Source of the DNA: Betaproteobacteria bacterium
GTDB lineage: Bacteria; Pseudomonadota; Gammaproteobacteria; Burkholderiales; SG8-41
Assembly (NCBI GenBank): GCA_021732605.1
Contig: JAKFUS010000041.1
Coordinates: forward strand, 1-64,000
DNA: 64,000 nucleotides
Reading direction: 5' to 3'
Shown here: piece after piece, positions 1 to 64,000 of the stretch
Position numbering within the stretch: the stretch's first letter is position 1
Layout of the letters: each line of letters begins with the position of its first letter
Made by a program: the position numbers and the translations under genes
Notes under the pieces: generated by a model
Told to the model about the DNA's origin: nothing
The model's database searches: none
Seen by the model: the letters and a program-made list of their open reading frames with translations, nothing else

Positions 1-172
1 GCGCCGCAGCCGCATAAAAACCGATCTGGAAGCGCGCGGTTTCGGTGACGGCGAGTTCGCGGATGAACAGACTGGCGCCGAGCAGCACGGCCAGCGTCAA
101 CAGGGCGGTGGCCGGAACACGGGTGCGGATGGCTTCGAGGGCTGTGTATTTGCCGATGGTTGCGATGTGCAC
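1..172 (-). CDS. Partial membrane protein N-terminus (ABC-2 permease-like), runs off window start
   Basis: Reverse-complement reads VHIATIGKYTALEAIRTRVPATALLTLAVLLGASLFIRELAVTETARFQIGFYAA with GTG start at 172 and no stop to the window edge. Confidence 0.5.
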   Translation of the reverse strand, partial: MHIATIGKYTALEAIRTRVPATALLTLAVLLGASLFIRELAVTETARFQIGFYAAAA

Positions 173-213
173 GGGCAGGACCGTTCTTTTCAACAGAAGA
201 AACAGTATAGCCA

Positions 214-1938
214 ATGACGATGTCTGACGAACCGCGTAATTCAGTCGACCAGCCGGGCGGCACGTCGGCGGCATCAGCGCCGCCCCGGTATCAGCATGCG
301 CTGCTCGCAGGCATGCTGCTGACGCTGCACGGGGCGGTTGCCTGGGAACCGAACGAGTTGTGGGCGCGCGGTTTGTTGCTGGCGCATTTCGGCTTGTTCC
401 TGATCTGGCAGCCGGTATGGCGGGGTGAGCGGCAGATTCCCTTGACGCGCGCGCTGATGGTGCTCTGTCTGGGCGCATTTTTTGCCGTTTCCGGCAACTG
501 GTGGCTGATCGCAACCTGGATGGCGGTGCTGTTCGGCCTGATCGGCGGTGGTGTGCCGGGAACGGTGGGCCGCAGCGACCGCTTCGTGGCGATCCTGGCC
601 GCAGTCTATCTGGTGACAGTCCTGCTGATGTGGGTGGTGCCGCAGTTGTTCATCGCCTACGCCTTGGTTCCCGGGATCAGCGGCTTTGTCCGTTACGGAT
701 TGCCCTTGCTGCTGCTGGTGATCCTGGCGATTCCCAAGGGTGAGCGCCAGTCGGGCACTCCGGTGATCGTCGATCTGTTTTACAGCGTGGTGCTGTTCCT
801 GCTGGTAGTTGCACTGGTGCTGGGCAGCTTTGTCATCCAGGAGGTGTCGCACGGCCAGTACCTGCTGGGACTGGCGCAGGCGCTGATGGTCATCGCGCTG
901 CTGCTGGTGGGTTTGTCGTGGCTGTGGAATCCGCGCGGCGGTTTTGGCGGCATCGGCACTTTGCTGTCGCGCTACCTGCTCGGTTTGGGATTACCCTTCG
1001 AGCAACGCATGCGGCGGCTCGCCGATCTGGCACAGACGGAAACCCGGCCTGAGCATTTTTTGCGCGATGCGCTGACCTACATGCTGGAACTGCCCTGGGT
1101 CACCGGCTTCGGCTGGACCTCGGCATGGTCTTCCGGCACGGTTGGCAAGGAGGCCTTGCATGACGAGCAATACGAAACCGAAAGCCTCCGCATCACCGTA
1201 TATGCGCCCCGGCCGTTTTCACCCGCGGTACTGCTGCACCTGAAGCTGCTGATGCAGATGGTGGGCCACTTTTACGAAGCACAGCGCCGGGAACAATTGC
1301 GCCGGCAGTCGGCCTATACCCAGGCGATCTACGAAACCGGCGCACGATTGACGCATGATGTCAAAAATCTGCTGCAATCGCTGCGCTCAATCTGCGCGGC
1401 AGCGGAAATGCGCGGGGTCGATGACGATACGGCATTTCGCGCGCTGGTGCAGCGGCAGCTGCCTCAGATTGCGCAGCGCCTGGGCAGTACGCTCGACAAG
1501 CTCAAATCGCCGGCGACGAGCGTGGCGAGTGAAGTGGATGCGCTGATCTGGTGGCAGGGTTTGCAGGCCCGTTACGGCGGACGCGGGATCCACTTTTCTG
1601 AACCAGGTGCGCTGAATGACATGCGTCTGCCGGCGGAGCTGTTCGACAGCACGGTCGTAACACTGATCGAAAACGCCCTCTACAAAACCGCCCAGGACGC
1701 TGCGCTGAAAGTCACGGTGACACTGTTGGCCGGTCCGCGATTGCGCGTTTGTGATACCGGGTTGCCAGTGCCGCCGCCCATCGTTGACCAAATCCTGGCG
1801 ATGCCTGTCGAGTCAGACAGTGGTCTCGGCGTGGGGTTGTTCCAGGCCGCAAAGTTTGCCGAGCAATCCGGCTATGCGCTGGCGCTGGCAGACAACCGGC
1901 CAGGATGTGTGTGTTTTGAGCTGACGCGTCGCGGCTAA
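214..1938 (+). CDS. Membrane sensor histidine kinase (PrsK-like architecture)
   Basis: N-terminal multi-TM region, H-box LTHDVKNLLQSL, N-box IENALYK, G-box SGLGVGLFQA. Confidence 0.85.
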   Translation: MTMSDEPRNSVDQPGGTSAASAPPRYQHALLAGMLLTLHGAVAWEPNELWARGLLLAHFGLFLIWQPVWRGERQIPLTRALMVLCLGAFFAVSGNWWLIATWMAVLFGLIGGGVPGTVGRSDRFVAILAAVYLVTVLLMWVVPQLFIAYALVPGISGFVRYGLPLLLLVILAIPKGERQSGTPVIVDLFYSVVLFLLVVALVLGSFVIQEVSHGQYLLGLAQALMVIALLLVGLSWLWNPRGGFGGIGTLLSRYLLGLGLPFEQRMRRLADLAQTETRPEHFLRDALTYMLELPWVTGFGWTSAWSSGTVGKEALHDEQYETESLRITVYAPRPFSPAVLLHLKLLMQMVGHFYEAQRREQLRRQSAYTQAIYETGARLTHDVKNLLQSLRSICAAAEMRGVDDDTAFRALVQRQLPQIAQRLGSTLDKLKSPATSVASEVDALIWWQGLQARYGGRGIHFSEPGALNDMRLPAELFDSTVVTLIENALYKTAQDAALKVTVTLLAGPRLRVCDTGLPVPPPIVDQILAMPVESDSGLGVGLFQAAKFAEQSGYALALADNRPGCVCFELTRRG

Positions 1939-1945
1939 GCGAGGG

Positions 1946-2686
1946 CTAAGGGAGCTTGCCGGCGGATACCATGCGGTTGAACAGCGTGTAGCGTGACAGC
2001 CAGATGACGATGTCGTCGAACTCGCTGGTGGCCGGTCCGCCGCTGATCGGGGGACGGTAGACGACATCGGCATCGGCGCCGTAATTGTCCTGCTCGTCGG
2101 CGCTGGCAGAAGCCGTGTTCGCGACGTTGGTCAAAAAATTGATTGCACCGGCCCCGTTTTTGCCGTGCGAGATTACGGCGAAAACAGCCGTGGTGCTGAG
2201 CGTTGTTGTGCAGGCCTGGGTGGTGCAAATCCGCACGTTGGTTCCAGCGGAGGACAACGCAAACGGCGCGGCAGGGCTGCGTTGCGCATAGACCGCGTTC
2301 ACCACATAGGTGTAGCGATTGCCCCACAAGTCCGAATTGCCCAGCCCCAGGTCCGTATAGGGCAATCGACCGGCGGCGATGCCGCCGGCGATGGTGGAGC
2401 AGACTCCTGTGGCGACAGTGACATTTTCTGCGCCATTGGTATCGGTATCGGGGCAGGGCAGGTTGCCGTTGGCGACGGCGTAACCGATCAGTGCCTCGCG
2501 TATTTCATTCAGGGTTTTTTCGGTGTCGCTGATCTGCTTTTGTTCGACCTGGGTGGTGAGCGGCACCAGGACGCTGCCGAGCAGCAGCACGATGATGAAC
2601 AGCACCACTGCGACTTCAATCAGTGAAAATCCATGTTCGGTTCCGGCGGCCGCGTTTCTACTGCAGTGGTTATGCATGGTGATCAT
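1946..2686 (-). CDS. Type IV pilin/pseudopilin-like protein
   Basis: Prepilin signature EHGFSLIEVAVVLFIIVLLLGS; LPCPDTDTNG motif. Confidence 0.8.
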   Translation of the reverse strand: MITMHNHCSRNAAAGTEHGFSLIEVAVVLFIIVLLLGSVLVPLTTQVEQKQISDTEKTLNEIREALIGYAVANGNLPCPDTDTNGAENVTVATGVCSTIAGGIAAGRLPYTDLGLGNSDLWGNRYTYVVNAVYAQRSPAAPFALSSAGTNVRICTTQACTTTLSTTAVFAVISHGKNGAGAINFLTNVANTASASADEQDNYGADADVVYRPPISGGPATSEFDDIVIWLSRYTLFNRMVSAGKLP

Positions 2687-4173
2687 TGATAGAGCAGGAA
2701 GTCGCTGAAAGAGTTCGAAATGGTCTGTTGCTCGTAGGTGTTCGAGGTTGCCGTGTTGTTGTTGGTGCCTTCAAGATAATTGGTGGCATCCTGCTTGTTG
2801 GCCGTGGTGGTGCGCAGCTGGTTGTTGCCGGCAGCGTAGTTTGCAACCGAAAGTCGTTTGCCGGCCACGACGACGACGACCCGCTTGTCAGCGGTAGCGG
2901 AAGGCGGATTGACGGTCAGGCAACTGCCGCAACCACTGCTGGCGGGGATGGCGGCAGTAAACGGGATCAGTGTGGCATTAACTGCCGGCGCGTAAGCGGC
3001 GGCGACCCCGTAAAAGACCATTTCTTTCCAGTTGGTCCACCAGGTGCCTTGCGTGATGCCGGATCCGACTGGCCAGGTGCTCGACATGCAAAGTGCGGGC
3101 AGCAGTGCGCAGACCGTTGTGGCGACAGCACCGCCGATTCCCAGCACTGTGGCGCCCATGTTATCCGGCAAGCGGCCAAAACGTTCACCGTTGTTGTCGC
3201 TGTAGGGGGATGTCACATCCGTCACTGGCGCCGCCCACGGGTAGCGGCCGTTGTTGGCACTCGCGTATGCGGTGAGGGAGTTGAGGGCTTCCTTGGCAAC
3301 CCTGCGCTGCAATACCGGCATCAGATCCTGATAGGTGATGGCGATCAAACGGTCGTTCACGATCAGATTGCCGGTGGCGTCCTGGATGACACCATTGATG
3401 AAACCGTCACTGTTGCTGCCGTCGGTAAATCCGGAGTTGTCCTCGATGCTGGTCATGACATCGAGGTAATTGACCGGGTTGCATTTCGGGGTATTCGTCA
3501 GCGGGCTGCTGGTGCAGACCCCGGCCGCTGTGCAACTACCGCCGGTGCAACTGCGGTCCTGGGGGGCACCGGCCCCCTGTCTCTGCAGTACGGCGCCGGG
3601 CGCAAATACTACGGCAATGACGCCGCTGGGGGTGTACGCGTCGGGATTGGATCCGTCATGGATCACCGTGCCAGCATTGTTGCGGACCGTAATCGTGCCG
3701 CGGGAATCGCTGTTGAGACAGCCGGCATCGCCGGGGGCGGCGCAGGCAGTGCGGCCATTGTTCTTGAAGTTGTCGGAAACCGCGTACCACAATCGCTCGC
3801 CGTCACCGTCACGCAGGTCGGCAAGGCCCAGTGTTTTCCACGGCAGTCGCCCAATCCTCAGGGCCTGGGTGTTGCAGTTGGGAGTGCCTGGAGCGCCGTT
3901 GTCATTGGTATCCGGGCATGGCAGGTCTCCCGGACGTTCACCACCGGCTAGGTCGCTGACTCCGGCGGCGTATCCGATCAGGGCGGCCTTGGCCTGAGCC
4001 AGCGCGGCGGCCGTGATTTTGTCTCTTTCAACGGTGGAGCGGGTCGGGCTGACCAAAGAGTAGATCGTCGCGCTGAGCCCGATGACCAGAATGACCAGCA
4101 GGGCGAGCAGGGCCTGCCCGCGCTGATTGTCAAAATGATCATTTGAATACAATAACCTGGCGGTATTCGACAT
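2683..4173 (-). CDS. Large atypical pseudopilin-like protein
   Basis: RGQALLALLVILVIGLSATIYSL hydrophobic N-terminus; LPCPDTNDNG and GRLPWKTLGL motifs shared with the adjacent pilin. Confidence 0.7.
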   Translation of the reverse strand: MSNTARLLYSNDHFDNQRGQALLALLVILVIGLSATIYSLVSPTRSTVERDKITAAALAQAKAALIGYAAGVSDLAGGERPGDLPCPDTNDNGAPGTPNCNTQALRIGRLPWKTLGLADLRDGDGERLWYAVSDNFKNNGRTACAAPGDAGCLNSDSRGTITVRNNAGTVIHDGSNPDAYTPSGVIAVVFAPGAVLQRQGAGAPQDRSCTGGSCTAAGVCTSSPLTNTPKCNPVNYLDVMTSIEDNSGFTDGSNSDGFINGVIQDATGNLIVNDRLIAITYQDLMPVLQRRVAKEALNSLTAYASANNGRYPWAAPVTDVTSPYSDNNGERFGRLPDNMGATVLGIGGAVATTVCALLPALCMSSTWPVGSGITQGTWWTNWKEMVFYGVAAAYAPAVNATLIPFTAAIPASSGCGSCLTVNPPSATADKRVVVVVAGKRLSVANYAAGNNQLRTTTANKQDATNYLEGTNNNTATSNTYEQQTISNSFSDFLLYQ

Positions 4174-4180
4174 GACGAAG

Positions 4181-4705
4181 TTATGGTTTCGGAGCTGCTT
4201 GCCGATTCGCTTCCGGATCCGATGTCTTGTTGGTGTTTTGCGGGTCTGGTGCTTGCGCTTGTTTGGCGGAGGCCTTGTCCGTTGTTTCCGTGGCCCCCTG
4301 TTTGGGTGCTGTTACCTTGCGTTGAGCAAAAGATTCATCAACCTTGCCGGTGAACAGCGTCGCGCTTTGCCCCACTTTGAGCTGTACTGCCGCCGCCTGC
4401 AGGGTGATTTGCCCGTCGCGTCCCACCCTGCCAACGATCGACTGTTTGTTGAGCAGCCCCGTTTCTGACAGCGCCTCATCATTGACCCACACCGTGGTTT
4501 TGCCGTCACTGCGTCGGACGATGCCGTTGTAGGTGACGGTTTCCGGTATCGGTTCGTCACGCGCCTGTGAAGCAACGGCTTTTTGCTGGCGCAGCGTATC
4601 GAGTTGCGCACGCTGCTCAGGGGTAAAAAAAATTCTTCCGGGAAGTTCAGCTGCCTGCGCAAGCTGCACCGTCAAAGCAAACGCAACTAGTGCCAGCAAT
4701 TTCAT
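4181..4705 (-). CDS. Secreted MshK-like pilus biogenesis protein
   Basis: Signal peptide; position in MSHA-like cluster; TVTYNGIVRRSDGKTTVWVNDE resembles PilP/MshK small periplasmic proteins. Confidence 0.55.
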   Translation of the reverse strand: MKLLALVAFALTVQLAQAAELPGRIFFTPEQRAQLDTLRQQKAVASQARDEPIPETVTYNGIVRRSDGKTTVWVNDEALSETGLLNKQSIVGRVGRDGQITLQAAAVQLKVGQSATLFTGKVDESFAQRKVTAPKQGATETTDKASAKQAQAPDPQNTNKTSDPEANRQAAPKP

Positions 4706-5313
4706 GGCCGAACTCCGGTGGTGACATCAGGCGTCGCGGTAATCCAGGTCAGCTGGCAGTTTGCCGTAATGTTGGGCTGGTAACGGATGGCGGCGGTGGT
4801 TTCGGTGCGGCGCATTGCGCATTGATCAACTTGAAAGAGGCCGTTATTTTGCGCGCGCAGGGCTTCAAAAAAGCGCAGCAGATCGAGTTCATGGAGCAGC
4901 CGGAATTCCAGTTTCATGACGGATTGGCGCAGGGCGAATTGTCCCGGGCTGAGTTCGGCGGCGTAGGCATAGGGTTGCTGCGCATCAATGCCGTAATTGA
5001 CGCCAAACAAATCGGTGCGTTCATTGGCTGCGCGCAGGGCATTCAGCCACTCGATGCGCTGTTCGTCACCGATGAAACCGGATTGCTGGAGTTGGCGGTA
5101 CTTTTCGGCGTATTGGGTGATGATGGATTCTTCTTCGCCGGAGCGCCGCATCCGGGATTGCGCGTCGCGAAGCAGGGTCTGCTGCTTGGTGAGGGCGGTC
5201 TGCGCTTGCTGGGCCAGCAGGTGCGTGTAATAAATGGCGCCGGCAGCCGCGGCCAGCATTGCGACCAGAAGGATCAGCGGCCCGCGCAGGGCTTTGAGTT
5301 CTCCGGCGTTCAT
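4702..5313 (-). CDS. PilO/MshJ-like inner-membrane protein
   Basis: Single N-terminal TM plus coiled coil; ATGA-type overlaps with neighbours; cluster position. Confidence 0.55.
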   Translation of the reverse strand: MNAGELKALRGPLILLVAMLAAAAGAIYYTHLLAQQAQTALTKQQTLLRDAQSRMRRSGEEESIITQYAEKYRQLQQSGFIGDEQRIEWLNALRAANERTDLFGVNYGIDAQQPYAYAAELSPGQFALRQSVMKLEFRLLHELDLLRFFEALRAQNNGLFQVDQCAMRRTETTAAIRYQPNITANCQLTWITATPDVTTGVRP

Positions 5314-6878
5314 GACGGCTGCTTAAGCACCAGCACCAGCTTGAACTCGGCGGCACCCGCCTGCGCCGGATTGTCCGAGGTGTTTCCCGACAGCGTGAGC
5401 GTCGGGCTTACATTGAGCGGCAACTGCACAACACGCACGGTCTCCACCGCCGGGTTACTGCGCAGGCGCTCGGCCAGCGCAGTGATCGAGTTGATGGCGA
5501 GACGGAAATCGCCCTTGAAATCCCTCACCTGCCCCGCGATCAGGCCGCTTTGTTTACGGACGGCCATGCCGGTCAGTGTTTGCGGGGGGGCTTTGGGGGC
5601 GCCTGCCGCCGCCGTGCCCGCATCGAACTCGGTGGTGCTGTGTTGCCAGTCAAGTTCGGTGAGGACGATTTCGGGGCTGGGTGCGAGGGCCTGACCGACC
5701 ACCTGAAAAAAACGTTCCGGGGTCGTGGCTGTAGTGCGCAGCTTTTCGGCGAGTTCAGTGGCTTTTTTGAGATTGTCGGCAGTGGTTGGTGACGAAGGAA
5801 ATTTTCCGGTGGCAGCCTGATATTCGGCGTTGACCTGTGCAGTTCTTTGCGTGGCCGCTGCAGTTTCATTGTCGATCGAGAACTGATGCCACAGATTGAA
5901 GCCGGCCCAGGCGATGCCAATAAGCGCTGCGACAGCGCTGGCCGCAAACAGCTGCTGGCGGGTTTGATAATGTTTGTAGCCCGAGGTGACCGCGGGGGAC
6001 GCCAGGTTGTTGCCGGGAATTCTTGCGCCGAGTAGTTGCAGATAAATCGCGGCCGGCGAGGTTTCGATCAATATCGGGTCGAGCTTGAGGAGCGCAGCTA
6101 TATCACCTCGTCCGAGCCGGGTGCAGTTCAGGCTGGGATTATCAGCGCCGATGAGTTTGGTGGTTTCACCGAGCCGTTCTGCATGGTCCAGCAACACGAC
6201 GGAAACTGGTTCATCGAGTGTGGCGGCGCGCAATGCGTGCAGATAGAGCCGGGTATTGGATATTTCATCAACAATGGCGCGGCTCTGGAGCCCTGCCGTG
6301 GCATCGCTGCGGCTTAACCGGCTCAGCCGAAACGCGCCTTCGCGGAAAAAAGTCAGACGGATGCCGGCTGGATGAGCGGCTACCAGCAGCAGGTTATCGG
6401 ATTTTGTATCCAGAGCGTCAACCAGACCGGACATGACCATCGGCAGCAGGTAAATGCCGCCGACAGGCAGGCCGGTTTCCACCAGCACCGCCAGCCAGGG
6501 GGCGACAACTTCCGGATTGGTCAGTGCCGAAAACAGGAAGCGGTCATCACGGCGCTTGACGCCGTCCCGTCCGATCAGCGAGGCCGCGCAGTAAGGTGAC
6601 GAGCGGTAATACTGGCGCAGTTTGCGCTCGACCATCTGGTCGCGGTCGGATCCCGACGCGTGCGGCAGGGTTTCGAAGCGGTAATCCTCTTCGATGGCAT
6701 CGACGATCATGAATGCCGGCGTTCCTGCGGAGGCCGCGGCGTAGTCGCGGAAACCGGTGAGGCCGGTTTCGTCGTTGGCGAAAATCTCGACGTCGTGCAG
6801 TCGCCCGCTTTTCCAGCGCGCCGCGGTTGCACCGTTCACCGAGATGCAGAGCAGGAGTTTATTGGCCATGATGGTCAA
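5310..6878 (-). CDS. PilM/PilN-like fused (MshI/GspL-like) protein
   Basis: ~300-aa cytoplasmic N-terminal part, one TM (LFAASAVAALIGIAWAGF), periplasmic coiled coil; between PilO-like and GspF-like genes. Confidence 0.55.
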   Translation of the reverse strand: MTIMANKLLLCISVNGATAARWKSGRLHDVEIFANDETGLTGFRDYAAASAGTPAFMIVDAIEEDYRFETLPHASGSDRDQMVERKLRQYYRSSPYCAASLIGRDGVKRRDDRFLFSALTNPEVVAPWLAVLVETGLPVGGIYLLPMVMSGLVDALDTKSDNLLLVAAHPAGIRLTFFREGAFRLSRLSRSDATAGLQSRAIVDEISNTRLYLHALRAATLDEPVSVVLLDHAERLGETTKLIGADNPSLNCTRLGRGDIAALLKLDPILIETSPAAIYLQLLGARIPGNNLASPAVTSGYKHYQTRQQLFAASAVAALIGIAWAGFNLWHQFSIDNETAAATQRTAQVNAEYQAATGKFPSSPTTADNLKKATELAEKLRTTATTPERFFQVVGQALAPSPEIVLTELDWQHSTTEFDAGTAAAGAPKAPPQTLTGMAVRKQSGLIAGQVRDFKGDFRLAINSITALAERLRSNPAVETVRVVQLPLNVSPTLTLSGNTSDNPAQAGAAEFKLVLVLKQPS

Positions 6879-6884
6879 CAGGCC

Positions 6885-8096
6885 CTAGAATTTCAGCTTG
6901 CCGAGAATATCATAGACGGGACCGAGCACCGCCCAGATCACGAAGGCGATCATCCCGCCGAGAATCAGCGTCAGCGCCGGGCCGAGCATTTTCATGCCCT
7001 TGTCCACAGCATCCTTGACGTCCCGGTTGTAGAAATAAGTGACGTTGGCGAGGGCCACGTCGAGCCCGCCGGTGGCTTCGCCGACCCGCAGCATGCGGAT
7101 CACCAGTGGCGGAAACAGTCCCAGGTTATTGAAAGATTCCGTCATGCCGTCGCCGGCGGCGATCTGTTGCACGGCGCGGTTGAGGCCATCGGCGACGACA
7201 CGATTGCCGACCACTTCTTCGCTGATGCGGATGGCGTCAAGCACGGTGATCCCGGAGCGGTACATCAGGCCGAACACATTGGCGAACCGCGAGAGGATGA
7301 TTTTCTGGATGATCGGACCAACGATGGGCAGGCGCAGTTTGGCGTAGTCCCACAGATAGGCTGCTTTGCTCGAGCGTCGGACGGTCACCATCAGTGTGAT
7401 CACGGCGATCACCGGCAGCAGCACGATGGGCAGCCAGAAATCCTTGGCGACACCTGATACAGCCAGCAGTGCCCGGGTCTGAACCGGCAGCGCCATGCCC
7501 ATGGATTTGAACAGCTGCGCGATCTGGGGTACCAGAAAGATCAGCAACGCCGCCATCACCCCGAGCACCACCACCAGCGTCAGCGCCGGATACATCAGCA
7601 GCCGCCGGGTCTGCGAAATCAATTCATCCTGCCAGCGGATGGTATCGGCGAGGTTTTTGAAGATTTCGGGCAACTGGCCGGACTGTTCGCCGGCGCGGAT
7701 CAGGCTGATGAACACGCGATCAAAGACGTCGGTATGCGTCGCCATGCACTGCGAGAGTACATTGCCGGCCTCCATGTCCTCGGTCATGATGGTCAGCACT
7801 TCGCGGAAACGCGCCGAATCGCTGGTGTCGCGCATGTCGCGCAGGCCGTCGATGATCGGGATGCCGGAGCGGATCATCTGCTCCATGTCAAAGCAGAAGT
7901 TGACCAGATCCTGCCGGGTAACGGCGCCGCCCGCGGCCAGCGTGGTCGAAGTCTGCCGGTCCACCTGTTTGCAGGTGATCAGGTCCAGCCCCATCCGGCG
8001 CAACCGCAGTTCAAGATCGACTTCGTTGACCGCGTCGAGTCCGCCCCGGGCGGGCTGGCCGGTTTTGTCGATCGCCTTGTATTGGAAGGAGGGCAC
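6885..8096 (-). CDS. Type II secretion/type IV pilus inner-membrane platform protein (GspF/PilC/MshG family)
   Basis: MPSFQYKAIDKTGQ N-terminus, two repeated F domains, C-terminal TM. Confidence 0.9.
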   Translation of the reverse strand: MPSFQYKAIDKTGQPARGGLDAVNEVDLELRLRRMGLDLITCKQVDRQTSTTLAAGGAVTRQDLVNFCFDMEQMIRSGIPIIDGLRDMRDTSDSARFREVLTIMTEDMEAGNVLSQCMATHTDVFDRVFISLIRAGEQSGQLPEIFKNLADTIRWQDELISQTRRLLMYPALTLVVVLGVMAALLIFLVPQIAQLFKSMGMALPVQTRALLAVSGVAKDFWLPIVLLPVIAVITLMVTVRRSSKAAYLWDYAKLRLPIVGPIIQKIILSRFANVFGLMYRSGITVLDAIRISEEVVGNRVVADGLNRAVQQIAAGDGMTESFNNLGLFPPLVIRMLRVGEATGGLDVALANVTYFYNRDVKDAVDKGMKMLGPALTLILGGMIAFVIWAVLGPVYDILGKLKF

Positions 8097-8155
8097 GGAT
8101 CAGCTAGTCAGGTGCAATGATGCGTGCGTGGCAGGTGTGTGGAAAGAGCGGGCCA

Positions 8156-9862
8156 TCACTGGCGCAGTCTTCCCGTGAGGTCGACGGAGCGTGCGACTTC
8201 GGCGAGACTGGTGGTGCCGGCAATCACGCGGCCGATGCCTTCTTCGGCGAGTGAGCGGAAACCCTTGGAGACGGCTTCGGCGCGCAGTTCCTTGGCGGTG
8301 GCCCGGCGCGCCACCAGTTCATCCAGGTCGCCGTCCATCACCAGCAGTTCCATGATCGGGGTGCGGCCGCGGTAGCCCTTGTTCGAGCAGTGTTTGCAGC
8401 CCACCGGGCGGTAGAGGAAGGAAGCCGAATCCGCCGCTACGCCGAGCAGGGCGCGTTCTTCCTGCGATGGCGCGTAGGCTTCCTTGCAGTGAGTGCAGAG
8501 CAGGCGCACCAGGCGCTGCGCAATGATGCCGATGATGTTGCCGGCCATGATGTCCGGTTGTATGCCGATGTCGAGCAGCCGCGGAAAGGCGCCCAGCGCC
8601 GAGTTGGTATGCAGCGTGGTGAACACCTGGTGGCCTGTCATGGCGGCGCGGAAGGCCATTTCCGCCGTCTCCTTGTCGCGCACCTCGCCGACCAGGATGA
8701 TGTCCGGATCCTGGCGCATGATCGAACGGATGCCGTTGGCGAAATCCATGCGCGCCACTTCATTGACTGACGTCTGGCGCATCAGGGTCAGCGGGTATTC
8801 GACCGGATCTTCCAGGGTCATGATGTTGACGGTCTCATCATTGACCTGGGCCAGCAGCGAATACAGCGTGGTCGTTTTGCCGCTGCCGGTGGGGCCGGTG
8901 ACGACGAGAATGCCTTCCGGCCGCGCCAGCATGATTTCCAGCTTGGTCATGGTTTCAGCGGGCAGGTTCATGCGGTCCAGATTGACGATGGATTTTTCGC
9001 GGTCCAGCACGCGCAGCACGATGTTCTCGCCGTAAATTGTCGGCTGGGTGGAGACGCGGAAATCGATCGGCCGGCCGTTCAAGGTCAGTGACAACCGTCC
9101 GTCCTGCGGTGCGCGGGTTTCCGCGATGTTCATGTCGCTGACCACCTTCACCCGCACCGTAATGCCGGGCATGTAGGTCTTATGCAGGCTGCGCACGGTT
9201 TCCAGCACGCCGTCGATGCGGTAGCGGATGCGCATGAATGCGTATTCCGGCTCGAAGTGGATGTCGGAGGCGCCGCGTTTGACGGCATCGACCAGGATGG
9301 CGTTGACCAGCCGCACCATCGGCTGGGTGTACTCGTCGCCGCCGGCCTGCAGGCTTTCGTAGTCGATTTCGCCGGTTTCGATTTCGGTCAGGATGCCATC
9401 GACCGACAGTTCATGACCGTAGAACAGGTCGATGTAGTCGCCGAGTTGTGCTTCGGCGGCAAGCTGCGCCTTGAGTTCAACCTGCGGGCCGAGCAGTGCG
9501 CGCAACTGGTCGAGTGCGACGACGTTGAAAATCTCCGTCGTGGCGATGGTCAGCACCTGGTCGGCGGGATCGTAGGCGATCGGCAGCACGTGGTTGCGGC
9601 GCGCGAAATCCTCGGGCACCAGGCTCAACGCTTCCGCGTCGGCGACAACCTGGGCGAGATCGATTGATTCCTGGCCGACGGTCCGCGCCATGATGTCGCG
9701 GATTGCGGTTTCGGTGACGAAGCCGAGCCTGACCAGCAGGCGGCCGAGGGGGATGTTGCTGTTGCGCTGCTCGGCGAGCACGATCGCAAGCTGATCCTTG
9801 GTGATCAGCCCCTGCTGTACCAGCAGTTCACCCAGCCGTAGTTTCTTCCGTTGTTCGGACAT
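8156..9862 (-). CDS. Assembly ATPase (GspE/PilB/MshE family)
   Basis: MshEN-type N-terminus (LGELLVQQGLITKDQL), Walker A GPTGSGKTTTLY, RQDPDIILVGEVRDKETAEMAFRAAMTGH. Confidence 0.93.
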   Translation of the reverse strand: MSEQRKKLRLGELLVQQGLITKDQLAIVLAEQRNSNIPLGRLLVRLGFVTETAIRDIMARTVGQESIDLAQVVADAEALSLVPEDFARRNHVLPIAYDPADQVLTIATTEIFNVVALDQLRALLGPQVELKAQLAAEAQLGDYIDLFYGHELSVDGILTEIETGEIDYESLQAGGDEYTQPMVRLVNAILVDAVKRGASDIHFEPEYAFMRIRYRIDGVLETVRSLHKTYMPGITVRVKVVSDMNIAETRAPQDGRLSLTLNGRPIDFRVSTQPTIYGENIVLRVLDREKSIVNLDRMNLPAETMTKLEIMLARPEGILVVTGPTGSGKTTTLYSLLAQVNDETVNIMTLEDPVEYPLTLMRQTSVNEVARMDFANGIRSIMRQDPDIILVGEVRDKETAEMAFRAAMTGHQVFTTLHTNSALGAFPRLLDIGIQPDIMAGNIIGIIAQRLVRLLCTHCKEAYAPSQEERALLGVAADSASFLYRPVGCKHCSNKGYRGRTPIMELLVMDGDLDELVARRATAKELRAEAVSKGFRSLAEEGIGRVIAGTTSLAEVARSVDLTGRLRQ

Positions 9863-9883
9863 GGTAGCTCGCGCCCGGGCCCG

Positions 9884-11074
9884 TTATTGCGGCAGCGCGG
9901 CGAGTTGACGGATACGATCCTGCGCCTGGGCCAGATTGAATCCGGCGCGGCCTTTGCTTTTGGCCTGCTCGACCGCGCGCTGGTAAAAGCTGGCGGCGAG
10001 TCTGGACTGGCCGATGTGCTCAAGTCCCACGGCAAGATTGTAGGCGTAGTCGGGATTGGACTGTTCCAGTTGATGCGCCTGGAAATAAGCCTGTTGCGCC
10101 TCGGCCCAGCGCGACTGGTCGCCGTACAGATTGCCCAGCGTGAAATAAAGCGAGGCCAGCGGTTCGCGGGCGATCAACTGTTTGAGTTTGGATTCTGCAG
10201 CCGCGGGATCGGCGCGACCCATCATCGCGATCAGGCCGGTCTGGGCGTAGGCATTGCGCGGCTCAAGGTCGAGCACGTTGAAATACAGACGGCTGGCATC
10301 CTCGGTGCGGCCTTCCTGCATCGCAATTGCGGCCAGGCCGAGCAGTGCGTTGATGTTGCGCGGGTCGCTGCGCGCGGCGTCGGTGTAGAGCTGACGCGCG
10401 GCATCCAGTTTGCCCGACTGCAGTGCGGCATAAGCCTGACCCAGTTGCGGATTGAGCTGCGGTTCGGCGGCACCTGCACTGACCTGGATGCTGTTGCGCG
10501 GTGTTTCCGTGCTGCGCGCCTGAGCGGGCTCCGCCGGCGTCGGCGGGCGTATGGTCTGCGGCTGCACTGCTGCGCGATTCTGCGCGGAGGCATCTGCAGG
10601 GGCGATGACGGCACTGGATGCAATCGGGGCTGGTGCTGATGCCGGAGCAGGGGCCTGTGCCAGCGCTGTCGGGGGCTTTTGTGCTGGCGGGGGCTGGCGG
10701 ATGAATATTCCGGGATTGGTGATCTGCAGGTAGAGGTAAATCGCGAAACCCAGCGTCACGACACCGGCCGCAAGTCCGAGCGCCATCACGGGACGGATGC
10801 GAGCGCCGGCGACTGTGGTCACAGGGGCTGCTCGCTCGGTCGCCTGCATCAGGGTCGCAGCACGCGCCTGATTGCGCTCGTTGAGGGTTTTTGCCGTGGT
10901 CCGCGTCGGGACGGGTTCTGCCGGAGGCGCAGGCGCGTCGGCCTGCAGCGGCTCCAGCGACAATTCCGTCGTCGGCGTTGCGGCGGGTGCCGCGGGATTG
11001 GCGGCTGCTGCCACCGGCTGCTGTTCACCGCGATCCTTGGCGGCCTTTTCCAAGGCCTTCATCAACAGGCTCAT
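9884..11074 (-). CDS. TPR-repeat protein, MshN-like
   Basis: MSLLMKALEKAAKDR start, TM, several TPR units (AYAALQSGKLDAARQLYTDAARSDPRNINALLGLA). Confidence 0.75.
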   Translation of the reverse strand: MSLLMKALEKAAKDRGEQQPVAAAANPAAPAATPTTELSLEPLQADAPAPPAEPVPTRTTAKTLNERNQARAATLMQATERAAPVTTVAGARIRPVMALGLAAGVVTLGFAIYLYLQITNPGIFIRQPPPAQKPPTALAQAPAPASAPAPIASSAVIAPADASAQNRAAVQPQTIRPPTPAEPAQARSTETPRNSIQVSAGAAEPQLNPQLGQAYAALQSGKLDAARQLYTDAARSDPRNINALLGLAAIAMQEGRTEDASRLYFNVLDLEPRNAYAQTGLIAMMGRADPAAAESKLKQLIAREPLASLYFTLGNLYGDQSRWAEAQQAYFQAHQLEQSNPDYAYNLAVGLEHIGQSRLAASFYQRAVEQAKSKGRAGFNLAQAQDRIRQLAALPQ

Positions 11075-12945
11075 CGGACGGGATTGGGCGCTGGAGTGAA
11101 CTCGGCCTGCGGCAGGAAACGCTGGAAGAATTTCAGTTCATCACTTTCCAGCGAGGGATTGCTTACGACCGTGGGCTTGAGGAAAATCACCAGTTCGGTT
11201 TTGCTTGCACTTTCATTGCGGTTGCGGAACAGGTCACCCAGTCCGCCTACACCGGCACCACCTGACAGGCTGTCTGCGCCGGGCAGTTGCTGACGGTCAA
11301 GCTGGACGTTGTCCTGCATCAGGCCGCCCAGAATGATGGTTTGTCCGCTGCCGACCTGAAGCACGGATTCCATTTCCTGAACTTGAATTTCAGGAACGAT
11401 ATTGGGGAGTATCAGATTAGGGTTGGGATCTCGTTTTCCTTCCCCAATCAGCCTAGACACTGTGGGACGGACGATCAGCGTGACCCGGCCATCTTCGTTG
11501 ACTTGGGGTGTCACGCCCATGACCACGCCGATGGACACGGTTTTGGCGGTGGTGTTGGTGGTTCCGGCAGTAGTCACGCCGTTGCTGACGGTGGATGCTG
11601 TGGATTGCACTTCAAAATAAACCCTGTTCTCGACGGCTTTCAATAACGCAGTCTGATTGTTCAGGGCCATCAATTTGGGGCTGGAAAGCACCCGGGTATT
11701 GCCGAATTGCTGCAGCAGGTTGATGGCAAACTGGATGTCTCCGGCGCGCGCGTTGTTCTGATTGAAAGCAAGTTGGGCGAACGGTACGGTAGTCGCTCCA
11801 AAAGTGCCCGGCGGGGTTGTCAACGTGCCTTGAAGTGCGCTGCCCAGCAGATTCTGGTTGAAGGAAAATCCGCCGCTGCCGGAGATGCGACCCCAGTCGA
11901 TGCCGCCCTGGTAGCTGTTGGACAGACGTACTTCAATAATGGTGGCCTCGATCAGCACCTGGCGCTGTGTGGCGTTGACCACGCTGTCGATATGGCGCTG
12001 GATCAGTTCATGTTGTTTTTCGGTGGCGAGTATGGTGATGGTTCCGCTCATCGGATTGACGATGACGTCCTTACCGGTATCGGTTTGCTGCAGTGTGGCT
12101 GGACGTTGCGGTGTGGGTGCGGCGCTTTGAATCAGTGCGCTGGCGCCTGCACCGGCGCGCGAGGCAGCCTCGATTCGTTTCAGTTCCGCTTCCCTGGCGT
12201 TTCTCTCTTCCTGTGCACGCTCTGCTTTTTCGTCATCGGTTGCCGTAATCCTGCGGGTGGAGATCAGGATCGCGTTGATGTTGTCTTTGAGTTGTTCCCA
12301 GAAATCATTGCTGGTTTTGCTGGTGACTTCCGTTTTTGAGCCACCGGAGGTGCTGCCGGTAGTGCCTCCCGATTGGCCGCCTTGCGAGCCGCCCGATGCG
12401 CCGATTTCGCCGGTGACGTTGATGGTCGACGTGATGGTTCGCGACGTGTTGACGTAATTGACGCGGTAGGTTTTGACGTGAGGCGTATCGCGGGACACGA
12501 TGATGGTGTTGCCTTCGATCCGGTAGCGCAGATTTACCTGTTTGCTGACACGGTCAAGGATCGCCTCTAGGGTTTCGTTGATGGCGTTCAGGCTTACCAG
12601 CCCGCTGAGGCCGGAATGGATGTCAATGTTGCGTTTGGTGTCGCGGGCCAGCGCCAGCAGCAGTTCCTTTACCGGCACTTCATGTACGACCACGCTGTAG
12701 GTTTGCGGTTTGACCTGCGCTACGGGCGGCGGCACCAGCGTCGACACGCGCGCCGGTGGCGGGATGAAAGGCGCAGCCACAGGTTTTGTGGCAGGCGCCG
12801 AGATGTGTCCTTCAGACTGTGGAACGCTCGGCTGGAAATTGGCGCAACCGCCGGCAAACAGGGCGGCAGCGCAGGCGAGGGCAATGCCGGCCCCGGTTTG
12901 GGCCCGCGCGACAGCTTGCCTCTGGTCGAAAGACCGTTCGGACAT
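11071..12945 (-). CDS. Outer-membrane secretin lipoprotein (MshL/PilQ/GspD family)
   Basis: Lipobox FAGGCAN; secretin region (VLSSPKLMALNNQTALLKAVENRVYFEVQ, GVTPQVNEDGRVTLIVRPTVSR); AGGGGAG SD upstream of ATG at 12945 favours this start over GTG at 13017. Confidence 0.9.
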   Translation of the reverse strand: MSERSFDQRQAVARAQTGAGIALACAAALFAGGCANFQPSVPQSEGHISAPATKPVAAPFIPPPARVSTLVPPPVAQVKPQTYSVVVHEVPVKELLLALARDTKRNIDIHSGLSGLVSLNAINETLEAILDRVSKQVNLRYRIEGNTIIVSRDTPHVKTYRVNYVNTSRTITSTINVTGEIGASGGSQGGQSGGTTGSTSGGSKTEVTSKTSNDFWEQLKDNINAILISTRRITATDDEKAERAQEERNAREAELKRIEAASRAGAGASALIQSAAPTPQRPATLQQTDTGKDVIVNPMSGTITILATEKQHELIQRHIDSVVNATQRQVLIEATIIEVRLSNSYQGGIDWGRISGSGGFSFNQNLLGSALQGTLTTPPGTFGATTVPFAQLAFNQNNARAGDIQFAINLLQQFGNTRVLSSPKLMALNNQTALLKAVENRVYFEVQSTASTVSNGVTTAGTTNTTAKTVSIGVVMGVTPQVNEDGRVTLIVRPTVSRLIGEGKRDPNPNLILPNIVPEIQVQEMESVLQVGSGQTIILGGLMQDNVQLDRQQLPGADSLSGGAGVGGLGDLFRNRNESASKTELVIFLKPTVVSNPSLESDELKFFQRFLPQAEFTPAPNPVR

Positions 12946-13013
12946 GTTGTACTTTCTCCCCTGGCTCACGGGTATTTGTTCGTGTCTCGCAGATATCAAC
13001 TTTGCGCTCGCAG

Positions 13014-14531
13014 TCACGATGCTTTCTGGTCCCGGACTTCTGCTTTGATCCCCTGCACAGTGCGCAGCAACGGCCGGTAAGCCTTAAGGAATGGCGGTAA
13101 TTTTGCCATTGCCTCACGGGCTTCGCGCTGACTATCGAAACTACCCCACACAACAGTCAGGGCCGGCGCACCTTTAGCAACTGTACGATACACAAAAAGA
13201 CTATTAATATCAATGCTGTTGGAGAGAAATTTAAGATGTTGGTTAAGCTGTTGGTCGTCGGTCGATCCGAGCAACTGGATGGTGTGGGTCTGGGGTTTTG
13301 CGCCGGCCAGCCAGGCGGTGGTGGCGGAGAGCCGGGTTTCAAGCAGCGCGCTGCTGCTGGCAGAAACGGCGGCCACAATCGCGGTTGGGGCTGGCGCAGT
13401 GGAGGACGCGGGCGTCGCAGGTGCGGCAAGTGGTGTGGGCGCTACGCTGGCCGGCGCAGCAGCTGGTGCCGGGGGTGTTTCATAAGTATTTGATTTTATT
13501 GATTTTTTATCATCTTCACTGGGGGCGGCCGGTGCCGCTGGCATTGTTGCAACCGGTTGCGCGGTGGCAGCAGGGGTCGCTTGGGTTACAGCCGGTGCGA
13601 TGGCCGCAGGTTTGCCGCCGGCAGCCAAAACCGCGTATAGCGCCGCGCCCGCCGCCATGCCCACGCCCAGCAGCACGATGCCCTGGACCAGACGCGGGCG
13701 TGCTGCGGCGGGCAGGTGTTTTTGTGCAAATTCGCTGTCGCGGATGGCGGCCTCGATGTGTTTCGGGCGGATGCTGTGGGTGTTTTCCGAAAAAGCGGCG
13801 AGCAGTGCCTTGTCGGTGATCAGGTTGATGCGCCGGGTCAGGCCGCCGGAGATGCGTGCAATTTCGCGGACGATGGCATCGGTAAACAGGTCGGGGCCGC
13901 GGTAACCGGCGGCGCGCAGGCGGAACATCATGTATTCGCGGGTTTCCTGGGCGGTCAGCGGTTCGAGCCGGAAACTGTGAGTGATGCGTTCTTTCAACTG
14001 GCGGATCTGGTTCTCGCGCAGGTTGTCATCGAGCTCAGGCTGGCCGAACAGCACGATCTGCAGCAATTTATCCGACTTGGTTTCAAGGTTCGACAGCAGC
14101 CGGATTTCCTCCAGCGTGGCAATAGGCATGCCCTGCGATTCTTCGACAAACAGCACCACGCGTTTGCCCTCGGCATGGCGTTGCAGCAGATAGGCCTGAA
14201 TGGCATGCATCACCACCAGCCGGCTCGCGTCGCGCGCGATGTCGAGCTGCATTTCGAAGGCAATGGCGTGGAGGATTTCCTCTGGCGAGACGCTGGGGTT
14301 CGCCAGATAAACCGTGACCACCTGTTCCGGCAGCCGGCTCTGCAACATGCTGCAAAGCATCGTTTTGCCGCTGCCGACTTCGCCGGTGACCTTGACGATG
14401 CCCTCGCCCTGGGTGATCGCGTAAATCAGCGCCTCGAGGATCGGACCGCGATTGCCGCCGCCGAAAAAGAAATCGGTGTTCGGTGTGATCTTGAACGGCG
14501 CCTGGGTCAGTCCGAAGTGTTCGTAGTACAT
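13014..14531 (-). CDS. ExeA/MshM-like AAA ATPase with C-terminal SPOR-like region
   Basis: MYYEHFGLTQAPFKITPNTDFFF, Walker A GEVGSGKTMLC, Pro/Ala linker, C-terminal SPOR-like repeat. Confidence 0.85.
   Translation of the reverse strand: MYYEHFGLTQAPFKITPNTDFFFGGGNRGPILEALIYAITQGEGIVKVTGEVGSGKTMLCSMLQSRLPEQVVTVYLANPSVSPEEILHAIAFEMQLDIARDASRLVVMHAIQAYLLQRHAEGKRVVLFVEESQGMPIATLEEIRLLSNLETKSDKLLQIVLFGQPELDDNLRENQIRQLKERITHSFRLEPLTAQETREYMMFRLRAAGYRGPDLFTDAIVREIARISGGLTRRINLITDKALLAAFSENTHSIRPKHIEAAIRDSEFAQKHLPAAARPRLVQGIVLLGVGMAAGAALYAVLAAGGKPAAIAPAVTQATPAATAQPVATMPAAPAAPSEDDKKSIKSNTYETPPAPAAAPASVAPTPLAAPATPASSTAPAPTAIVAAVSASSSALLETRLSATTAWLAGAKPQTHTIQLLGSTDDQQLNQHLKFLSNSIDINSLFVYRTVAKGAPALTVVWGSFDSQREAREAMAKLPPFLKAYRPLLRTVQGIKAEVRDQKAS
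13482..13503 (-). repeat. AT-rich 22-bp motif copy g (inside mshM-like linker)
   Basis: rc ATCAATAAAATCAAATACTTAT; matches IHF consensus WATCAANNNNTTR. Confidence 0.65.
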
Positions 14532-14533
14532 GG

Positions 14534-15982
14534 TTATTTGTTCTCGCCGGTTTCGCCGTGGGACTGCATCCGGCTGTAGAGCGTGGTACGGTGGACACCG
14601 AGGCGTTTCGCGGCCTGCGACAGGTTGCCGTTGGTCAGTGCCAGCGCGGCTTCGACGAAGCCGCGTTCCCAGCGTTTGAGCACTTCATCCAGGCTGAAAT
14701 CGGGATCGGCTTCGATCTGCCGCCGCGCCGCCTCGAGCAGCACGCTGTCATCGGACAGGGAAGGCATGCCGGCGCCCGCGGGCACCAGACTTTCGCGGTC
14801 GAGCTCGCCTTGCAGCAGGTCGGGATTGATCCGGGTGCCGGCATATTTTGTGCACAGCCGGATCACGATGTTGCGCAGTTCGCGGACATTGCCGGGAAAA
14901 GGGTATTCGCGCCACTGGCGCAGGGCTCCTTCATCAAGCTCGACCGGCTGTGCGCCGATCTGGCTCGCATAAAACTGCCGGTAGTGATCGAGCAGCAGTT
15001 GTTTGTCCTCGCCCAGGTCGCGCAGCGACGGCACATCGATGGTGAATACCGACAGCCGGTGATACAGGTCGGCGCGGAAGGTGTTGTGGCGGATTTCGTT
15101 GCGCATGTCGCGGTTGGTCGCTGTGACCACGCGCGCGTTGGACACCCGGCTCTGGGTTTCGCCGACGCGCTGGAATTCGCCGTTTTCAAGCACGCGCAGC
15201 AGTTTCGCCTGCAGTTCCAGCGGCAGTTCACCGATTTCGTCAAGGAACAGCGTGGAATCCACCGCATCTTCGAAATAACCGGCACGCGCCGTGACGGCGC
15301 CGGTGAACGCACCCTTGGCATAACCGAACAGCGTTGGCTCCACCAGCGTCGGCGAAATCGCCGCACAGTTCAGCGCGAGAAAAGGCTTGGCGGCGCGGCG
15401 GCTTTGTTTGTGCAGCGCCTGCGCGACCAGTTCCTTGCCGCTGCCGGATTCGCCTTCGATCAGCACCGGAAACGGGGCGTCGGCGAACTGCGTGATCTGC
15501 TGACGCAGTTTCTGCATCGGTGAGCTGTTGCCGAGCAGCCCTGTCGCGGCACTGCCGGTTTCGGCGGAGCTGACACTGAGGGCCTGTTTGAGCAGCACCT
15601 TCAGTTGTGCGGGCTCTGCCGGTTTGGCGACAAAATCGATGGCGCCCAAAGTACGCGCATGGCGGGCATTGGCTTCGTCGTTCTGGCCGGAGAGCACGAT
15701 GATTTTCATCGTCGGCGCCGCGGCGATCAGTTCGGCAATGAGTTGAAAACCCTCGTCAGGGCGGTGCGGCCGCGGTGGCAGGCCGAGGTCGATCAGCGCC
15801 AGTTGCGGCGGTGTGTCGCGCTGGCGCAGCAGGGCTTTGGCATGCGCCCGCGATTCCGCGGTGATGACGGTGAAATCGCTGCCGAGGACATAACTCAGCG
15901 TGTCGATGATGGCAGGGTCATCGTCAACGATCAGAAGTTCGGGTTTTACCGGGTCCGCCATGGGTTCGTCGAATTTGTCCAA
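14534..15982 (-). CDS. Sigma54-dependent response regulator (PrsR-like)
   Basis: Receiver LLIVDDDPAIIDTL; AAA+ GESGSGKE and GAFTGA motifs; C-terminal Fis-type HTH. Confidence 0.92.
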   Translation of the reverse strand: MDKFDEPMADPVKPELLIVDDDPAIIDTLSYVLGSDFTVITAESRAHAKALLRQRDTPPQLALIDLGLPPRPHRPDEGFQLIAELIAAAPTMKIIVLSGQNDEANARHARTLGAIDFVAKPAEPAQLKVLLKQALSVSSAETGSAATGLLGNSSPMQKLRQQITQFADAPFPVLIEGESGSGKELVAQALHKQSRRAAKPFLALNCAAISPTLVEPTLFGYAKGAFTGAVTARAGYFEDAVDSTLFLDEIGELPLELQAKLLRVLENGEFQRVGETQSRVSNARVVTATNRDMRNEIRHNTFRADLYHRLSVFTIDVPSLRDLGEDKQLLLDHYRQFYASQIGAQPVELDEGALRQWREYPFPGNVRELRNIVIRLCTKYAGTRINPDLLQGELDRESLVPAGAGMPSLSDDSVLLEAARRQIEADPDFSLDEVLKRWERGFVEAALALTNGNLSQAAKRLGVHRTTLYSRMQSHGETGENK

Positions 15983-16083
15983 AAATCCAGGAATATTCTA
16001 ATTATTCTAACTTGCTGAAATTATTGGGTATTGTGCCAGATTGCCGACACGCTTGATACCGCAGCGCGGATTACAGTTCAGGC

Positions 16084-16821
16084 TCAGTCGTTGGCAAGCT
16101 GATCATCGGCAATGCAGGCCAGATAAGCCTGCTCGAGGTCGGTGCTGCGGTGGCGGGCGATGAATTCCGCGGGGGTGCCGGCAAAACGCAGTTGTCCGCG
16201 ATGCACCACCGCCATGCGACTGCACATTTCGCCGACGTCATGCAAGGCGTGCGTGGTCATCAGTACGGTGCGTCCGGCGTCATGCTGGGCCTTCAGTTCA
16301 TGTTTGAGCAGCGCGCGCGCCTTGGGGTCCAGGCCGCTGGTCGGCTCATCAAGGATCAGCATGTCCTTGGCGGAGAGCAGGCAGGCGGCGAGACCGAGTT
16401 TCTGCGTCATCCCCTTGGAGTAGCTGCGCACCGGTTTGTCGAGAGCGCTGTCATCAAGTTCGAGCGCTGCAAATTTGGCGCGGGCCAGCGCTTCGTCGTA
16501 CGGCCGGTGATGCAGTTCGCCTAGATATCGCAGGAAGTCGCGGCCGTTCAGGAAATGGGGCGGCATGAACCGTTCCGGCAGGAAACCCAGGCGGCTGCGC
16601 GCAGCAGTCTGGCGGTGCGGGACGCCGAAAATTTCGATGGCGCCGGACTGGATGTCGCAGAAATCGAGGGCACATTTAATCAGTGTGGTTTTGCCCGCGC
16701 CGTTGGCGCCGACCAGTCCGAAAAATTCGCCGGCAGCGATTTCCAGTGATAAATCGGCCAGCGCGACGGCCTTGCCATAGGATTTGTGCAGATTGCTGAT
16801 GCGCAGAGCGGATGCTGACAT
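16084..16821 (-). CDS. ABC transporter ATP-binding protein
   Basis: Walker A GANGAGKTT, signature YSKGM, Walker B LILDEPTSGLD, H-loop TTHAL; start placed at MSASALRI. Confidence 0.88.
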   Translation of the reverse strand: MSASALRISNLHKSYGKAVALADLSLEIAAGEFFGLVGANGAGKTTLIKCALDFCDIQSGAIEIFGVPHRQTAARSRLGFLPERFMPPHFLNGRDFLRYLGELHHRPYDEALARAKFAALELDDSALDKPVRSYSKGMTQKLGLAACLLSAKDMLILDEPTSGLDPKARALLKHELKAQHDAGRTVLMTTHALHDVGEMCSRMAVVHRGQLRFAGTPAEFIARHRSTDLEQAYLACIADDQLAND

Positions 16822-16958
16822 GCGGCGTAACTTAGCCCAAACGCGGGCAAGGGTAAACAGCACGGTGGACGGCGGCATCTGCCGGCAGGCAGCGGGTTGG
16901 TCACACTGCCATTCTCGTTTAGAATCCACGCTTTATTTCCTGCATCAACCGGCCATCC

Positions 16959-17774
16959 GTGCCCTCCGCAAACCTGATTGAAATCAAGGACGTCAATTTC
17001 GCCTACGGGCGGCGTCCGATACTCACCGGCATCAACATGACCATCCCGCGCGGCAAGGTCGTGGCGCTGATGGGGATCAGCGGTTCGGGCAAGACTACCT
17101 TGCTGCGACTGATCGGCGGTGTGATGAAACCGACCTCCGGTGAGGTCTGGGTGGATGGCGTATGCACCAGCGCGCTGGATCAGGAAGGCATTTACAAGTT
17201 GCGCCGGCGCATGGGCATGCTGTTCCAGTTCGGCGCGCTGTTCACTGACCTGTCGGTGTACGACAACGTGGCTTTCCAGATGCGCGAACATGCCAACCTT
17301 CCGGAAAGCATGATCCGCGATCTGGTGATGATGAAGCTGCACGCGGTGGGCCTGCGCGGCGCGCACCAGCTGATGCCGGCGGAACTGTCGGGCGGCATGG
17401 CGCGGCGGGTGGCGCTGGCGCGGGCGATTGCGCTGGATCCGATGATCATGATGTATGACGAACCGTTTACCGGACTGGATCCGATTTCGCTGGGCGTGAT
17501 TGCCAACCTGGTGCGTGAATTGAACGACACGCTGGGTACCACCTCGCTGGTGGTGACGCATGACGTGCAGGAGGCGCTCGACGTGGTGGATTATGTGTAT
17601 TACCTGTCCGACGGCAAGATGAAGGCGCACGGTACGCCGGAAGAGTTGCGCGCCAATGCCGATCCGCTGGTACGCCAGTTCGTCAATGGTGAGGCCGAGG
17701 GGCCGGTGGCCTACCAGTACCCGAGCGGTGATTACGCCACGGAACTGAAATTGGGGGGGCGCCGTGCCGCATAG
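16959..17774 (+). CDS. mlaF: Phospholipid ABC transporter ATP-binding protein MlaF
   Basis: GTG start; [18 protein letters not shown]-loop THDVQEAL; first gene of FEDCB order. Confidence 0.93.
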
Positions 17775-18558
17775 AAGCCTGCCCACGATACGCAGCATCG
17801 GCGCCAACGCCATCGACAATGTTTTGCGCCTCGGTTACGCCGCGCGGTTTATCGGCCTGACGCTGGCGCATTCCGGCACGGCCTTTGTGCGGCCGCGGCT
17901 GATCATTCGCGAGCTCTATTACACCGGCGTGCTGTCGATGGTCATCATCCTGGTGTCAGGCATGTTCGTCGGCATGGTGCTCGGCCTGCAGGGTTACCAG
18001 ACGCTGACCACTTACGGCTCCGAATCGGCGCTCGGTGTGCTGGTTGCGCTGTCGCTGGTGCGCGAGCTGGGTCCGGTGGTGTCGGCGCTGCTGTTTGCCA
18101 GCCGTGCCGGCTCGGCGATGACCGCAGAGATCGGCCTGATGAAGGCCACCGAACAACTGTCGGCGATGGAAATGATGGCGGTGGATCCGATTGCGCGCGT
18201 GGTGGCGCCGCGCTTCTGGGCCGGCGTGCTGTCGATGCCGCTACTGGCGGCGATGTTCAGCGCGATGGGCGTGTTCGGCGGTTATGTCGTCGGCGTGGTG
18301 CTGATCGGTGTCGACGAGGGTTCGTTCTGGTCGCAGATGCAGAGCGCGGTCGATGTGCGCGAGGACATCGTCAACGGCGTGATCAAGAGTTTTGTGTTCG
18401 GCGTTGCGATCACCTGGATCGCGTTGTTCGAAGGTTATGACGCGCCGCCGACCGCGGAGGGCGTTTCGGGCGCCACGACGCGCACCGTGGTAACTTCGTC
18501 GCTGGCGGTGCTGGCGCTGGATTTTATCCTGACTTCTTTCATGTTCAGTGCTGCTTAA
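17764..18558 (+). CDS. mlaE: Phospholipid ABC transporter permease MlaE
   Basis: MlaE family core [37 protein letters not shown]. Confidence 0.95.
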
Positions 18559-18563
18559 AATGT

Positions 18564-18616
18564 ACAAAGACGCACAGATTTACAAAGGTACATAGATTTC
18601 CAAAGGTGCTTAAATT
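18564..18616 (+). repeat. 18-bp degenerate tandem repeat x3, mlaE-mlaD spacer
   Basis: ACAAAGACGCACAGATTT / ACAAAGGTACATAGATTT / CCAAAGGTGCTTAAATT. Confidence 0.8.
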
Positions 18617-19090
18617 ATGGAACGTTCAATGCTGGATTTATGGGTGGGTCTGTTTGTGGTCGCGGGTATCGCCGCGCTGGTGATCCTCGCCTTCAAGGTC
18701 GGCAACATGTCGAGCCTGGGCGGCGACGAGACTTATCAGATCACGGCCAACTTCGACAACATCGGGGGCCTGAAGCCGCGCGCGCCGATCAAGAGCGCCG
18801 GCGTGGTTGTCGGCCGCGTGACGGCGATCAGCTTCAACAACGAACGTTTCACCGCCAAGGTGACGCTGGCGGTGGAGCAGAACTACAAGTTTCCCAAGGA
18901 CACCACGGCGTCGATACTGACCTCCGGCCTGCTCGGCGAACAATACGTCGGGCTGGAGGGCGGTGGCGACGACCAGATGCTGAAGGCCGGCGATAATATC
19001 CGCCTGACGCAGTCGGCCGTGGTGCTGGAAAAACTGATCAGCCAATTCCTGTTTGATAAGGCGGCCGAAGGGGCGCCGGCGAAAAAATAA
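18617..19090 (+). CDS. mlaD: Phospholipid-binding MCE protein MlaD
   Basis: MCE domain FDNIGGLKPRAPIKSAGVVVGRV. Confidence 0.94.
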   Translation: MERSMLDLWVGLFVVAGIAALVILAFKVGNMSSLGGDETYQITANFDNIGGLKPRAPIKSAGVVVGRVTAISFNNERFTAKVTLAVEQNYKFPKDTTASILTSGLLGEQYVGLEGGGDDQMLKAGDNIRLTQSAVVLEKLISQFLFDKAAEGAPAKK

Positions 19091-19091
19091 A

Positions 19092-19154
19092 GTAATTGGT
19101 AATTGGTAATTGGTAACTGGTAACTGGTAATGAGTAATGGGTGATGGTTAATGA
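19092..19154 (+). repeat. Heptamer array A (9 units), mlaD-mlaC spacer
   Basis: GTAATTG x3, GTAACTG x2, GTAATGA, GTAATGG, GTGATGG, TTAATGA. Confidence 0.9.
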
Positions 19155-19212
19155 GCGGAAAACTTACGCGCAGCGCGTAGGGTGAGCTAAGCGCAGGTTA
19201 ACGGAGTGATTT

Positions 19213-19830
19213 ATGTATAAGTTATTGTTTTTATTGATATTTTCGTTTTTTACCGGTGTTGTGAATGCGGCTGAAGCAATGACCGCACCTGACGTGCTGG
19301 CACGCAGCGTCACGGACGAAGTGCTGGTGGCGTTGCGCAACGACAAGGCCATTCAGGCCGGTGACCTGAAAAAAGCGCGCGACCTGATTGAAGGCAAGAT
19401 TGCGCCGCATTTCAATTTTGCCGGCATGGCGCAGCTCGCGGTGGGCAAAAACTGGAGCGCTGCGAATGCCGAGCAGCGCAAGGCGCTGATCGCGGAATTC
19501 CGCGCGCTGCTGGTGCAGACCTACACCGCGTCGCTGTTGCTCTACAAGGACCAGAAAATCGAATACCGTCCGCTGAAACTCGCATCCGATGACACTGACG
19601 TGCTGGTGCGTTCGCTGGTGCGCCAGTCCGGCGGCGGCGAGCCGGTGCAGGTCGATTACGGCATGGAAAAAACCGACGCCGGCTGGAAGGTCTACAACGT
19701 CAAGATCGGCGGCATCAGCCTGGTCGAGAGTTACCGCAGCACCTTCAACACCGAAATCCAGAAAAACGGCGTGGATGGCCTGATCAAGACGCTGCGCGAC
19801 AAGAACCGCGTTCTGGCATCGAACCAATGA
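19213..19830 (+). CDS. mlaC: Periplasmic phospholipid-binding protein MlaC
   Basis: Signal peptide then MlaC-type domain (IEGKIAPHFNFAGMAQLAVGKNWSAANAEQRKALIAEFRALL). Confidence 0.93.
   Translation: MYKLLFLLIFSFFTGVVNAAEAMTAPDVLARSVTDEVLVALRNDKAIQAGDLKKARDLIEGKIAPHFNFAGMAQLAVGKNWSAANAEQRKALIAEFRALLVQTYTASLLLYKDQKIEYRPLKLASDDTDVLVRSLVRQSGGGEPVQVDYGMEKTDAGWKVYNVKIGGISLVESYRSTFNTEIQKNGVDGLIKTLRDKNRVLASNQ
19217..19238 (-). repeat. AT-rich 22-bp motif copy a (inside mlaC signal peptide)
   Basis: rc ATCAATAAAAACAATAACTTAT. Confidence 0.65.
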
Positions 19831-19855
19831 TCAAGAGTCAGCATGATTAAATGCG

Positions 19856-20137
19856 ATGATTGAATGTAATCAGGGGCGCTGCACGCTGAAGGGCGCCGTC
19901 AATCTGGAAAACGCGCTGGCGCTGCGTGAAGAAGGCCTGCGACTGTTCACCGAACAGGACACCACGCTGGATCTGTCCGCTGTCACCGAAGTCGACTCCG
20001 CCGCGGTCAGCCTGTTGTTTGAATGGCGGCGCGCTGCCCTGGCCGCCAAGCGCCGCATCCGCTACGTCAATCTCCCGGACAATCTCACCAGCCTGGCCAA
20101 GCTCTACGGCGTTGCGGAAATCGTGAGCGCGGAGTAG
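19856..20137 (+). CDS. mlaB: STAS-domain protein MlaB
   Basis: Short STAS domain (TTLDLSAVTEVDSAAVSLLFEW) in mla order. Confidence 0.88.
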   Translation: MIECNQGRCTLKGAVNLENALALREEGLRLFTEQDTTLDLSAVTEVDSAAVSLLFEWRRAALAAKRRIRYVNLPDNLTSLAKLYGVAEIVSAE

Positions 20138-20179
20138 CAGGGCAGGGCTTCATCTGCCTCCGCTTGCCCAGATCCGGCA

Positions 20180-21079
20180 ATGACCCCTGCCATCGAAGTC
20201 ACCAGCGTCACCAAGCATTACGGCAGCCTGCAGGCGCTGGCGGGCGTCAGCCTGAGCGTGGCACCGGGCGAATTTTTCGGCCTGCTCGGTCCCAACGGCG
20301 CCGGTAAAACCACACTGATCAGCATCCTTGCCGGACTGACGCGGCCGAGCAGTGGCACGGCGCGGATCATGGGCCATGATGTCACCGGTGCGTACCGCGA
20401 AGCGCGGCGCGCGCTGGGTGTGGTGCCGCAGGAACTGGTGTTCGATCCTTTTTTTACAGTGCGCGAGGCATTGACCATCCAGTCGGGTTATTTCGGCCTG
20501 CGCGACAACCGTGCATGGATTGATGAGGTCATCGCCAACCTCGACTTGACCGACAAGGCCGACACCAACATGCGTGCGCTGTCCGGTGGCATGAAGCGGC
20601 GCGTGCTGGTGGCGCAGGCGCTGGTACACAAGCCGCCGGTGATCGTGCTCGACGAACCCACCGCCGGCGTCGACGTGGAGTTGCGCCAGGCTTTATGGCG
20701 GTTCATCCGCAGACTCAATCGCGACGGCCATACCATCGTGCTGACCACGCATTACCTGGAAGAAGCCGAGGCCTTGTGTGGCCGGGTGGCGATGCTGAAA
20801 CAGGGACGCATCGTGGCACTCGACAAGACAGAGAATCTGCTGCGGCTGCATTCCGGTTGTTATGTCGAGCTGCGGCTGGGCGGCGCGCTGCCACAACAAC
20901 TGGAGTCGCTGGTGGCGGAACGGCGCGACGACGGAGCGATCCGCCTGGCACTTCCCGAATACGCGGAAGTGGAGCGGGTGATGGCGGCGCTGCGCGAGGC
21001 GCGGGTATCTGTCCAGGAAATGGAAATCATGCAGCCCGACCTCGAAGAAGTGTTTGTGCAGATTATGAGGAAAGCATGA
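20180..21079 (+). CDS. ABC transporter ATP-binding protein (YadG-like)
   Basis: GPNGAGKTT, LSGGMKRR, DEPTAGVD, TTHYLEEAE. Confidence 0.92.
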   Translation: MTPAIEVTSVTKHYGSLQALAGVSLSVAPGEFFGLLGPNGAGKTTLISILAGLTRPSSGTARIMGHDVTGAYREARRALGVVPQELVFDPFFTVREALTIQSGYFGLRDNRAWIDEVIANLDLTDKADTNMRALSGGMKRRVLVAQALVHKPPVIVLDEPTAGVDVELRQALWRFIRRLNRDGHTIVLTTHYLEEAEALCGRVAMLKQGRIVALDKTENLLRLHSGCYVELRLGGALPQQLESLVAERRDDGAIRLALPEYAEVERVMAALREARVSVQEMEIMQPDLEEVFVQIMRKA

Positions 21080-21150
21080 GGATTGAGGAGCGAGGATTGA
21101 GGATTGAGGCGTGGGGGGCGGTCTGCCCCTCAATCCGCAATCCTCAACCC
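21080..21150 (+). repeat. Inverted heptamer array D, ABC ATPase-permease spacer
   Basis: GGATTGA GGAGCGA GGATTGA GGATTGA ... TCAATCC GCAATCC TCAACCC. Confidence 0.9.
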
Positions 21151-21156
21151 TGAAAA

Positions 21157-21912
21157 ATGACCGGCTTTTACACTCTGTTTTACAAGGAATGGCTGCGCTT
21201 CTGGAAGGTCAGTGTGCAGACCGTGCTGGCACCCGTGCTGACGGCGCTACTCTACCTGCTGGTGTTCAGCCACGCGCTGCGCGACCGCATCGAGGTTTTT
21301 CCCGGCGTCGATTACGCGATCTTCCTGATTCCGGGCCTTGCGATGATGTCGGTGCTGCAGAATTCCTTCGCCAATGCCTCGTCGAGCCTGATGCAGTCAA
21401 AAATGACCGGCAACATCGTGTTTGTGCTGCTGCCGCCGCTGTCGCACCGCGAGTTTTTCCTGGCCTACCTGCTGGCCGCAATTGCGCGCGGCGTCATCGT
21501 CGGCGCCGGCGTATTGTTCGCGGCGATCTGGTTCATTGACCTGCCGGCGGCACATCCCTTGTGGGTGCTGCTCTTCGGCATCGCCGGAGCCGCGGCGATG
21601 GGCGCGCTGGGCATCGTTGCCGGCATTTATTCGGACAAAATCGACCAGCTGGCGGCGTTCACCAATTTCATCATCCTGCCGCTGACCTTCCTGTCGGGTG
21701 TGTTTTATTCGATCCAGTCCTTGCCGGCATTCTGGCAGCTGGCATCGCACCTGAACCCGGTGTTCTACATGATCGATGGTTTTCGTTACGGTTTTTTTGG
21801 CACTTCCGATACTTCGCCGTGGCTGAGCCTGGCGATTGTCGGCGGCAGTTTTATCGCTTTATCATGGCTGACGCTGGCGTTGCTCAAATCGGGCTATAAG
21901 TTACGCCACTGA
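21157..21912 (+). CDS. ABC-2 type permease (YadH-like)
   Basis: YTLFYKEWLRFWKVSVQTVLAPVLTALLYLLVF; LTFLSGVFYSIQSLP. Confidence 0.92.
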   Translation: MTGFYTLFYKEWLRFWKVSVQTVLAPVLTALLYLLVFSHALRDRIEVFPGVDYAIFLIPGLAMMSVLQNSFANASSSLMQSKMTGNIVFVLLPPLSHREFFLAYLLAAIARGVIVGAGVLFAAIWFIDLPAAHPLWVLLFGIAGAAAMGALGIVAGIYSDKIDQLAAFTNFIILPLTFLSGVFYSIQSLPAFWQLASHLNPVFYMIDGFRYGFFGTSDTSPWLSLAIVGGSFIALSWLTLALLKSGYKLRH

Positions 21913-21936
21913 GGTCGCGACATTAAAGGGATTCAC

Positions 21937-22170
21937 ATGGTTACTCCAGACAGCATTAAACAATCCATCCTTGCGGGGCTCGACTGCCAGCATGTCGAAG
22001 TCGCGGGCGATGGCCATCACTGGGAAGCGGTGATTGTCAGTGCGGCGTTCCAGGGCAAAAACAAGGTGCAGCAGCATCAATTGGTTTACCAGGCGCTGGG
22101 CGACCGCATGCGCGAGGAAATCCACGCGCTGTCGATGAAGACCCTCACCCCGGAACAATGGCAGGGATGA
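21937..22170 (+). CDS. BolA family protein (IbaG-like)
   Basis: VEVAGDGHHWEAVIVSAAFQGKNKVQQHQLVYQALG; adjacent to murA. Confidence 0.9.
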   Translation: MVTPDSIKQSILAGLDCQHVEVAGDGHHWEAVIVSAAFQGKNKVQQHQLVYQALGDRMREEIHALSMKTLTPEQWQG

Positions 22171-23433
<1,263 letters not shown>

Positions 23434-23452
23434 TGTATGGCGGCATAACCAA

Positions 23453-23474
23453 ATAAGTAATTGTTTTTATTGAT
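23453..23474 (-). repeat. AT-rich 22-bp motif copy b (just after murA)
   Basis: rc ATCAATAAAAACAATTACTTAT. Confidence 0.7.
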
Positions 23475-23567
23475 ATTTTACGCTGATGTGCGTGTGACCG
23501 GTTTTTCTTGCGCCATATTAGAACTTACACTAAAGTAAGGAAACATGTAATAAGAAAGGAATTTACA

Positions 23568-23807
23568 ATGACTGTCGCCGTATTGACCAGCAAGGGGCAG
23601 ATCACCATCCCCAAATCCGTGCGCGAGCGGCTGAAAGTCGATGCGGGCGACCGGGTCGAATTTGTCGAAAGTGCGCAGGGCGTGTTCACCTTGGTCGCGG
23701 CAACAAGCGACGTGCAGGCGTTGAAAGGCCTGATTCCCAAGCCCGGCAAATCAGTCAGTATCGACGACATGAATCGCGCCATCGCCCGAGCCGGTAGCAA
23801 GCGTTGA
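23568..23807 (+). CDS. AbrB/VapB-type antitoxin
   Basis: MTVAVLTSKGQITIPKSVRERLKVDAGDRVEFVE; stop overlaps PIN start. Confidence 0.9.
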   Translation: MTVAVLTSKGQITIPKSVRERLKVDAGDRVEFVESAQGVFTLVAATSDVQALKGLIPKPGKSVSIDDMNRAIARAGSKR

Positions 23808-24202
23808 TCGGTCTCGATACCAATGTGCTGGTCCGCTACGTGGTACAGGATGATCTGGCGCAATCCGCGGTCGCAACCCGGCTCATCGAAACGAAGCTGT
23901 CCCAGGACAACCCCGGGTTCGTCACGTCTGTAACGCTGTGCGAGCTCGCGTGGGTGCTCGCTGACTGTTATGGCGCGGATCGCCCGAAAATCGCCGCCGT
24001 AATTGAGACATTGCTGGCCACGCGACAGATCCGGGTAGAGCATGCTGATCGGGTGTGGCGGGCGTTGCGGGCCTGGAGCTCGGTCGCTGCGGATTTCAGT
24101 GATGCGCTGATCGGCGAGATCGTCGCTGATCATGGCGGGGAAAAAACGGTGACCTTTGATCGCAAGGCGGCAAGGCTGCCGGGGTTCGAGTTGTTGCAGT
24201 GA
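23804..24202 (+). CDS. PIN-domain toxin (VapC-like)
   Basis: IGLDTNVLVRYVVQDD plus conserved acidic residues; TTG start overlaps antitoxin stop. Confidence 0.9.
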   Translation: MIGLDTNVLVRYVVQDDLAQSAVATRLIETKLSQDNPGFVTSVTLCELAWVLADCYGADRPKIAAVIETLLATRQIRVEHADRVWRALRAWSSVAADFSDALIGEIVADHGGEKTVTFDRKAARLPGFELLQ

Positions 24203-24542
24203 AGAAAATATCGGCCGATGGAGGTATATCGACCACGGCCAGTTTTTTGGTCATGCAATCATTCAGCCGCATGGCACTTCGTCCCTGAATCCGCCATTCT
24301 TAGCAGGGCGCCCCGTGCGCGACTACTGGCTGAGCAAACTGTTCTTTGATTTTGCAGGATCCGGCGAAGACTGTCTAGTTTTGCGCAGGACGCGCACCGG
24401 TGCTGGATCGTTATACGTTGAATACGGAAGTGCGTGCGGTGGTGGAGACGACGCGGCGTACCTGTCGCAACGGGTAAATCCGTATCTGCCGTTTCTATTT
24501 CCTGGTTGCTGGCATCCGCTGATTCTAGCGATCCGAGTAATG

Positions 24543-25385
24543 TTATTCAGTGGCGCCGTGTTTGGTGAGCCATTCGATGTACGTGGCAAAGGTTTTTTGA
24601 ATTCGTGCATCCTGCGGTCCCATGAGTCTCTGCATGAGGCGCTGATGGTAAAGCAAGGTCTTGCCTGACTTTTCTCTCGTGTTAATCCGGGCACCGGCTT
24701 TCAACAGCGCTTCCGCATTTTCCCATCTGTGGGGAGGTACATCGAACAGCGGGGTTTGACCTACGCTGTCGTTGGCCTCGATATCAGCGCCGCGCTTGAT
24801 CAATAGCATGATGATTAGCGGTGTGGAAGATGCGGCTGCAAAGTGCAGTGGCGTTCTCTTTGTCGGTGAGGAAGCATTCCAGAGCATGACAACCATGCGC
24901 TGTTGGGGGTCATTGGATTCTGGAACCAGTGGTTTCGGAGTGTATGCTTGATTCAAGCGTGCGCCTTTATCGATCAGCAAGACGACAATCTCTTCATTCG
25001 GTAGATCATGCGTAACTGCAGCGATCAGTGGCGGACGGCTGAAAGAGAAATTTTCAATATCGCGTGCCTCGTTCACATCGGCCCCTTTGGCGATCGCATA
25101 CGCAATTTGTTGGATGTTGCGATTGCGAATCCCGTCAAAGAGCAACCATTCATCGATGGAGACGCCTTTTTCTGCCAGTGCCTTTTCGAGATAAGGGTTT
25201 GGTTTGGGTGGGTCAAACGCAAAGGCATTGCTGGCGGCTATTATCAATGTGGCTAGTGTCATCGAAAAAAAGATGACCCTGCGACAAAGTGCAGAAATTA
25301 GATCTTCTAAGGTCTTTTTTCGCTTGGGAATGGCTGTGCCGACCGGTTTCGGTGGGGTAATCGAAGATTGGGAGGTTATTTCCAT
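24543..25385 (-). CDS. Secreted/periplasmic ankyrin-repeat protein
   Basis: Hydrophobic leader VIFFSMTLATLIIAASNAFA; ankyrin units (RTPLHFAAASSTPLIIMLLIKRGADIEANDSVGQTPLF); start ATG overlaps upstream stop (ATGGAAATAA). Confidence 0.8.
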   Translation of the reverse strand: MEITSQSSITPPKPVGTAIPKRKKTLEDLISALCRRVIFFSMTLATLIIAASNAFAFDPPKPNPYLEKALAEKGVSIDEWLLFDGIRNRNIQQIAYAIAKGADVNEARDIENFSFSRPPLIAAVTHDLPNEEIVVLLIDKGARLNQAYTPKPLVPESNDPQQRMVVMLWNASSPTKRTPLHFAAASSTPLIIMLLIKRGADIEANDSVGQTPLFDVPPHRWENAEALLKAGARINTREKSGKTLLYHQRLMQRLMGPQDARIQKTFATYIEWLTKHGATE

Positions 25386-25849
25386 TCTGAAATTGCAAGC
25401 CCTAAAGGTTCTGGACACAGTTGTGCATCCGCGCCTTTGGGGTTGTATGCCTCCAACACCTGTTTCAGTTTCGGGCTGATTTCAACGCGCGTGACGCGTT
25501 GTCCATCGTATTCGCAGTAGATATCCGCATCTCCTCCCCGAACCCACATCAGTTTTCCGTTGGTAAATCTAACCTCAAAGATTTTCGCGTTATCGCTATA
25601 CGTACCTATCCACCGTGTCAGGCAGCCAGTGAAGTTTGAGGGCACTGTTGCGGGGTCCGGGTAGGCGATGAACATCTCGCGCATTACAGCAGTTTGGGGC
25701 GGGACTCTCAGTCCACAGGTATTACCTTCGCTCCATTGCTGCTGGCCTTGGGCAGACGAGGCAAGGGCTATCGACAAGAAGAGGACGATTCTTCCCATCG
25801 CGAGGCGGGCAGGCATTTGAGATATCTTGTACACAAACCATGCGCGCAT
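25376..25849 (-). CDS. Small secreted protein of unknown function, coupled to ankyrin gene
   Basis: Signal peptide (MGRIVLFLSIALASSAQG), internal cysteines, 10-nt overlap with the downstream ankyrin ORF; in-frame start could be 25816 or 25798. Confidence 0.65.
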   Translation of the reverse strand: MRAWFVYKISQMPARLAMGRIVLFLSIALASSAQGQQQWSEGNTCGLRVPPQTAVMREMFIAYPDPATVPSNFTGCLTRWIGTYSDNAKIFEVRFTNGKLMWVRGGDADIYCEYDGQRVTRVEISPKLKQVLEAYNPKGADAQLCPEPLGLAISEWK

Positions 25850-26000
25850 AATTCGCGCCCTTGTCTTGGGTTTGTTTCAAAGGCGGTGGCCCGTAGCTCA
25901 GCGGGACGATATTACACTTGATCAAGTTCATTATCGGCGTGTGACATGAGTACAGTGGGTTTCTTGGCCGAGGCGGTGGGCGAGGCTACCCGATGTTTAT

Positions 26001-26022
26001 ATATCGTATTGTTTTTATTATA
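26001..26022 (-). repeat. AT-rich motif copy h (weaker, after mlaF paralog)
   Basis: rc TATAATAAAAACAATACGATAT. Confidence 0.45.
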
Positions 26023-26033
26023 TTTATTACAGC

Positions 26034-26840
26034 TTAAGCTGTGGGCAATTCGAGATCGGCGGCATAGGCGTTCTGCTGGTAATGGAAGGGCACCGGACCG
26101 TCAGGCAGGCCGCCGATGAACTGTTTTACAAACGGGTCTGTTGATTGTTTGACCTCTTCGGTCGTGCCCTGCGCCGCGACCACGCCATTGGCGAGGAAAT
26201 AGACGTAATCGATCGCCTTCAGTGATTCCTGCGCGTCGTACGAGACCACGATCGAGGTCACGCCCAGTGCGTCGTTCAAGCGGCGGATCAGCTTGCCGAC
26301 CACGTTGCAGGAAATCGGATCGAGGCCGGCGAATGGCTCGTCATAGATGATCAGGTCGGGATCGAGCGCGATCGCACGCGCGAGGCCAACGCGCCGAACC
26401 ATGCCGCCGGAACATTCAGCAGGCATCAACCGCGCCGCACCGCGCAGACCCACGGCGTTCAATTTCATCAACACCAGGTCATTGATCATGTCTTCCGGCA
26501 GGCTGGTTTTTTCACGCATCTGGAAGGCGATGTTTTCAAACACCGACAGATCGGTGAACAATCCGCCCTGCTGGAACTGCATGCCCATTTTGCGCCGCAA
26601 CTGATACAGCGCGTTGCGGTCGAGGGCGTGGATGTTCTGGCCGAGGACGCTGACAGTCCCGCGCGACGGGTGCAGTTGCGCGCCGATCAGCCGCAGCAGC
26701 GTGGATTTGCCGCTGCCGCTGGCGCCCATGATGCCGACGACCTTGCCGCGCGGAATCGTCAGGTTCACGGATTTGAAAATCTCGCGCGATCCGTAAGAGA
26801 AGGCGAGATCGCTGATTTCTACGATGTTACTGGTGGTCAT
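26034..26840 (-). CDS. Solo MlaF-like ABC ATPase with H-loop His replaced by Tyr
   Basis: Whole-length similarity to MlaF at 16959-17774 incl. C-terminal tail; GASGSGKST, CSGGMVRR, IIYDEPFAGLD, but VSYDAQESL instead of VTHDVQEAL. Confidence 0.88.
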   Translation of the reverse strand: MTTSNIVEISDLAFSYGSREIFKSVNLTIPRGKVVGIMGASGSGKSTLLRLIGAQLHPSRGTVSVLGQNIHALDRNALYQLRRKMGMQFQQGGLFTDLSVFENIAFQMREKTSLPEDMINDLVLMKLNAVGLRGAARLMPAECSGGMVRRVGLARAIALDPDLIIYDEPFAGLDPISCNVVGKLIRRLNDALGVTSIVVSYDAQESLKAIDYVYFLANGVVAAQGTTEEVKQSTDPFVKQFIGGLPDGPVPFHYQQNAYAADLELPTA

Positions 26841-27032
26841 AAATGCGGGTGGTCATGAATACGGGTGGTCATGAAGGCGGTGGGCGGCAATGGAGGCTGA
26901 AGTGTAACCGCTGAGGCGGGTTTCGTGAACCGCGGACACCCCGGTCTGCGACGGAAATACGTTACAATTCATGACTTTCCGCGCGTACGCTAGCAGACTT
27001 TTTTTGTGCAATCTTTCGCCTGACTACCTGCC

Positions 27033-27674
27033 ATGATCACCATTGCGCTCTCCAAGGGCCGCATTTTTGACGAAACCGTGCCGCTGTTGAAGGCTGCGGG
27101 CATCGTCGCACGCGAGAATCCCGAGGCCTCGCGCAAACTGATCCTGGCCACCAATCGCCGTGAAGTGCGCCTGATCATCGTACGCGCCAGCGATGTGCCG
27201 ACCTATGTGCAGTACGGTGGCGCCGACCTCGGTGTGGCGGGCAAGGACATCCTTGATGAACACGGCAGCGCGGGCCTCTACCAGCCACTGGACCTGAAGA
27301 TCGCGAAGTGCCGGATGATGGTTGCCGTGCGCCGCGATTTCGATTACGCCAGCGCGGTGCGTCAGGGCGCGCGGCTGAAGGTCGCCACCAAATACGTGCA
27401 GACCGCGCGCGAACATTTTGCCGCCAAGGGCGTACATGTCGACCTGATCAAACTCTACGGATCAATGGAGCTGGCGCCGCTGACCGGACTGGCCGATGCC
27501 ATCGTTGATCTGGTCAGCACGGGCGGTACGCTGAAAGCCAACAACCTGGTGGCGGTGGAGGAAGTCGCCCAGGTCAGCTCACGCCTGATCGTCAACCAGG
27601 CTGCGCTGAAACTGAAACGCGCAGAGATCCAGCCGCTGATCGACGCCTTTACCCGCGCTGTATCAGCCCGGTAG
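27033..27674 (+). CDS. hisG: ATP phosphoribosyltransferase, short form
   Basis: [18 protein letters not shown]; 213 aa. Confidence 0.96.
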
Positions 27675-27683
27675 GCTGAATTA

Positions 27684-28979
27684 ATGATGCGTCGCCTAGC
27701 TACAAACCAGGCCGATTTTGATGCGCAGCTTGCCGAGTTGCTGGCGTTTGAGGCTGCGCAGGATCCGCAGGTCGATGTCATGGTCGCTGCGATCCTCGCT
27801 GACGTGCAGGCGCGTGGCGACGCCGCGGTGATCGAATACACCGAACGTTTTGATGGCGTCAGTGCGAGTGCGCTGGCTGAGCTGGAAATCCCCCGTACTG
27901 AATTGCAAGCTGCGCTCGCGCGTATTCCGGCCGTCCGCCGCGAGGCCCTTGAAGCTGCTGTCGCACGCGTGCGCGATTATCACGAACGGCAGCGCGCACA
28001 GTCCTGGGGCTACACCGACGCCGACGGCAACGAACTCGGCCAGCAGATCACCGCACTCGACCGCGCCGGCCTCTATGTGCCCGGCGGCAAGGCGGCGTAT
28101 CCGTCATCGGTAATCATGAATGCGGTGCCGGCGAAAGTCGCGGGTGTTCCCGAAGTCATCATGGTGGTGCCGACGCCTCGCGGCGAAAAAAACGATCTGG
28201 TATTGGCGGCCGCTGCGATCTGCGGCGTGGACCGCGTATTTACCATCGGTGGCGCGCAGGCCGTTGCGGCGCTGGCCTATGGCACGGCGACGATTCCTCA
28301 GGTGGACAAGATCGTCGGTCCGGGCAATGCCTATGTTGCTGCAGCCAAAAGACGGGTATTTGGCGTGGTCGGCATCGACATGGTGGCGGGTCCGTCAGAA
28401 ATTCTCGTGGTCGGTGACGGCAGCACCGATCCCGACTGGGTCGCGATGGATTTGTTTTCGCAGGCCGAACACGATGAACTGGCACAGGCCATCCTGCTTG
28501 CGCCCGATGCAAAATATCTCGATGCCGTTGCCGCCAGCATCACCCGGCAGTTGAAGGACATGCCGCGGCGCGCGGTGATCGAGGCCTCGCTCAAGGGTCG
28601 TGGCGCGTTGATTCAGGTGTGCGACCTCGACGAGGCCTGTGAACTGGCCAACCGCATCGCGCCGGAACATCTGGAGCTGTCGGTGGACAATCCGGAGCGG
28701 TTGCTGCCCAAAATCCGCCACGCCGGCGCGATATTCCTCGGCCGATACACCTCCGAGGCGCTGGGCGATTATTGCGCGGGACCGAACCATGTATTGCCGA
28801 CTTCCCGTAATGCACGTTTTTCCTCCCCGCTGGGTGTTTACGATTTCCAGAAACGCTCCAGCGTGATCCGTGTATCGCAGGCCGGTGCGGCGAAACTCGG
28901 CAAGATTGCGGTGGAGCTCGCGGAAGGCGAGGGGCTGACCGCGCATGCCCGTTCGGCTGCGATGCGCTTCCGTTCGTAG
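27684..28979 (+). CDS. hisD: Histidinol dehydrogenase
   Basis: [35 protein letters not shown]. Confidence 0.97.
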
Positions 28980-28985
28980 GCGATC

Positions 28986-30053
28986 ATGAGCCGTTACTGG
29001 AGCAAGGTGGTGCAGGGCTTGACGCCCTATGTGCCGGGCGAGCAGCCGAAGCTGGCGAACCTGATCAAGCTTAATACCAATGAAAGTCCGTACGGCCCGA
29101 GCCGCCGCGTGCTGGAGGCTTTGCGCGCCGAAATTGGTGACTCACTGCGGCTATATCCGGATCCCGCCAGCGACCGCCTGCGCGCCGCGATTGCCAAGCG
29201 CCATGGCCTGACACCGGATCATGTGTTTGTCGGCAATGGTTCCGATGAAGTGCTGGCGCACGTGTTCCTCGGGCTGCTGAAGCACGAGGCGCCGGTGCTG
29301 TTTCCCGACATCACCTACAGTTTTTATCCGGTTTACTGTGGTCTCTACGACATTGCCTACGAACCGGTAGCGCTGAACGGTGCGTTTGATATCGCGGTTG
29401 ACGATTACCTGAAACCCAACGGCGGCATCGTGTTCCCGAATCCCAACGCGCCGACCGGGTGCTTCGTTCCGGTGGCCGACATTGAACGCTTGTTGCGCGC
29501 GAATGGCGATTCGGTGGTGGTGATCGACGAGGCCTATGTCGATTTCGGCGGTGAATCGGTAGTGCCATTGGTCAGCCGTTATCCCCAGCTGCTGGTGACG
29601 CACACATTGTCGAAGTCGCGGGCGCTGGCGGGGTTGCGCGTTGGGTACGCCATCGGTCATCCCGATTTGATTGAGGCGCTGAACCGGGTCAAGGACAGCT
29701 TCAATTCCTATCCGCTGGACCGTTTTGCGCAGGCCGGTGCCACTGCGGCGATTGAAGACGACGAATACTTTCAGGCGATGTGCCGCAAGGTCATCGTCAC
29801 CAAGCAAAAACTGGTGCAGGACCTGCAGGATCTCGGTTTCGAAGTGCTGCCGTCGGCTGCCAATTTTGTATTCGCGCGCGTGCCAGGACGCGACGGCGGC
29901 GACATTGCCGCGAAATTGCGCGAACGCAGCATCATCGTCCGCCATTTCCGCAAACCGGCGCGTATCGCCGAATTCATGCGCATCACCGTCGGCACCGACG
30001 AGCAATGCGCGGGGCTGGTGGAGGCGCTGCGCGACATCGTGTCGGCAGCGTGA
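28986..30053 (+). CDS. hisC: Histidinol-phosphate aminotransferase
   Basis: [30 protein letters not shown]. Confidence 0.96.
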
Positions 30054-30120
30054 TGCGGCGATGATACACGAATTCGTTTATACTCTGTAATCAACAAGTT
30101 ACCCGAGACATCAGGCAATC

Positions 30121-30708
30121 ATGGCACGGCAGGCACAGGTCACCCGCGATACCCAGGAAACGCAGATCACCGTCAAGATCAACCTTGACGGCAGCGGCCA
30201 CGCCAAACTCGCCAGCGGCGTGCCTTTCCTCGACCACATGCTTGACCAGATTGCGCGTCACGGACTGGTCGATCTCGAGGTCAAGGCCAAGGGCGATCTG
30301 CACATCGACGCCCACCACACGGTTGAAGACATCGGCATCACGCTGGGTCAGGCGCTGGCCAAAGCCGTTGGTGACAAGAAGGGCGTGCGCCGTTACGGCC
30401 ACGCTTATGTACCGCTCGACGAAGCGCTGTCACGCGTAGTGATTGATCTCTCAGGGCGTCCCGGGCTGGAAATGACCGGCAAGTTCACGCGCGCGCGGGT
30501 CGGCGAATTCGATGTCGATCTGGTGCGCGAATTTTTCCAGGGTTTCGTCAATCACGCCCAGGTCACACTGCACCTCGACAACCTGAAAGGTTCCAATACC
30601 CATCACCAGGTGGAGACCCTGTTCAAGGCCTTCGGTCGTGCGCTGCGCATGGCGGTCGAGCTCGATCCGCGGGTCAAGGGCATACCATCGACCAAGGGAA
30701 AGTTATAG
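30121..30708 (+). CDS. hisB: Imidazoleglycerol-phosphate dehydratase
   Basis: [31 protein letters not shown]. Confidence 0.97.
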
Positions 30709-30765
30709 GCTTTCCGCGTTGGTGCTAGGCGCCCAGGGTTCATCAATGATCGGCTACGTTTCACG

Positions 30766-31449
30766 ATGACCATCGATATCGCAGTGATTGATTACGGCAT
30801 GGGCAACCTGCGCTCGGTGTCCAAGGCCATCGAACACGTAGCGCCGGGCCGCAAGGTGGTGGTGACCGGCAACCCCGATGACGTGGCAGCGGCCGACCGT
30901 GTGGTGTTTCCGGGGCAGGGTGCTATGCCTGATTGCATGCGTGAAATGGACGCACGCGGTTTGCGCAGCGCGTTGCTCGCGGCTGCGCGCGACAAACCCT
31001 TCCTCGGCATCTGCATTGGTTTGCAGATGTTGTTCGAACACAGCGAAGAAGGTGACACGCCCGGCCTCGGTCTGCTCCCCGGTGTGGTGCGGCGGTTTCC
31101 GGCGGCGCGCATGGTCAATGCGCAAGGCGAAAAACTCAAAGTGCCGCACATGGGCTGGAATGAGGTGATGCAGGTCATGGCGCATCCTCTGTGGCAGGGA
31201 ATCGCCGACGGCAGCCGGTTCTATTTTGTGCACAGCTATTATCCCGAGCCCGCTGATCCGGGGCTGGTCGCCGGCTGGAGCGACTATCCCTTCCGGTTTG
31301 CCTGCGCGGCGGCGCGCGGCAATGTGTTCGCGGTGCAGTTCCATCCTGAAAAAAGCCACACTGCGGGCCTGCAACTGCTGTCTAATTTTGTGGCATGGCA
31401 ACCGGTGGTGCATGCGGTGCCCAACAGCGGTGCGGCCACTACAAGCTGA
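30766..31449 (+). CDS. hisH: Imidazole glycerol phosphate synthase glutaminase subunit
   Basis: IDYGMGNLRSV; FLGICIGLQMLFEHSEE. Confidence 0.96.
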   Translation: MTIDIAVIDYGMGNLRSVSKAIEHVAPGRKVVVTGNPDDVAAADRVVFPGQGAMPDCMREMDARGLRSALLAAARDKPFLGICIGLQMLFEHSEEGDTPGLGLLPGVVRRFPAARMVNAQGEKLKVPHMGWNEVMQVMAHPLWQGIADGSRFYFVHSYYPEPADPGLVAGWSDYPFRFACAAARGNVFAVQFHPEKSHTAGLQLLSNFVAWQPVVHAVPNSGAATTS

Positions 31450-31623
31450 AACCGGCTTGTAATTGCTGACGCTGCATTTGCTGCCGCTGTAGTATGATTA
31501 ACATCTGACGCAACCTATACGCAGACAACGCTTTTTTAAACGCCGTTTTTCTGACGCATTCCTCTGACGCTTATTTGATCCGGTTTAACTGTCGCTCCCC
31601 CATTCCGACTAAACCCGGTTTCG

Positions 31624-31668
31624 CAATTCGCCGCATTTCTCCGCACTTCTCCCCCCGCACTTTTCCCC
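31624..31668 (+). repeat. Degenerate pyrimidine-rich array E, hisH-hisA spacer
   Basis: CGCAATTCGCCGCATTTCTCCGCACTTCTCCCCCCGCACTTTTCC. Confidence 0.55.
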
Positions 31669-31675
31669 ATACTCC

Positions 31676-32422
31676 ATGCTGATCATTCCCGCCATTGACC
31701 TGAAAGACGGTCACTGTGTGCGCCTGAAACAGGGCGACATGAACGATGCCACGGTATTTTCCGAAGACCCCGCTGCGATGGCCAAACAATGGCTGGACCA
31801 GGGCGCGCGCCGCCTGCACGTGGTTGATCTCAATGGTGCCGCTGCGGGCAAACCGAAGAACCAGCCGGCCATCCGCGCCATTGTTCAGGCGGTGGGCACG
31901 GAATTGCCAGTGCAGCTGGGTGGTGGTATTCGCGATCTCGACACCATCGAGGCTTATATCGACGCCGGCATCAGTTACATCGTCATTGGTACCGCTGCGG
32001 TGAAAACGCCCGGTTTTCTGCAGGAAGCGTGCACCGCATTCCAGGGCCATATCATCGTTGCTCTCGACGCCAAGGACGGCAAGGTTGCCGTCGACGGCTG
32101 GTCGAAAATGACCGGACATGATGTCGTCGATCTGGCGAAAAAATTCGAGGACTACGGCGTCGAAGCCGTGATCTACACCGATATCGGCCGCGACGGCATG
32201 CTCACTGGCGTCAACATCGAGGCCACGGTTGCCCTGGCGCGCCAGTTGAATGTGCCGGTGATCGCCAGTGGCGGCATTACCGATCTCGAAGATGTCAAAA
32301 AACTTTGCGCCGTCGAAGCCGAAGGTATCACCGGCGCCATTACCGGTCGCGCGGTGTACCAGGGTACGCTGGATTTCAGGGCGGCGCAGAAGCTGGCCGA
32401 CAAACTTTCCAAAGTTGGGTAA
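31676..32422 (+). CDS. hisA: ProFAR isomerase
   Basis: [21 protein letters not shown]. Confidence 0.97.
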
Positions 32423-32526
32423 TTGGTAATTGGTGACTGGTAATTGGTAAACGACTACTACTGTTGGCGTTTGACCCTTCACTCATTACCAATAACCAAT
32501 CACCAGTTACCAGTTACCAGTCACCG
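32419..32526 (+). repeat. Inverted heptamer array B, hisA-hisF spacer
   Basis: GTAATTG GTAATTG GTGACTG GTAATTG ... CATTACC AATAACC AATCACC AGTTACC AGTTACC AGTCACC. Confidence 0.9.
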
Positions 32527-32534
32527 GTCTACGA

Positions 32535-33305
32535 ATGGGCCTAGCCAAACGCATCATCCCCTGTCTCGACGTCACCGCCGGCCGCGTGGTCAAGGGTGTC
32601 AATTTTGTCGAGTTGAAGGATGCCGGCGATCCGGTCGAAATCGCGCGTCGCTATGATGATCAGGGCGCCGATGAGCTGACCTTCCTCGATATCACGGCGA
32701 GCAGCGACGATCGCGGCCTGATCCTGCACATCATCGAGTCTGTTGCTGCGCAGGTGTTCATCCCGCTGACGGTCGGCGGGGGCGTGCGCTCGGTGGAGGA
32801 CGTGCGCCGCCTGCTCAATGCCGGCGCTGATAAGGTCAGCATCAACACCTCCGCGGTGCAGAATCCGCAACTGGTGGCCGATGCCAGCGGCCGTTATGGC
32901 GCGCAGTGCATCGTTGTCGCCGTCGATGCCAAACGTGTGACCAGGAACGGGCCGCTGCGCTGGGAGGTCTATACCCACGGCGGCCGCAAGGCCACGGGAC
33001 TGGATGCGGTGGAATGGGGCAAAAAAATGCAGGCATTGGGCGCGGGCGAAATCCTGCTCACCAGCATGGACCGTGACGGCACACGCATCGGTTTTGATCT
33101 CGAACTGACCAGCGCGTTTTCATCGGCGCTGGATATTCCCGTCATCGCCAGCGGCGGCGTCGGCAACCTTGACCATCTGGCCGACGGCGTCACCATCGGC
33201 CACGCCGATGCAGTGCTCGCCGCGAGCATTTTTCACTATGGCGAATACACGGTGCGCCAGGCCAAGGAACGGATGGCGCAGCGGGGTATTGAGGTCCGCT
33301 TGTAA
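32535..33305 (+). CDS. hisF: Imidazole glycerol phosphate synthase cyclase subunit
   Basis: [24 protein letters not shown]. Confidence 0.97.
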
Positions 33306-33329
33306 GATTGATTTGAAGCGCAATAAAAA

Positions 33330-33352
33330 ATCAATTAAAATCAATAACTTAT
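33330..33352 (+). repeat. AT-rich motif copy c (hisF-hisI gap)
   Basis: ATCAATTAAAATCAATAACTTAT; matches IHF consensus. Confidence 0.7.
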
Positions 33353-33392
33353 AAATTTCGGGCGAGTTGTTCCCGGGGGACAGGAGAATAGG

Positions 33393-33782
33393 GTGTCAGA
33401 CTGGCTGGACCGCATACACTGGGGCGCCGACGGGCTGATCCCGGCAGTGACGCAGGAGGCCGGATCGGGGCGGGTGCTGACCGTCGCGTGGGTGAACCGC
33501 GAAGCACTGCAGCAGACTGCAGCCACCGGCGAGGCCCACTACTGGTCGCGGTCGCGCAAAAAATTGTGGCACAAGGGCGAGGAATCCGGCTATGTGCAGA
33601 AGGTCAAAGCGATACGCCTCGATTGTGACGAGGATGTGGTGCTGTTCGAAGTCGAGCAGGTCGGCGGCATCGCCTGTCACACCGGGCGACATAGCTGTTT
33701 TTTTCATGAACTGCGCAAGGGGAGCTGGGTCGAGGTGGATCCAGTGCTGAAAGACCCCAAAACGATTTACAAAAAGCAGTAG
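33393..33782 (+). CDS. hisI: Phosphoribosyl-AMP cyclohydrolase
   Basis: [34 protein letters not shown]. Confidence 0.95.
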
Positions 33783-33793
33783 TACGGTAATTA

Positions 33794-34123
33794 ATGGCCA
33801 ATATCGACAAAGACATACTGTTGCGGCTGGGCGGGACCATCGCCGCGCGCAAGGGCGCCGACGCGGCGGGTTCGTACGTCGCCGGTTTGCTGGCCAAGGG
33901 CGAGGACGCGATCCTGCGCAAGGTGCTGGAGGAGGCGGCGGAGACTCTGCTCGCCTCGAAGGAGGGTGATAAACTGCATTTGGTCCGCGAGACCGCCGAC
34001 CTGTGGTTTCACACGCTGGTGTTGCTGGCCTGGCACGGTGTCGGGCCGGAAGATGTGCTTGCTGAATTGCAGCGGCGCGAGGGTGTGTCCGGCGTCGCGG
34101 AAAAGGCATTGCGAAACAAGTAA
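33794..34123 (+). CDS. hisE: Phosphoribosyl-ATP pyrophosphatase
   Basis: ILRKVLEEAAETLLASK; ETADLWFHTLVLL. Confidence 0.94.
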   Translation: MANIDKDILLRLGGTIAARKGADAAGSYVAGLLAKGEDAILRKVLEEAAETLLASKEGDKLHLVRETADLWFHTLVLLAWHGVGPEDVLAELQRREGVSGVAEKALRNK

Positions 34124-34203
34124 GGTCACAAGCAAGGTCGCGCCGGCAGCACGGCGCATGAATTCTTACCCCGTGCTCGTGCACGGATCATGAGGAGCTT
34201 GTT

Positions 34204-34434
34204 ATGGGTTCGTTCAGCATCTGGCATTGGTTGATCGTGTTGCTGGTGGTGGTCCTGATATTTGGCACCAAGAAACTGCGCAATATCGGCGCTGACCTTG
34301 GCGGCGCAGTCAAGGGGTTCAAGGAAGGCGTGAAGGCCGGCGACGACAAAGCCGGCGAGGCCAAGTCTGAAATCCCGCCCTCGACCGGCCAGACCATCGA
34401 CGGCGAAGCGCGCAAGGAAACCACGAAGTCGTGA
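34204..34434 (+). CDS. tatA: Twin-arginine translocase subunit TatA
   Basis: [42 protein letters not shown]. Confidence 0.96.
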
Positions 34435-34435
34435 C

Positions 34436-34539
34436 GGGTAAGAGTTGAAGGGTAATGGGTAAACTGTAAATGCAGGGGTTTCCCTGCTACGTGCTTTCAC
34501 CCATTACTCATCACCCATTACTCATCACCCATCACCCCC
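34436..34539 (+). repeat. Inverted heptamer array C, tatA-tatB spacer
   Basis: GGGTAA..GGGTAATGGGTAA ... CACCCAT TACTCAT CACCCAT TACTCAT CACCCAT CACCCCC; central GCAGGG-GTTT-CCCTGC hairpin. Confidence 0.9.
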
Positions 34540-34968
34540 ATGTTTGATATCGGCTTCTCCGAATTGATGGTCATTGCCGTGGTGGCGCTGATTGTCATCG
34601 GCCCGGAGAAATTGCCCAAAGTCGCGCGCACCGTCGGCCACCTGTTCGGCCGCATGCAGCGCTATGTCAACGACGTGAAGTCGGACATCAGCCGCGAAAT
34701 GGCGCTCGATGATCTGCGCAAACTGCAATCGAGCATGCAGGACACGGTGCAGTCGATCGAGCAGTCGGTGACCACGGAAGTCCGGGCTGCAGAGGAATCG
34801 GTAGCCGGGGAGGTGCGCTCGGCAGAACAGTCAATGGCCGAGGAGAAGCGTTCGGCTGGAAGCGAAATGAACAAAATAACCGCCGCTTCGCCGGCCTCTG
34901 CCGCAGACTCTGCAGCACCGGGCGCACCCGCAGCCGTCGCCGTGCCGGAACCGGTCAAACCGGTATAA
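34540..34968 (+). CDS. tatB: Twin-arginine translocase subunit TatB
   Basis: [33 protein letters not shown]. Confidence 0.96.
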
Positions 34969-34989
34969 AAGAACCGGCGAAAACAAGCG

Positions 34990-35811
34990 GTGACCGAAGA
35001 CACCTTCATCTCCCACCTGGTCGAACTGCGCGACCGGCTGCTGCGTGCGCTGATCGCGTTCGGGCTGGTGCTGCTGGTGCTGATTCCGTTTTCTTCCAAC
35101 CTCTACGACCTGCTGGCGACACCGATGATGCACGCGCTGCCCGAGGGCGCAAAAATGATCGCCACCGGCGTGATCACGCCGTTCCTGGTGCCCGTCAAGG
35201 TAGCGATGATGCTGGCTTTCATGATCACGCTGCCCTACACGCTGTTCCAGGCCTGGTCGTTCATTGCGCCCGGCCTCTATAACCACGAAAAACGTCTGGT
35301 GCTGCCACTGGTGGTGATGAGTACGCTGCTGTTCGTGATCGGCATCGCGTTCTGCTATTTCTTTGTCTTCAACACCGTATTCCACTTCATCAACCAGATC
35401 GCGCCAAAAAGCATTTCGGTGGCGCCGGACATCGAAAACTATCTCAATTTCGTGCTCACCATGTTCATGGCCTTCGGTCTGACTTTCGAGACGCCGATCG
35501 TGGTGGTGATGCTGACGCGCATGGGCATCGTCACGCTGGAGCAGTTGCGCAACATCCGGCCCTATTTCATTGTCATTGCCTTCATCATCGCCGCGGTGGT
35601 CACACCGCCCGACGTGGTGTCGCAACTGCTGCTGGCGATTCCGATGTGCCTGCTGTTCGAGGTGGGCTTGTTTGCTGCGCGCTTCGTGCCGCCACGGCCG
35701 CGCAGCGCGGAAGATGATGAATCGGGAAAATACAGTCCGCCGTCGGATGCGGCGCAGGACGCGGAACTCGACCGGATCGCTGCCGAAGAGCGCAGCCGCT
35801 CCGGCAACTGA
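34990..35811 (+). CDS. tatC: Twin-arginine translocase subunit TatC
   Basis: TFISHLVELRDRLLRALIAFG; multi-TM. Confidence 0.97.
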   Translation: MTEDTFISHLVELRDRLLRALIAFGLVLLVLIPFSSNLYDLLATPMMHALPEGAKMIATGVITPFLVPVKVAMMLAFMITLPYTLFQAWSFIAPGLYNHEKRLVLPLVVMSTLLFVIGIAFCYFFVFNTVFHFINQIAPKSISVAPDIENYLNFVLTMFMAFGLTFETPIVVVMLTRMGIVTLEQLRNIRPYFIVIAFIIAAVVTPPDVVSQLLLAIPMCLLFEVGLFAARFVPPRPRSAEDDESGKYSPPSDAAQDAELDRIAAEERSRSGN

Positions 35812-35976
35812 CCTCGTCAAACAGGGCGCTAAACCAGCGGACGAGCTTGCCGCGGATCAAGGTGCCGGTTGCTGTTGTCGGCTTAGCCGATAAGCAGACT
35901 AAGCCAGCAGAAGCGGCTGGCGGCGACAGCGGGCTAAGCCGAATAGAGCCGCCGGTAGGGGTTACCGGCTAAGTAA

Positions 35977-37146
<1,170 letters not shown>

Positions 37147-37204
37147 GAAGGGGCTGCGGGGTCGCGGTTACAATGTTTTTTGTTTGAAGAATTCAATCGG
37201 GCTT

Positions 37205-37966
37205 ATGAAACGGGAGCTTATGCAACGCGCTGCGCTCGACGCCTATTTGGCGGATTATCTGCAAGTCTCTGATTTCCGTGATTATTGCCCAAACGGCCTG
37301 CAGGTGGAAGGGCGCGCCGAAATATCGGACATCATCACCGGTGTCACCGCATCGGCCGCGCTGATCGAAGCGGCCGTAGCTGCCGGTGCGGATGCGCTGA
37401 TCGTGCACCACGGCTATTTCTGGCGTGGCGAAGACGGTCGCATTACCGGCATGCGCCGCCGTCGCATAGGGCTGTTGCTGGAGCATGACCTCAACCTGTT
37501 TGCCTATCACCTGCCGCTGGATGTTCATCCCGAAATCGGCAACAACGCCATGCTGGCGCAGCGCCTCGGCCTGGCACCGGCGGGTTGTTTCGGCGAACAG
37601 AACATCGGCGTGCACGGCACATTGGCAGGTGCCACCACACTGGCGCAGTTTTCAGACTTGATCGGCAAACAGGTCGCGCGCCCGCCGCTGGCGATCGGTG
37701 ACCCGGCGCGGTCGCTGCGCCGCGTCGCCTGGTGCACCGGAGGCGCGCAGGGACTGTTCGAGCAGGCCATCGCGCTGGGGGTCGATGCCTACATCAGCGG
37801 AGAAATTTCCGAACAGACGGTGCATGCCGCGCGCGAATCCGGTGTTGCCTACATCGCAGCCGGCCACCATGCCACGGAGCGCTACGGCGTGCAGGCGCTG
37901 GGTGAACACCTGGCGCAGCGCTTCGGGTTAAGGCACCGTTTTATTGAAATCGAAAATCCTGTTTAA
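37205..37966 (+). CDS. Nif3-like dinuclear metal center protein
   Basis: [34 protein letters not shown]; in-frame starts at 37205 or 37220. Confidence 0.93.
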
Positions 37967-37977
37967 ATGATGTTGGA

Positions 37978-38005
37978 TGGTGCAAAGCCTGAGCGCTTTG
38001 CACCA
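37978..38005 (+). terminator. Perfect 11-bp stem-loop after Nif3-like gene
   Basis: TGGTGCAAAGC-CTGAGC-GCTTTGCACCA; no T-tract. Confidence 0.5.
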
Positions 38006-38057
38006 CATCGACGCGTCAATCCGCATGCAATCCCTCCCGGTGCGTGTTTTTCCGTGG

Positions 38058-38092
38058 CATGGTTGTTGCTGAAAATACATGGTTGTTGCTGA
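38058..38092 (+). promoter_or_regulatory. 15-bp direct repeat with 20-bp period upstream of Bug gene
   Basis: CATGGTTGTTGCTGA at 38058-38072 and 38078-38092. Confidence 0.6.
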
Positions 38093-38165
38093 TAGTATTA
38101 ATGATCTATTGCATGACTTTACGGGCCGCCGCGCATCACACCCCATCACATCCCCCGGAGTTTTC

Positions 38166-39143
38166 ATGAACAGCCGATCGTTTTTTTGCGCCGTGTTTGC
38201 ACTCGGCGCGGCAATATCCGTTACAACAGGCGTGGCCTGCGCTCAGCAATATCCCGTTCGTCCCGTGCGCGTCGTTGTACCGTTTCCGCCGGGCGGCATT
38301 TCCGACGGTCTGGCGCGCGTGATCGTGCAGCACCTGAGTACCACCCAGGGCCAGCAGTTTGTCGTGGACAACCGTCCGGGTGCGGGCACCACGCTGGCAG
38401 CGGCAACAGTCGCAAAATCTCCGGCCGACGGTTACACACTGTATTTCACCGACGTCACCACGCATGCCATCAACGCGTCGCTGTATTCCAGACTGCCATT
38501 CGATTCAGTGCAGGATTTTTCGCAGATTGCGATGGTCGCGCAGACGCCGCTGATCCTGATCGTGCATCCCTCGCTGCCGGTGAAATCAGTTGCCGAACTG
38601 GTGACGCTGGCGAAGGCGCGGCCTGACGAAATCAACTATGCGTCATCGGGCAACGGCACGATCCTGCATTTGTCGGGCGAGACGCTGAAATCGATGGCCA
38701 AGATCAAGATGGTGCACATCCCGTACAAAGGCAGCGCGCCGGCGGTGGCGGCGGTGCTGGGCGGCGAGGCGTCGATCAGCTTTTCGACCACACCCGCTGC
38801 CCTGCCGCACATCAAGGCCGGCAAGCTGCGCCCGCTGGGGGTGACGAGCGTGACCCGTTCCCCGGTCGTCCCTGATGTCCCGACGATGACCGAGACCCTG
38901 AAGGGTTTCGACATCGTGCTCTACAGCGGCTTGATGGGACCTCCCGGCATACCCGGCGACATCGTCACGCAACTGAACGGCGAGATCGCGAAAATGCTGA
39001 CGCTGCAGAAGGTCAAGGACACCTGGACGGGCTATGGCGCCGCGCCGGTGACGATGACACCGGCGAAATTTACGGAGCATTTGCGCGCGGACATCGCCAA
39101 ACTCGGCAAACTGGTGAAGGCGGCGGGGGCCACTGTCGATTGA
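38166..39143 (+). CDS. Bug-family tripartite tricarboxylate transporter substrate-binding protein
   Basis: Signal peptide; QYPVRPVRVVVPFPPGG; VDNRPGAGTTLAA. Confidence 0.93.
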   Translation: MNSRSFFCAVFALGAAISVTTGVACAQQYPVRPVRVVVPFPPGGISDGLARVIVQHLSTTQGQQFVVDNRPGAGTTLAAATVAKSPADGYTLYFTDVTTHAINASLYSRLPFDSVQDFSQIAMVAQTPLILIVHPSLPVKSVAELVTLAKARPDEINYASSGNGTILHLSGETLKSMAKIKMVHIPYKGSAPAVAAVLGGEASISFSTTPAALPHIKAGKLRPLGVTSVTRSPVVPDVPTMTETLKGFDIVLYSGLMGPPGIPGDIVTQLNGEIAKMLTLQKVKDTWTGYGAAPVTMTPAKFTEHLRADIAKLGKLVKAAGATVD

Positions 39144-39194
39144 ACATGCGACAATCCGGGGACAGGTAAACAATCGGGATCCCGCCCCCGCAAC

Positions 39195-40823
39195 ATGAAC
39201 GCAGCAGATCTGCATTTCCTCGGCATTGCTGAAACCGCAAGGCTGATCCAGACGAAAAAACTGTCGCCGGTCGAACTGGTCGAGGCAATGCTGGCGCGCA
39301 TTGCCCTGATCGAGCCGCAACTCAATGCTTACATCACGGTCACCGCAGATCTGGCGCGCGCGCAGGCCAGGACGGCCGAGCAGGAAATCGCCCGCGGTGA
39401 CTATCGTGGACCGCTGCACGGCATCCCCTTTGCGCTGAAGGACATCTACAACACCAAAGGCATACTCACATCCGGCGGCTCCCGGATCTGCATCGACAAC
39501 ATCCCCGCAGGAGATGCCACAGCCGCGCGCAAGCTGCGGGAAGCGGGCGCGGTGTTGCTTGGCAAGCTGCAGACCCACGAGTTCGCGCATGGCGGGCCGT
39601 CATTTGACCTGCCATGGCCGCCGTCGCGCAATCCATGGAATACAGCGCATTTCACCGGTGGTTCATCCAGCGGCGCCAGCGCGGCACTTGCGGCCGGGCT
39701 GACGCCTGCGGCGCTGGGCTCCGATACCGGTGGATCGATCCGTGGGCCGGCCTCTTTCTGTGGCGTCACCGGACTGATGCCGACCTACGGCCTGGTCAGC
39801 CGCGCCGGCGTGATTCCCAATTCCTTCACCTTCGATCACTGCGGGCCGATGGCGCGCAGCGCGGAGGATTGCGCGATCCTTCTGCAGGCCATCGCAGGCT
39901 ACGATGCGCAGGACGCGGGCAGCATCCAGCAGGACATCCCTGATTTTCGCGCCGCACTCAATCCCGACATCCGCGGTTTGAGGATCGGCGTACTGCGCCA
40001 TTACTGGGAAGAGGATCTGCCTGCGCACCCGGAACATGCGGCGGCGCTGGATGAAGTGATCAGCACGTTCATCCGCTTCGGTGCAAAAGTCGAGGACTGC
40101 CGCGCACGGCCGATGATGGACGGGCTCGATATCAAGGTCATCATTGCGGAGAGCGAGATATTTGCGATTCACCAGGACCAGCTGACCGCGCGGCCCGGCG
40201 ATTTCGGCCGCGACTTTCTCGGCCGCATCCTGCCGGCCTGTCTGTTTCAGGCCGCAGATTATGTGCAGGCGCTGCGCGAGCACCGGCGTTACCTGGCCGA
40301 AATGAAACCGCTGGTCGAGCGTTATGACGTGCTGCTGACCTGCGGCTTTGGCCCGGCGCCACGGCTGGATGCGCACAAGACACTCAACTTCTGGCAGCGC
40401 TCCAATGCATTTACGCCATCCAATGTCGCGCGCACACCGGCGTTGGTGCTGCCCTGCGGTTTTTCAAAGAGTGGACTGCCGCTGGGATTGCAATTGCTGG
40501 CGCGCCCTTCGGCTGATGCGCAGGTGCTGCGCGCGGGCCATGCCTACCAGCTCGCCACCGACTGGCACCTGCGTCGTCCCGCGCTGATACCCGGCGTTCC
40601 GCCGCCGGCGGTGGATACCCGGGCCAACGAGCCGGGAACGGCGGATCTTGATGCGGCGACGTGTGCGCATGTGGAAACCATGGCACGGCGTGCCGGCCTG
40701 CGTCTCAACGAACGGCAGATGCAGATACTCCTCGAGGCTGCGCCATATGCGCTGGCGATGGCCGGGCGCATCCATAAACCGCGTGACCGCATGGACGAAC
40801 CTTCCCTGGTATTCCGTTTCTAG
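39195..40823 (+). CDS. Amidase signature family enzyme
   Basis: GGSSSGASAALAAGLTPAALGSDTGGSIRGPASFCGVTGL. Confidence 0.93.
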   Translation: MNAADLHFLGIAETARLIQTKKLSPVELVEAMLARIALIEPQLNAYITVTADLARAQARTAEQEIARGDYRGPLHGIPFALKDIYNTKGILTSGGSRICIDNIPAGDATAARKLREAGAVLLGKLQTHEFAHGGPSFDLPWPPSRNPWNTAHFTGGSSSGASAALAAGLTPAALGSDTGGSIRGPASFCGVTGLMPTYGLVSRAGVIPNSFTFDHCGPMARSAEDCAILLQAIAGYDAQDAGSIQQDIPDFRAALNPDIRGLRIGVLRHYWEEDLPAHPEHAAALDEVISTFIRFGAKVEDCRARPMMDGLDIKVIIAESEIFAIHQDQLTARPGDFGRDFLGRILPACLFQAADYVQALREHRRYLAEMKPLVERYDVLLTCGFGPAPRLDAHKTLNFWQRSNAFTPSNVARTPALVLPCGFSKSGLPLGLQLLARPSADAQVLRAGHAYQLATDWHLRRPALIPGVPPPAVDTRANEPGTADLDAATCAHVETMARRAGLRLNERQMQILLEAAPYALAMAGRIHKPRDRMDEPSLVFRF

Positions 40824-40849
40824 ATTGATGCAAGCAAAGAGGCCCCACC

Positions 40850-41860
40850 TTGAATCCTGATTCCATGCCGCTGTGGCAGGACCAGCCCGAAGGCCGCTGG
40901 TTTACCCGCATGCCCGTCACCACCATGTTGAACGGTGCGACGCTGGCCGTGCCGCTGCACGTAATCACCGGCCGGCACCCGGGGCCGACGTTCGGCATCA
41001 TCACCAACACCCATGGCGACGAGTTCCTGGCGACGATGGCCATCCGTGAATTCGTTCTGGCACTGGATACTGCAAAGCTGAAGGGGCGCATCGTGCTGGT
41101 ACCGGTGGCCAACCCGATGGCTACTGCAGGATTCGGCCGCCTGACACCGGAGCAGCACGGCCGCACGGACCTGCACGAGGTTTATCCCGGCAACGCACGC
41201 GGCAATACCACGCAGATGATTGCGGCGACGATCACCGCGAACGTCCTGCACCACGTCGATGCGCTGATCGACTTTCATTCCGGCGGCAGCGGCGGACGGT
41301 TGCAGGCGCGGGTGGACCACAACAGCAAGGCGCCCGACGCGCTGAAGCAAAAAAACATTGCAATGGCCCGCGCTTTTGGCGCGCCATTTGTGCACGAGAA
41401 CGAATTTGCCGGCGCGGCGGCGCATTACCTCAACACGCGCGGCGTGCCGGCGGTGAATCCCGAGGTCGGGGGCTGTTATCTCGGCCCGGAAACATCGCAG
41501 CACTACACCGCGATGATGAAGCGCGGACTTGCCGGCATGATGTGTCATCTCGGCATGCTCGAAGGCGATGCCAAGCCGCCGCGGCAGATCGATTTTGATA
41601 CCAAGGCCAGACGCGAGTTGCGTCCGAAAAACAGCGGCTATCTCGAGTCGTATTACGAAAAACCGGAACAGCTGGGGCAACTGGTAACCAGCGGCACCAA
41701 ACTCGGACAGGTGGTGGACATGTACACCTACGAGGTTATTGAAGAGATTGTGGCTCCGTTTGACGGCTATCTGTTTTTCTCGCGTTATTCCGGCATGGTT
41801 GGCGGCGGCACCCAGGCTTTTGCTCTGGCCGAGGCCGCAGGCTCGAAGTGGCTGGACTGA
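40850..41860 (+). CDS. Succinylglutamate desuccinylase/aspartoacylase family protein
   Basis: THGDEFLATMAIREF; VDALIDFHSGG; TTG start. Confidence 0.88.
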   Translation: MNPDSMPLWQDQPEGRWFTRMPVTTMLNGATLAVPLHVITGRHPGPTFGIITNTHGDEFLATMAIREFVLALDTAKLKGRIVLVPVANPMATAGFGRLTPEQHGRTDLHEVYPGNARGNTTQMIAATITANVLHHVDALIDFHSGGSGGRLQARVDHNSKAPDALKQKNIAMARAFGAPFVHENEFAGAAAHYLNTRGVPAVNPEVGGCYLGPETSQHYTAMMKRGLAGMMCHLGMLEGDAKPPRQIDFDTKARRELRPKNSGYLESYYEKPEQLGQLVTSGTKLGQVVDMYTYEVIEEIVAPFDGYLFFSRYSGMVGGGTQAFALAEAAGSKWLD

Positions 41861-42001
41861 AAGGGCACCGGGTTACGCCAGCCGGTCCGCTGGATCCCAC
41901 GACCGGGCAGTGCAAGCCGTTACACTCTGTAACAAATTAGGCGGCTCCGGGCAGCGCGGCGGGGCTATCATGTGGCTACCCTAGGTACCCGAGGAGGGTC
42001 C

Positions 42002-42469
42002 ATGCGCAAAACCCTGATGTTCATACTGGCCACCGTGATGATGGCCGCAAGTCTGCAGGCTTACGCCGGCGGCGGCCACCGCCATGGCCACGGGCATGGG
42101 CACGGGCATGGGCACGCGCGGGTGGGCGTATTCATCGGCGCGCCATTACTGTTCGCGCCGTTTTGGGTCGAATCGCGTCCTTACTATCAGCCCTCGTATT
42201 ACTACTCTCCGCCGCCCGTGGTGGTGCGTGAGCGAGTCGTGGTGCGTGAACCGTTGGTGTACTACGACGAGCGTGGCAATCCGGTCCCGCCGGCACAGCC
42301 GCAAGTACAGGCACAGGGCCAGATTCAGCAACCCCCGGCTGCGCAACCGCAGCCAGGGGCTCCGGCCCCGACTTGGTATTTTTGTGCTGACTCGCAGAAG
42401 TATTACCCCTACGTGCAGACCTGCGCGTCGCCCTGGCAACGCGTCGTCCCACAATCCCCGCCGCAGTAA
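42002..42469 (+). CDS. Secreted His-rich/proline-rich small protein
   Basis: Signal peptide; HRHGHGHGHGHGHARVGV; ATG at 42002 with upstream GAGGAGG. Confidence 0.75.
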   Translation: MRKTLMFILATVMMAASLQAYAGGGHRHGHGHGHGHGHARVGVFIGAPLLFAPFWVESRPYYQPSYYYSPPPVVVRERVVVREPLVYYDERGNPVPPAQPQVQAQGQIQQPPAAQPQPGAPAPTWYFCADSQKYYPYVQTCASPWQRVVPQSPPQ

Positions 42470-42670
42470 GCAGACCGCCTTCGGTTGCATCCGCTGCTGC
42501 GGTGAGCGCACCGTTTGCAGAGCCGGTCGCGCACCCGCAACCCTGTGGGGCGCATTGATTAACCCACTGAATTGCATGGACTTTTTCAGGTTCTGCTTAA
42601 CTTTTACCCCTGTCCGCGTGTAAAATGTCGCCTTTTTCGCGGCAAGTAAGTACTAAAGGGGACTACAGGC

Positions 42671-43264
42671 ATGTCCGAGAAAGATACCGATCAGGGAAAA
42701 CGGCAGTTTCTGGTCGCTGCCACCACGGTTGCTGGCGGTGTTGCAGCCGGTGCGGCAGCGGTGCCGTTTGTGGCGAGCATGTTGCCGTCGGAACGCGCGA
42801 AGGCCGCCGGCGCGCCGGTGGAAGTGGATCTGAGCACGCTGGCGCCGGGTGAACGCGTCACCGTCGAATGGCAGGGCAAGCCGGTGTGGATCGTGCGCCG
42901 TACCAAGGACATGCTCGACGCCATCCGCGGCAACGACGGCAACGTTGCCGATCCCCAGTCGAAGAAAAAAATGCAGCCGGCGTACGCCACCAACGAAATG
43001 CGTGCGATCAAGGATGAATACCTGGTCGTCGTGGGCATCTGCACCCATCTCGGCTGTTCGCCGGTCAGCAAGTTTGCCAAACAGGCGGAAGCCTTTGATC
43101 CGAACTGGCAGGGCGGTTTTTATTGCCCGTGCCACGGTTCGCTGTTCGACCTCGCGGGTCGTGTCTACAAAAACAAACCCGCGCCTGACAATCTGGTGGT
43201 GCCGCCGCACAAGTATTTGTCCGATACGCGCATCGTCATCGGCGAAGACAGCAAGGGAGCCTGA
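42671..43264 (+). CDS. petA: Ubiquinol-cytochrome c reductase Rieske iron-sulfur subunit
   Basis: GKRQFL Tat-like signal; CTHLGCSP and CPCHGS. Confidence 0.97.
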   Translation: MSEKDTDQGKRQFLVAATTVAGGVAAGAAAVPFVASMLPSERAKAAGAPVEVDLSTLAPGERVTVEWQGKPVWIVRRTKDMLDAIRGNDGNVADPQSKKKMQPAYATNEMRAIKDEYLVVVGICTHLGCSPVSKFAKQAEAFDPNWQGGFYCPCHGSLFDLAGRVYKNKPAPDNLVVPPHKYLSDTRIVIGEDSKGA

Positions 43265-43269
43265 TCAAA

Positions 43270-44691
43270 ATGGCTGCAACCCCCAAAGAACCCGTGCAGT
43301 TTTCCGGCGCCGGCCCGCTCAACGCCCCGATCGGTGGTTTGCTCACCTGGGTTGATCAACGCTTCCCGCTGATGTCGCTGTGGCGCGACCACCTGTCGCA
43401 GTACTACGCGCCGAAGAATTTCAACTTCTGGTACTTCTTCGGCGGACTGGCGATGCTGGTGCTGATGATCCAGATCGTCACCGGCATTTTCCTGGTGATG
43501 CATTACAAGCCGTCGGCGGCTGAAGCTTTTGCGTCGGTTGAATACATCATGCGCGATGTGCCGATGGGCTGGTTCATCCGCTACATGCACTCGACCGGCG
43601 CCTCGGCGTTTTTCATTGTTGTCTACCTGCATATGTTCCGCGGCCTGATGTACGGTTCGTACCGTCAGCCGCGCGAGCTGATCTGGATTTTCGGCATGCT
43701 GATCTACCTGTCACTGATGGCCGAGGCGTTTTTCGGCTACCTGCTGCCGTGGGGCCAGATGTCGTTCTGGGGCGCGCAGGTGATCATCAACCTGTTTGAC
43801 GCACTGCCGCTGATCGGACCCGACCTGTCGACCTGGATCCGCGGCGACTTCGTGATTTCGGACGCCACACTAAACCGCTTTTTCGCCTTTCACGTGATCG
43901 CGCTGCCGCTGGTGCTGCTCGGCCTCGTTGCTGCGCACATCATGGCGCTGCATGAAGTCGGCTCGAACAATCCCGACGGCGTCGAGATCAAGAAACACAA
44001 GGACGCGCAGGGCCGGCCTCTGGACGGTATCCCCTTCCATCCGTATTACACGGTGAAGGACATGGTCGGCGTGGTGGTGTTCCTGTTCCTGTTTTTCCTG
44101 GTGGTGTTCTTCGCCCCGGAAATGGGCGGCTACTTCCTCGAGTTCAACAATTTCATCCCGGCAGATTCACTGAAGACGCCACCGCACATCGCGCCGGTGT
44201 GGTACTTCACGCCGTATTACTCGATCCTGCGCGCGATCACTGAAGACTTCATGCTGGTGCTGGCGATCGGCGTCGCGGCATATGTGGTGCTGATTTGGCT
44301 GACCACGCGCGATGTGCGTGTGAAGCTGGCGGCCTCGGTGATTGGAATCGCGGTGATTGTGCTGATGATCGGCGGCCCGCTGGCGATCGAGGCGAAAGTC
44401 TGGGGCGTGGCGGCGATGGGTGCTGCAACACTGATTTTCTTCCTGTTGCCATGGCTGGATCGCAGCCCGGTGAAGTCGATCCGGTACAAGGGGCCGCTGT
44501 TCAAGACCGCGCTGACGATTTTTGTCATCGTGTTCCTGGTGCTCGGTTATTACGGCACGCAGACGGTGACCCCTGCCGGCACCCTCATCTCGCAGGTCGG
44601 CACGCTGATCTATTTCTCGTTCTTCCTGCTGATGCCCTGGTATTCGGCGATGGACAAGACCAAGCCGGAGCCGGATCGGGTGACCATGTGA
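43270..44691 (+). CDS. petB: Cytochrome b subunit of bc1 complex
   Basis: Long TM protein, GWFIRYMHSTGASAFFIVVYLHMFRG. Confidence 0.97.
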   Translation: MAATPKEPVQFSGAGPLNAPIGGLLTWVDQRFPLMSLWRDHLSQYYAPKNFNFWYFFGGLAMLVLMIQIVTGIFLVMHYKPSAAEAFASVEYIMRDVPMGWFIRYMHSTGASAFFIVVYLHMFRGLMYGSYRQPRELIWIFGMLIYLSLMAEAFFGYLLPWGQMSFWGAQVIINLFDALPLIGPDLSTWIRGDFVISDATLNRFFAFHVIALPLVLLGLVAAHIMALHEVGSNNPDGVEIKKHKDAQGRPLDGIPFHPYYTVKDMVGVVVFLFLFFLVVFFAPEMGGYFLEFNNFIPADSLKTPPHIAPVWYFTPYYSILRAITEDFMLVLAIGVAAYVVLIWLTTRDVRVKLAASVIGIAVIVLMIGGPLAIEAKVWGVAAMGAATLIFFLLPWLDRSPVKSIRYKGPLFKTALTIFVIVFLVLGYYGTQTVTPAGTLISQVGTLIYFSFFLLMPWYSAMDKTKPEPDRVTM

Positions 44692-45455
44692 TGATAAAAA
44701 ACATGAATAAAATCAATAACTTATTTGCAATCCTGCTGCTGGTGCCGACGCTGGCGCTGGCCGCCGGCGACCATATCAAGCTCGACCGCGCGCCGATCAA
44801 CGAAGAAGATCACGCGTCACTGCAGCGCGGTGCGCGGCACTTCGCCAACTATTGCCTGAACTGCCACAGCGCGGCGTACATGCGCTACAACCGGTTGCAG
44901 GATATCGGCTTAAGCGAAGCGCAGATCCGCGACAACCTGGTGTTCACCGGCGTCAAGGTCGGCGAGTTGATGAGAATCGCGATGGATCCGAAAGACGCCA
45001 AGAACTGGTTCGGCGCAACACCGCCCGACCTGTCGGTGGTCGCGCGTTCGCGCGCTTCCGCTGATGGCAGCGGCGCCGACTGGCTGTATACCTATCTGCG
45101 TGGCTTCTACCGGGATGCCGAACGGCCCACCGGCTGGAACAACACCGTATATGCCAACGTCGGCATGCCGCACGCGCTGTGGGAGTTGCAGGGCGAGCAG
45201 GTGCTGGCCGAGCGCAAGGTGCGCGGCGAAGGCTACATGAAAACCGAAATGGCCTTGAAGCTCGACAAACCGGGCCAACTGACGCCGACGCAATACGACG
45301 AGATGGTTGCCGACCTGGTGAACTACATGGTGTACATGGGTGAGCCGGTGCGCAGCAATCGCAAGACCATCGGCATGTTCGTGCTGATGGCTTTGGGCGT
45401 GCTGTTCATCTTCGTCTATGCACTGAAGAAAGAGTACTGGAAGGACGTGCACTGA
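44691..45455 (+). CDS. petC: Cytochrome c1
   Basis: NYCLNCHSAAYMRYNRL heme motif; C-terminal TM; start overlaps petB stop. Confidence 0.96.
   Translation: MIKNMNKINNLFAILLLVPTLALAAGDHIKLDRAPINEEDHASLQRGARHFANYCLNCHSAAYMRYNRLQDIGLSEAQIRDNLVFTGVKVGELMRIAMDPKDAKNWFGATPPDLSVVARSRASADGSGADWLYTYLRGFYRDAERPTGWNNTVYANVGMPHALWELQGEQVLAERKVRGEGYMKTEMALKLDKPGQLTPTQYDEMVADLVNYMVYMGEPVRSNRKTIGMFVLMALGVLFIFVYALKKEYWKDVH
44703..44724 (+). repeat. AT-rich motif copy d (inside petC signal peptide)
   Basis: ATGAATAAAATCAATAACTTAT; matches IHF consensus. Confidence 0.65.
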
Positions 45456-45563
45456 TTCTCAGTCGAGCCGGGGTCGTGCGCCAGCCGCGTCACGGCCTCT
45501 TTGTTCCTCTGGCACCGCCCCTATTGATCGACTGACCTGCTGTTCCGCTACGGATAAACCATC

Positions 45564-46163
45564 ATGATGACACTCTACTCCGGCACCACCTGCCCCTTCA
45601 GCCAGCGCTGCCGCTTTGTGCTCTACGAAAAGGGCATGGATTTCCAGATCATTGACGTCGATCTGTTCAACAAACCGGAAGACCTTGCGGTGATGAACCC
45701 GTACAACCAGGTGCCGGTGCTGGTCGAACGCGACCTGATTCTCTATGAATCGAACATCATCAACGAATACATCGACGACCGTTTCCCGCATCCGCAACTG
45801 ATGCCGGCGGATCCGGTGATGCGCGCGCGGGCACGGCTGTTCCTGTTCCGCTTTGAGCAGGAAATGTTTTCGCACGTAGTCGCGATCGAAAAGGGCACGC
45901 AGAAGCAGGCCGACAAGGGCCGCCAGACCATTCGCGACAGCCTGACCCAGATCGCGCCCGTGTTCGCCAAGCAGAAATACATGCTGGGCGAGGAGTTCTC
46001 GATGCTCGACGTGGCGATCGCGCCGCTGCTGTGGCGCCTCGACCACTACGGCATCCAGCTCGGCAAGCAGGCCGCGCCGCTGATGAAATACGCCGAGCGC
46101 CTGTTCAGTCGTCCGGCCTACATCGACGCGCTGACTGCCTCCGAAAAGGTCATGAGGAAGTAA
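45564..46163 (+). CDS. sspA: Stringent starvation protein A (GST fold)
   Basis: MMTLYSGTTCPFSQRCRFVLYEKGMDFQI. Confidence 0.95.
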   Translation: MMTLYSGTTCPFSQRCRFVLYEKGMDFQIIDVDLFNKPEDLAVMNPYNQVPVLVERDLILYESNIINEYIDDRFPHPQLMPADPVMRARARLFLFRFEQEMFSHVVAIEKGTQKQADKGRQTIRDSLTQIAPVFAKQKYMLGEEFSMLDVAIAPLLWRLDHYGIQLGKQAAPLMKYAERLFSRPAYIDALTASEKVMRK

Positions 46164-46168
46164 GGACC

Positions 46169-46281
46169 AGTGATGAGCGCGGAATGCGGAATGCCCCCCA
46201 AGGGGACTTCCTGCGGGGCGCGGAGCGAAACTCGGTACGCACCGGTTTTAACTCATCATTCATCACTCATCACTCCGCACT
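46169..46281 (+). repeat. Inverted heptamer array F, sspA-sspB spacer
   Basis: AGTGATGAGCGCGGAATGCGGAATG ... ACTCATC ATTCATC ACTCATC ACTCCGC ACT. Confidence 0.8.
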
Positions 46282-46287
46282 GTGTTT

Positions 46288-46722
46288 ATGTCTGAGCGTT
46301 CGACCAAGCCGTACCTGATCCGCGCCATCCATGAATGGACCTGCGACAGCGGCATGACGCCCTACCTGTCGGTGAAGGTCGATGAAAACACGCGGGTGCC
46401 GCTCGAACATGTCAAAAACGGCGAGATCGTACTCAACCTCAGTTACGATGCGACGCACAAACTGACCATCGGTCCTGATTTGATCCAGTTTTCAGCGCGT
46501 TTCGGTGGTGTGTCACGCGAGTGCTCAATTCCGCTCGCTGCAGTGCGGGGCATATTTGCGCGCGAAAACGGCCAAGGTCTGTTTTTCCCTGAAGAATCAC
46601 CGGTGCTGCTGACGGCCCCAAGCGGTATAACCACGCCGGCAGCGGTTCCCGAGGGCCCTGACGATCCCAAGCCGGGCGCCCCTGCGCCCTCAGGGCGACC
46701 GCGCCTGCAGGTCGTCAAATAA
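46288..46722 (+). CDS. sspB: ClpXP adaptor SspB
   Basis: KPYLIRAIHEWTCDSGMTPYLSVKVDENTRVP; follows sspA. Confidence 0.94.
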   Translation: MSERSTKPYLIRAIHEWTCDSGMTPYLSVKVDENTRVPLEHVKNGEIVLNLSYDATHKLTIGPDLIQFSARFGGVSRECSIPLAAVRGIFARENGQGLFFPEESPVLLTAPSGITTPAAVPEGPDDPKPGAPAPSGRPRLQVVK

Positions 46723-46817
46723 CGGTCTTTCGCCGGACCGTTTGACAGGGTCCGGTACGCGCCGCAGAATCCTCCGACGCCGTTCCTCATCATAAAAAGC
46801 CGCAGCAGCGGCCGCAA

Positions 46818-46854
46818 CACAGCGGTCGCACCACAGCGGTCGCACCACAGCGGT
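46818..46854 (+). repeat. 14-bp tandem repeat upstream of amidohydrolase gene
   Basis: CACAGCGGTCGCAC x2 plus CACAGCGGT. Confidence 0.85.
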
Positions 46855-46902
46855 ATCAAGAACGGCGCATGCTCAGCGTGGTTAACCTACCAGGAGTCGC
46901 GC

Positions 46903-48411
46903 ATGCTTACCCCAGAAGAGCTGGCACAAGTTGTTCCAGCGGAATCCACAATTTTCCCCTCGCCGATCCCGACACAATGTATTTCCAGTGACGAATACAT
47001 GCCGACGGCGCAGACCGAGAAGCAGCGCGAATTCGAAGCGCGGGTCAAGGCCATCGGTGATGAAATGTCAAAAAAACACGGCGTCACACGCCGTCGCTTT
47101 TTCAAAAGTGCAGCGGGGATGGCGGCTGCGTTTGTCGCAATGAACGACACCTACGGCCCGCTCTACGCAGTGAGCCGTGCGGAGGCAGCATCGCCGGACA
47201 TGGCCAACGAGCGCGCCAACGCGCTGAAAAGCCAGTTCATCATGGACATGCACACCCATTTTCTGAGAGATGACACGCGCATCATGGGTTTTGTCGCTCA
47301 GCGTGAAGCGGTGGGCAAGGCCGGCTGGAATCCGCTGCTGGCCGGCAAACCGCAGACCATCGAGGATCTGAAGTTCCCCAACTACTTCAAGGAAATCTAC
47401 CTCGACTCCGATACCAAGATTGCGCTGATTTCCGGCTCCGGTTCGGAAGAGCCGCGCGACTGGTTCCTGACCAACGAGATGAAGGACGATGCGCGCACCA
47501 AGGTCAACAAGGAGGCGGGCACCAAGCGCATGTATTCCCATGCCATTTTCATGCCGGGCATGCCGGGCTGGATGGACAAGGTGGACCATGATCTGGAGAA
47601 ATTGAAGCCGGATTCGTTCAAGGGCTACACCGTCGGCGACAACACCAACAAACAGCTGGCCAAGCATCCGTGGCGGCTTGACGACGAGAAGCTGCTCTAT
47701 CCGTTTTATGAAAAACTGGTCAAGGCGTCGAAGACCAATCCGAGTCTGGCCAATGTCTGTTTCCACAAGGGCCTGTATCCGCCCGCGACAGCGAAGCAGT
47801 TCCCCGACCTGCTGCAATACGCCGACGTGCGCGACATTGGCAAGGCGGCGAAGGACTGGCCGCAGCTGAACTTCATCTGCTATCACTCGGCATTCCGTTT
47901 CACCGGCGGCGCATACAAGGTGGGTATGGAGCAGTTCGAGCAGACCGGCCGCATCGATTGGGTGACCGACCTCTGCGACATCCCTGAAAAATTCGGCGTC
48001 AAAAACGTCTATGGCGACGTCGGCCAGTTGTTTGCGCAAAGCACCGTCGCCGAACCGCGTCTGTGCGCGGCAATGATGGGTCAGCTGGTCAAGGGCCTGG
48101 GCGCCGATCACGTGGTGTGGGGCACTGATGCAGTCTGGACCGGCGCGCCGCAATGGCAGATCGAGGCACTGCGCCGCCTGGAAATTCCGGAAGACATGCG
48201 GAAGAAATACGGCTTCGCCATGCTGGGCGCGGCCGACGGCCCGACCAAGAAGGCCATCTTCGGTGAAAACAACGCACGGCTCTACGGCGTGACAGCGCAG
48301 CACCGCGCGTCACTGGTCAATGATCGTTTTGCGCTGGCCAAGCAGGCGTATGACCTCGAGGGTGGCAACCGCACCAACATGGCCTACGGCTATGCCATAA
48401 AAAAGACCTGA
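46903..48411 (+). CDS. Amidohydrolase-family protein with internal Tat signal
   Basis: TRRRFFKSAAGMAAAFVAM preceded by ~65 aa; MDMHTHFLRDD; WGTDAVW. Confidence 0.85.
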   Translation: MLTPEELAQVVPAESTIFPSPIPTQCISSDEYMPTAQTEKQREFEARVKAIGDEMSKKHGVTRRRFFKSAAGMAAAFVAMNDTYGPLYAVSRAEAASPDMANERANALKSQFIMDMHTHFLRDDTRIMGFVAQREAVGKAGWNPLLAGKPQTIEDLKFPNYFKEIYLDSDTKIALISGSGSEEPRDWFLTNEMKDDARTKVNKEAGTKRMYSHAIFMPGMPGWMDKVDHDLEKLKPDSFKGYTVGDNTNKQLAKHPWRLDDEKLLYPFYEKLVKASKTNPSLANVCFHKGLYPPATAKQFPDLLQYADVRDIGKAAKDWPQLNFICYHSAFRFTGGAYKVGMEQFEQTGRIDWVTDLCDIPEKFGVKNVYGDVGQLFAQSTVAEPRLCAAMMGQLVKGLGADHVVWGTDAVWTGAPQWQIEALRRLEIPEDMRKKYGFAMLGAADGPTKKAIFGENNARLYGVTAQHRASLVNDRFALAKQAYDLEGGNRTNMAYGYAIKKT

Positions 48412-48429
48412 ACGGTATTGGTTTTACTG

Positions 48430-48461
48430 ACGGCGCGGGCGAGAGTCTGCGCCGTTTTTTT
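48430..48461 (+). terminator. Rho-independent terminator of amidohydrolase gene
   Basis: ACGGCGC-loop-GCGCCGT followed by TTTTTT. Confidence 0.9.
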
Positions 48462-48491
48462 ATGCCGTCATTTCGGCGCGCGCCGAAGCGA

Positions 48492-48555
48492 GTAGGGCGG
48501 ATGAGCCGCGCGCCCGGAGTAAGTCCCCTTGGGGGGTAGCGGCGTTATCCGCCGG
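48492..48555 (+). repeat. Palindromic dispersed repeat, copy 1 (64 bp)
   Basis: GTAGGGCGGATGAGCCGCGCGCCCGGAGTAAGTCCCCTTGGGGGGTAGCGGCGTTATCCGCCGG aligns without gaps to 57406-57469. Confidence 0.85.
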
Positions 48556-48870
48556 ATGGCTCAGGGTTTATTTAAACCAAGCAACTTCGCCGGGGGTAGC
48601 CCGGCGGCTAGTCACTTTTCTTGTTTCGCCAAGAAAAGTAACCAAAAGAAGGCGACCCCGGCTCACCGGTCCTTCGGACTCCCCTGCGCTGCTCGCCAAG
48701 CCGGGCGGCTGCGGAACTCGCCCTCGCAAAAAACGCGAGGGCTCAGACAGTCCTCGCCGAATGCTCCCGGCTTGGCTGCGCTGCTCGGCGGTTCACAGGG
48801 GGGTGATCAACCAGCTTTCGCGCAAGATCGGTTTCTGCGTGGGCACGCTGTCTTTGCCCACCTTCCTTGC
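48556..48870 (+). repeat. Structured repeat region (ACTTTTCTTGTTTCGCCAAGAAAAGTAACCAAAAGAAGGCGACCCC type)
   Basis: Inverted CTTTTCTT/AAGAAAAG, CCTCGC-AAAAAAC-GCGAGG hairpin, no supported ORF. Confidence 0.6.
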
Positions 48871-48874
48871 TGAT

Positions 48875-49279
48875 TTAGAACGCCACTCCCTTTAATATAC
48901 CAGCGGCGCGGTACAAATTATTGATGCCAACCAGAGCCCGCAAAAGACTGCCAAGCGCTGGTCCAGGTGCGAATTGGTCAAGATAAATATCGGAAGTGTA
49001 AATTAGAACGCTCGTTTTTTGACCGCCAAAAAAGCCACGCCCTGCATCGACATTCGCTATTGCAAAATCAGTCTCCAAGTCACGAGATTGCAAAAGAAAA
49101 AATCCTTCGCGCAGCATTTCTAAGGGCGCAGAAATTTCGTCTTGGATTCGAAGATCAAGACCATTTCGATGAATACTTTCGAAATGAACGCTCATCTGGT
49201 TTATATCGTTCTGTGTGAAAGCAAGACGACGCGTTGTGCCGTAGATCATTTCCAACGATTGCATGCTAGGAATATTCAT
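48875..49279 (-). CDS. Hypothetical protein
   Basis: 134-aa ORF in an AT-richer gap; no recognised family. Confidence 0.4.
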   Translation of the reverse strand: MNIPSMQSLEMIYGTTRRLAFTQNDINQMSVHFESIHRNGLDLRIQDEISAPLEMLREGFFLLQSRDLETDFAIANVDAGRGFFGGQKTSVLIYTSDIYLDQFAPGPALGSLLRALVGINNLYRAAGILKGVAF

Positions 49280-49354
49280 TTCTATTTAAAGCGCTCAAAA
49301 GGTCAGGGCCAGCATTATTTTTATAGAAGTTAATTTAACATCAAAGTACGACGG

Positions 49355-50242
49355 TTACTTTCCGCGCCGGCGGATTTCTCGGATCACTGCGGCGTTGTCG
49401 AGTTCGGCTTCGCCTGCGCCCATGCAGCCTTCGACGATGTCGGTGTAGGTCGCGGCCAGCGGCAGTTGCTGCTGCAGGCGTTGCGCCAGTTTCAACATCA
49501 GCGAAAAATCTTTCAGTGTCTGCGCGATCTTGCCGTGGGGCGTGAAATCGCCATCGACCATTTTTTTGCCCTTGATGTCCATGATCTGCGAATAGGCTGC
49601 GGAGTCCCGGGCCACATCGAGCAGGCGCGCCGGATCGAGGCCCATGCGTTCGGCGAATACCAGGCCTTCGGCGAGGGCGGCGCGGTTGATGCCGAGGATC
49701 AGGTTGATCGCGAGTTTAGCGCGGCCGCCGTTGCCGGCGGCGCCGAGATGATGGCGGCGCGGGCAGATCGCGTCGAGTACATCCTTCACTGCATCGGCGG
49801 CAGCCGGATCACCACCGACCAGACCCAGCGCCTCGCCGCGCGCGGCTTGTTCGCTGGTGCCGGATACCGGCATTTCTACAAACCGTAAACGCTCAGCAGG
49901 CAGACGTTGTGACAGCGCCGCGATGCGATCGGGGTCGCAGGTGCTGACGCAGATCGCCGTCAGCGGCGGCAGATCTGCGGGCCGCGAGGCGATCAGGCCG
50001 TCCGGCGCTTCCAGCGCGGTTTCCACCTGATCGGTGTTGAACACGGCAAGGACCACGGTGTTGCAGTCGCGGGCGAGGGCGGCGATCGACGCTGCAGTTT
50101 GGCCACCGAGCGCTGCAAAGGCCGGCGCTTTTGCGGCGTCGACGTCATAACCGGTCACGGCGTGCCCGGCCGCGATCAGGCACCGCGCGCAGGCGCTGCC
50201 CATCAGGCCGGTGCCGATGATGCCGACAGGAGTGTTGTTCAT
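49355..50242 (-). CDS. NAD(P)-dependent beta-hydroxyacid dehydrogenase family oxidoreductase
   Basis: VGIIGTGLMGSACARCLIAAGHAVTGYD; EMPVSGTSEQAARGEALGLVGGD. Confidence 0.92.
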   Translation of the reverse strand: MNNTPVGIIGTGLMGSACARCLIAAGHAVTGYDVDAAKAPAFAALGGQTAASIAALARDCNTVVLAVFNTDQVETALEAPDGLIASRPADLPPLTAICVSTCDPDRIAALSQRLPAERLRFVEMPVSGTSEQAARGEALGLVGGDPAAADAVKDVLDAICPRRHHLGAAGNGGRAKLAINLILGINRAALAEGLVFAERMGLDPARLLDVARDSAAYSQIMDIKGKKMVDGDFTPHGKIAQTLKDFSLMLKLAQRLQQQLPLAATYTDIVEGCMGAGEAELDNAAVIREIRRRGK

Positions 50243-50288
50243 GTTTTTGCGCCAGTCTGTGGAGGGTGGAAATCGCGCAATTATAGGA

Positions 50289-50319
50289 GGCGCGAGGCGT
50301 TATAATCCCGCCTCGCGCC
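50289..50319 (+). promoter_or_regulatory. Inverted repeat enclosing the tRNA-Thr -10 box
   Basis: GGCGCGAGGCG-TTATAATCC-CGCCTCGCGCC, TATAAT in the loop. Confidence 0.7.
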
Positions 50320-50392
50320 GGCATAGCTCAGTTGGTAGAGCAACCGCCTTGTAAGCGGTAGGTCGTCTGTTCGATTCAGACTGTCGGCACCA
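50317..50392 (+). tRNA. tRNA-Thr (anticodon TGT)
   Basis: GCCGGCATAGCTCAGTTGGTAGAGCAACCGCCTTGTAAGCGGTAGGTCGTCTGTTCGATTCAGACTGTCGGCACCA; cloverleaf folds, encoded CCA. Confidence 0.97.
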
Positions 50393-50438
50393 CCGCCGCC
50401 GGCGCAAGGGTTCTGCGGGAATCGGTGGAAGTTAAATA

Positions 50439-50461
50439 ATCCAATAAAATCAATGGGTTAT
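50439..50461 (+). repeat. AT-rich motif copy e (after tRNA-Thr)
   Basis: ATCCAATAAAATCAATGGGTTAT; matches IHF consensus. Confidence 0.65.
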
Positions 50462-50566
50462 ATAAATCGCCCGGCAACGGGCGACGGTGTCGTGCTGTGG
50501 CGTGGCCGGATTGAATTTTTATGCGGCGGCGCCATCTAATTCGCCGCCAATAACGCGTGGCCGCAT

Positions 50567-51337
50567 ATGACGGACGCGCATGAACGGAGAGAGAAATTGA
50601 TTAGCGTTGAACATCTGGTCAAGGCCTTCGGCCCCAAACTGGCGGTGAACGATGTGTCGTTCAGCGTCGAGCGCGGCGAAGTGCTGGGATTCCTCGGGCC
50701 CAATGGTGCCGGCAAGTCGACCACCATGCGCATGATCACCGGTTATTACCCGCCCACCTCGGGCAGGATCACCGTCGGCGGCCATGACATGGTTGAAGAC
50801 CCGATCGCCGCCAAACGCCTGATCGGTTACCTGCCGGAGAATGCGCCCGGTTATGCCGACATGACGGTCAACGGTTTTCTCAATTTCTGCGCCGAACTGC
50901 GCGGCCTGCAGGGTGACGCACGCAAACGCGCGGTGCACCGTGCGGTCGAACTGTGCTTCCTTGAAAGCGTGTTGTATCAATCGATCGACACGCTGTCCAA
51001 AGGCTACAAACACCGGACCTGCCTCGCGCAGTCTCTGATTCATGACCCGGATGTGCTGATCCTCGACGAACCCACCGATGGTCTCGACCCCAACCAGAAA
51101 CACGAAGTGCGCGGCCTGATCAAGCGCCTCGGCGAAAACAAGGTGGTGATTTTTTCGACGCACATTCTTGAAGAGGTCGAAGCGGCCTGCACCCGTGTGA
51201 TCATCATCGACCGCGGCCGCATTGTCGCCAGCGGTACGCCGGCGGAACTGAAGGCGCGTTCGCCGGAAGGCAAACTCGACGAGGTGTTTCGCGCGATCAC
51301 GCTGCCGGACACCGTCAAGGCGGAGGCACGCGCATGA
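50567..51337 (+). CDS. ABC transporter ATP-binding protein (GldA-like)
   Basis: GPNGAGKSTTMRMITGYYPPTSG; LDEPTDGLDPNQ. Confidence 0.92.
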   Translation: MTDAHERREKLISVEHLVKAFGPKLAVNDVSFSVERGEVLGFLGPNGAGKSTTMRMITGYYPPTSGRITVGGHDMVEDPIAAKRLIGYLPENAPGYADMTVNGFLNFCAELRGLQGDARKRAVHRAVELCFLESVLYQSIDTLSKGYKHRTCLAQSLIHDPDVLILDEPTDGLDPNQKHEVRGLIKRLGENKVVIFSTHILEEVEAACTRVIIIDRGRIVASGTPAELKARSPEGKLDEVFRAITLPDTVKAEARA

Positions 51338-52077
51338 ACTCTTTCGCCAACATCCGCACCATCATGAAACGCGAGCTGTCGGGTTACTTCACCTCGCCCA
51401 TCGCCTACGTGTTCCTGGTCATATTCCTGTTGCTGACCGGCTTTTTCACCTTCACCATCGGTAATTTCTTCGAGCGTGGCGAAGCCTCGCTGGTGTCGTT
51501 CTTCACCTGGCATCCGTGGCTGTACCTGTTCCTGGTGCCGGCCGTCGGCATGCGCCTGTGGTCGGAAGAGCGGCGCTTGGGCACGATGGAACTGCTGCTG
51601 ACCATGCCCATCACCAGCTGGCAGGCCATCGTCGGCAAATTTCTCGCGTCGTGGTTGTTCCTCGCGCTGGCGCTGGCGCTGACATTCCCGGTGGTGATCA
51701 CCGTCAACTATTTCGGCAGCCCCGACAACGGTGTGATCTTCGCCGGTTATGTCGGCAGCCTGATGCTCGCCGGCTCGTACCTTGCGGTGACCTGCATGAC
51801 TTCTGCGCTGACGCGCAACCAGGTCATCAGCTTCATCCTGTCGGTGATGATCTGCCTGTTCCTGATCCTCGCCGGTTACACGCCGGTGACCGACCTGCTG
51901 ACGCGTTTTGCCAGCCCGGTGGTGGTGAGTATCGTCGCCGCCTTCTCGGTGATGACGCATTTCGAGGGTTTCCAGCGCGGCGTGCTCGACACGCGCGACG
52001 TGGTGTTCTTCGCCTCGGTGATCGGTTTCATGCTGTTCACCACCGGCGTGATCATCCGCAACCAGCGCGCAGGCTGA
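51334..52077 (+). CDS. ABC-2 permease (GldF-like)
   Basis: IMKRELSGYFTSPIAYVFLVIFLLLTGFFTF. Confidence 0.92.
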   Translation: MNSFANIRTIMKRELSGYFTSPIAYVFLVIFLLLTGFFTFTIGNFFERGEASLVSFFTWHPWLYLFLVPAVGMRLWSEERRLGTMELLLTMPITSWQAIVGKFLASWLFLALALALTFPVVITVNYFGSPDNGVIFAGYVGSLMLAGSYLAVTCMTSALTRNQVISFILSVMICLFLILAGYTPVTDLLTRFASPVVVSIVAAFSVMTHFEGFQRGVLDTRDVVFFASVIGFMLFTTGVIIRNQRAG

Positions 52078-52096
52078 GCTTACGAAAAATCAGATC

Positions 52097-54016
52097 ATGA
52101 AAAACAAAAATCTTGAAACATTGATGTACTCAGCTGGCGGCATTCTCGCGCTGGCGCTGATCCTGGTCGCCGCCAATTTCATTTTCAGCGCGTTCAACGC
52201 CCGCGTTGACCTGACCAAGGGCCGCGTTTATACGCTGTCCGAGGGCACGCGTTCGATCCTGTCGAAGCTCGAAGCGCCGGTGAAAATCCGTCTCTATTAC
52301 ACCCAGGGCAGCGCTGCGGTGCCGCCGGGGCTGAAAACTTTCGCCGGCCGCGTTGAGGATTTGCTCAACGAGTACAAATCCGCATCCAACGGCAAGGTGA
52401 TCATCGAGAAATTCAATCCGGAGCCGGATTCCGATGCCGAGGATTCCGCGGCGCTCGACAACGTCGAAGGCCAGATGACCAATACCGGCGAGAAGTTTTA
52501 CCTCGGCCTCGCGGTGTCCTTCCTTGACCAGAAGTCGTCGATTCCGGTGCTGACGCCGGACCGCGAGCGCCTGCTCGAGTACGACATCACGCGTTCGATC
52601 TCACAGGTTGCCCAGGCGAAAAAGCCGGTGATCGGCATCATGAGTAATCTGCCGGTACTCGGCCGTTCGCTGGATCCGGTGAAAAAGCAGCAGCCGACAG
52701 AGCCCTGGGTGCTGGCTTCGGAACTGAAGCGGATTTTCGACGTGCGCAAGGTGGAGCTGACCGCGACCAAAATCGATGACGACATCAAGGTGCTGCTGGT
52801 CATACATCCGCGCGACATCATGGAGACGACGGAATACGCACTCGACCAGTTCGTGCTGCGCGGTGGCAAGTTGATTACCTTCATAGATACCTACGCCTAT
52901 TTCGACCAGCAGCCGGACCTGCAAAATCCGTTTGGCGGCAGCGCTGCCGGACAGTCTTCGCTCTATAACCTGTTCAAGGCCTGGGGTGTGGAGCCCAGCA
53001 ATGGCAAGGTTGTCGCTGACCTGACTTTCGCCAGTGGCGAAGGCCCGCGCCTGCTGCCGACGCTGCTGTCGCTGAATACCGAAGCGCTGAACCTCGACGA
53101 TGTGGTGACCAGCCAGGTCGGCACGCTCTTACTGCCGTTCAGCGCCAGTTTTGCGCTGAAGCTGCCGGAAGGCCTGAAAGAGACCACGCTGGTGCATACC
53201 TCGAAAAACTCGATGCTGGCCGACCTGATCATCGCGACCCTGTCGGGTGAGCCGTCGACACGCGGCTTCCAGCCCTCCGGCAAGGAAGAACCGCTGGCCT
53301 TCCGGCTGAGCGGCAAGTTCAAGACCGCCTTCCCCAACGGCAAACCCGCCGATCCCTTCGCACGCGGCAAACCGGTCGATCCGGCGCAGTTCGAGGCCGA
53401 CCGCAAATCGCATGTGCGCGAAGCGGCAGCGGAGAACACCGTGGTCATTGTCGGCGACGTTGACATGCTGACCGATGGTGCTGCAGTCGATATCCAGGAA
53501 ATCTTCGGCCAGCGCGTCGCCGTGCCCCGGAACGGCAACCTCGCGTTTGCCCAGGGCCTGGTCGAGCAGATGGCCGGTGACAGCGCTCTGATCAACCTGC
53601 GGAGCCGTGCCGCCTTCAGCCGGCCCCTGACGGTGATCAAGCAGATGGAGTCGCGTGCCCAGGAAACCTACCTCGGCAAGATCAAGGAACTGGAAGACAC
53701 GTTGAACCAGACCACTGAAAAACTGCAGGCGCTGCAGAAAGGGCGTGCCTCAGGCAGCGCCACCGGTGGCGCGATCCTGACGCCGGAGCAGCAGGCCGAG
53801 ATGGAAAATTTCCGCAAGAAATCAGTGGAAACACGCAAGGAACTGAAGGATGTGCGGAAAACCCTGCGTGAAGAGACCGAGTCGCTGCAGCTGTGGACCA
53901 AGGTCATCAACATCGGCCTGGTGCCGCTGCTGGTGATGGTGCTGGGCATCACACTGGCGATCATCAAGCGCCGTCAGGCCAACCTGAGAATTAAAAGCGG
54001 AGCGCGCGCATCATGA
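52097..54016 (+). CDS. GldG-like ABC-associated protein
   Basis: RVDLTKGRVYTLSEGTRSILSKLEAPVKIRLYYTQ; C-terminal TM. Confidence 0.88.
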   Translation: MKNKNLETLMYSAGGILALALILVAANFIFSAFNARVDLTKGRVYTLSEGTRSILSKLEAPVKIRLYYTQGSAAVPPGLKTFAGRVEDLLNEYKSASNGKVIIEKFNPEPDSDAEDSAALDNVEGQMTNTGEKFYLGLAVSFLDQKSSIPVLTPDRERLLEYDITRSISQVAQAKKPVIGIMSNLPVLGRSLDPVKKQQPTEPWVLASELKRIFDVRKVELTATKIDDDIKVLLVIHPRDIMETTEYALDQFVLRGGKLITFIDTYAYFDQQPDLQNPFGGSAAGQSSLYNLFKAWGVEPSNGKVVADLTFASGEGPRLLPTLLSLNTEALNLDDVVTSQVGTLLLPFSASFALKLPEGLKETTLVHTSKNSMLADLIIATLSGEPSTRGFQPSGKEEPLAFRLSGKFKTAFPNGKPADPFARGKPVDPAQFEADRKSHVREAAAENTVVIVGDVDMLTDGAAVDIQEIFGQRVAVPRNGNLAFAQGLVEQMAGDSALINLRSRAAFSRPLTVIKQMESRAQETYLGKIKELEDTLNQTTEKLQALQKGRASGSATGGAILTPEQQAEMENFRKKSVETRKELKDVRKTLREETESLQLWTKVINIGLVPLLVMVLGITLAIIKRRQANLRIKSGARAS

Positions 54017-55194
54017 ACCGCAAACAATTCCTGTGGTTGATGCTGGCGGTTGTGATCATGTCCGGCGTCGGCATGGCGCTGCTGTGGAAGGACCTCACGG
54101 CCTACCGCGACAGTGGTGCCAAAATCGGCGCCCAGTTGTTGCCGCCGATGAAAGTCAGTGACGTCGCCAAATTGCGCTTGCAGGACAAGACGGGTGAAGT
54201 GACGCTGGCGGTGAAGGACAAGGTCTGGCGTGTTGAACAGCGCGGCGGTTATCCGGCAGACTTCGCGGAAATCAGCGGCCTGATCCTGAAGCTGCTCGAA
54301 GCCAAGGTGGTGCAGTCGGAAGCCGTAGGTGCAAGCCTGCACGGGCGCCTTGATCTGCTGGCGCCAGGCAAGGACCCCAAGGAAGGCACCGGCACACTGG
54401 TCGAACTGAGCGATGCGGCGGGCAAGGTGCTGGTGAGCATGGTGCTCGGCAAGGTGTCCATGAAAAAGGACCCGATGAATCCGCTGCCCAACGCCAAGGA
54501 CGGTGTGCCGGCCGGCCGCCATATTCTGGTGGCAGGCAAGGGCGACAACGTGTTCGTGGTGTCCGATCCGCTGGAGAAAGCGGTGGCGCGCCCCGGCGCA
54601 TGGCTGGCCCGCGACTTTTTCAAGATTGATCGCATCAAGACCCTGCAACTCGCCGCGGATGGTGGCGTAAATGCGAGTGCATCGTCGTGGAAAATCACCC
54701 GTGACGAGGAATGGGGCCAGTGGAAATTCGCCACGGGCGGTGGTCAGCTTCATCCCAGCGCTGCGGTGACCGTGAACAATGCCTGGTCCGGACTGGCTTT
54801 TACCGACGTCATCCTCGATGACAAGACCGGCACTGACAAGGCGGTTACATTCACGGCGCAAACCTTCGACGACCTGACCTACACAGTCAAACTGGCGCCG
54901 CATGCCAATGATGATTTTGTGCTGCGCTTCAGTGTTGCCGGCACTCCGCCGAAAACGCGCAAGCCGGAAGCTGATGGGAAAATAGCGGGGAAAACTGCGG
55001 AAAAGCCCGAAGACGCCGCCAAACGCGACAAGGAATTTGCCGACAACCGCCAGCGCCTGGAAGCGCGGGTGATGCTGGAGCAGGCGCGTTCGCAGTGGGC
55101 CTACGTGGTACCGGGCAAACAGGTGGCGCCGCTCTTGCTCAAGCGCGAACAGATGGTGGCAGCCGCGGCACCGGCGCAGAAAAACAGTAAGTAA
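54013..55194 (+). CDS. DUF4340-type protein
   Basis: N-terminal TM; DLTAYRDSGAKIGAQLLP; position after GldG. Confidence 0.8.
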   Translation: MNRKQFLWLMLAVVIMSGVGMALLWKDLTAYRDSGAKIGAQLLPPMKVSDVAKLRLQDKTGEVTLAVKDKVWRVEQRGGYPADFAEISGLILKLLEAKVVQSEAVGASLHGRLDLLAPGKDPKEGTGTLVELSDAAGKVLVSMVLGKVSMKKDPMNPLPNAKDGVPAGRHILVAGKGDNVFVVSDPLEKAVARPGAWLARDFFKIDRIKTLQLAADGGVNASASSWKITRDEEWGQWKFATGGGQLHPSAAVTVNNAWSGLAFTDVILDDKTGTDKAVTFTAQTFDDLTYTVKLAPHANDDFVLRFSVAGTPPKTRKPEADGKIAGKTAEKPEDAAKRDKEFADNRQRLEARVMLEQARSQWAYVVPGKQVAPLLLKREQMVAAAAPAQKNSK

Positions 55195-55208
55195 TTGATT
55201 TAATTGAT
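55187..55208 (-). repeat. AT-rich motif copy f (overlaps DUF4340 stop)
   Basis: rc ATCAATTAAATCAATTACTTAC; matches IHF consensus. Confidence 0.6.
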
Positions 55209-55245
55209 AATTTTAAGGGCAGTCTAGCGGCGTTATACTGCAGGG

Positions 55246-55680
55246 ATGCAACGAATTTTGCTCCTGCTCGCTTTTGTTGTGCTGCCCGGTTGTGCAGTGA
55301 CGCTGCACGGCAACCAGACCACGGGCGGCGGTACGACAGCGACCACCACCACCGGCAGCAACGTGCAAGCCGGCAAGCAGTTCGGCAATGCACGCGTTGG
55401 CGGTTCATTCGGCTCGCCACCCCCGGCGCATGCGGCAGGTGGCCAGGTGTCATTTTCGCGGGGCGGCTCCGCAGTGCTGGCCGTGGGTCTCGTTATCGCC
55501 GGCACAGTGGATGCGATCAACCACTGGATGCGGCCCGCGACTCAACGCACCGAACGTTTGCCCGTCGGCAATATTTCGCAGACCTGTTCCTGTTATGCCA
55601 GTGACTCCGAATCGACCCCCAGCGCTGCAGCAAAGCAAGTTCCAGCCACATCAACTCAATCCGGTATTCATCATGAGTGA
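55246..55680 (+). CDS. Small lipoprotein
   Basis: MQRILLLLAFVVLPGCAVTLHG lipobox. Confidence 0.7.
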   Translation: MQRILLLLAFVVLPGCAVTLHGNQTTGGGTTATTTTGSNVQAGKQFGNARVGGSFGSPPPAHAAGGQVSFSRGGSAVLAVGLVIAGTVDAINHWMRPATQRTERLPVGNISQTCSCYASDSESTPSAAAKQVPATSTQSGIHHE

Positions 55681-55879
55681 TCACAAAGATCCGCAGTCCC
55701 CCGTGCCTTCGCCGGTTTTCCCGCAGGACAAGCAATGGGCTTTCAAAAAACGCGCCGGCATTTACGAGTCTGACGTGACAGCGCTGGTGCGCTGCATGCT
55801 CGAAGACGAGTCGATTCGTGAAGACCAGCGTTTGGCGTGGGAGCGCTGGCGCAATGATCCGTCGGGACTCAAACGATGA
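55673..55879 (+). CDS. Small hypothetical protein (68 aa)
   Basis: MSDHKDPQSPVPSPVFPQDKQWAFKKRAGIYESDVTALVRCMLEDESIREDQRLAWERWRNDPSGLKR; overlaps stop and start of both neighbours. Confidence 0.6.
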   Translation: MSDHKDPQSPVPSPVFPQDKQWAFKKRAGIYESDVTALVRCMLEDESIREDQRLAWERWRNDPSGLKR

Positions 55880-56847
55880 AAGTTTCTATCAAACAACTAG
55901 TCGTGCTCGGTGCAGCGTTTATTGCTGCGACTACTGCGGCAACGGCGCAGAACTATCCCTCGCGCCCGGTGCGCTTTGTCGTGCCCTACGCGCCAGGCGG
56001 CAGCACCGACACGCTGGCGCGGTCGATGGCAATAAAGCTTTCCGAATTGCTGGGTCAGCAGGTGGTCGTCGATAATCGTCCCGGTGCCAATGGCGACATC
56101 GGCATGACCATCGTTGCCCGGGCACCCGCCGACGGATACAGCATCGTGCTGGGCTACATCGCCAATCTCGGCATCGGGCCCAGCCTGTATGAAAAGATGC
56201 CCTACGATCCGGTGAAGGACTTTGCATCGATCACGCAGGTCGCGGGCGCATCCAATATATTTGTCACCCATCCTTCGTTGCCGGCGAAAAACTTCAAGGA
56301 ATTCATCGCCTATACCAAGGCTAATCCGAAAAAAGTGTCATTCGCCACAGCCGGTGTGGCCAGCGTGGGCCACCTGACCGGTGAATTGCTGAACGACATG
56401 GCCGGCATCGACATGCTGCACGTGCCGTACAAGGGCAGCGGCCAGGCGATTTCCGATCTGGTCGGCGGCCATATCAAGGTCATGATCAGCGGCATGGCGT
56501 CGACGCTGCCGCAGGTGCGTTCCGGCAAACTGAACGGCATTGTCACCACCGGCCTGAAGCGCACGCCGGCGACCCCCGACATTCCGACCATCGCCGAGAC
56601 TTTCCCCGGCTTTGAATCGAGTTCGTGGTTTGGCGTGCTGGCTCCGGCGGGCACCCCGAAGCCGATCGTCACGCGCTTGAATGCCGACATCCACAAGTCA
56701 TTGCAGGATCCGGCTGTCGCCAAGCGGCTGGCTGCTGTCGGTTTCGAGATCACTTACGGTACGCCGGAAGAATTTTCGGCTTACATCAAGTCTGAAATCA
56801 AGAAGTGGGCTAAGGTGGTGAAGGCTTCGGGGGCGAAGCCGGATTGA
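55876..56847 (+). CDS. Bug-family tripartite tricarboxylate transporter substrate-binding protein
   Basis: NYPSRPVRFVVPYAPGGSTDTLAR; VDNRPGANGDIG. Confidence 0.93.
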   Translation: MKVSIKQLVVLGAAFIAATTAATAQNYPSRPVRFVVPYAPGGSTDTLARSMAIKLSELLGQQVVVDNRPGANGDIGMTIVARAPADGYSIVLGYIANLGIGPSLYEKMPYDPVKDFASITQVAGASNIFVTHPSLPAKNFKEFIAYTKANPKKVSFATAGVASVGHLTGELLNDMAGIDMLHVPYKGSGQAISDLVGGHIKVMISGMASTLPQVRSGKLNGIVTTGLKRTPATPDIPTIAETFPGFESSSWFGVLAPAGTPKPIVTRLNADIHKSLQDPAVAKRLAAVGFEITYGTPEEFSAYIKSEIKKWAKVVKASGAKPD

Positions 56848-56923
56848 GTGTCCGAAATACACCCCGGCGCTGATGTTATCCACGTTATGCGGCTCGGAGT
56901 CATGGCGTAGTACACTGTGAGCG

Positions 56924-57112
56924 ATGAGGGTCAAGGACTTGATTGCGTTGATTGAGGCGGACGGTTGGTTTCAGGTTCGCATGAAAGGCAGTCACCGGCA
57001 GTTTCACCATCGTGCGAAACCGGGCACAGTGACGGTTTCGGGAAAACCAAGCGTGGATATTCCGCCAGGGACTCTTAACAGTGCACTGAAGCAAGCTGGC
57101 CTCAAAAAGTAG
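56924..57112 (+). CDS. hicA: HicA-family mRNA interferase toxin
   Basis: DLIALIEADGWFQVRMKGSHRQFHH. Confidence 0.92.
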   Translation: MRVKDLIALIEADGWFQVRMKGSHRQFHHRAKPGTVTVSGKPSVDIPPGTLNSALKQAGLKK

Positions 57113-57123
57113 GAGAAAATAAC

Positions 57124-57339
57124 ATGCGTTATTTGGTTGTCGTTGAAAAAGGGCCGCAGTCATTCGGAGCCTACGTACCCGATTTGCCAGGCTGTATCGC
57201 AGCGGGCGAATCGAGAGAAGAGGTTTTGACTCTTATCCGTGAGTCCATCGAATTTCATCTTGAAGGTCTCCGGGAAGACGGCCACCCGGTCCCCTCTCCC
57301 TCCAGTTCCAGTGAAGTTATCGAAGTCGCAACCGTATAA
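57124..57339 (+). CDS. hicB: HicB-family antitoxin (short form)
   Basis: GAYVPDLPGCIAAGESREEVLTLIRESIEFHLEGL. Confidence 0.92.
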   Translation: MRYLVVVEKGPQSFGAYVPDLPGCIAAGESREEVLTLIRESIEFHLEGLREDGHPVPSPSSSSEVIEVATV

Positions 57340-57404
57340 CCATCGTTCTGAAGCGGATCCCGCAAGGCTCCCCTGCGCTCCTTTGAGCGCGTGCAACGCA
57401 GGAT

Positions 57405-57557
57405 CGTAGGGTGGATTAGTCGCACGCCCGAAGGAAGTCCTCTTAGGGGATAGCGACGTAATCCGCCGGTTCGCAGTTGATATGCGTGACATCGTTGCGC
57501 CTCACATACGTAAGCGTTTCATTCGGCGGAATGCGCTACGCTTATTCCGCCCTACGC
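57405..57557 (+). mobile_element. MITE-like palindromic element with terminal inverted repeats
   Basis: CGTAGGGTGGATTAG at left, CTTATTCCGCCCTACG at right (rc CGTAGGGCGGAATAAG); contains repeat copy 2 at 57406-57469. Confidence 0.7.
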
Positions 57558-57650
57558 GTGCTGATCGTGATGCTGGGTAGTGGCGACAAGTCCACGCAAG
57601 TTGCAGATATTTCCAGGGCCGTGAAACTCGCGACCCGAATAGAGGAGTAG
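57555..57650 (+). pseudogene. C-terminal remnant of RelE/HigB-type (HI1419-like) toxin
   Basis: Frame reads LRVLIVMLGSGDKSTQVADISRAVKLATRIEE* directly before the antitoxin gene; N-terminal part absent. Confidence 0.8.
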
Positions 57651-57653
57651 ATG

Positions 57654-57959
57654 ATGGCCAAGAAAATCCGTGTAGCTGATCTGCCCGAATTCGATGCTGC
57701 CGAGTACCTTGATAGCGAGAAAGCCATCGCCGAGTATTTGACAGCGATGATTGAGGGAGGTGATTCAGCCATGCTGGCGGCGGCGTTGGGCGATATTGCC
57801 CGAGCGCGTGGCATGAGCGAAATTGCCAAGGCTTCCGGGCTCACCCGTGAAGCGTTGTACAAGGCTTTGCGACCCAATGCGCAGCCGCGCTTTGAAACGG
57901 TCAGCCGGGTTTGCGCTGCCTTGGGAGTCCGGTTAGTGGCTCAACCCGCATCGCATTAA
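57654..57959 (+). CDS. HigA/HI1420-like addiction-module antidote
   Basis: FDAAEYLDSEKAIAEYLTAMIEGGDSAMLAAALGDIARARGMSEIAKASGLTREALYKAL. Confidence 0.9.
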   Translation: MAKKIRVADLPEFDAAEYLDSEKAIAEYLTAMIEGGDSAMLAAALGDIARARGMSEIAKASGLTREALYKALRPNAQPRFETVSRVCAALGVRLVAQPASH

Positions 57960-58019
57960 GCTTGATTCCAAATTAACGGAGTAAATTTTCTAAAAACTTA
58001 CACTGACCCTATTTATTGC

Positions 58020-58214
58020 TTGCGTATCCGCTTTAAGGTTTTGCTTCGCGATAGATTTACCTGTTGCGGCTGTGGCAAGAGTCCTGCGACCTCAATCGGC
58101 ACGATACTTCATGTTGATCACATCGTGCCTTGGAGCAAGCGCGGCGAGACCGTTCTTGCAAACCTGCGCACGTTGTGTTCAAAGTGCAATCTTGGCAAGA
58201 GCAATGTACTTTAA
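58020..58214 (+). pseudogene. HNH endonuclease C-terminal domain, probably truncated
   Basis: RIRFKVLLRDRFTCCGCGKSPATSIGTILHVDHIVPWSKRGETVLANLRTLCSKCNLGKSN; frame open upstream only to 57966 with no recognisable N-terminal domain. Confidence 0.7.
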
Positions 58215-58315
58215 AATTTTCAGAAGCTGGCAACGCATTCAGTCTTTACGCAAAAACAAAGTGAAGCGTCGATTTTGGACGCTAGTGAATGCGAGTTTTC
58301 TTTTAAACTCGCAAC

Positions 58316-59566
58316 CTACCGCCGCACGATCCCCAGCTTCTCGTAAATAGGCCGTATTCCGGCGAGGATGTCCTGACGCTTGCGCGCCAGCACCAGCGCC
58401 GCAGCCACGCAGCACAATCCTCCAACCGTGATCGTCGCGCGCGGCCCGACGATGTCGGCCAGTGCACCAGCCGCCAGCGCACCGAAGGGCATGATGCCAA
58501 GGAAAGCCACGGTGTAGAGGCTCATCACCCGGCCACGTTTGTCGTCGTCGACGATGGTCTGCAGGATGGTGTTGACTGATACCGACGTGACCAGGATGCC
58601 GAAACCGACGACCGGCAGCAACAGCAGCGCGAGCCATACCGAAGGGGCATTGGCGAACAGCACCAGCGCCGTTCCGGCCGAGAACACGGCGATGATGATC
58701 AGCCGGATCAGGCCGCGCGCGTTTTTGCGCGAGGCCAGGTACAGCGTGCCGCAGATGGCGCCGCCGCCCGAAGCGCTCATCAGGAAACCCATCAGGTCGG
58801 CATCGCCGCTGAACACTTCGCGCACCATCACCGGCATCAGTGCCGAATAAGGTGTCGCGACAAAAGCCACGACGGCCAGTGTCAGCAGCAGCGCGCGGAT
58901 CGGCAGCGTGTGCCAGACGTAGCCGAATCCTTCGCGTAAACCGGCCAGTACTGAGGTTTTGACCGGCTCGCGCGGCTGCGGCCGGTTGCGGATCATCATG
59001 AAAGAAATCACTACCGCGATGTAGGTCAGGGCATTGATCAGGAAGCAGTGCGCCTCGCTCAGCACGCCGATCAGGATGCCGGCAATCGCGGGGCCGACCA
59101 TCCGGCCGCTGTTGGCCATCAGTGAGGTCAGTGCAATCGCATTGGGCAGATCTTCCTTGCCGTCGACCAGTTCCAGCAGGTAAGCGTGGCGGATCGGCAG
59201 TTCGAAGGCGACCAGCACCCCCATCACCATGGCGAGTGTGACGATATGCCAGGGGGCGATGATGCCGGCGAGCGCCAGCGCGGCCAGCGTTGCCGCTTGC
59301 AGCAGTTCGAGGATCTGCGTGGCAAACATTGCGCGGTGCAGGTTCCAGCGGTCTGACCACAGCCCCGCCAGCGGTGACAGCAGCAGGATCGGCAGACTGC
59401 CGGCAAAGGCCATGACGCCCAGCATCGTCGCCGATCCGGTCAGCCGGTAGAGCAACCAGCTCTGCGCCACCATCTGGATCCAGTAGCCGATCAGCGCAAA
59501 AATCTGGCCGGCGAGGAACAGCCGGAAATTGCGATGGCGCAGAGCGCGCAGGGAAGGCAGAGACAT
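58316..59566 (-). CDS. MFS transporter (EntS-like)
   Basis: FRLFLAGQIFALIGYWIQMVAQSWLLYRLTGSATMLG. Confidence 0.92.
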   Translation of the reverse strand: MSLPSLRALRHRNFRLFLAGQIFALIGYWIQMVAQSWLLYRLTGSATMLGVMAFAGSLPILLLSPLAGLWSDRWNLHRAMFATQILELLQAATLAALALAGIIAPWHIVTLAMVMGVLVAFELPIRHAYLLELVDGKEDLPNAIALTSLMANSGRMVGPAIAGILIGVLSEAHCFLINALTYIAVVISFMMIRNRPQPREPVKTSVLAGLREGFGYVWHTLPIRALLLTLAVVAFVATPYSALMPVMVREVFSGDADLMGFLMSASGGGAICGTLYLASRKNARGLIRLIIIAVFSAGTALVLFANAPSVWLALLLLPVVGFGILVTSVSVNTILQTIVDDDKRGRVMSLYTVAFLGIMPFGALAAGALADIVGPRATITVGGLCCVAAALVLARKRQDILAGIRPIYEKLGIVRR

Positions 59567-59650
59567 AAAAACCTGGAAAAAGGAACGAATTCTACTTGAT
59601 GGACTTGTCGTCAGGCGGGATAGTGCGCTGCGGTAAAATCACAGCCTCCC

Positions 59651-60835
59651 ATGCCCGACAATTCCACTGCGAGCGGCGTCCGCTCCCAACTCATCACCAT
59701 CGTCCAGCTCTTGTGCGTGGTGGTGTTGTGGAACAGCGCCTACAAGGGTGCGCGCGTGCTGAACACGCTGTATGCGCTGGAACTCGGTGCGACGCCTTTG
59801 CACATCGGCCTGCTGCTGGCGACCTATGGCGTGTTTCCGCTGCTGCTGGCGGTGAAAGCCGGGCGCATCGCCGACCGCTATGGCGCGCGTGTGCCGATCA
59901 TCCTTGGCATGATGGTATGCACGCTGGGTGCCGTGCTGCCGTGGTTTGCGCCCACGCTGCCGCTGTTGTTTGTCGCCGCAGCGGTGACCGGCCTCGGTTT
60001 CATTCTCGGCCAGGTTGCGTTCCAGTCACTGGTCGGGTCGCTGGGCGAGGGCGATGCGCGGACCCGCAACTTCAACAACTATGCGCTGATTGTCGCGGTC
60101 GCCGATTTTGTCGGTCCGGTGTTTGCCGGGTTCTCGATCGACCATGCCGGCCATGTCCCGACCTACCTGTTCCTCGGCCTGTTGAGCACGACTTCGGTGA
60201 TTGCAATCATTGCCCTGGCCAAGCGGGTTCCGCGCCACCGGCTGCCGGCCCCGGCCCCTGCCGGACAGCGCATGACCGACCTGTTCCGCGACGTCGACAT
60301 GCGGCGTGTGCTGATCGCCAGCGCAGTGGTGATGACCGCCATTGATCTGTTCCAGCTCTACATCCCGCTGTATGGTCACCAGATCGGTCTGTCGGCTTCG
60401 GCGATCGGCGTGGTTCTGGGCTCTGCCGCTGCCGCGACCTTTGTTTCGCGCGCGCTGCTGCCGATCCTGTCCGCGCGTTACAGCGAAGAAAAAACGCTGC
60501 TGTATGCGCTGTTCCTTGCCGCGGCGATGTTCACACTGATTCCGTTTTTCACCAGCGTCGTCGTGCTGAGCGTGATCTGTTTCACGCTGGGTCTCGGCAT
60601 GGGCCTCGGCCAGCCGCTGACGGTGGTCCTGTGTTACCGCTATGCACCCGCGGGACGTGGTGGTGAATCACTGGGGCTGCGCATCGCGATCAATAATTCC
60701 ATGCATGTCGTCGTGCCGGCGCTCTTCGGCGCGGTGGGCGCTGCACTCGGTCTGGCGCCGGTGTTCTGGGCCAATGCCTGTGTGATCGCGGCCGGCAACT
60801 GGTACGCCCGCAAACGTTCCGCCGGAACGCCTTAA
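59651..60835 (+). CDS. MFS transporter
   Basis: Multi-TM, GRIADRYGARVPIILG. Confidence 0.9.
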   Translation: MPDNSTASGVRSQLITIVQLLCVVVLWNSAYKGARVLNTLYALELGATPLHIGLLLATYGVFPLLLAVKAGRIADRYGARVPIILGMMVCTLGAVLPWFAPTLPLLFVAAAVTGLGFILGQVAFQSLVGSLGEGDARTRNFNNYALIVAVADFVGPVFAGFSIDHAGHVPTYLFLGLLSTTSVIAIIALAKRVPRHRLPAPAPAGQRMTDLFRDVDMRRVLIASAVVMTAIDLFQLYIPLYGHQIGLSASAIGVVLGSAAAATFVSRALLPILSARYSEEKTLLYALFLAAAMFTLIPFFTSVVVLSVICFTLGLGMGLGQPLTVVLCYRYAPAGRGGESLGLRIAINNSMHVVVPALFGAVGAALGLAPVFWANACVIAAGNWYARKRSAGTP

Positions 60836-60843
60836 AAACGCGC

Positions 60844-61977
60844 ATGCCGATTTCCCTTGTCTTGTTCGTCGTGCTGCTCAACATGAGCGCGTTTCGCGGC
60901 AGCAAAGTGCTGGTATCGCTGTTTGCGCTGGAACTGGGGGCACCCCAGATCATGCTCGGAGTCATCGTTGCGTTGTACTCACTGTTTCCAATGCTGCTTG
61001 CGCTCTATGCCGGCAAGCTGACCGATCGTTTTGGTGTGCGCTGGCCGCTGGCGCTGGGCTCGCTGGGCATCGCGCTGTCGCTGGCGTTGCCGGGTGTGCT
61101 GCCGTCGCTGCACATGCTGTACGTGTCGGCGCTGCTGATAGGCGCTTCCCATGTGTTCTACAACATCTCGGTTCAGAATCTGATTGGGATGCTGAGCACG
61201 CCGGAAACGCGCACCCGAAATTTCAGCAATTTCAGTCTGGTCATCGCCAGCGGCGGTTTTCTCGGGCCGCTGATCGCGGGCGTTTCCATCGATGCCCTCG
61301 GACATGCCACGGCCTATCTGTGCATCGCGGTGACTCCGGCGATATCCGCGGCAATCATGTTCAGGGCCCGGCGCGGGCTTGCCGCGTTGCGCGGGGGCAA
61401 ATCAAAGAGCGCGGAAGAGGCGGTTTACGCAGTGGGCCTGCTGGCCAATGCGCCGTTGCGGCGCACGCTGATCACCAGCGGCATCATTCTGACAGCGATT
61501 GACCTGTTCCAGTTCTACATGCCAATCTACGGCCATGCCATCGGCCTGTCGGCGTCGGCGATTGGCATGGTACTCGCGATGTTCGCCGCGGCTTCATTCA
61601 TCGTGCGTATCATCATGCCGCGGCTGGTCAGCCGTTTCAGCGAGGAGCAAGTGCTGACTGCGTCTATTTTCATCGCTGCGGGCACCTATCTGCTGTTTCC
61701 GCTGATCGAAAGCGGCGTGCTGCTCGCCGCCATTGCATTCCTGCTTGGGCTGGGCACCGGCTCCGGTCAGCCTCTGACCCTGATGATGATTTATTCCCGC
61801 GCGCCGGAGGGACGATCGGGTGAGGCTTTGGGCTTGCGCATGGCGATCAACAACTTGACGCATCTGACCGTGCCCTTGCTGTTTGGCGCACTCGGCACCG
61901 CCTTTGGCGTCGCACCGGTATTCCTGGCGAACGCCGCAATGCTCGGCGCCGGCGGCATGCTCAGCCGGCGGCGTTAG
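60844..61977 (+). CDS. MFS transporter, tandem paralog of preceding gene
   Basis: GKLTDRFGVRWPLALG; TRTRNFSNFSLVIASGGFLGPLIAGVSIDALGH parallels the upstream protein. Confidence 0.9.
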   Translation: MPISLVLFVVLLNMSAFRGSKVLVSLFALELGAPQIMLGVIVALYSLFPMLLALYAGKLTDRFGVRWPLALGSLGIALSLALPGVLPSLHMLYVSALLIGASHVFYNISVQNLIGMLSTPETRTRNFSNFSLVIASGGFLGPLIAGVSIDALGHATAYLCIAVTPAISAAIMFRARRGLAALRGGKSKSAEEAVYAVGLLANAPLRRTLITSGIILTAIDLFQFYMPIYGHAIGLSASAIGMVLAMFAAASFIVRIIMPRLVSRFSEEQVLTASIFIAAGTYLLFPLIESGVLLAAIAFLLGLGTGSGQPLTLMMIYSRAPEGRSGEALGLRMAINNLTHLTVPLLFGALGTAFGVAPVFLANAAMLGAGGMLSRRR

Positions 61978-61986
61978 AAATCGTTA

Positions 61987-62010
61987 CCTGATTCGCATCA
62001 GCGAATCAGG
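61987..62010 (+). terminator. Perfect 10-bp stem-loop after MFS gene
   Basis: CCTGATTCGC-ATCA-GCGAATCAGG; no T-tract. Confidence 0.5.
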
Positions 62011-62175
62011 GCAGTTCTCACCCTCTCCCTTTGGGACAAGGGGACACTTGTAGCGGAGTAGAGGGGCGGGGAGAGGGATCAAGCGTTCAAACGGTATCCA
62101 ATTATGAAGTGTTAAATACAGCGGCCGATATAATCGACGTAATACTGTCAACGCAGCAACCACCAGGACTTCAAC

Positions 62176-63147
62176 ATGAAAATCGCCATCATCGATGATT
62201 ACCAGGATGCCTTCCGCCGGCTGGATTGCGCCAAACAACTGACAGGCCATGAACTGATTGCTTTTACCGATACCGAAAAGGATCCGGCCAAACTTGCTGC
62301 ACGGATCGGTGACGCCGAGGTGCTGGTGCTGACGCAGCAGCGCTCGAAACTGCCGCGCGCAGTGATTGAAAAACTGCCGAAGCTGAAGCTGGTCAGCCAG
62401 ACTGGTCGTAATGCCAATCACATCGACATCGCGGCCTGCACTGAAAAAGGCATCGTGGTGTCTGCGGGTGGCGCCGGCAATCCGAACCCGACGGCGGAAC
62501 TGGCCTGGGGGCTGATCCTCGCTGCGCTGCGTCGCATCCCTCAGGAAGTGCGGCGCCTGCAGGACGGCCAATGGCAGGGTTCGGTGGGCACCGGACTCGC
62601 CGGCAAGACGCTGGGTATTTATGCCTACGGCCGCATTGGCAGCCTGATGGCGCCTGTGGGCAAGGCTTTCGGCATGCGCGTGCTGTGCTGGGGGCGCGAT
62701 GCCTCGCTGGCCAAGGCACGCGCCGCGGGGTACGAGGTTGCGGCCAGCCGCGAAGCCTTTTTTGCCGAGTCCGATGTGATTTCGCTGCACCTGCCGCTGA
62801 ACGACGGCACCCGTGGCATCGTTACTGCGGAAGACCTCGCGCGCATGAAAACCACGGCATTGATCGTCAATACCAGCCGCGCGCCGATCATCGCCAAGGA
62901 CGCGCTGGTTGCCGCGCTGAAGGCCGGACGGCCGGGGCGCGCCGCGATCGATGTTTACGAAGACGAGCCGGTGATGAATGCAAACCACCCGCTGATCGGC
63001 ATGGACGACGTGGTGTGTACGCCGCATCTGGGTTATGTCGAGGAAGCCACTTACGAAGCCTATTACGGCACCGCAGTCGAACAGATTCTGGCGTTCATCG
63101 GCGGCAAGCCGATCAACGTCGCGAACCCGGATGTGCTGAAGAAATAA
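62176..63147 (+). CDS. D-2-hydroxyacid dehydrogenase
   Basis: GLAGKTLGIYAYGRIGSLMAPVGKAFGMRVLCWGRD. Confidence 0.93.
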   Translation: MKIAIIDDYQDAFRRLDCAKQLTGHELIAFTDTEKDPAKLAARIGDAEVLVLTQQRSKLPRAVIEKLPKLKLVSQTGRNANHIDIAACTEKGIVVSAGGAGNPNPTAELAWGLILAALRRIPQEVRRLQDGQWQGSVGTGLAGKTLGIYAYGRIGSLMAPVGKAFGMRVLCWGRDASLAKARAAGYEVAASREAFFAESDVISLHLPLNDGTRGIVTAEDLARMKTTALIVNTSRAPIIAKDALVAALKAGRPGRAAIDVYEDEPVMNANHPLIGMDDVVCTPHLGYVEEATYEAYYGTAVEQILAFIGGKPINVANPDVLKK

Positions 63148-63170
63148 CGTAAAAGAAGTCGGAGGAGAAC

Positions 63171-64000
63171 ATGGCTGCCAAAAAAATGCGTTGCGGTGTG
63201 GCTGCAGTTGAAGCGCTGCGCGCATCCGGTGTGACCAAGGTCTTCGGCCTGATGGGTTCGAGCACGCTGGAGATGTATGACGCGCTGTACGACGTCAAAA
63301 AGGAAATCGAATACATCGGTGTGCGCCACGAAAACTGCGGCATGCACATGGCTGATGCCTATGGCCGTGTCACCCAGACTCCTGGTGTATTTATCTGCGG
63401 CCAGGCAGGACCGGGTGCTGCGAACATGGTGCTGGGCCTGGCGCAGGCGAAGTTTGCCTATTCGCCGGTGGTGGCGATCACCGGCCTGGCGTCCACTGAG
63501 CATCTCGGGCGCGATGCCTTCCAGGAGATCGATCAAAACACGCTGTTCCTGCCGGTGACCAAGCGCGTGATGACGGTGCCGCGGCCGGAGCGCATTCCCG
63601 AATTCATCCTCGAGGCTTTCCGCATCGCCAATTCCGGCCGGCGCGGGCCGGTGGTGGTGAACATTGCGCGCGACCTGTTCAATCACAGCATCGACGCCGA
63701 TATTCCACAGCGCGTGAATCTGGACATCAAGCCGCCGGCAGCCGATCCGGAAACGCTGGTGGAAATGCGCAGGCTGATACTCGCCGCAAAAAAACCGGTG
63801 ATCCATGCCGGCGCCGGCATCAAGTGGTCGCGTGCCAGCGGCAAACTCGCGGCACTCGCCGAAAAACTGCAGATCCCCGTGACCAGTTCCGCGGGGCACG
63901 CCGATATTCTGCCGATGGATTTTCAGCTCCATGCTGCCGGCGTCGGTCCGCGCGGCAATCCTGTCGCGAGCGACCTGATGCGTGAAACGGATCTGATCAT
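63171..64000 (+). CDS. Thiamine pyrophosphate-dependent enzyme (acetolactate synthase-like), partial
   Basis: AAVEALRASGVTKVFGLMGSSTLEMYDAL; RHENCGMHMADAYGRVTQTPGVFICGQAGPGAANM; runs off window end. Confidence 0.9.
   Translation, partial: MAAKKMRCGVAAVEALRASGVTKVFGLMGSSTLEMYDALYDVKKEIEYIGVRHENCGMHMADAYGRVTQTPGVFICGQAGPGAANMVLGLAQAKFAYSPVVAITGLASTEHLGRDAFQEIDQNTLFLPVTKRVMTVPRPERIPEFILEAFRIANSGRRGPVVVNIARDLFNHSIDADIPQRVNLDIKPPAADPETLVEMRRLILAAKKPVIHAGAGIKWSRASGKLAALAEKLQIPVTSSAGHADILPMDFQLHAAGVGPRGNPVASDLMRETDLI

Follow-up and report, generated by a model that had tools for sequence, protein, structure and literature searches.

A HigBA toxin-antitoxin pair reduced to its antitoxin beside a GTAG REP doublet at a variable cargo site of a Burkholderiales genus

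A type II higB-higA toxin-antitoxin pair has very probably decayed in the stretch of DNA analysed here (the window; 64,000 nucleotides of contig JAKFUS010000041.1, from a Betaproteobacteria bacterium of the order Burkholderiales). The starting state would have been an intact pair (TIGR02683/TIGR02684) at a cargo site bordered by a Bug receptor gene and an MFS transporter gene. A rearrangement would then have joined a segment ending in hicAB and a GTAG-type REP doublet to the middle of higB, removing the higB promoter/operator and codons 1-68. What is left is the last strand and helix of the toxin and the complete antitoxin gene. The rearrangement appears to have been a deletion or the replacement of a segment, and the REP doublet would mark its edge. 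The features of the site are collected in Table 1.

Table 1. Features of the Bug-MFS site, with positions in the window
Feature	Position	Strand	Evidence
TTT receptor (Bug/TctC-like) gene, left border of the variable site	55876-56847	+	Orthologue in 21/21 genus genomes, 78-95% identity
hicA toxin gene, intact	56924-57112	+	PF07927, E 3e-20
hicB antitoxin gene, intact	57124-57339	+	PF15919, E 2e-13; DNA 90% identical to G007 (L033) up to 57401
GTAG-type REP head-to-head doublet (REPIN-like), forms the junction	57405-57556	no strand	152 bp; copies in G010, G005, G007, G011 and on contig C7 of the same genome
27-nt nested repeat, tip of the left REP hairpin	57425-57451	+	Absent from the G010 copy
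higB toxin 3' remnant (codons 69-98 and stop)	57557-57650	+	TIGR02683 positions 68-94; 86.7% DNA identity to L032 from 57557
higA antitoxin gene, intact	57651-57959 (homologous start 57654)	+	TIGR02684, E 4e-35; PF21716, E 3e-34; 94% amino acid identity to G015
C-terminal HNH endonuclease domain, apparently a gene fragment	58020-58214	+	PF01844, E 5e-13; frame open upstream to 57966
MFS transporter gene, right border of the variable site	58316-59566	-	Close orthologue (at least 68% identity) in 20/21 genus genomes

Only codons 69-98 of the 98-codon HigB remain. They occupy 57558-57647, followed by a stop at 57648-57650, and the codon at 57558 corresponds to V69 of the 98-aa toxin. In a profile search, the remnant matches the last part of TIGR02683 (95 positions) with an E value of 6e-6, and its 26.5 bits lie below the full-length cut-off of 62.85. 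A 57-codon fusion ORF is present at 57477-57650. The intact toxin, modelled from a 34-sequence alignment (mean pLDDT 89), has a RelE/HigB fold. A fold search with this model returned HigB1 of M. tuberculosis as the best solved match, followed by E. coli RelE; sequence searches gave no solved structure for either the toxin or the antitoxin. In the model, the break falls between strands 59-66 and 69-76, and therefore only the last strand and the C-terminal helix are left. The lost part holds 12 of the 18 residues that are invariant across intact relatives, and the invariant G76 is a serine in the remnant. Since four of the five strands of the modelled fold are missing, the remnant is probably non-toxic.

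No intact toxin was found in another frame or elsewhere in the genome, and the missing first 68 codons were not found elsewhere in the assembly, which is 96.5% complete. Apart from the remnant, TIGR02683 matches just one gene of the genome, a distinct paralogue on contig C8 (C8:6435-6698; L055). This second, distant toxin is intact and has its own antitoxin.

The position of the break is given by two relatives. The same-genus genome G015 (L032; JALHND010000009, a Burkholderiales MAG) carries a complete higB (98 aa) and higA in its Bug-MFS gap, with neither hicAB nor the doublet. DNA identity between G015 and the window, about 87%, begins at 57557, the base after the last CCCTACG of the doublet. 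In the sister genome G007, whose MFS gene is 96% identical, the homology downstream of hicB ends just before the doublet (Table 1); about 29 unrelated bases follow and then the MFS gene, with no higBA. Since homology to G015 starts on the right of the doublet and homology to G007 stops on its left, both edges of the doublet are homology edges. A preliminary description of this DNA had placed the start of the toxin block at the right end of the repeat, with no toxin N-terminus upstream and an intact antitoxin downstream. The comparison bears this out: homology to the intact toxin of G015, at the same locus, sets in at the end of the element, and hicB with its downstream DNA lies where the start of higB would be.

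The gap between the Bug and MFS genes (56848-58315 in the window; L132-L151) ranges from 19 bp to 2.4 kb across the genus. It holds higBA, another HigBA pair, a RelE-type toxin with an HTH partner, Abi_C, a nucleotidyltransferase, a methyltransferase, HNH or almost nothing, and is thus a genus-wide variable site whose cargo frequently includes toxin-antitoxin or abortive-infection genes. The window is one allele of this site, where cargo is turning over across the genus. The HNH fragment of the window is missing from G015 at the same site. In G007, a truncated hicA runs at its end into the N-terminal start of an HNH gene (..SKTYTDHI; L033 1007-1060). The window and G007 hold complementary pieces of the HNH gene, which meet near the same KTYTD motif.

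The doublet begins with CGTAGGG at 57405-57411 and ends with CCCTACG at 57550-57556. Its outer tags, GTAG at 57406-57409 and CTAC at 57552-57555, are each followed by a palindrome whose stem pairs, and a spacer of about 60 bp separates the two. Two inverted palindromes with outer GTAG tags are the layout of a head-to-head GTAG dimer (PMC3733652) or REPIN (PMC3116915). The predicted fold has an energy of -61.1 kcal/mol; shuffled sequences average -48.2 (z -3.3). Rfam gave no match. The copy in the same-genus genome G010 is 95% identical over 109 bp, and more diverged copies are found in G005, G007 and G011 and on contig C7 of the same genome; the doublet is therefore a real repeat. In full length, it is single-copy in the assembly, and each sister genome has few copies. 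The copies of G010 and G005 share the Bug-MFS gap and the orientation of the window copy but have other cargo beside them. The doublet may therefore be a long-standing feature of the site and not what disrupted higB. Among the eight Y1_Tnp matches in the genome, the flanks of four were examined and none had the REP of the doublet, and a RAYT is no more than a candidate for its mobilisation. The preliminary description had called the element MITE-like, about 153 bp long with terminal inverted repeats. The inverted ends are real and the length is 152 bp; the label is roughly right for a head-to-head REP doublet, less so in that a target duplication is lacking and no examined transposase gene is flanked by the REP.

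The tip of the left REP hairpin contains a 27-nt unit, GCGCCCCGAAGGAAGTCC(C/T)CTTGGGGG, which is also found at L016, L038, L059 and L245-L271. It occurs in 17 of the 21 genus genomes, with 31 copies in the genome of the window and 0 for a reversed control pattern. Its hosts are the tips of GTAG REPs, of CGTC-type REPs (GTCATTCCGGC..GCCGGAATCCAG) and of one terminator-like stem. The unit also forms 27-nt tandem arrays, some of them at contig ends. When the flanks are joined without it, a fold spans the junction in 11 of 41 cases, compared with 7 of 123 random positions. From its distribution, the unit looks like a small rider that settles in the hairpin loops of unrelated repeats. A literature search by its sequence found no paper, and it may be the least explained item of the case.

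How the junction arose can be approached from its flanks. The DNA on the left is that of hicB and its downstream region, not the start of higB; the start of the toxin is absent; and the flanks share no direct repeat of 3-8 bp, that is, there is no target-site duplication. The junction is therefore better described as the probable seam of a larger replacement or deletion in the variable intergenic site than as a simple insertion. A history in which the REP doublet first inserted into higB and the upstream half of the toxin was then lost separately would account for a breakpoint lying exactly at the element end, and some ORFs are indeed interrupted by GTAG REPs (PMC3733652). Such a history requires two events, and the lost half of the toxin is nowhere in the genome. 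With hicAB DNA as the left flank, we rejected this model as improbable. Inactivation of the toxin by insertion or deletion of the element, as first proposed for this DNA, thus stands as to the inactivation and fails as to simple insertion. It is far less probable still that the junction is an assembly chimera formed at the repeat. The genome is a draft of 75 contigs, several of which end in short repeats; the full-length doublet, however, has no second copy in the assembly, and both flanks lie inside one Bug-MFS syntenic frame that is found across the genus.

Within the preferred reading, a rearrangement that joined hicAB and the doublet to mid-higB, the single genomes compared allow two orders of events. 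The hicAB-doublet segment may have replaced the front of higB, or a segment with the higB tail, higA and the HNH tail may have been joined behind hicAB. The latter is favoured because hicB and the MFS gene are adjacent in G007. The doublet could be an ancestral resident of the site, as it is also there in G005 and G010, or a later arrival. That the break and the end of the repeat coincide in one genome is no proof that the repeat was the cause.

The antitoxin gene itself is complete. It matches TIGR02684 over the whole length with 119.8 bits (curated cut-off 53.7) and PF21716 with 117.4 bits (curated cut-off 27), and its ORF is conserved. The gene directly upstream is no functional toxin gene, as codons 1-68 are absent. 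An ATG at 57651 directly follows the stop of the remnant, and the start homologous to that of the relative is at 57654, which makes the gap 0 or 3 nt and not the 4 nt of the preliminary description. The dN/dS between this higA and that of the intact relative is about 0.03-0.05 (NG86), a value that indicates long constraint and does not date the loss of the toxin.

Of 47 intact relatives, 46 have a palindrome, GTAATCG-NN-CGATTAC, upstream of higB (1.3% in a shuffled control). Because of its position and conservation, we take it as the putative operator. It is not found in the window, where it was lost together with the toxin start. The closest sites in the genome have three mismatches to it, and a search of 56840-58000 gave no consensus promoter. 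The missing operator speaks against regulation by higA, and retention of the antitoxin as a regulator, suggested earlier for this DNA, is not supported for the window copy. A regulon role of the orphan HigA was likewise rejected, as the genome offers only three-mismatch operator sites, none of them in the window. The gene is most likely a recently orphaned antitoxin gene that is still intact. It would now be carried as harmless baggage; at most, with transcription reading through from hicAB, it could neutralise incoming HigB. Judging from this arrangement, such an anti-addiction function would be possible only with read-through expression.

Toxin-antitoxin biology predicts that the toxin is lost before the antitoxin. 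A scan of a genome collection with the antitoxin as query gave 80 loci, 78 of which were assessable. In this set, which is biased to intact antitoxins since the loci were found through higA (its frame is open in all loci used), higB is apparently whole in 47 loci and broken or absent beside an intact higA in 31. The lesions in the 31 loci, sorted finally by eye on translations, comprise start-codon loss, nonsense changes, frameshifts, internal deletions that keep the first codons and the stop region, and 5' replacement as in the window; some of the single frameshifts may be sequencing errors. The operator palindrome is kept in 24 of the 31 loci, and the window belongs to the operator-less minority. 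Across 300 genomes of the order, among the matches listed, several of the best antitoxin matches have no listed toxin neighbour, and nearly all of the best toxin matches have an antitoxin neighbour.

The NG86 dN/dS of higA to the nearest intact relative has a median of 0.099 at loci with a broken toxin and 0.088 at intact loci (p 0.87); therefore, there is no detectable relaxation and no dating of the toxin loss. In pairwise bins, pairs of broken loci have somewhat higher values (0.11-0.20 vs 0.09-0.11). The pair L222-L228, which shares a lesion, differs by one nonsynonymous and two synonymous changes and is too close to measure.

Upstream ORFs of broken higBA loci include HEPN, PIN, BrnT and HipA, each once or twice, and none of these is among the 25 of 62 families listed upstream of intact loci. 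The adjacency of other toxin-antitoxin genes to broken higBA is suggestive only. The orphan higA genes at L193, L186 and L231 immediately follow a PIN, HEPN or HTH antitoxin gene, and that of the window follows hicAB. Stacking of toxin-antitoxin cassettes is possible.

These data also bear on whether the antitoxin is kept for its own sake. Tentatively, and as the less probable reading, selection in the HigBA family may keep the antitoxin and not the pair, with toxins broken in about 40% of loci by unrelated lesions, beside antitoxins that are open, conserved and mostly still equipped with the operator. If so, higA would be a recurrent stand-alone neutraliser or an autoregulated DNA-binding gene, and the window would be an extreme case in which the operator has gone too. 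That selection keeps higA in this particular genome, as an anti-addiction neutraliser of incoming HigB or as a regulator, seems doubtful as well. Its low dN/dS, its full-length ORF and the many relatives that keep higA without a working higB, mostly with the operator, are what such selection would leave. However, the dN/dS includes the time before the toxin was lost, loci with a common lesion have diverged too little for a measurement, and a survey through higA favours intact antitoxins. Furthermore, the window copy has lost its operator, sites elsewhere in the genome have three mismatches, and the search for a consensus promoter between 56840 and 58000 gave none.

The case is a new instance of known things, namely a REP doublet, an orphan antitoxin and a toxin-antitoxin cargo site. 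It is instructive rather than exotic because toxin-first decay is common in the HigBA family. It is a base-exact example of a pair whose decay at a cargo site begins with the toxin, in a genus that also offers intact and alternative alleles, and the survey, with 31 of 78 toxins broken and the operator kept in 24 of these, makes selection on orphan antitoxins testable within one family. Like the GTAG dimers and REPINs described before (PMC3733652, PMC3116915), the doublet has inverted palindromes, outer GTAG tags, a spacer of about 60 bp, a large predicted hairpin, an intergenic location and diverged copies at several sites. It differs from them in its few copies per genome, in the 27-nt insert in one hairpin tip and in the lack of a RAYT flanked by its REP among those examined. 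With the HigBA module of the HI1419/HI1420 families (TIGR02683/TIGR02684, PF05973/PF21716), the pair shares the toxin-antitoxin order, the profiles, the palindromic operator upstream and the RelE-like toxin fold, whereas codons 1-68 of the toxin and the operator are missing in the window. Type II orphan antitoxins are known, for example, from a K. pneumoniae survey (PMC7192599), in which antitoxins likewise persist in the same genetic context although their toxins are gone or degraded. Here, in contrast, an intact syntenic relative fixes the break to the base, and operator-less and operator-keeping classes of orphan can be separated.
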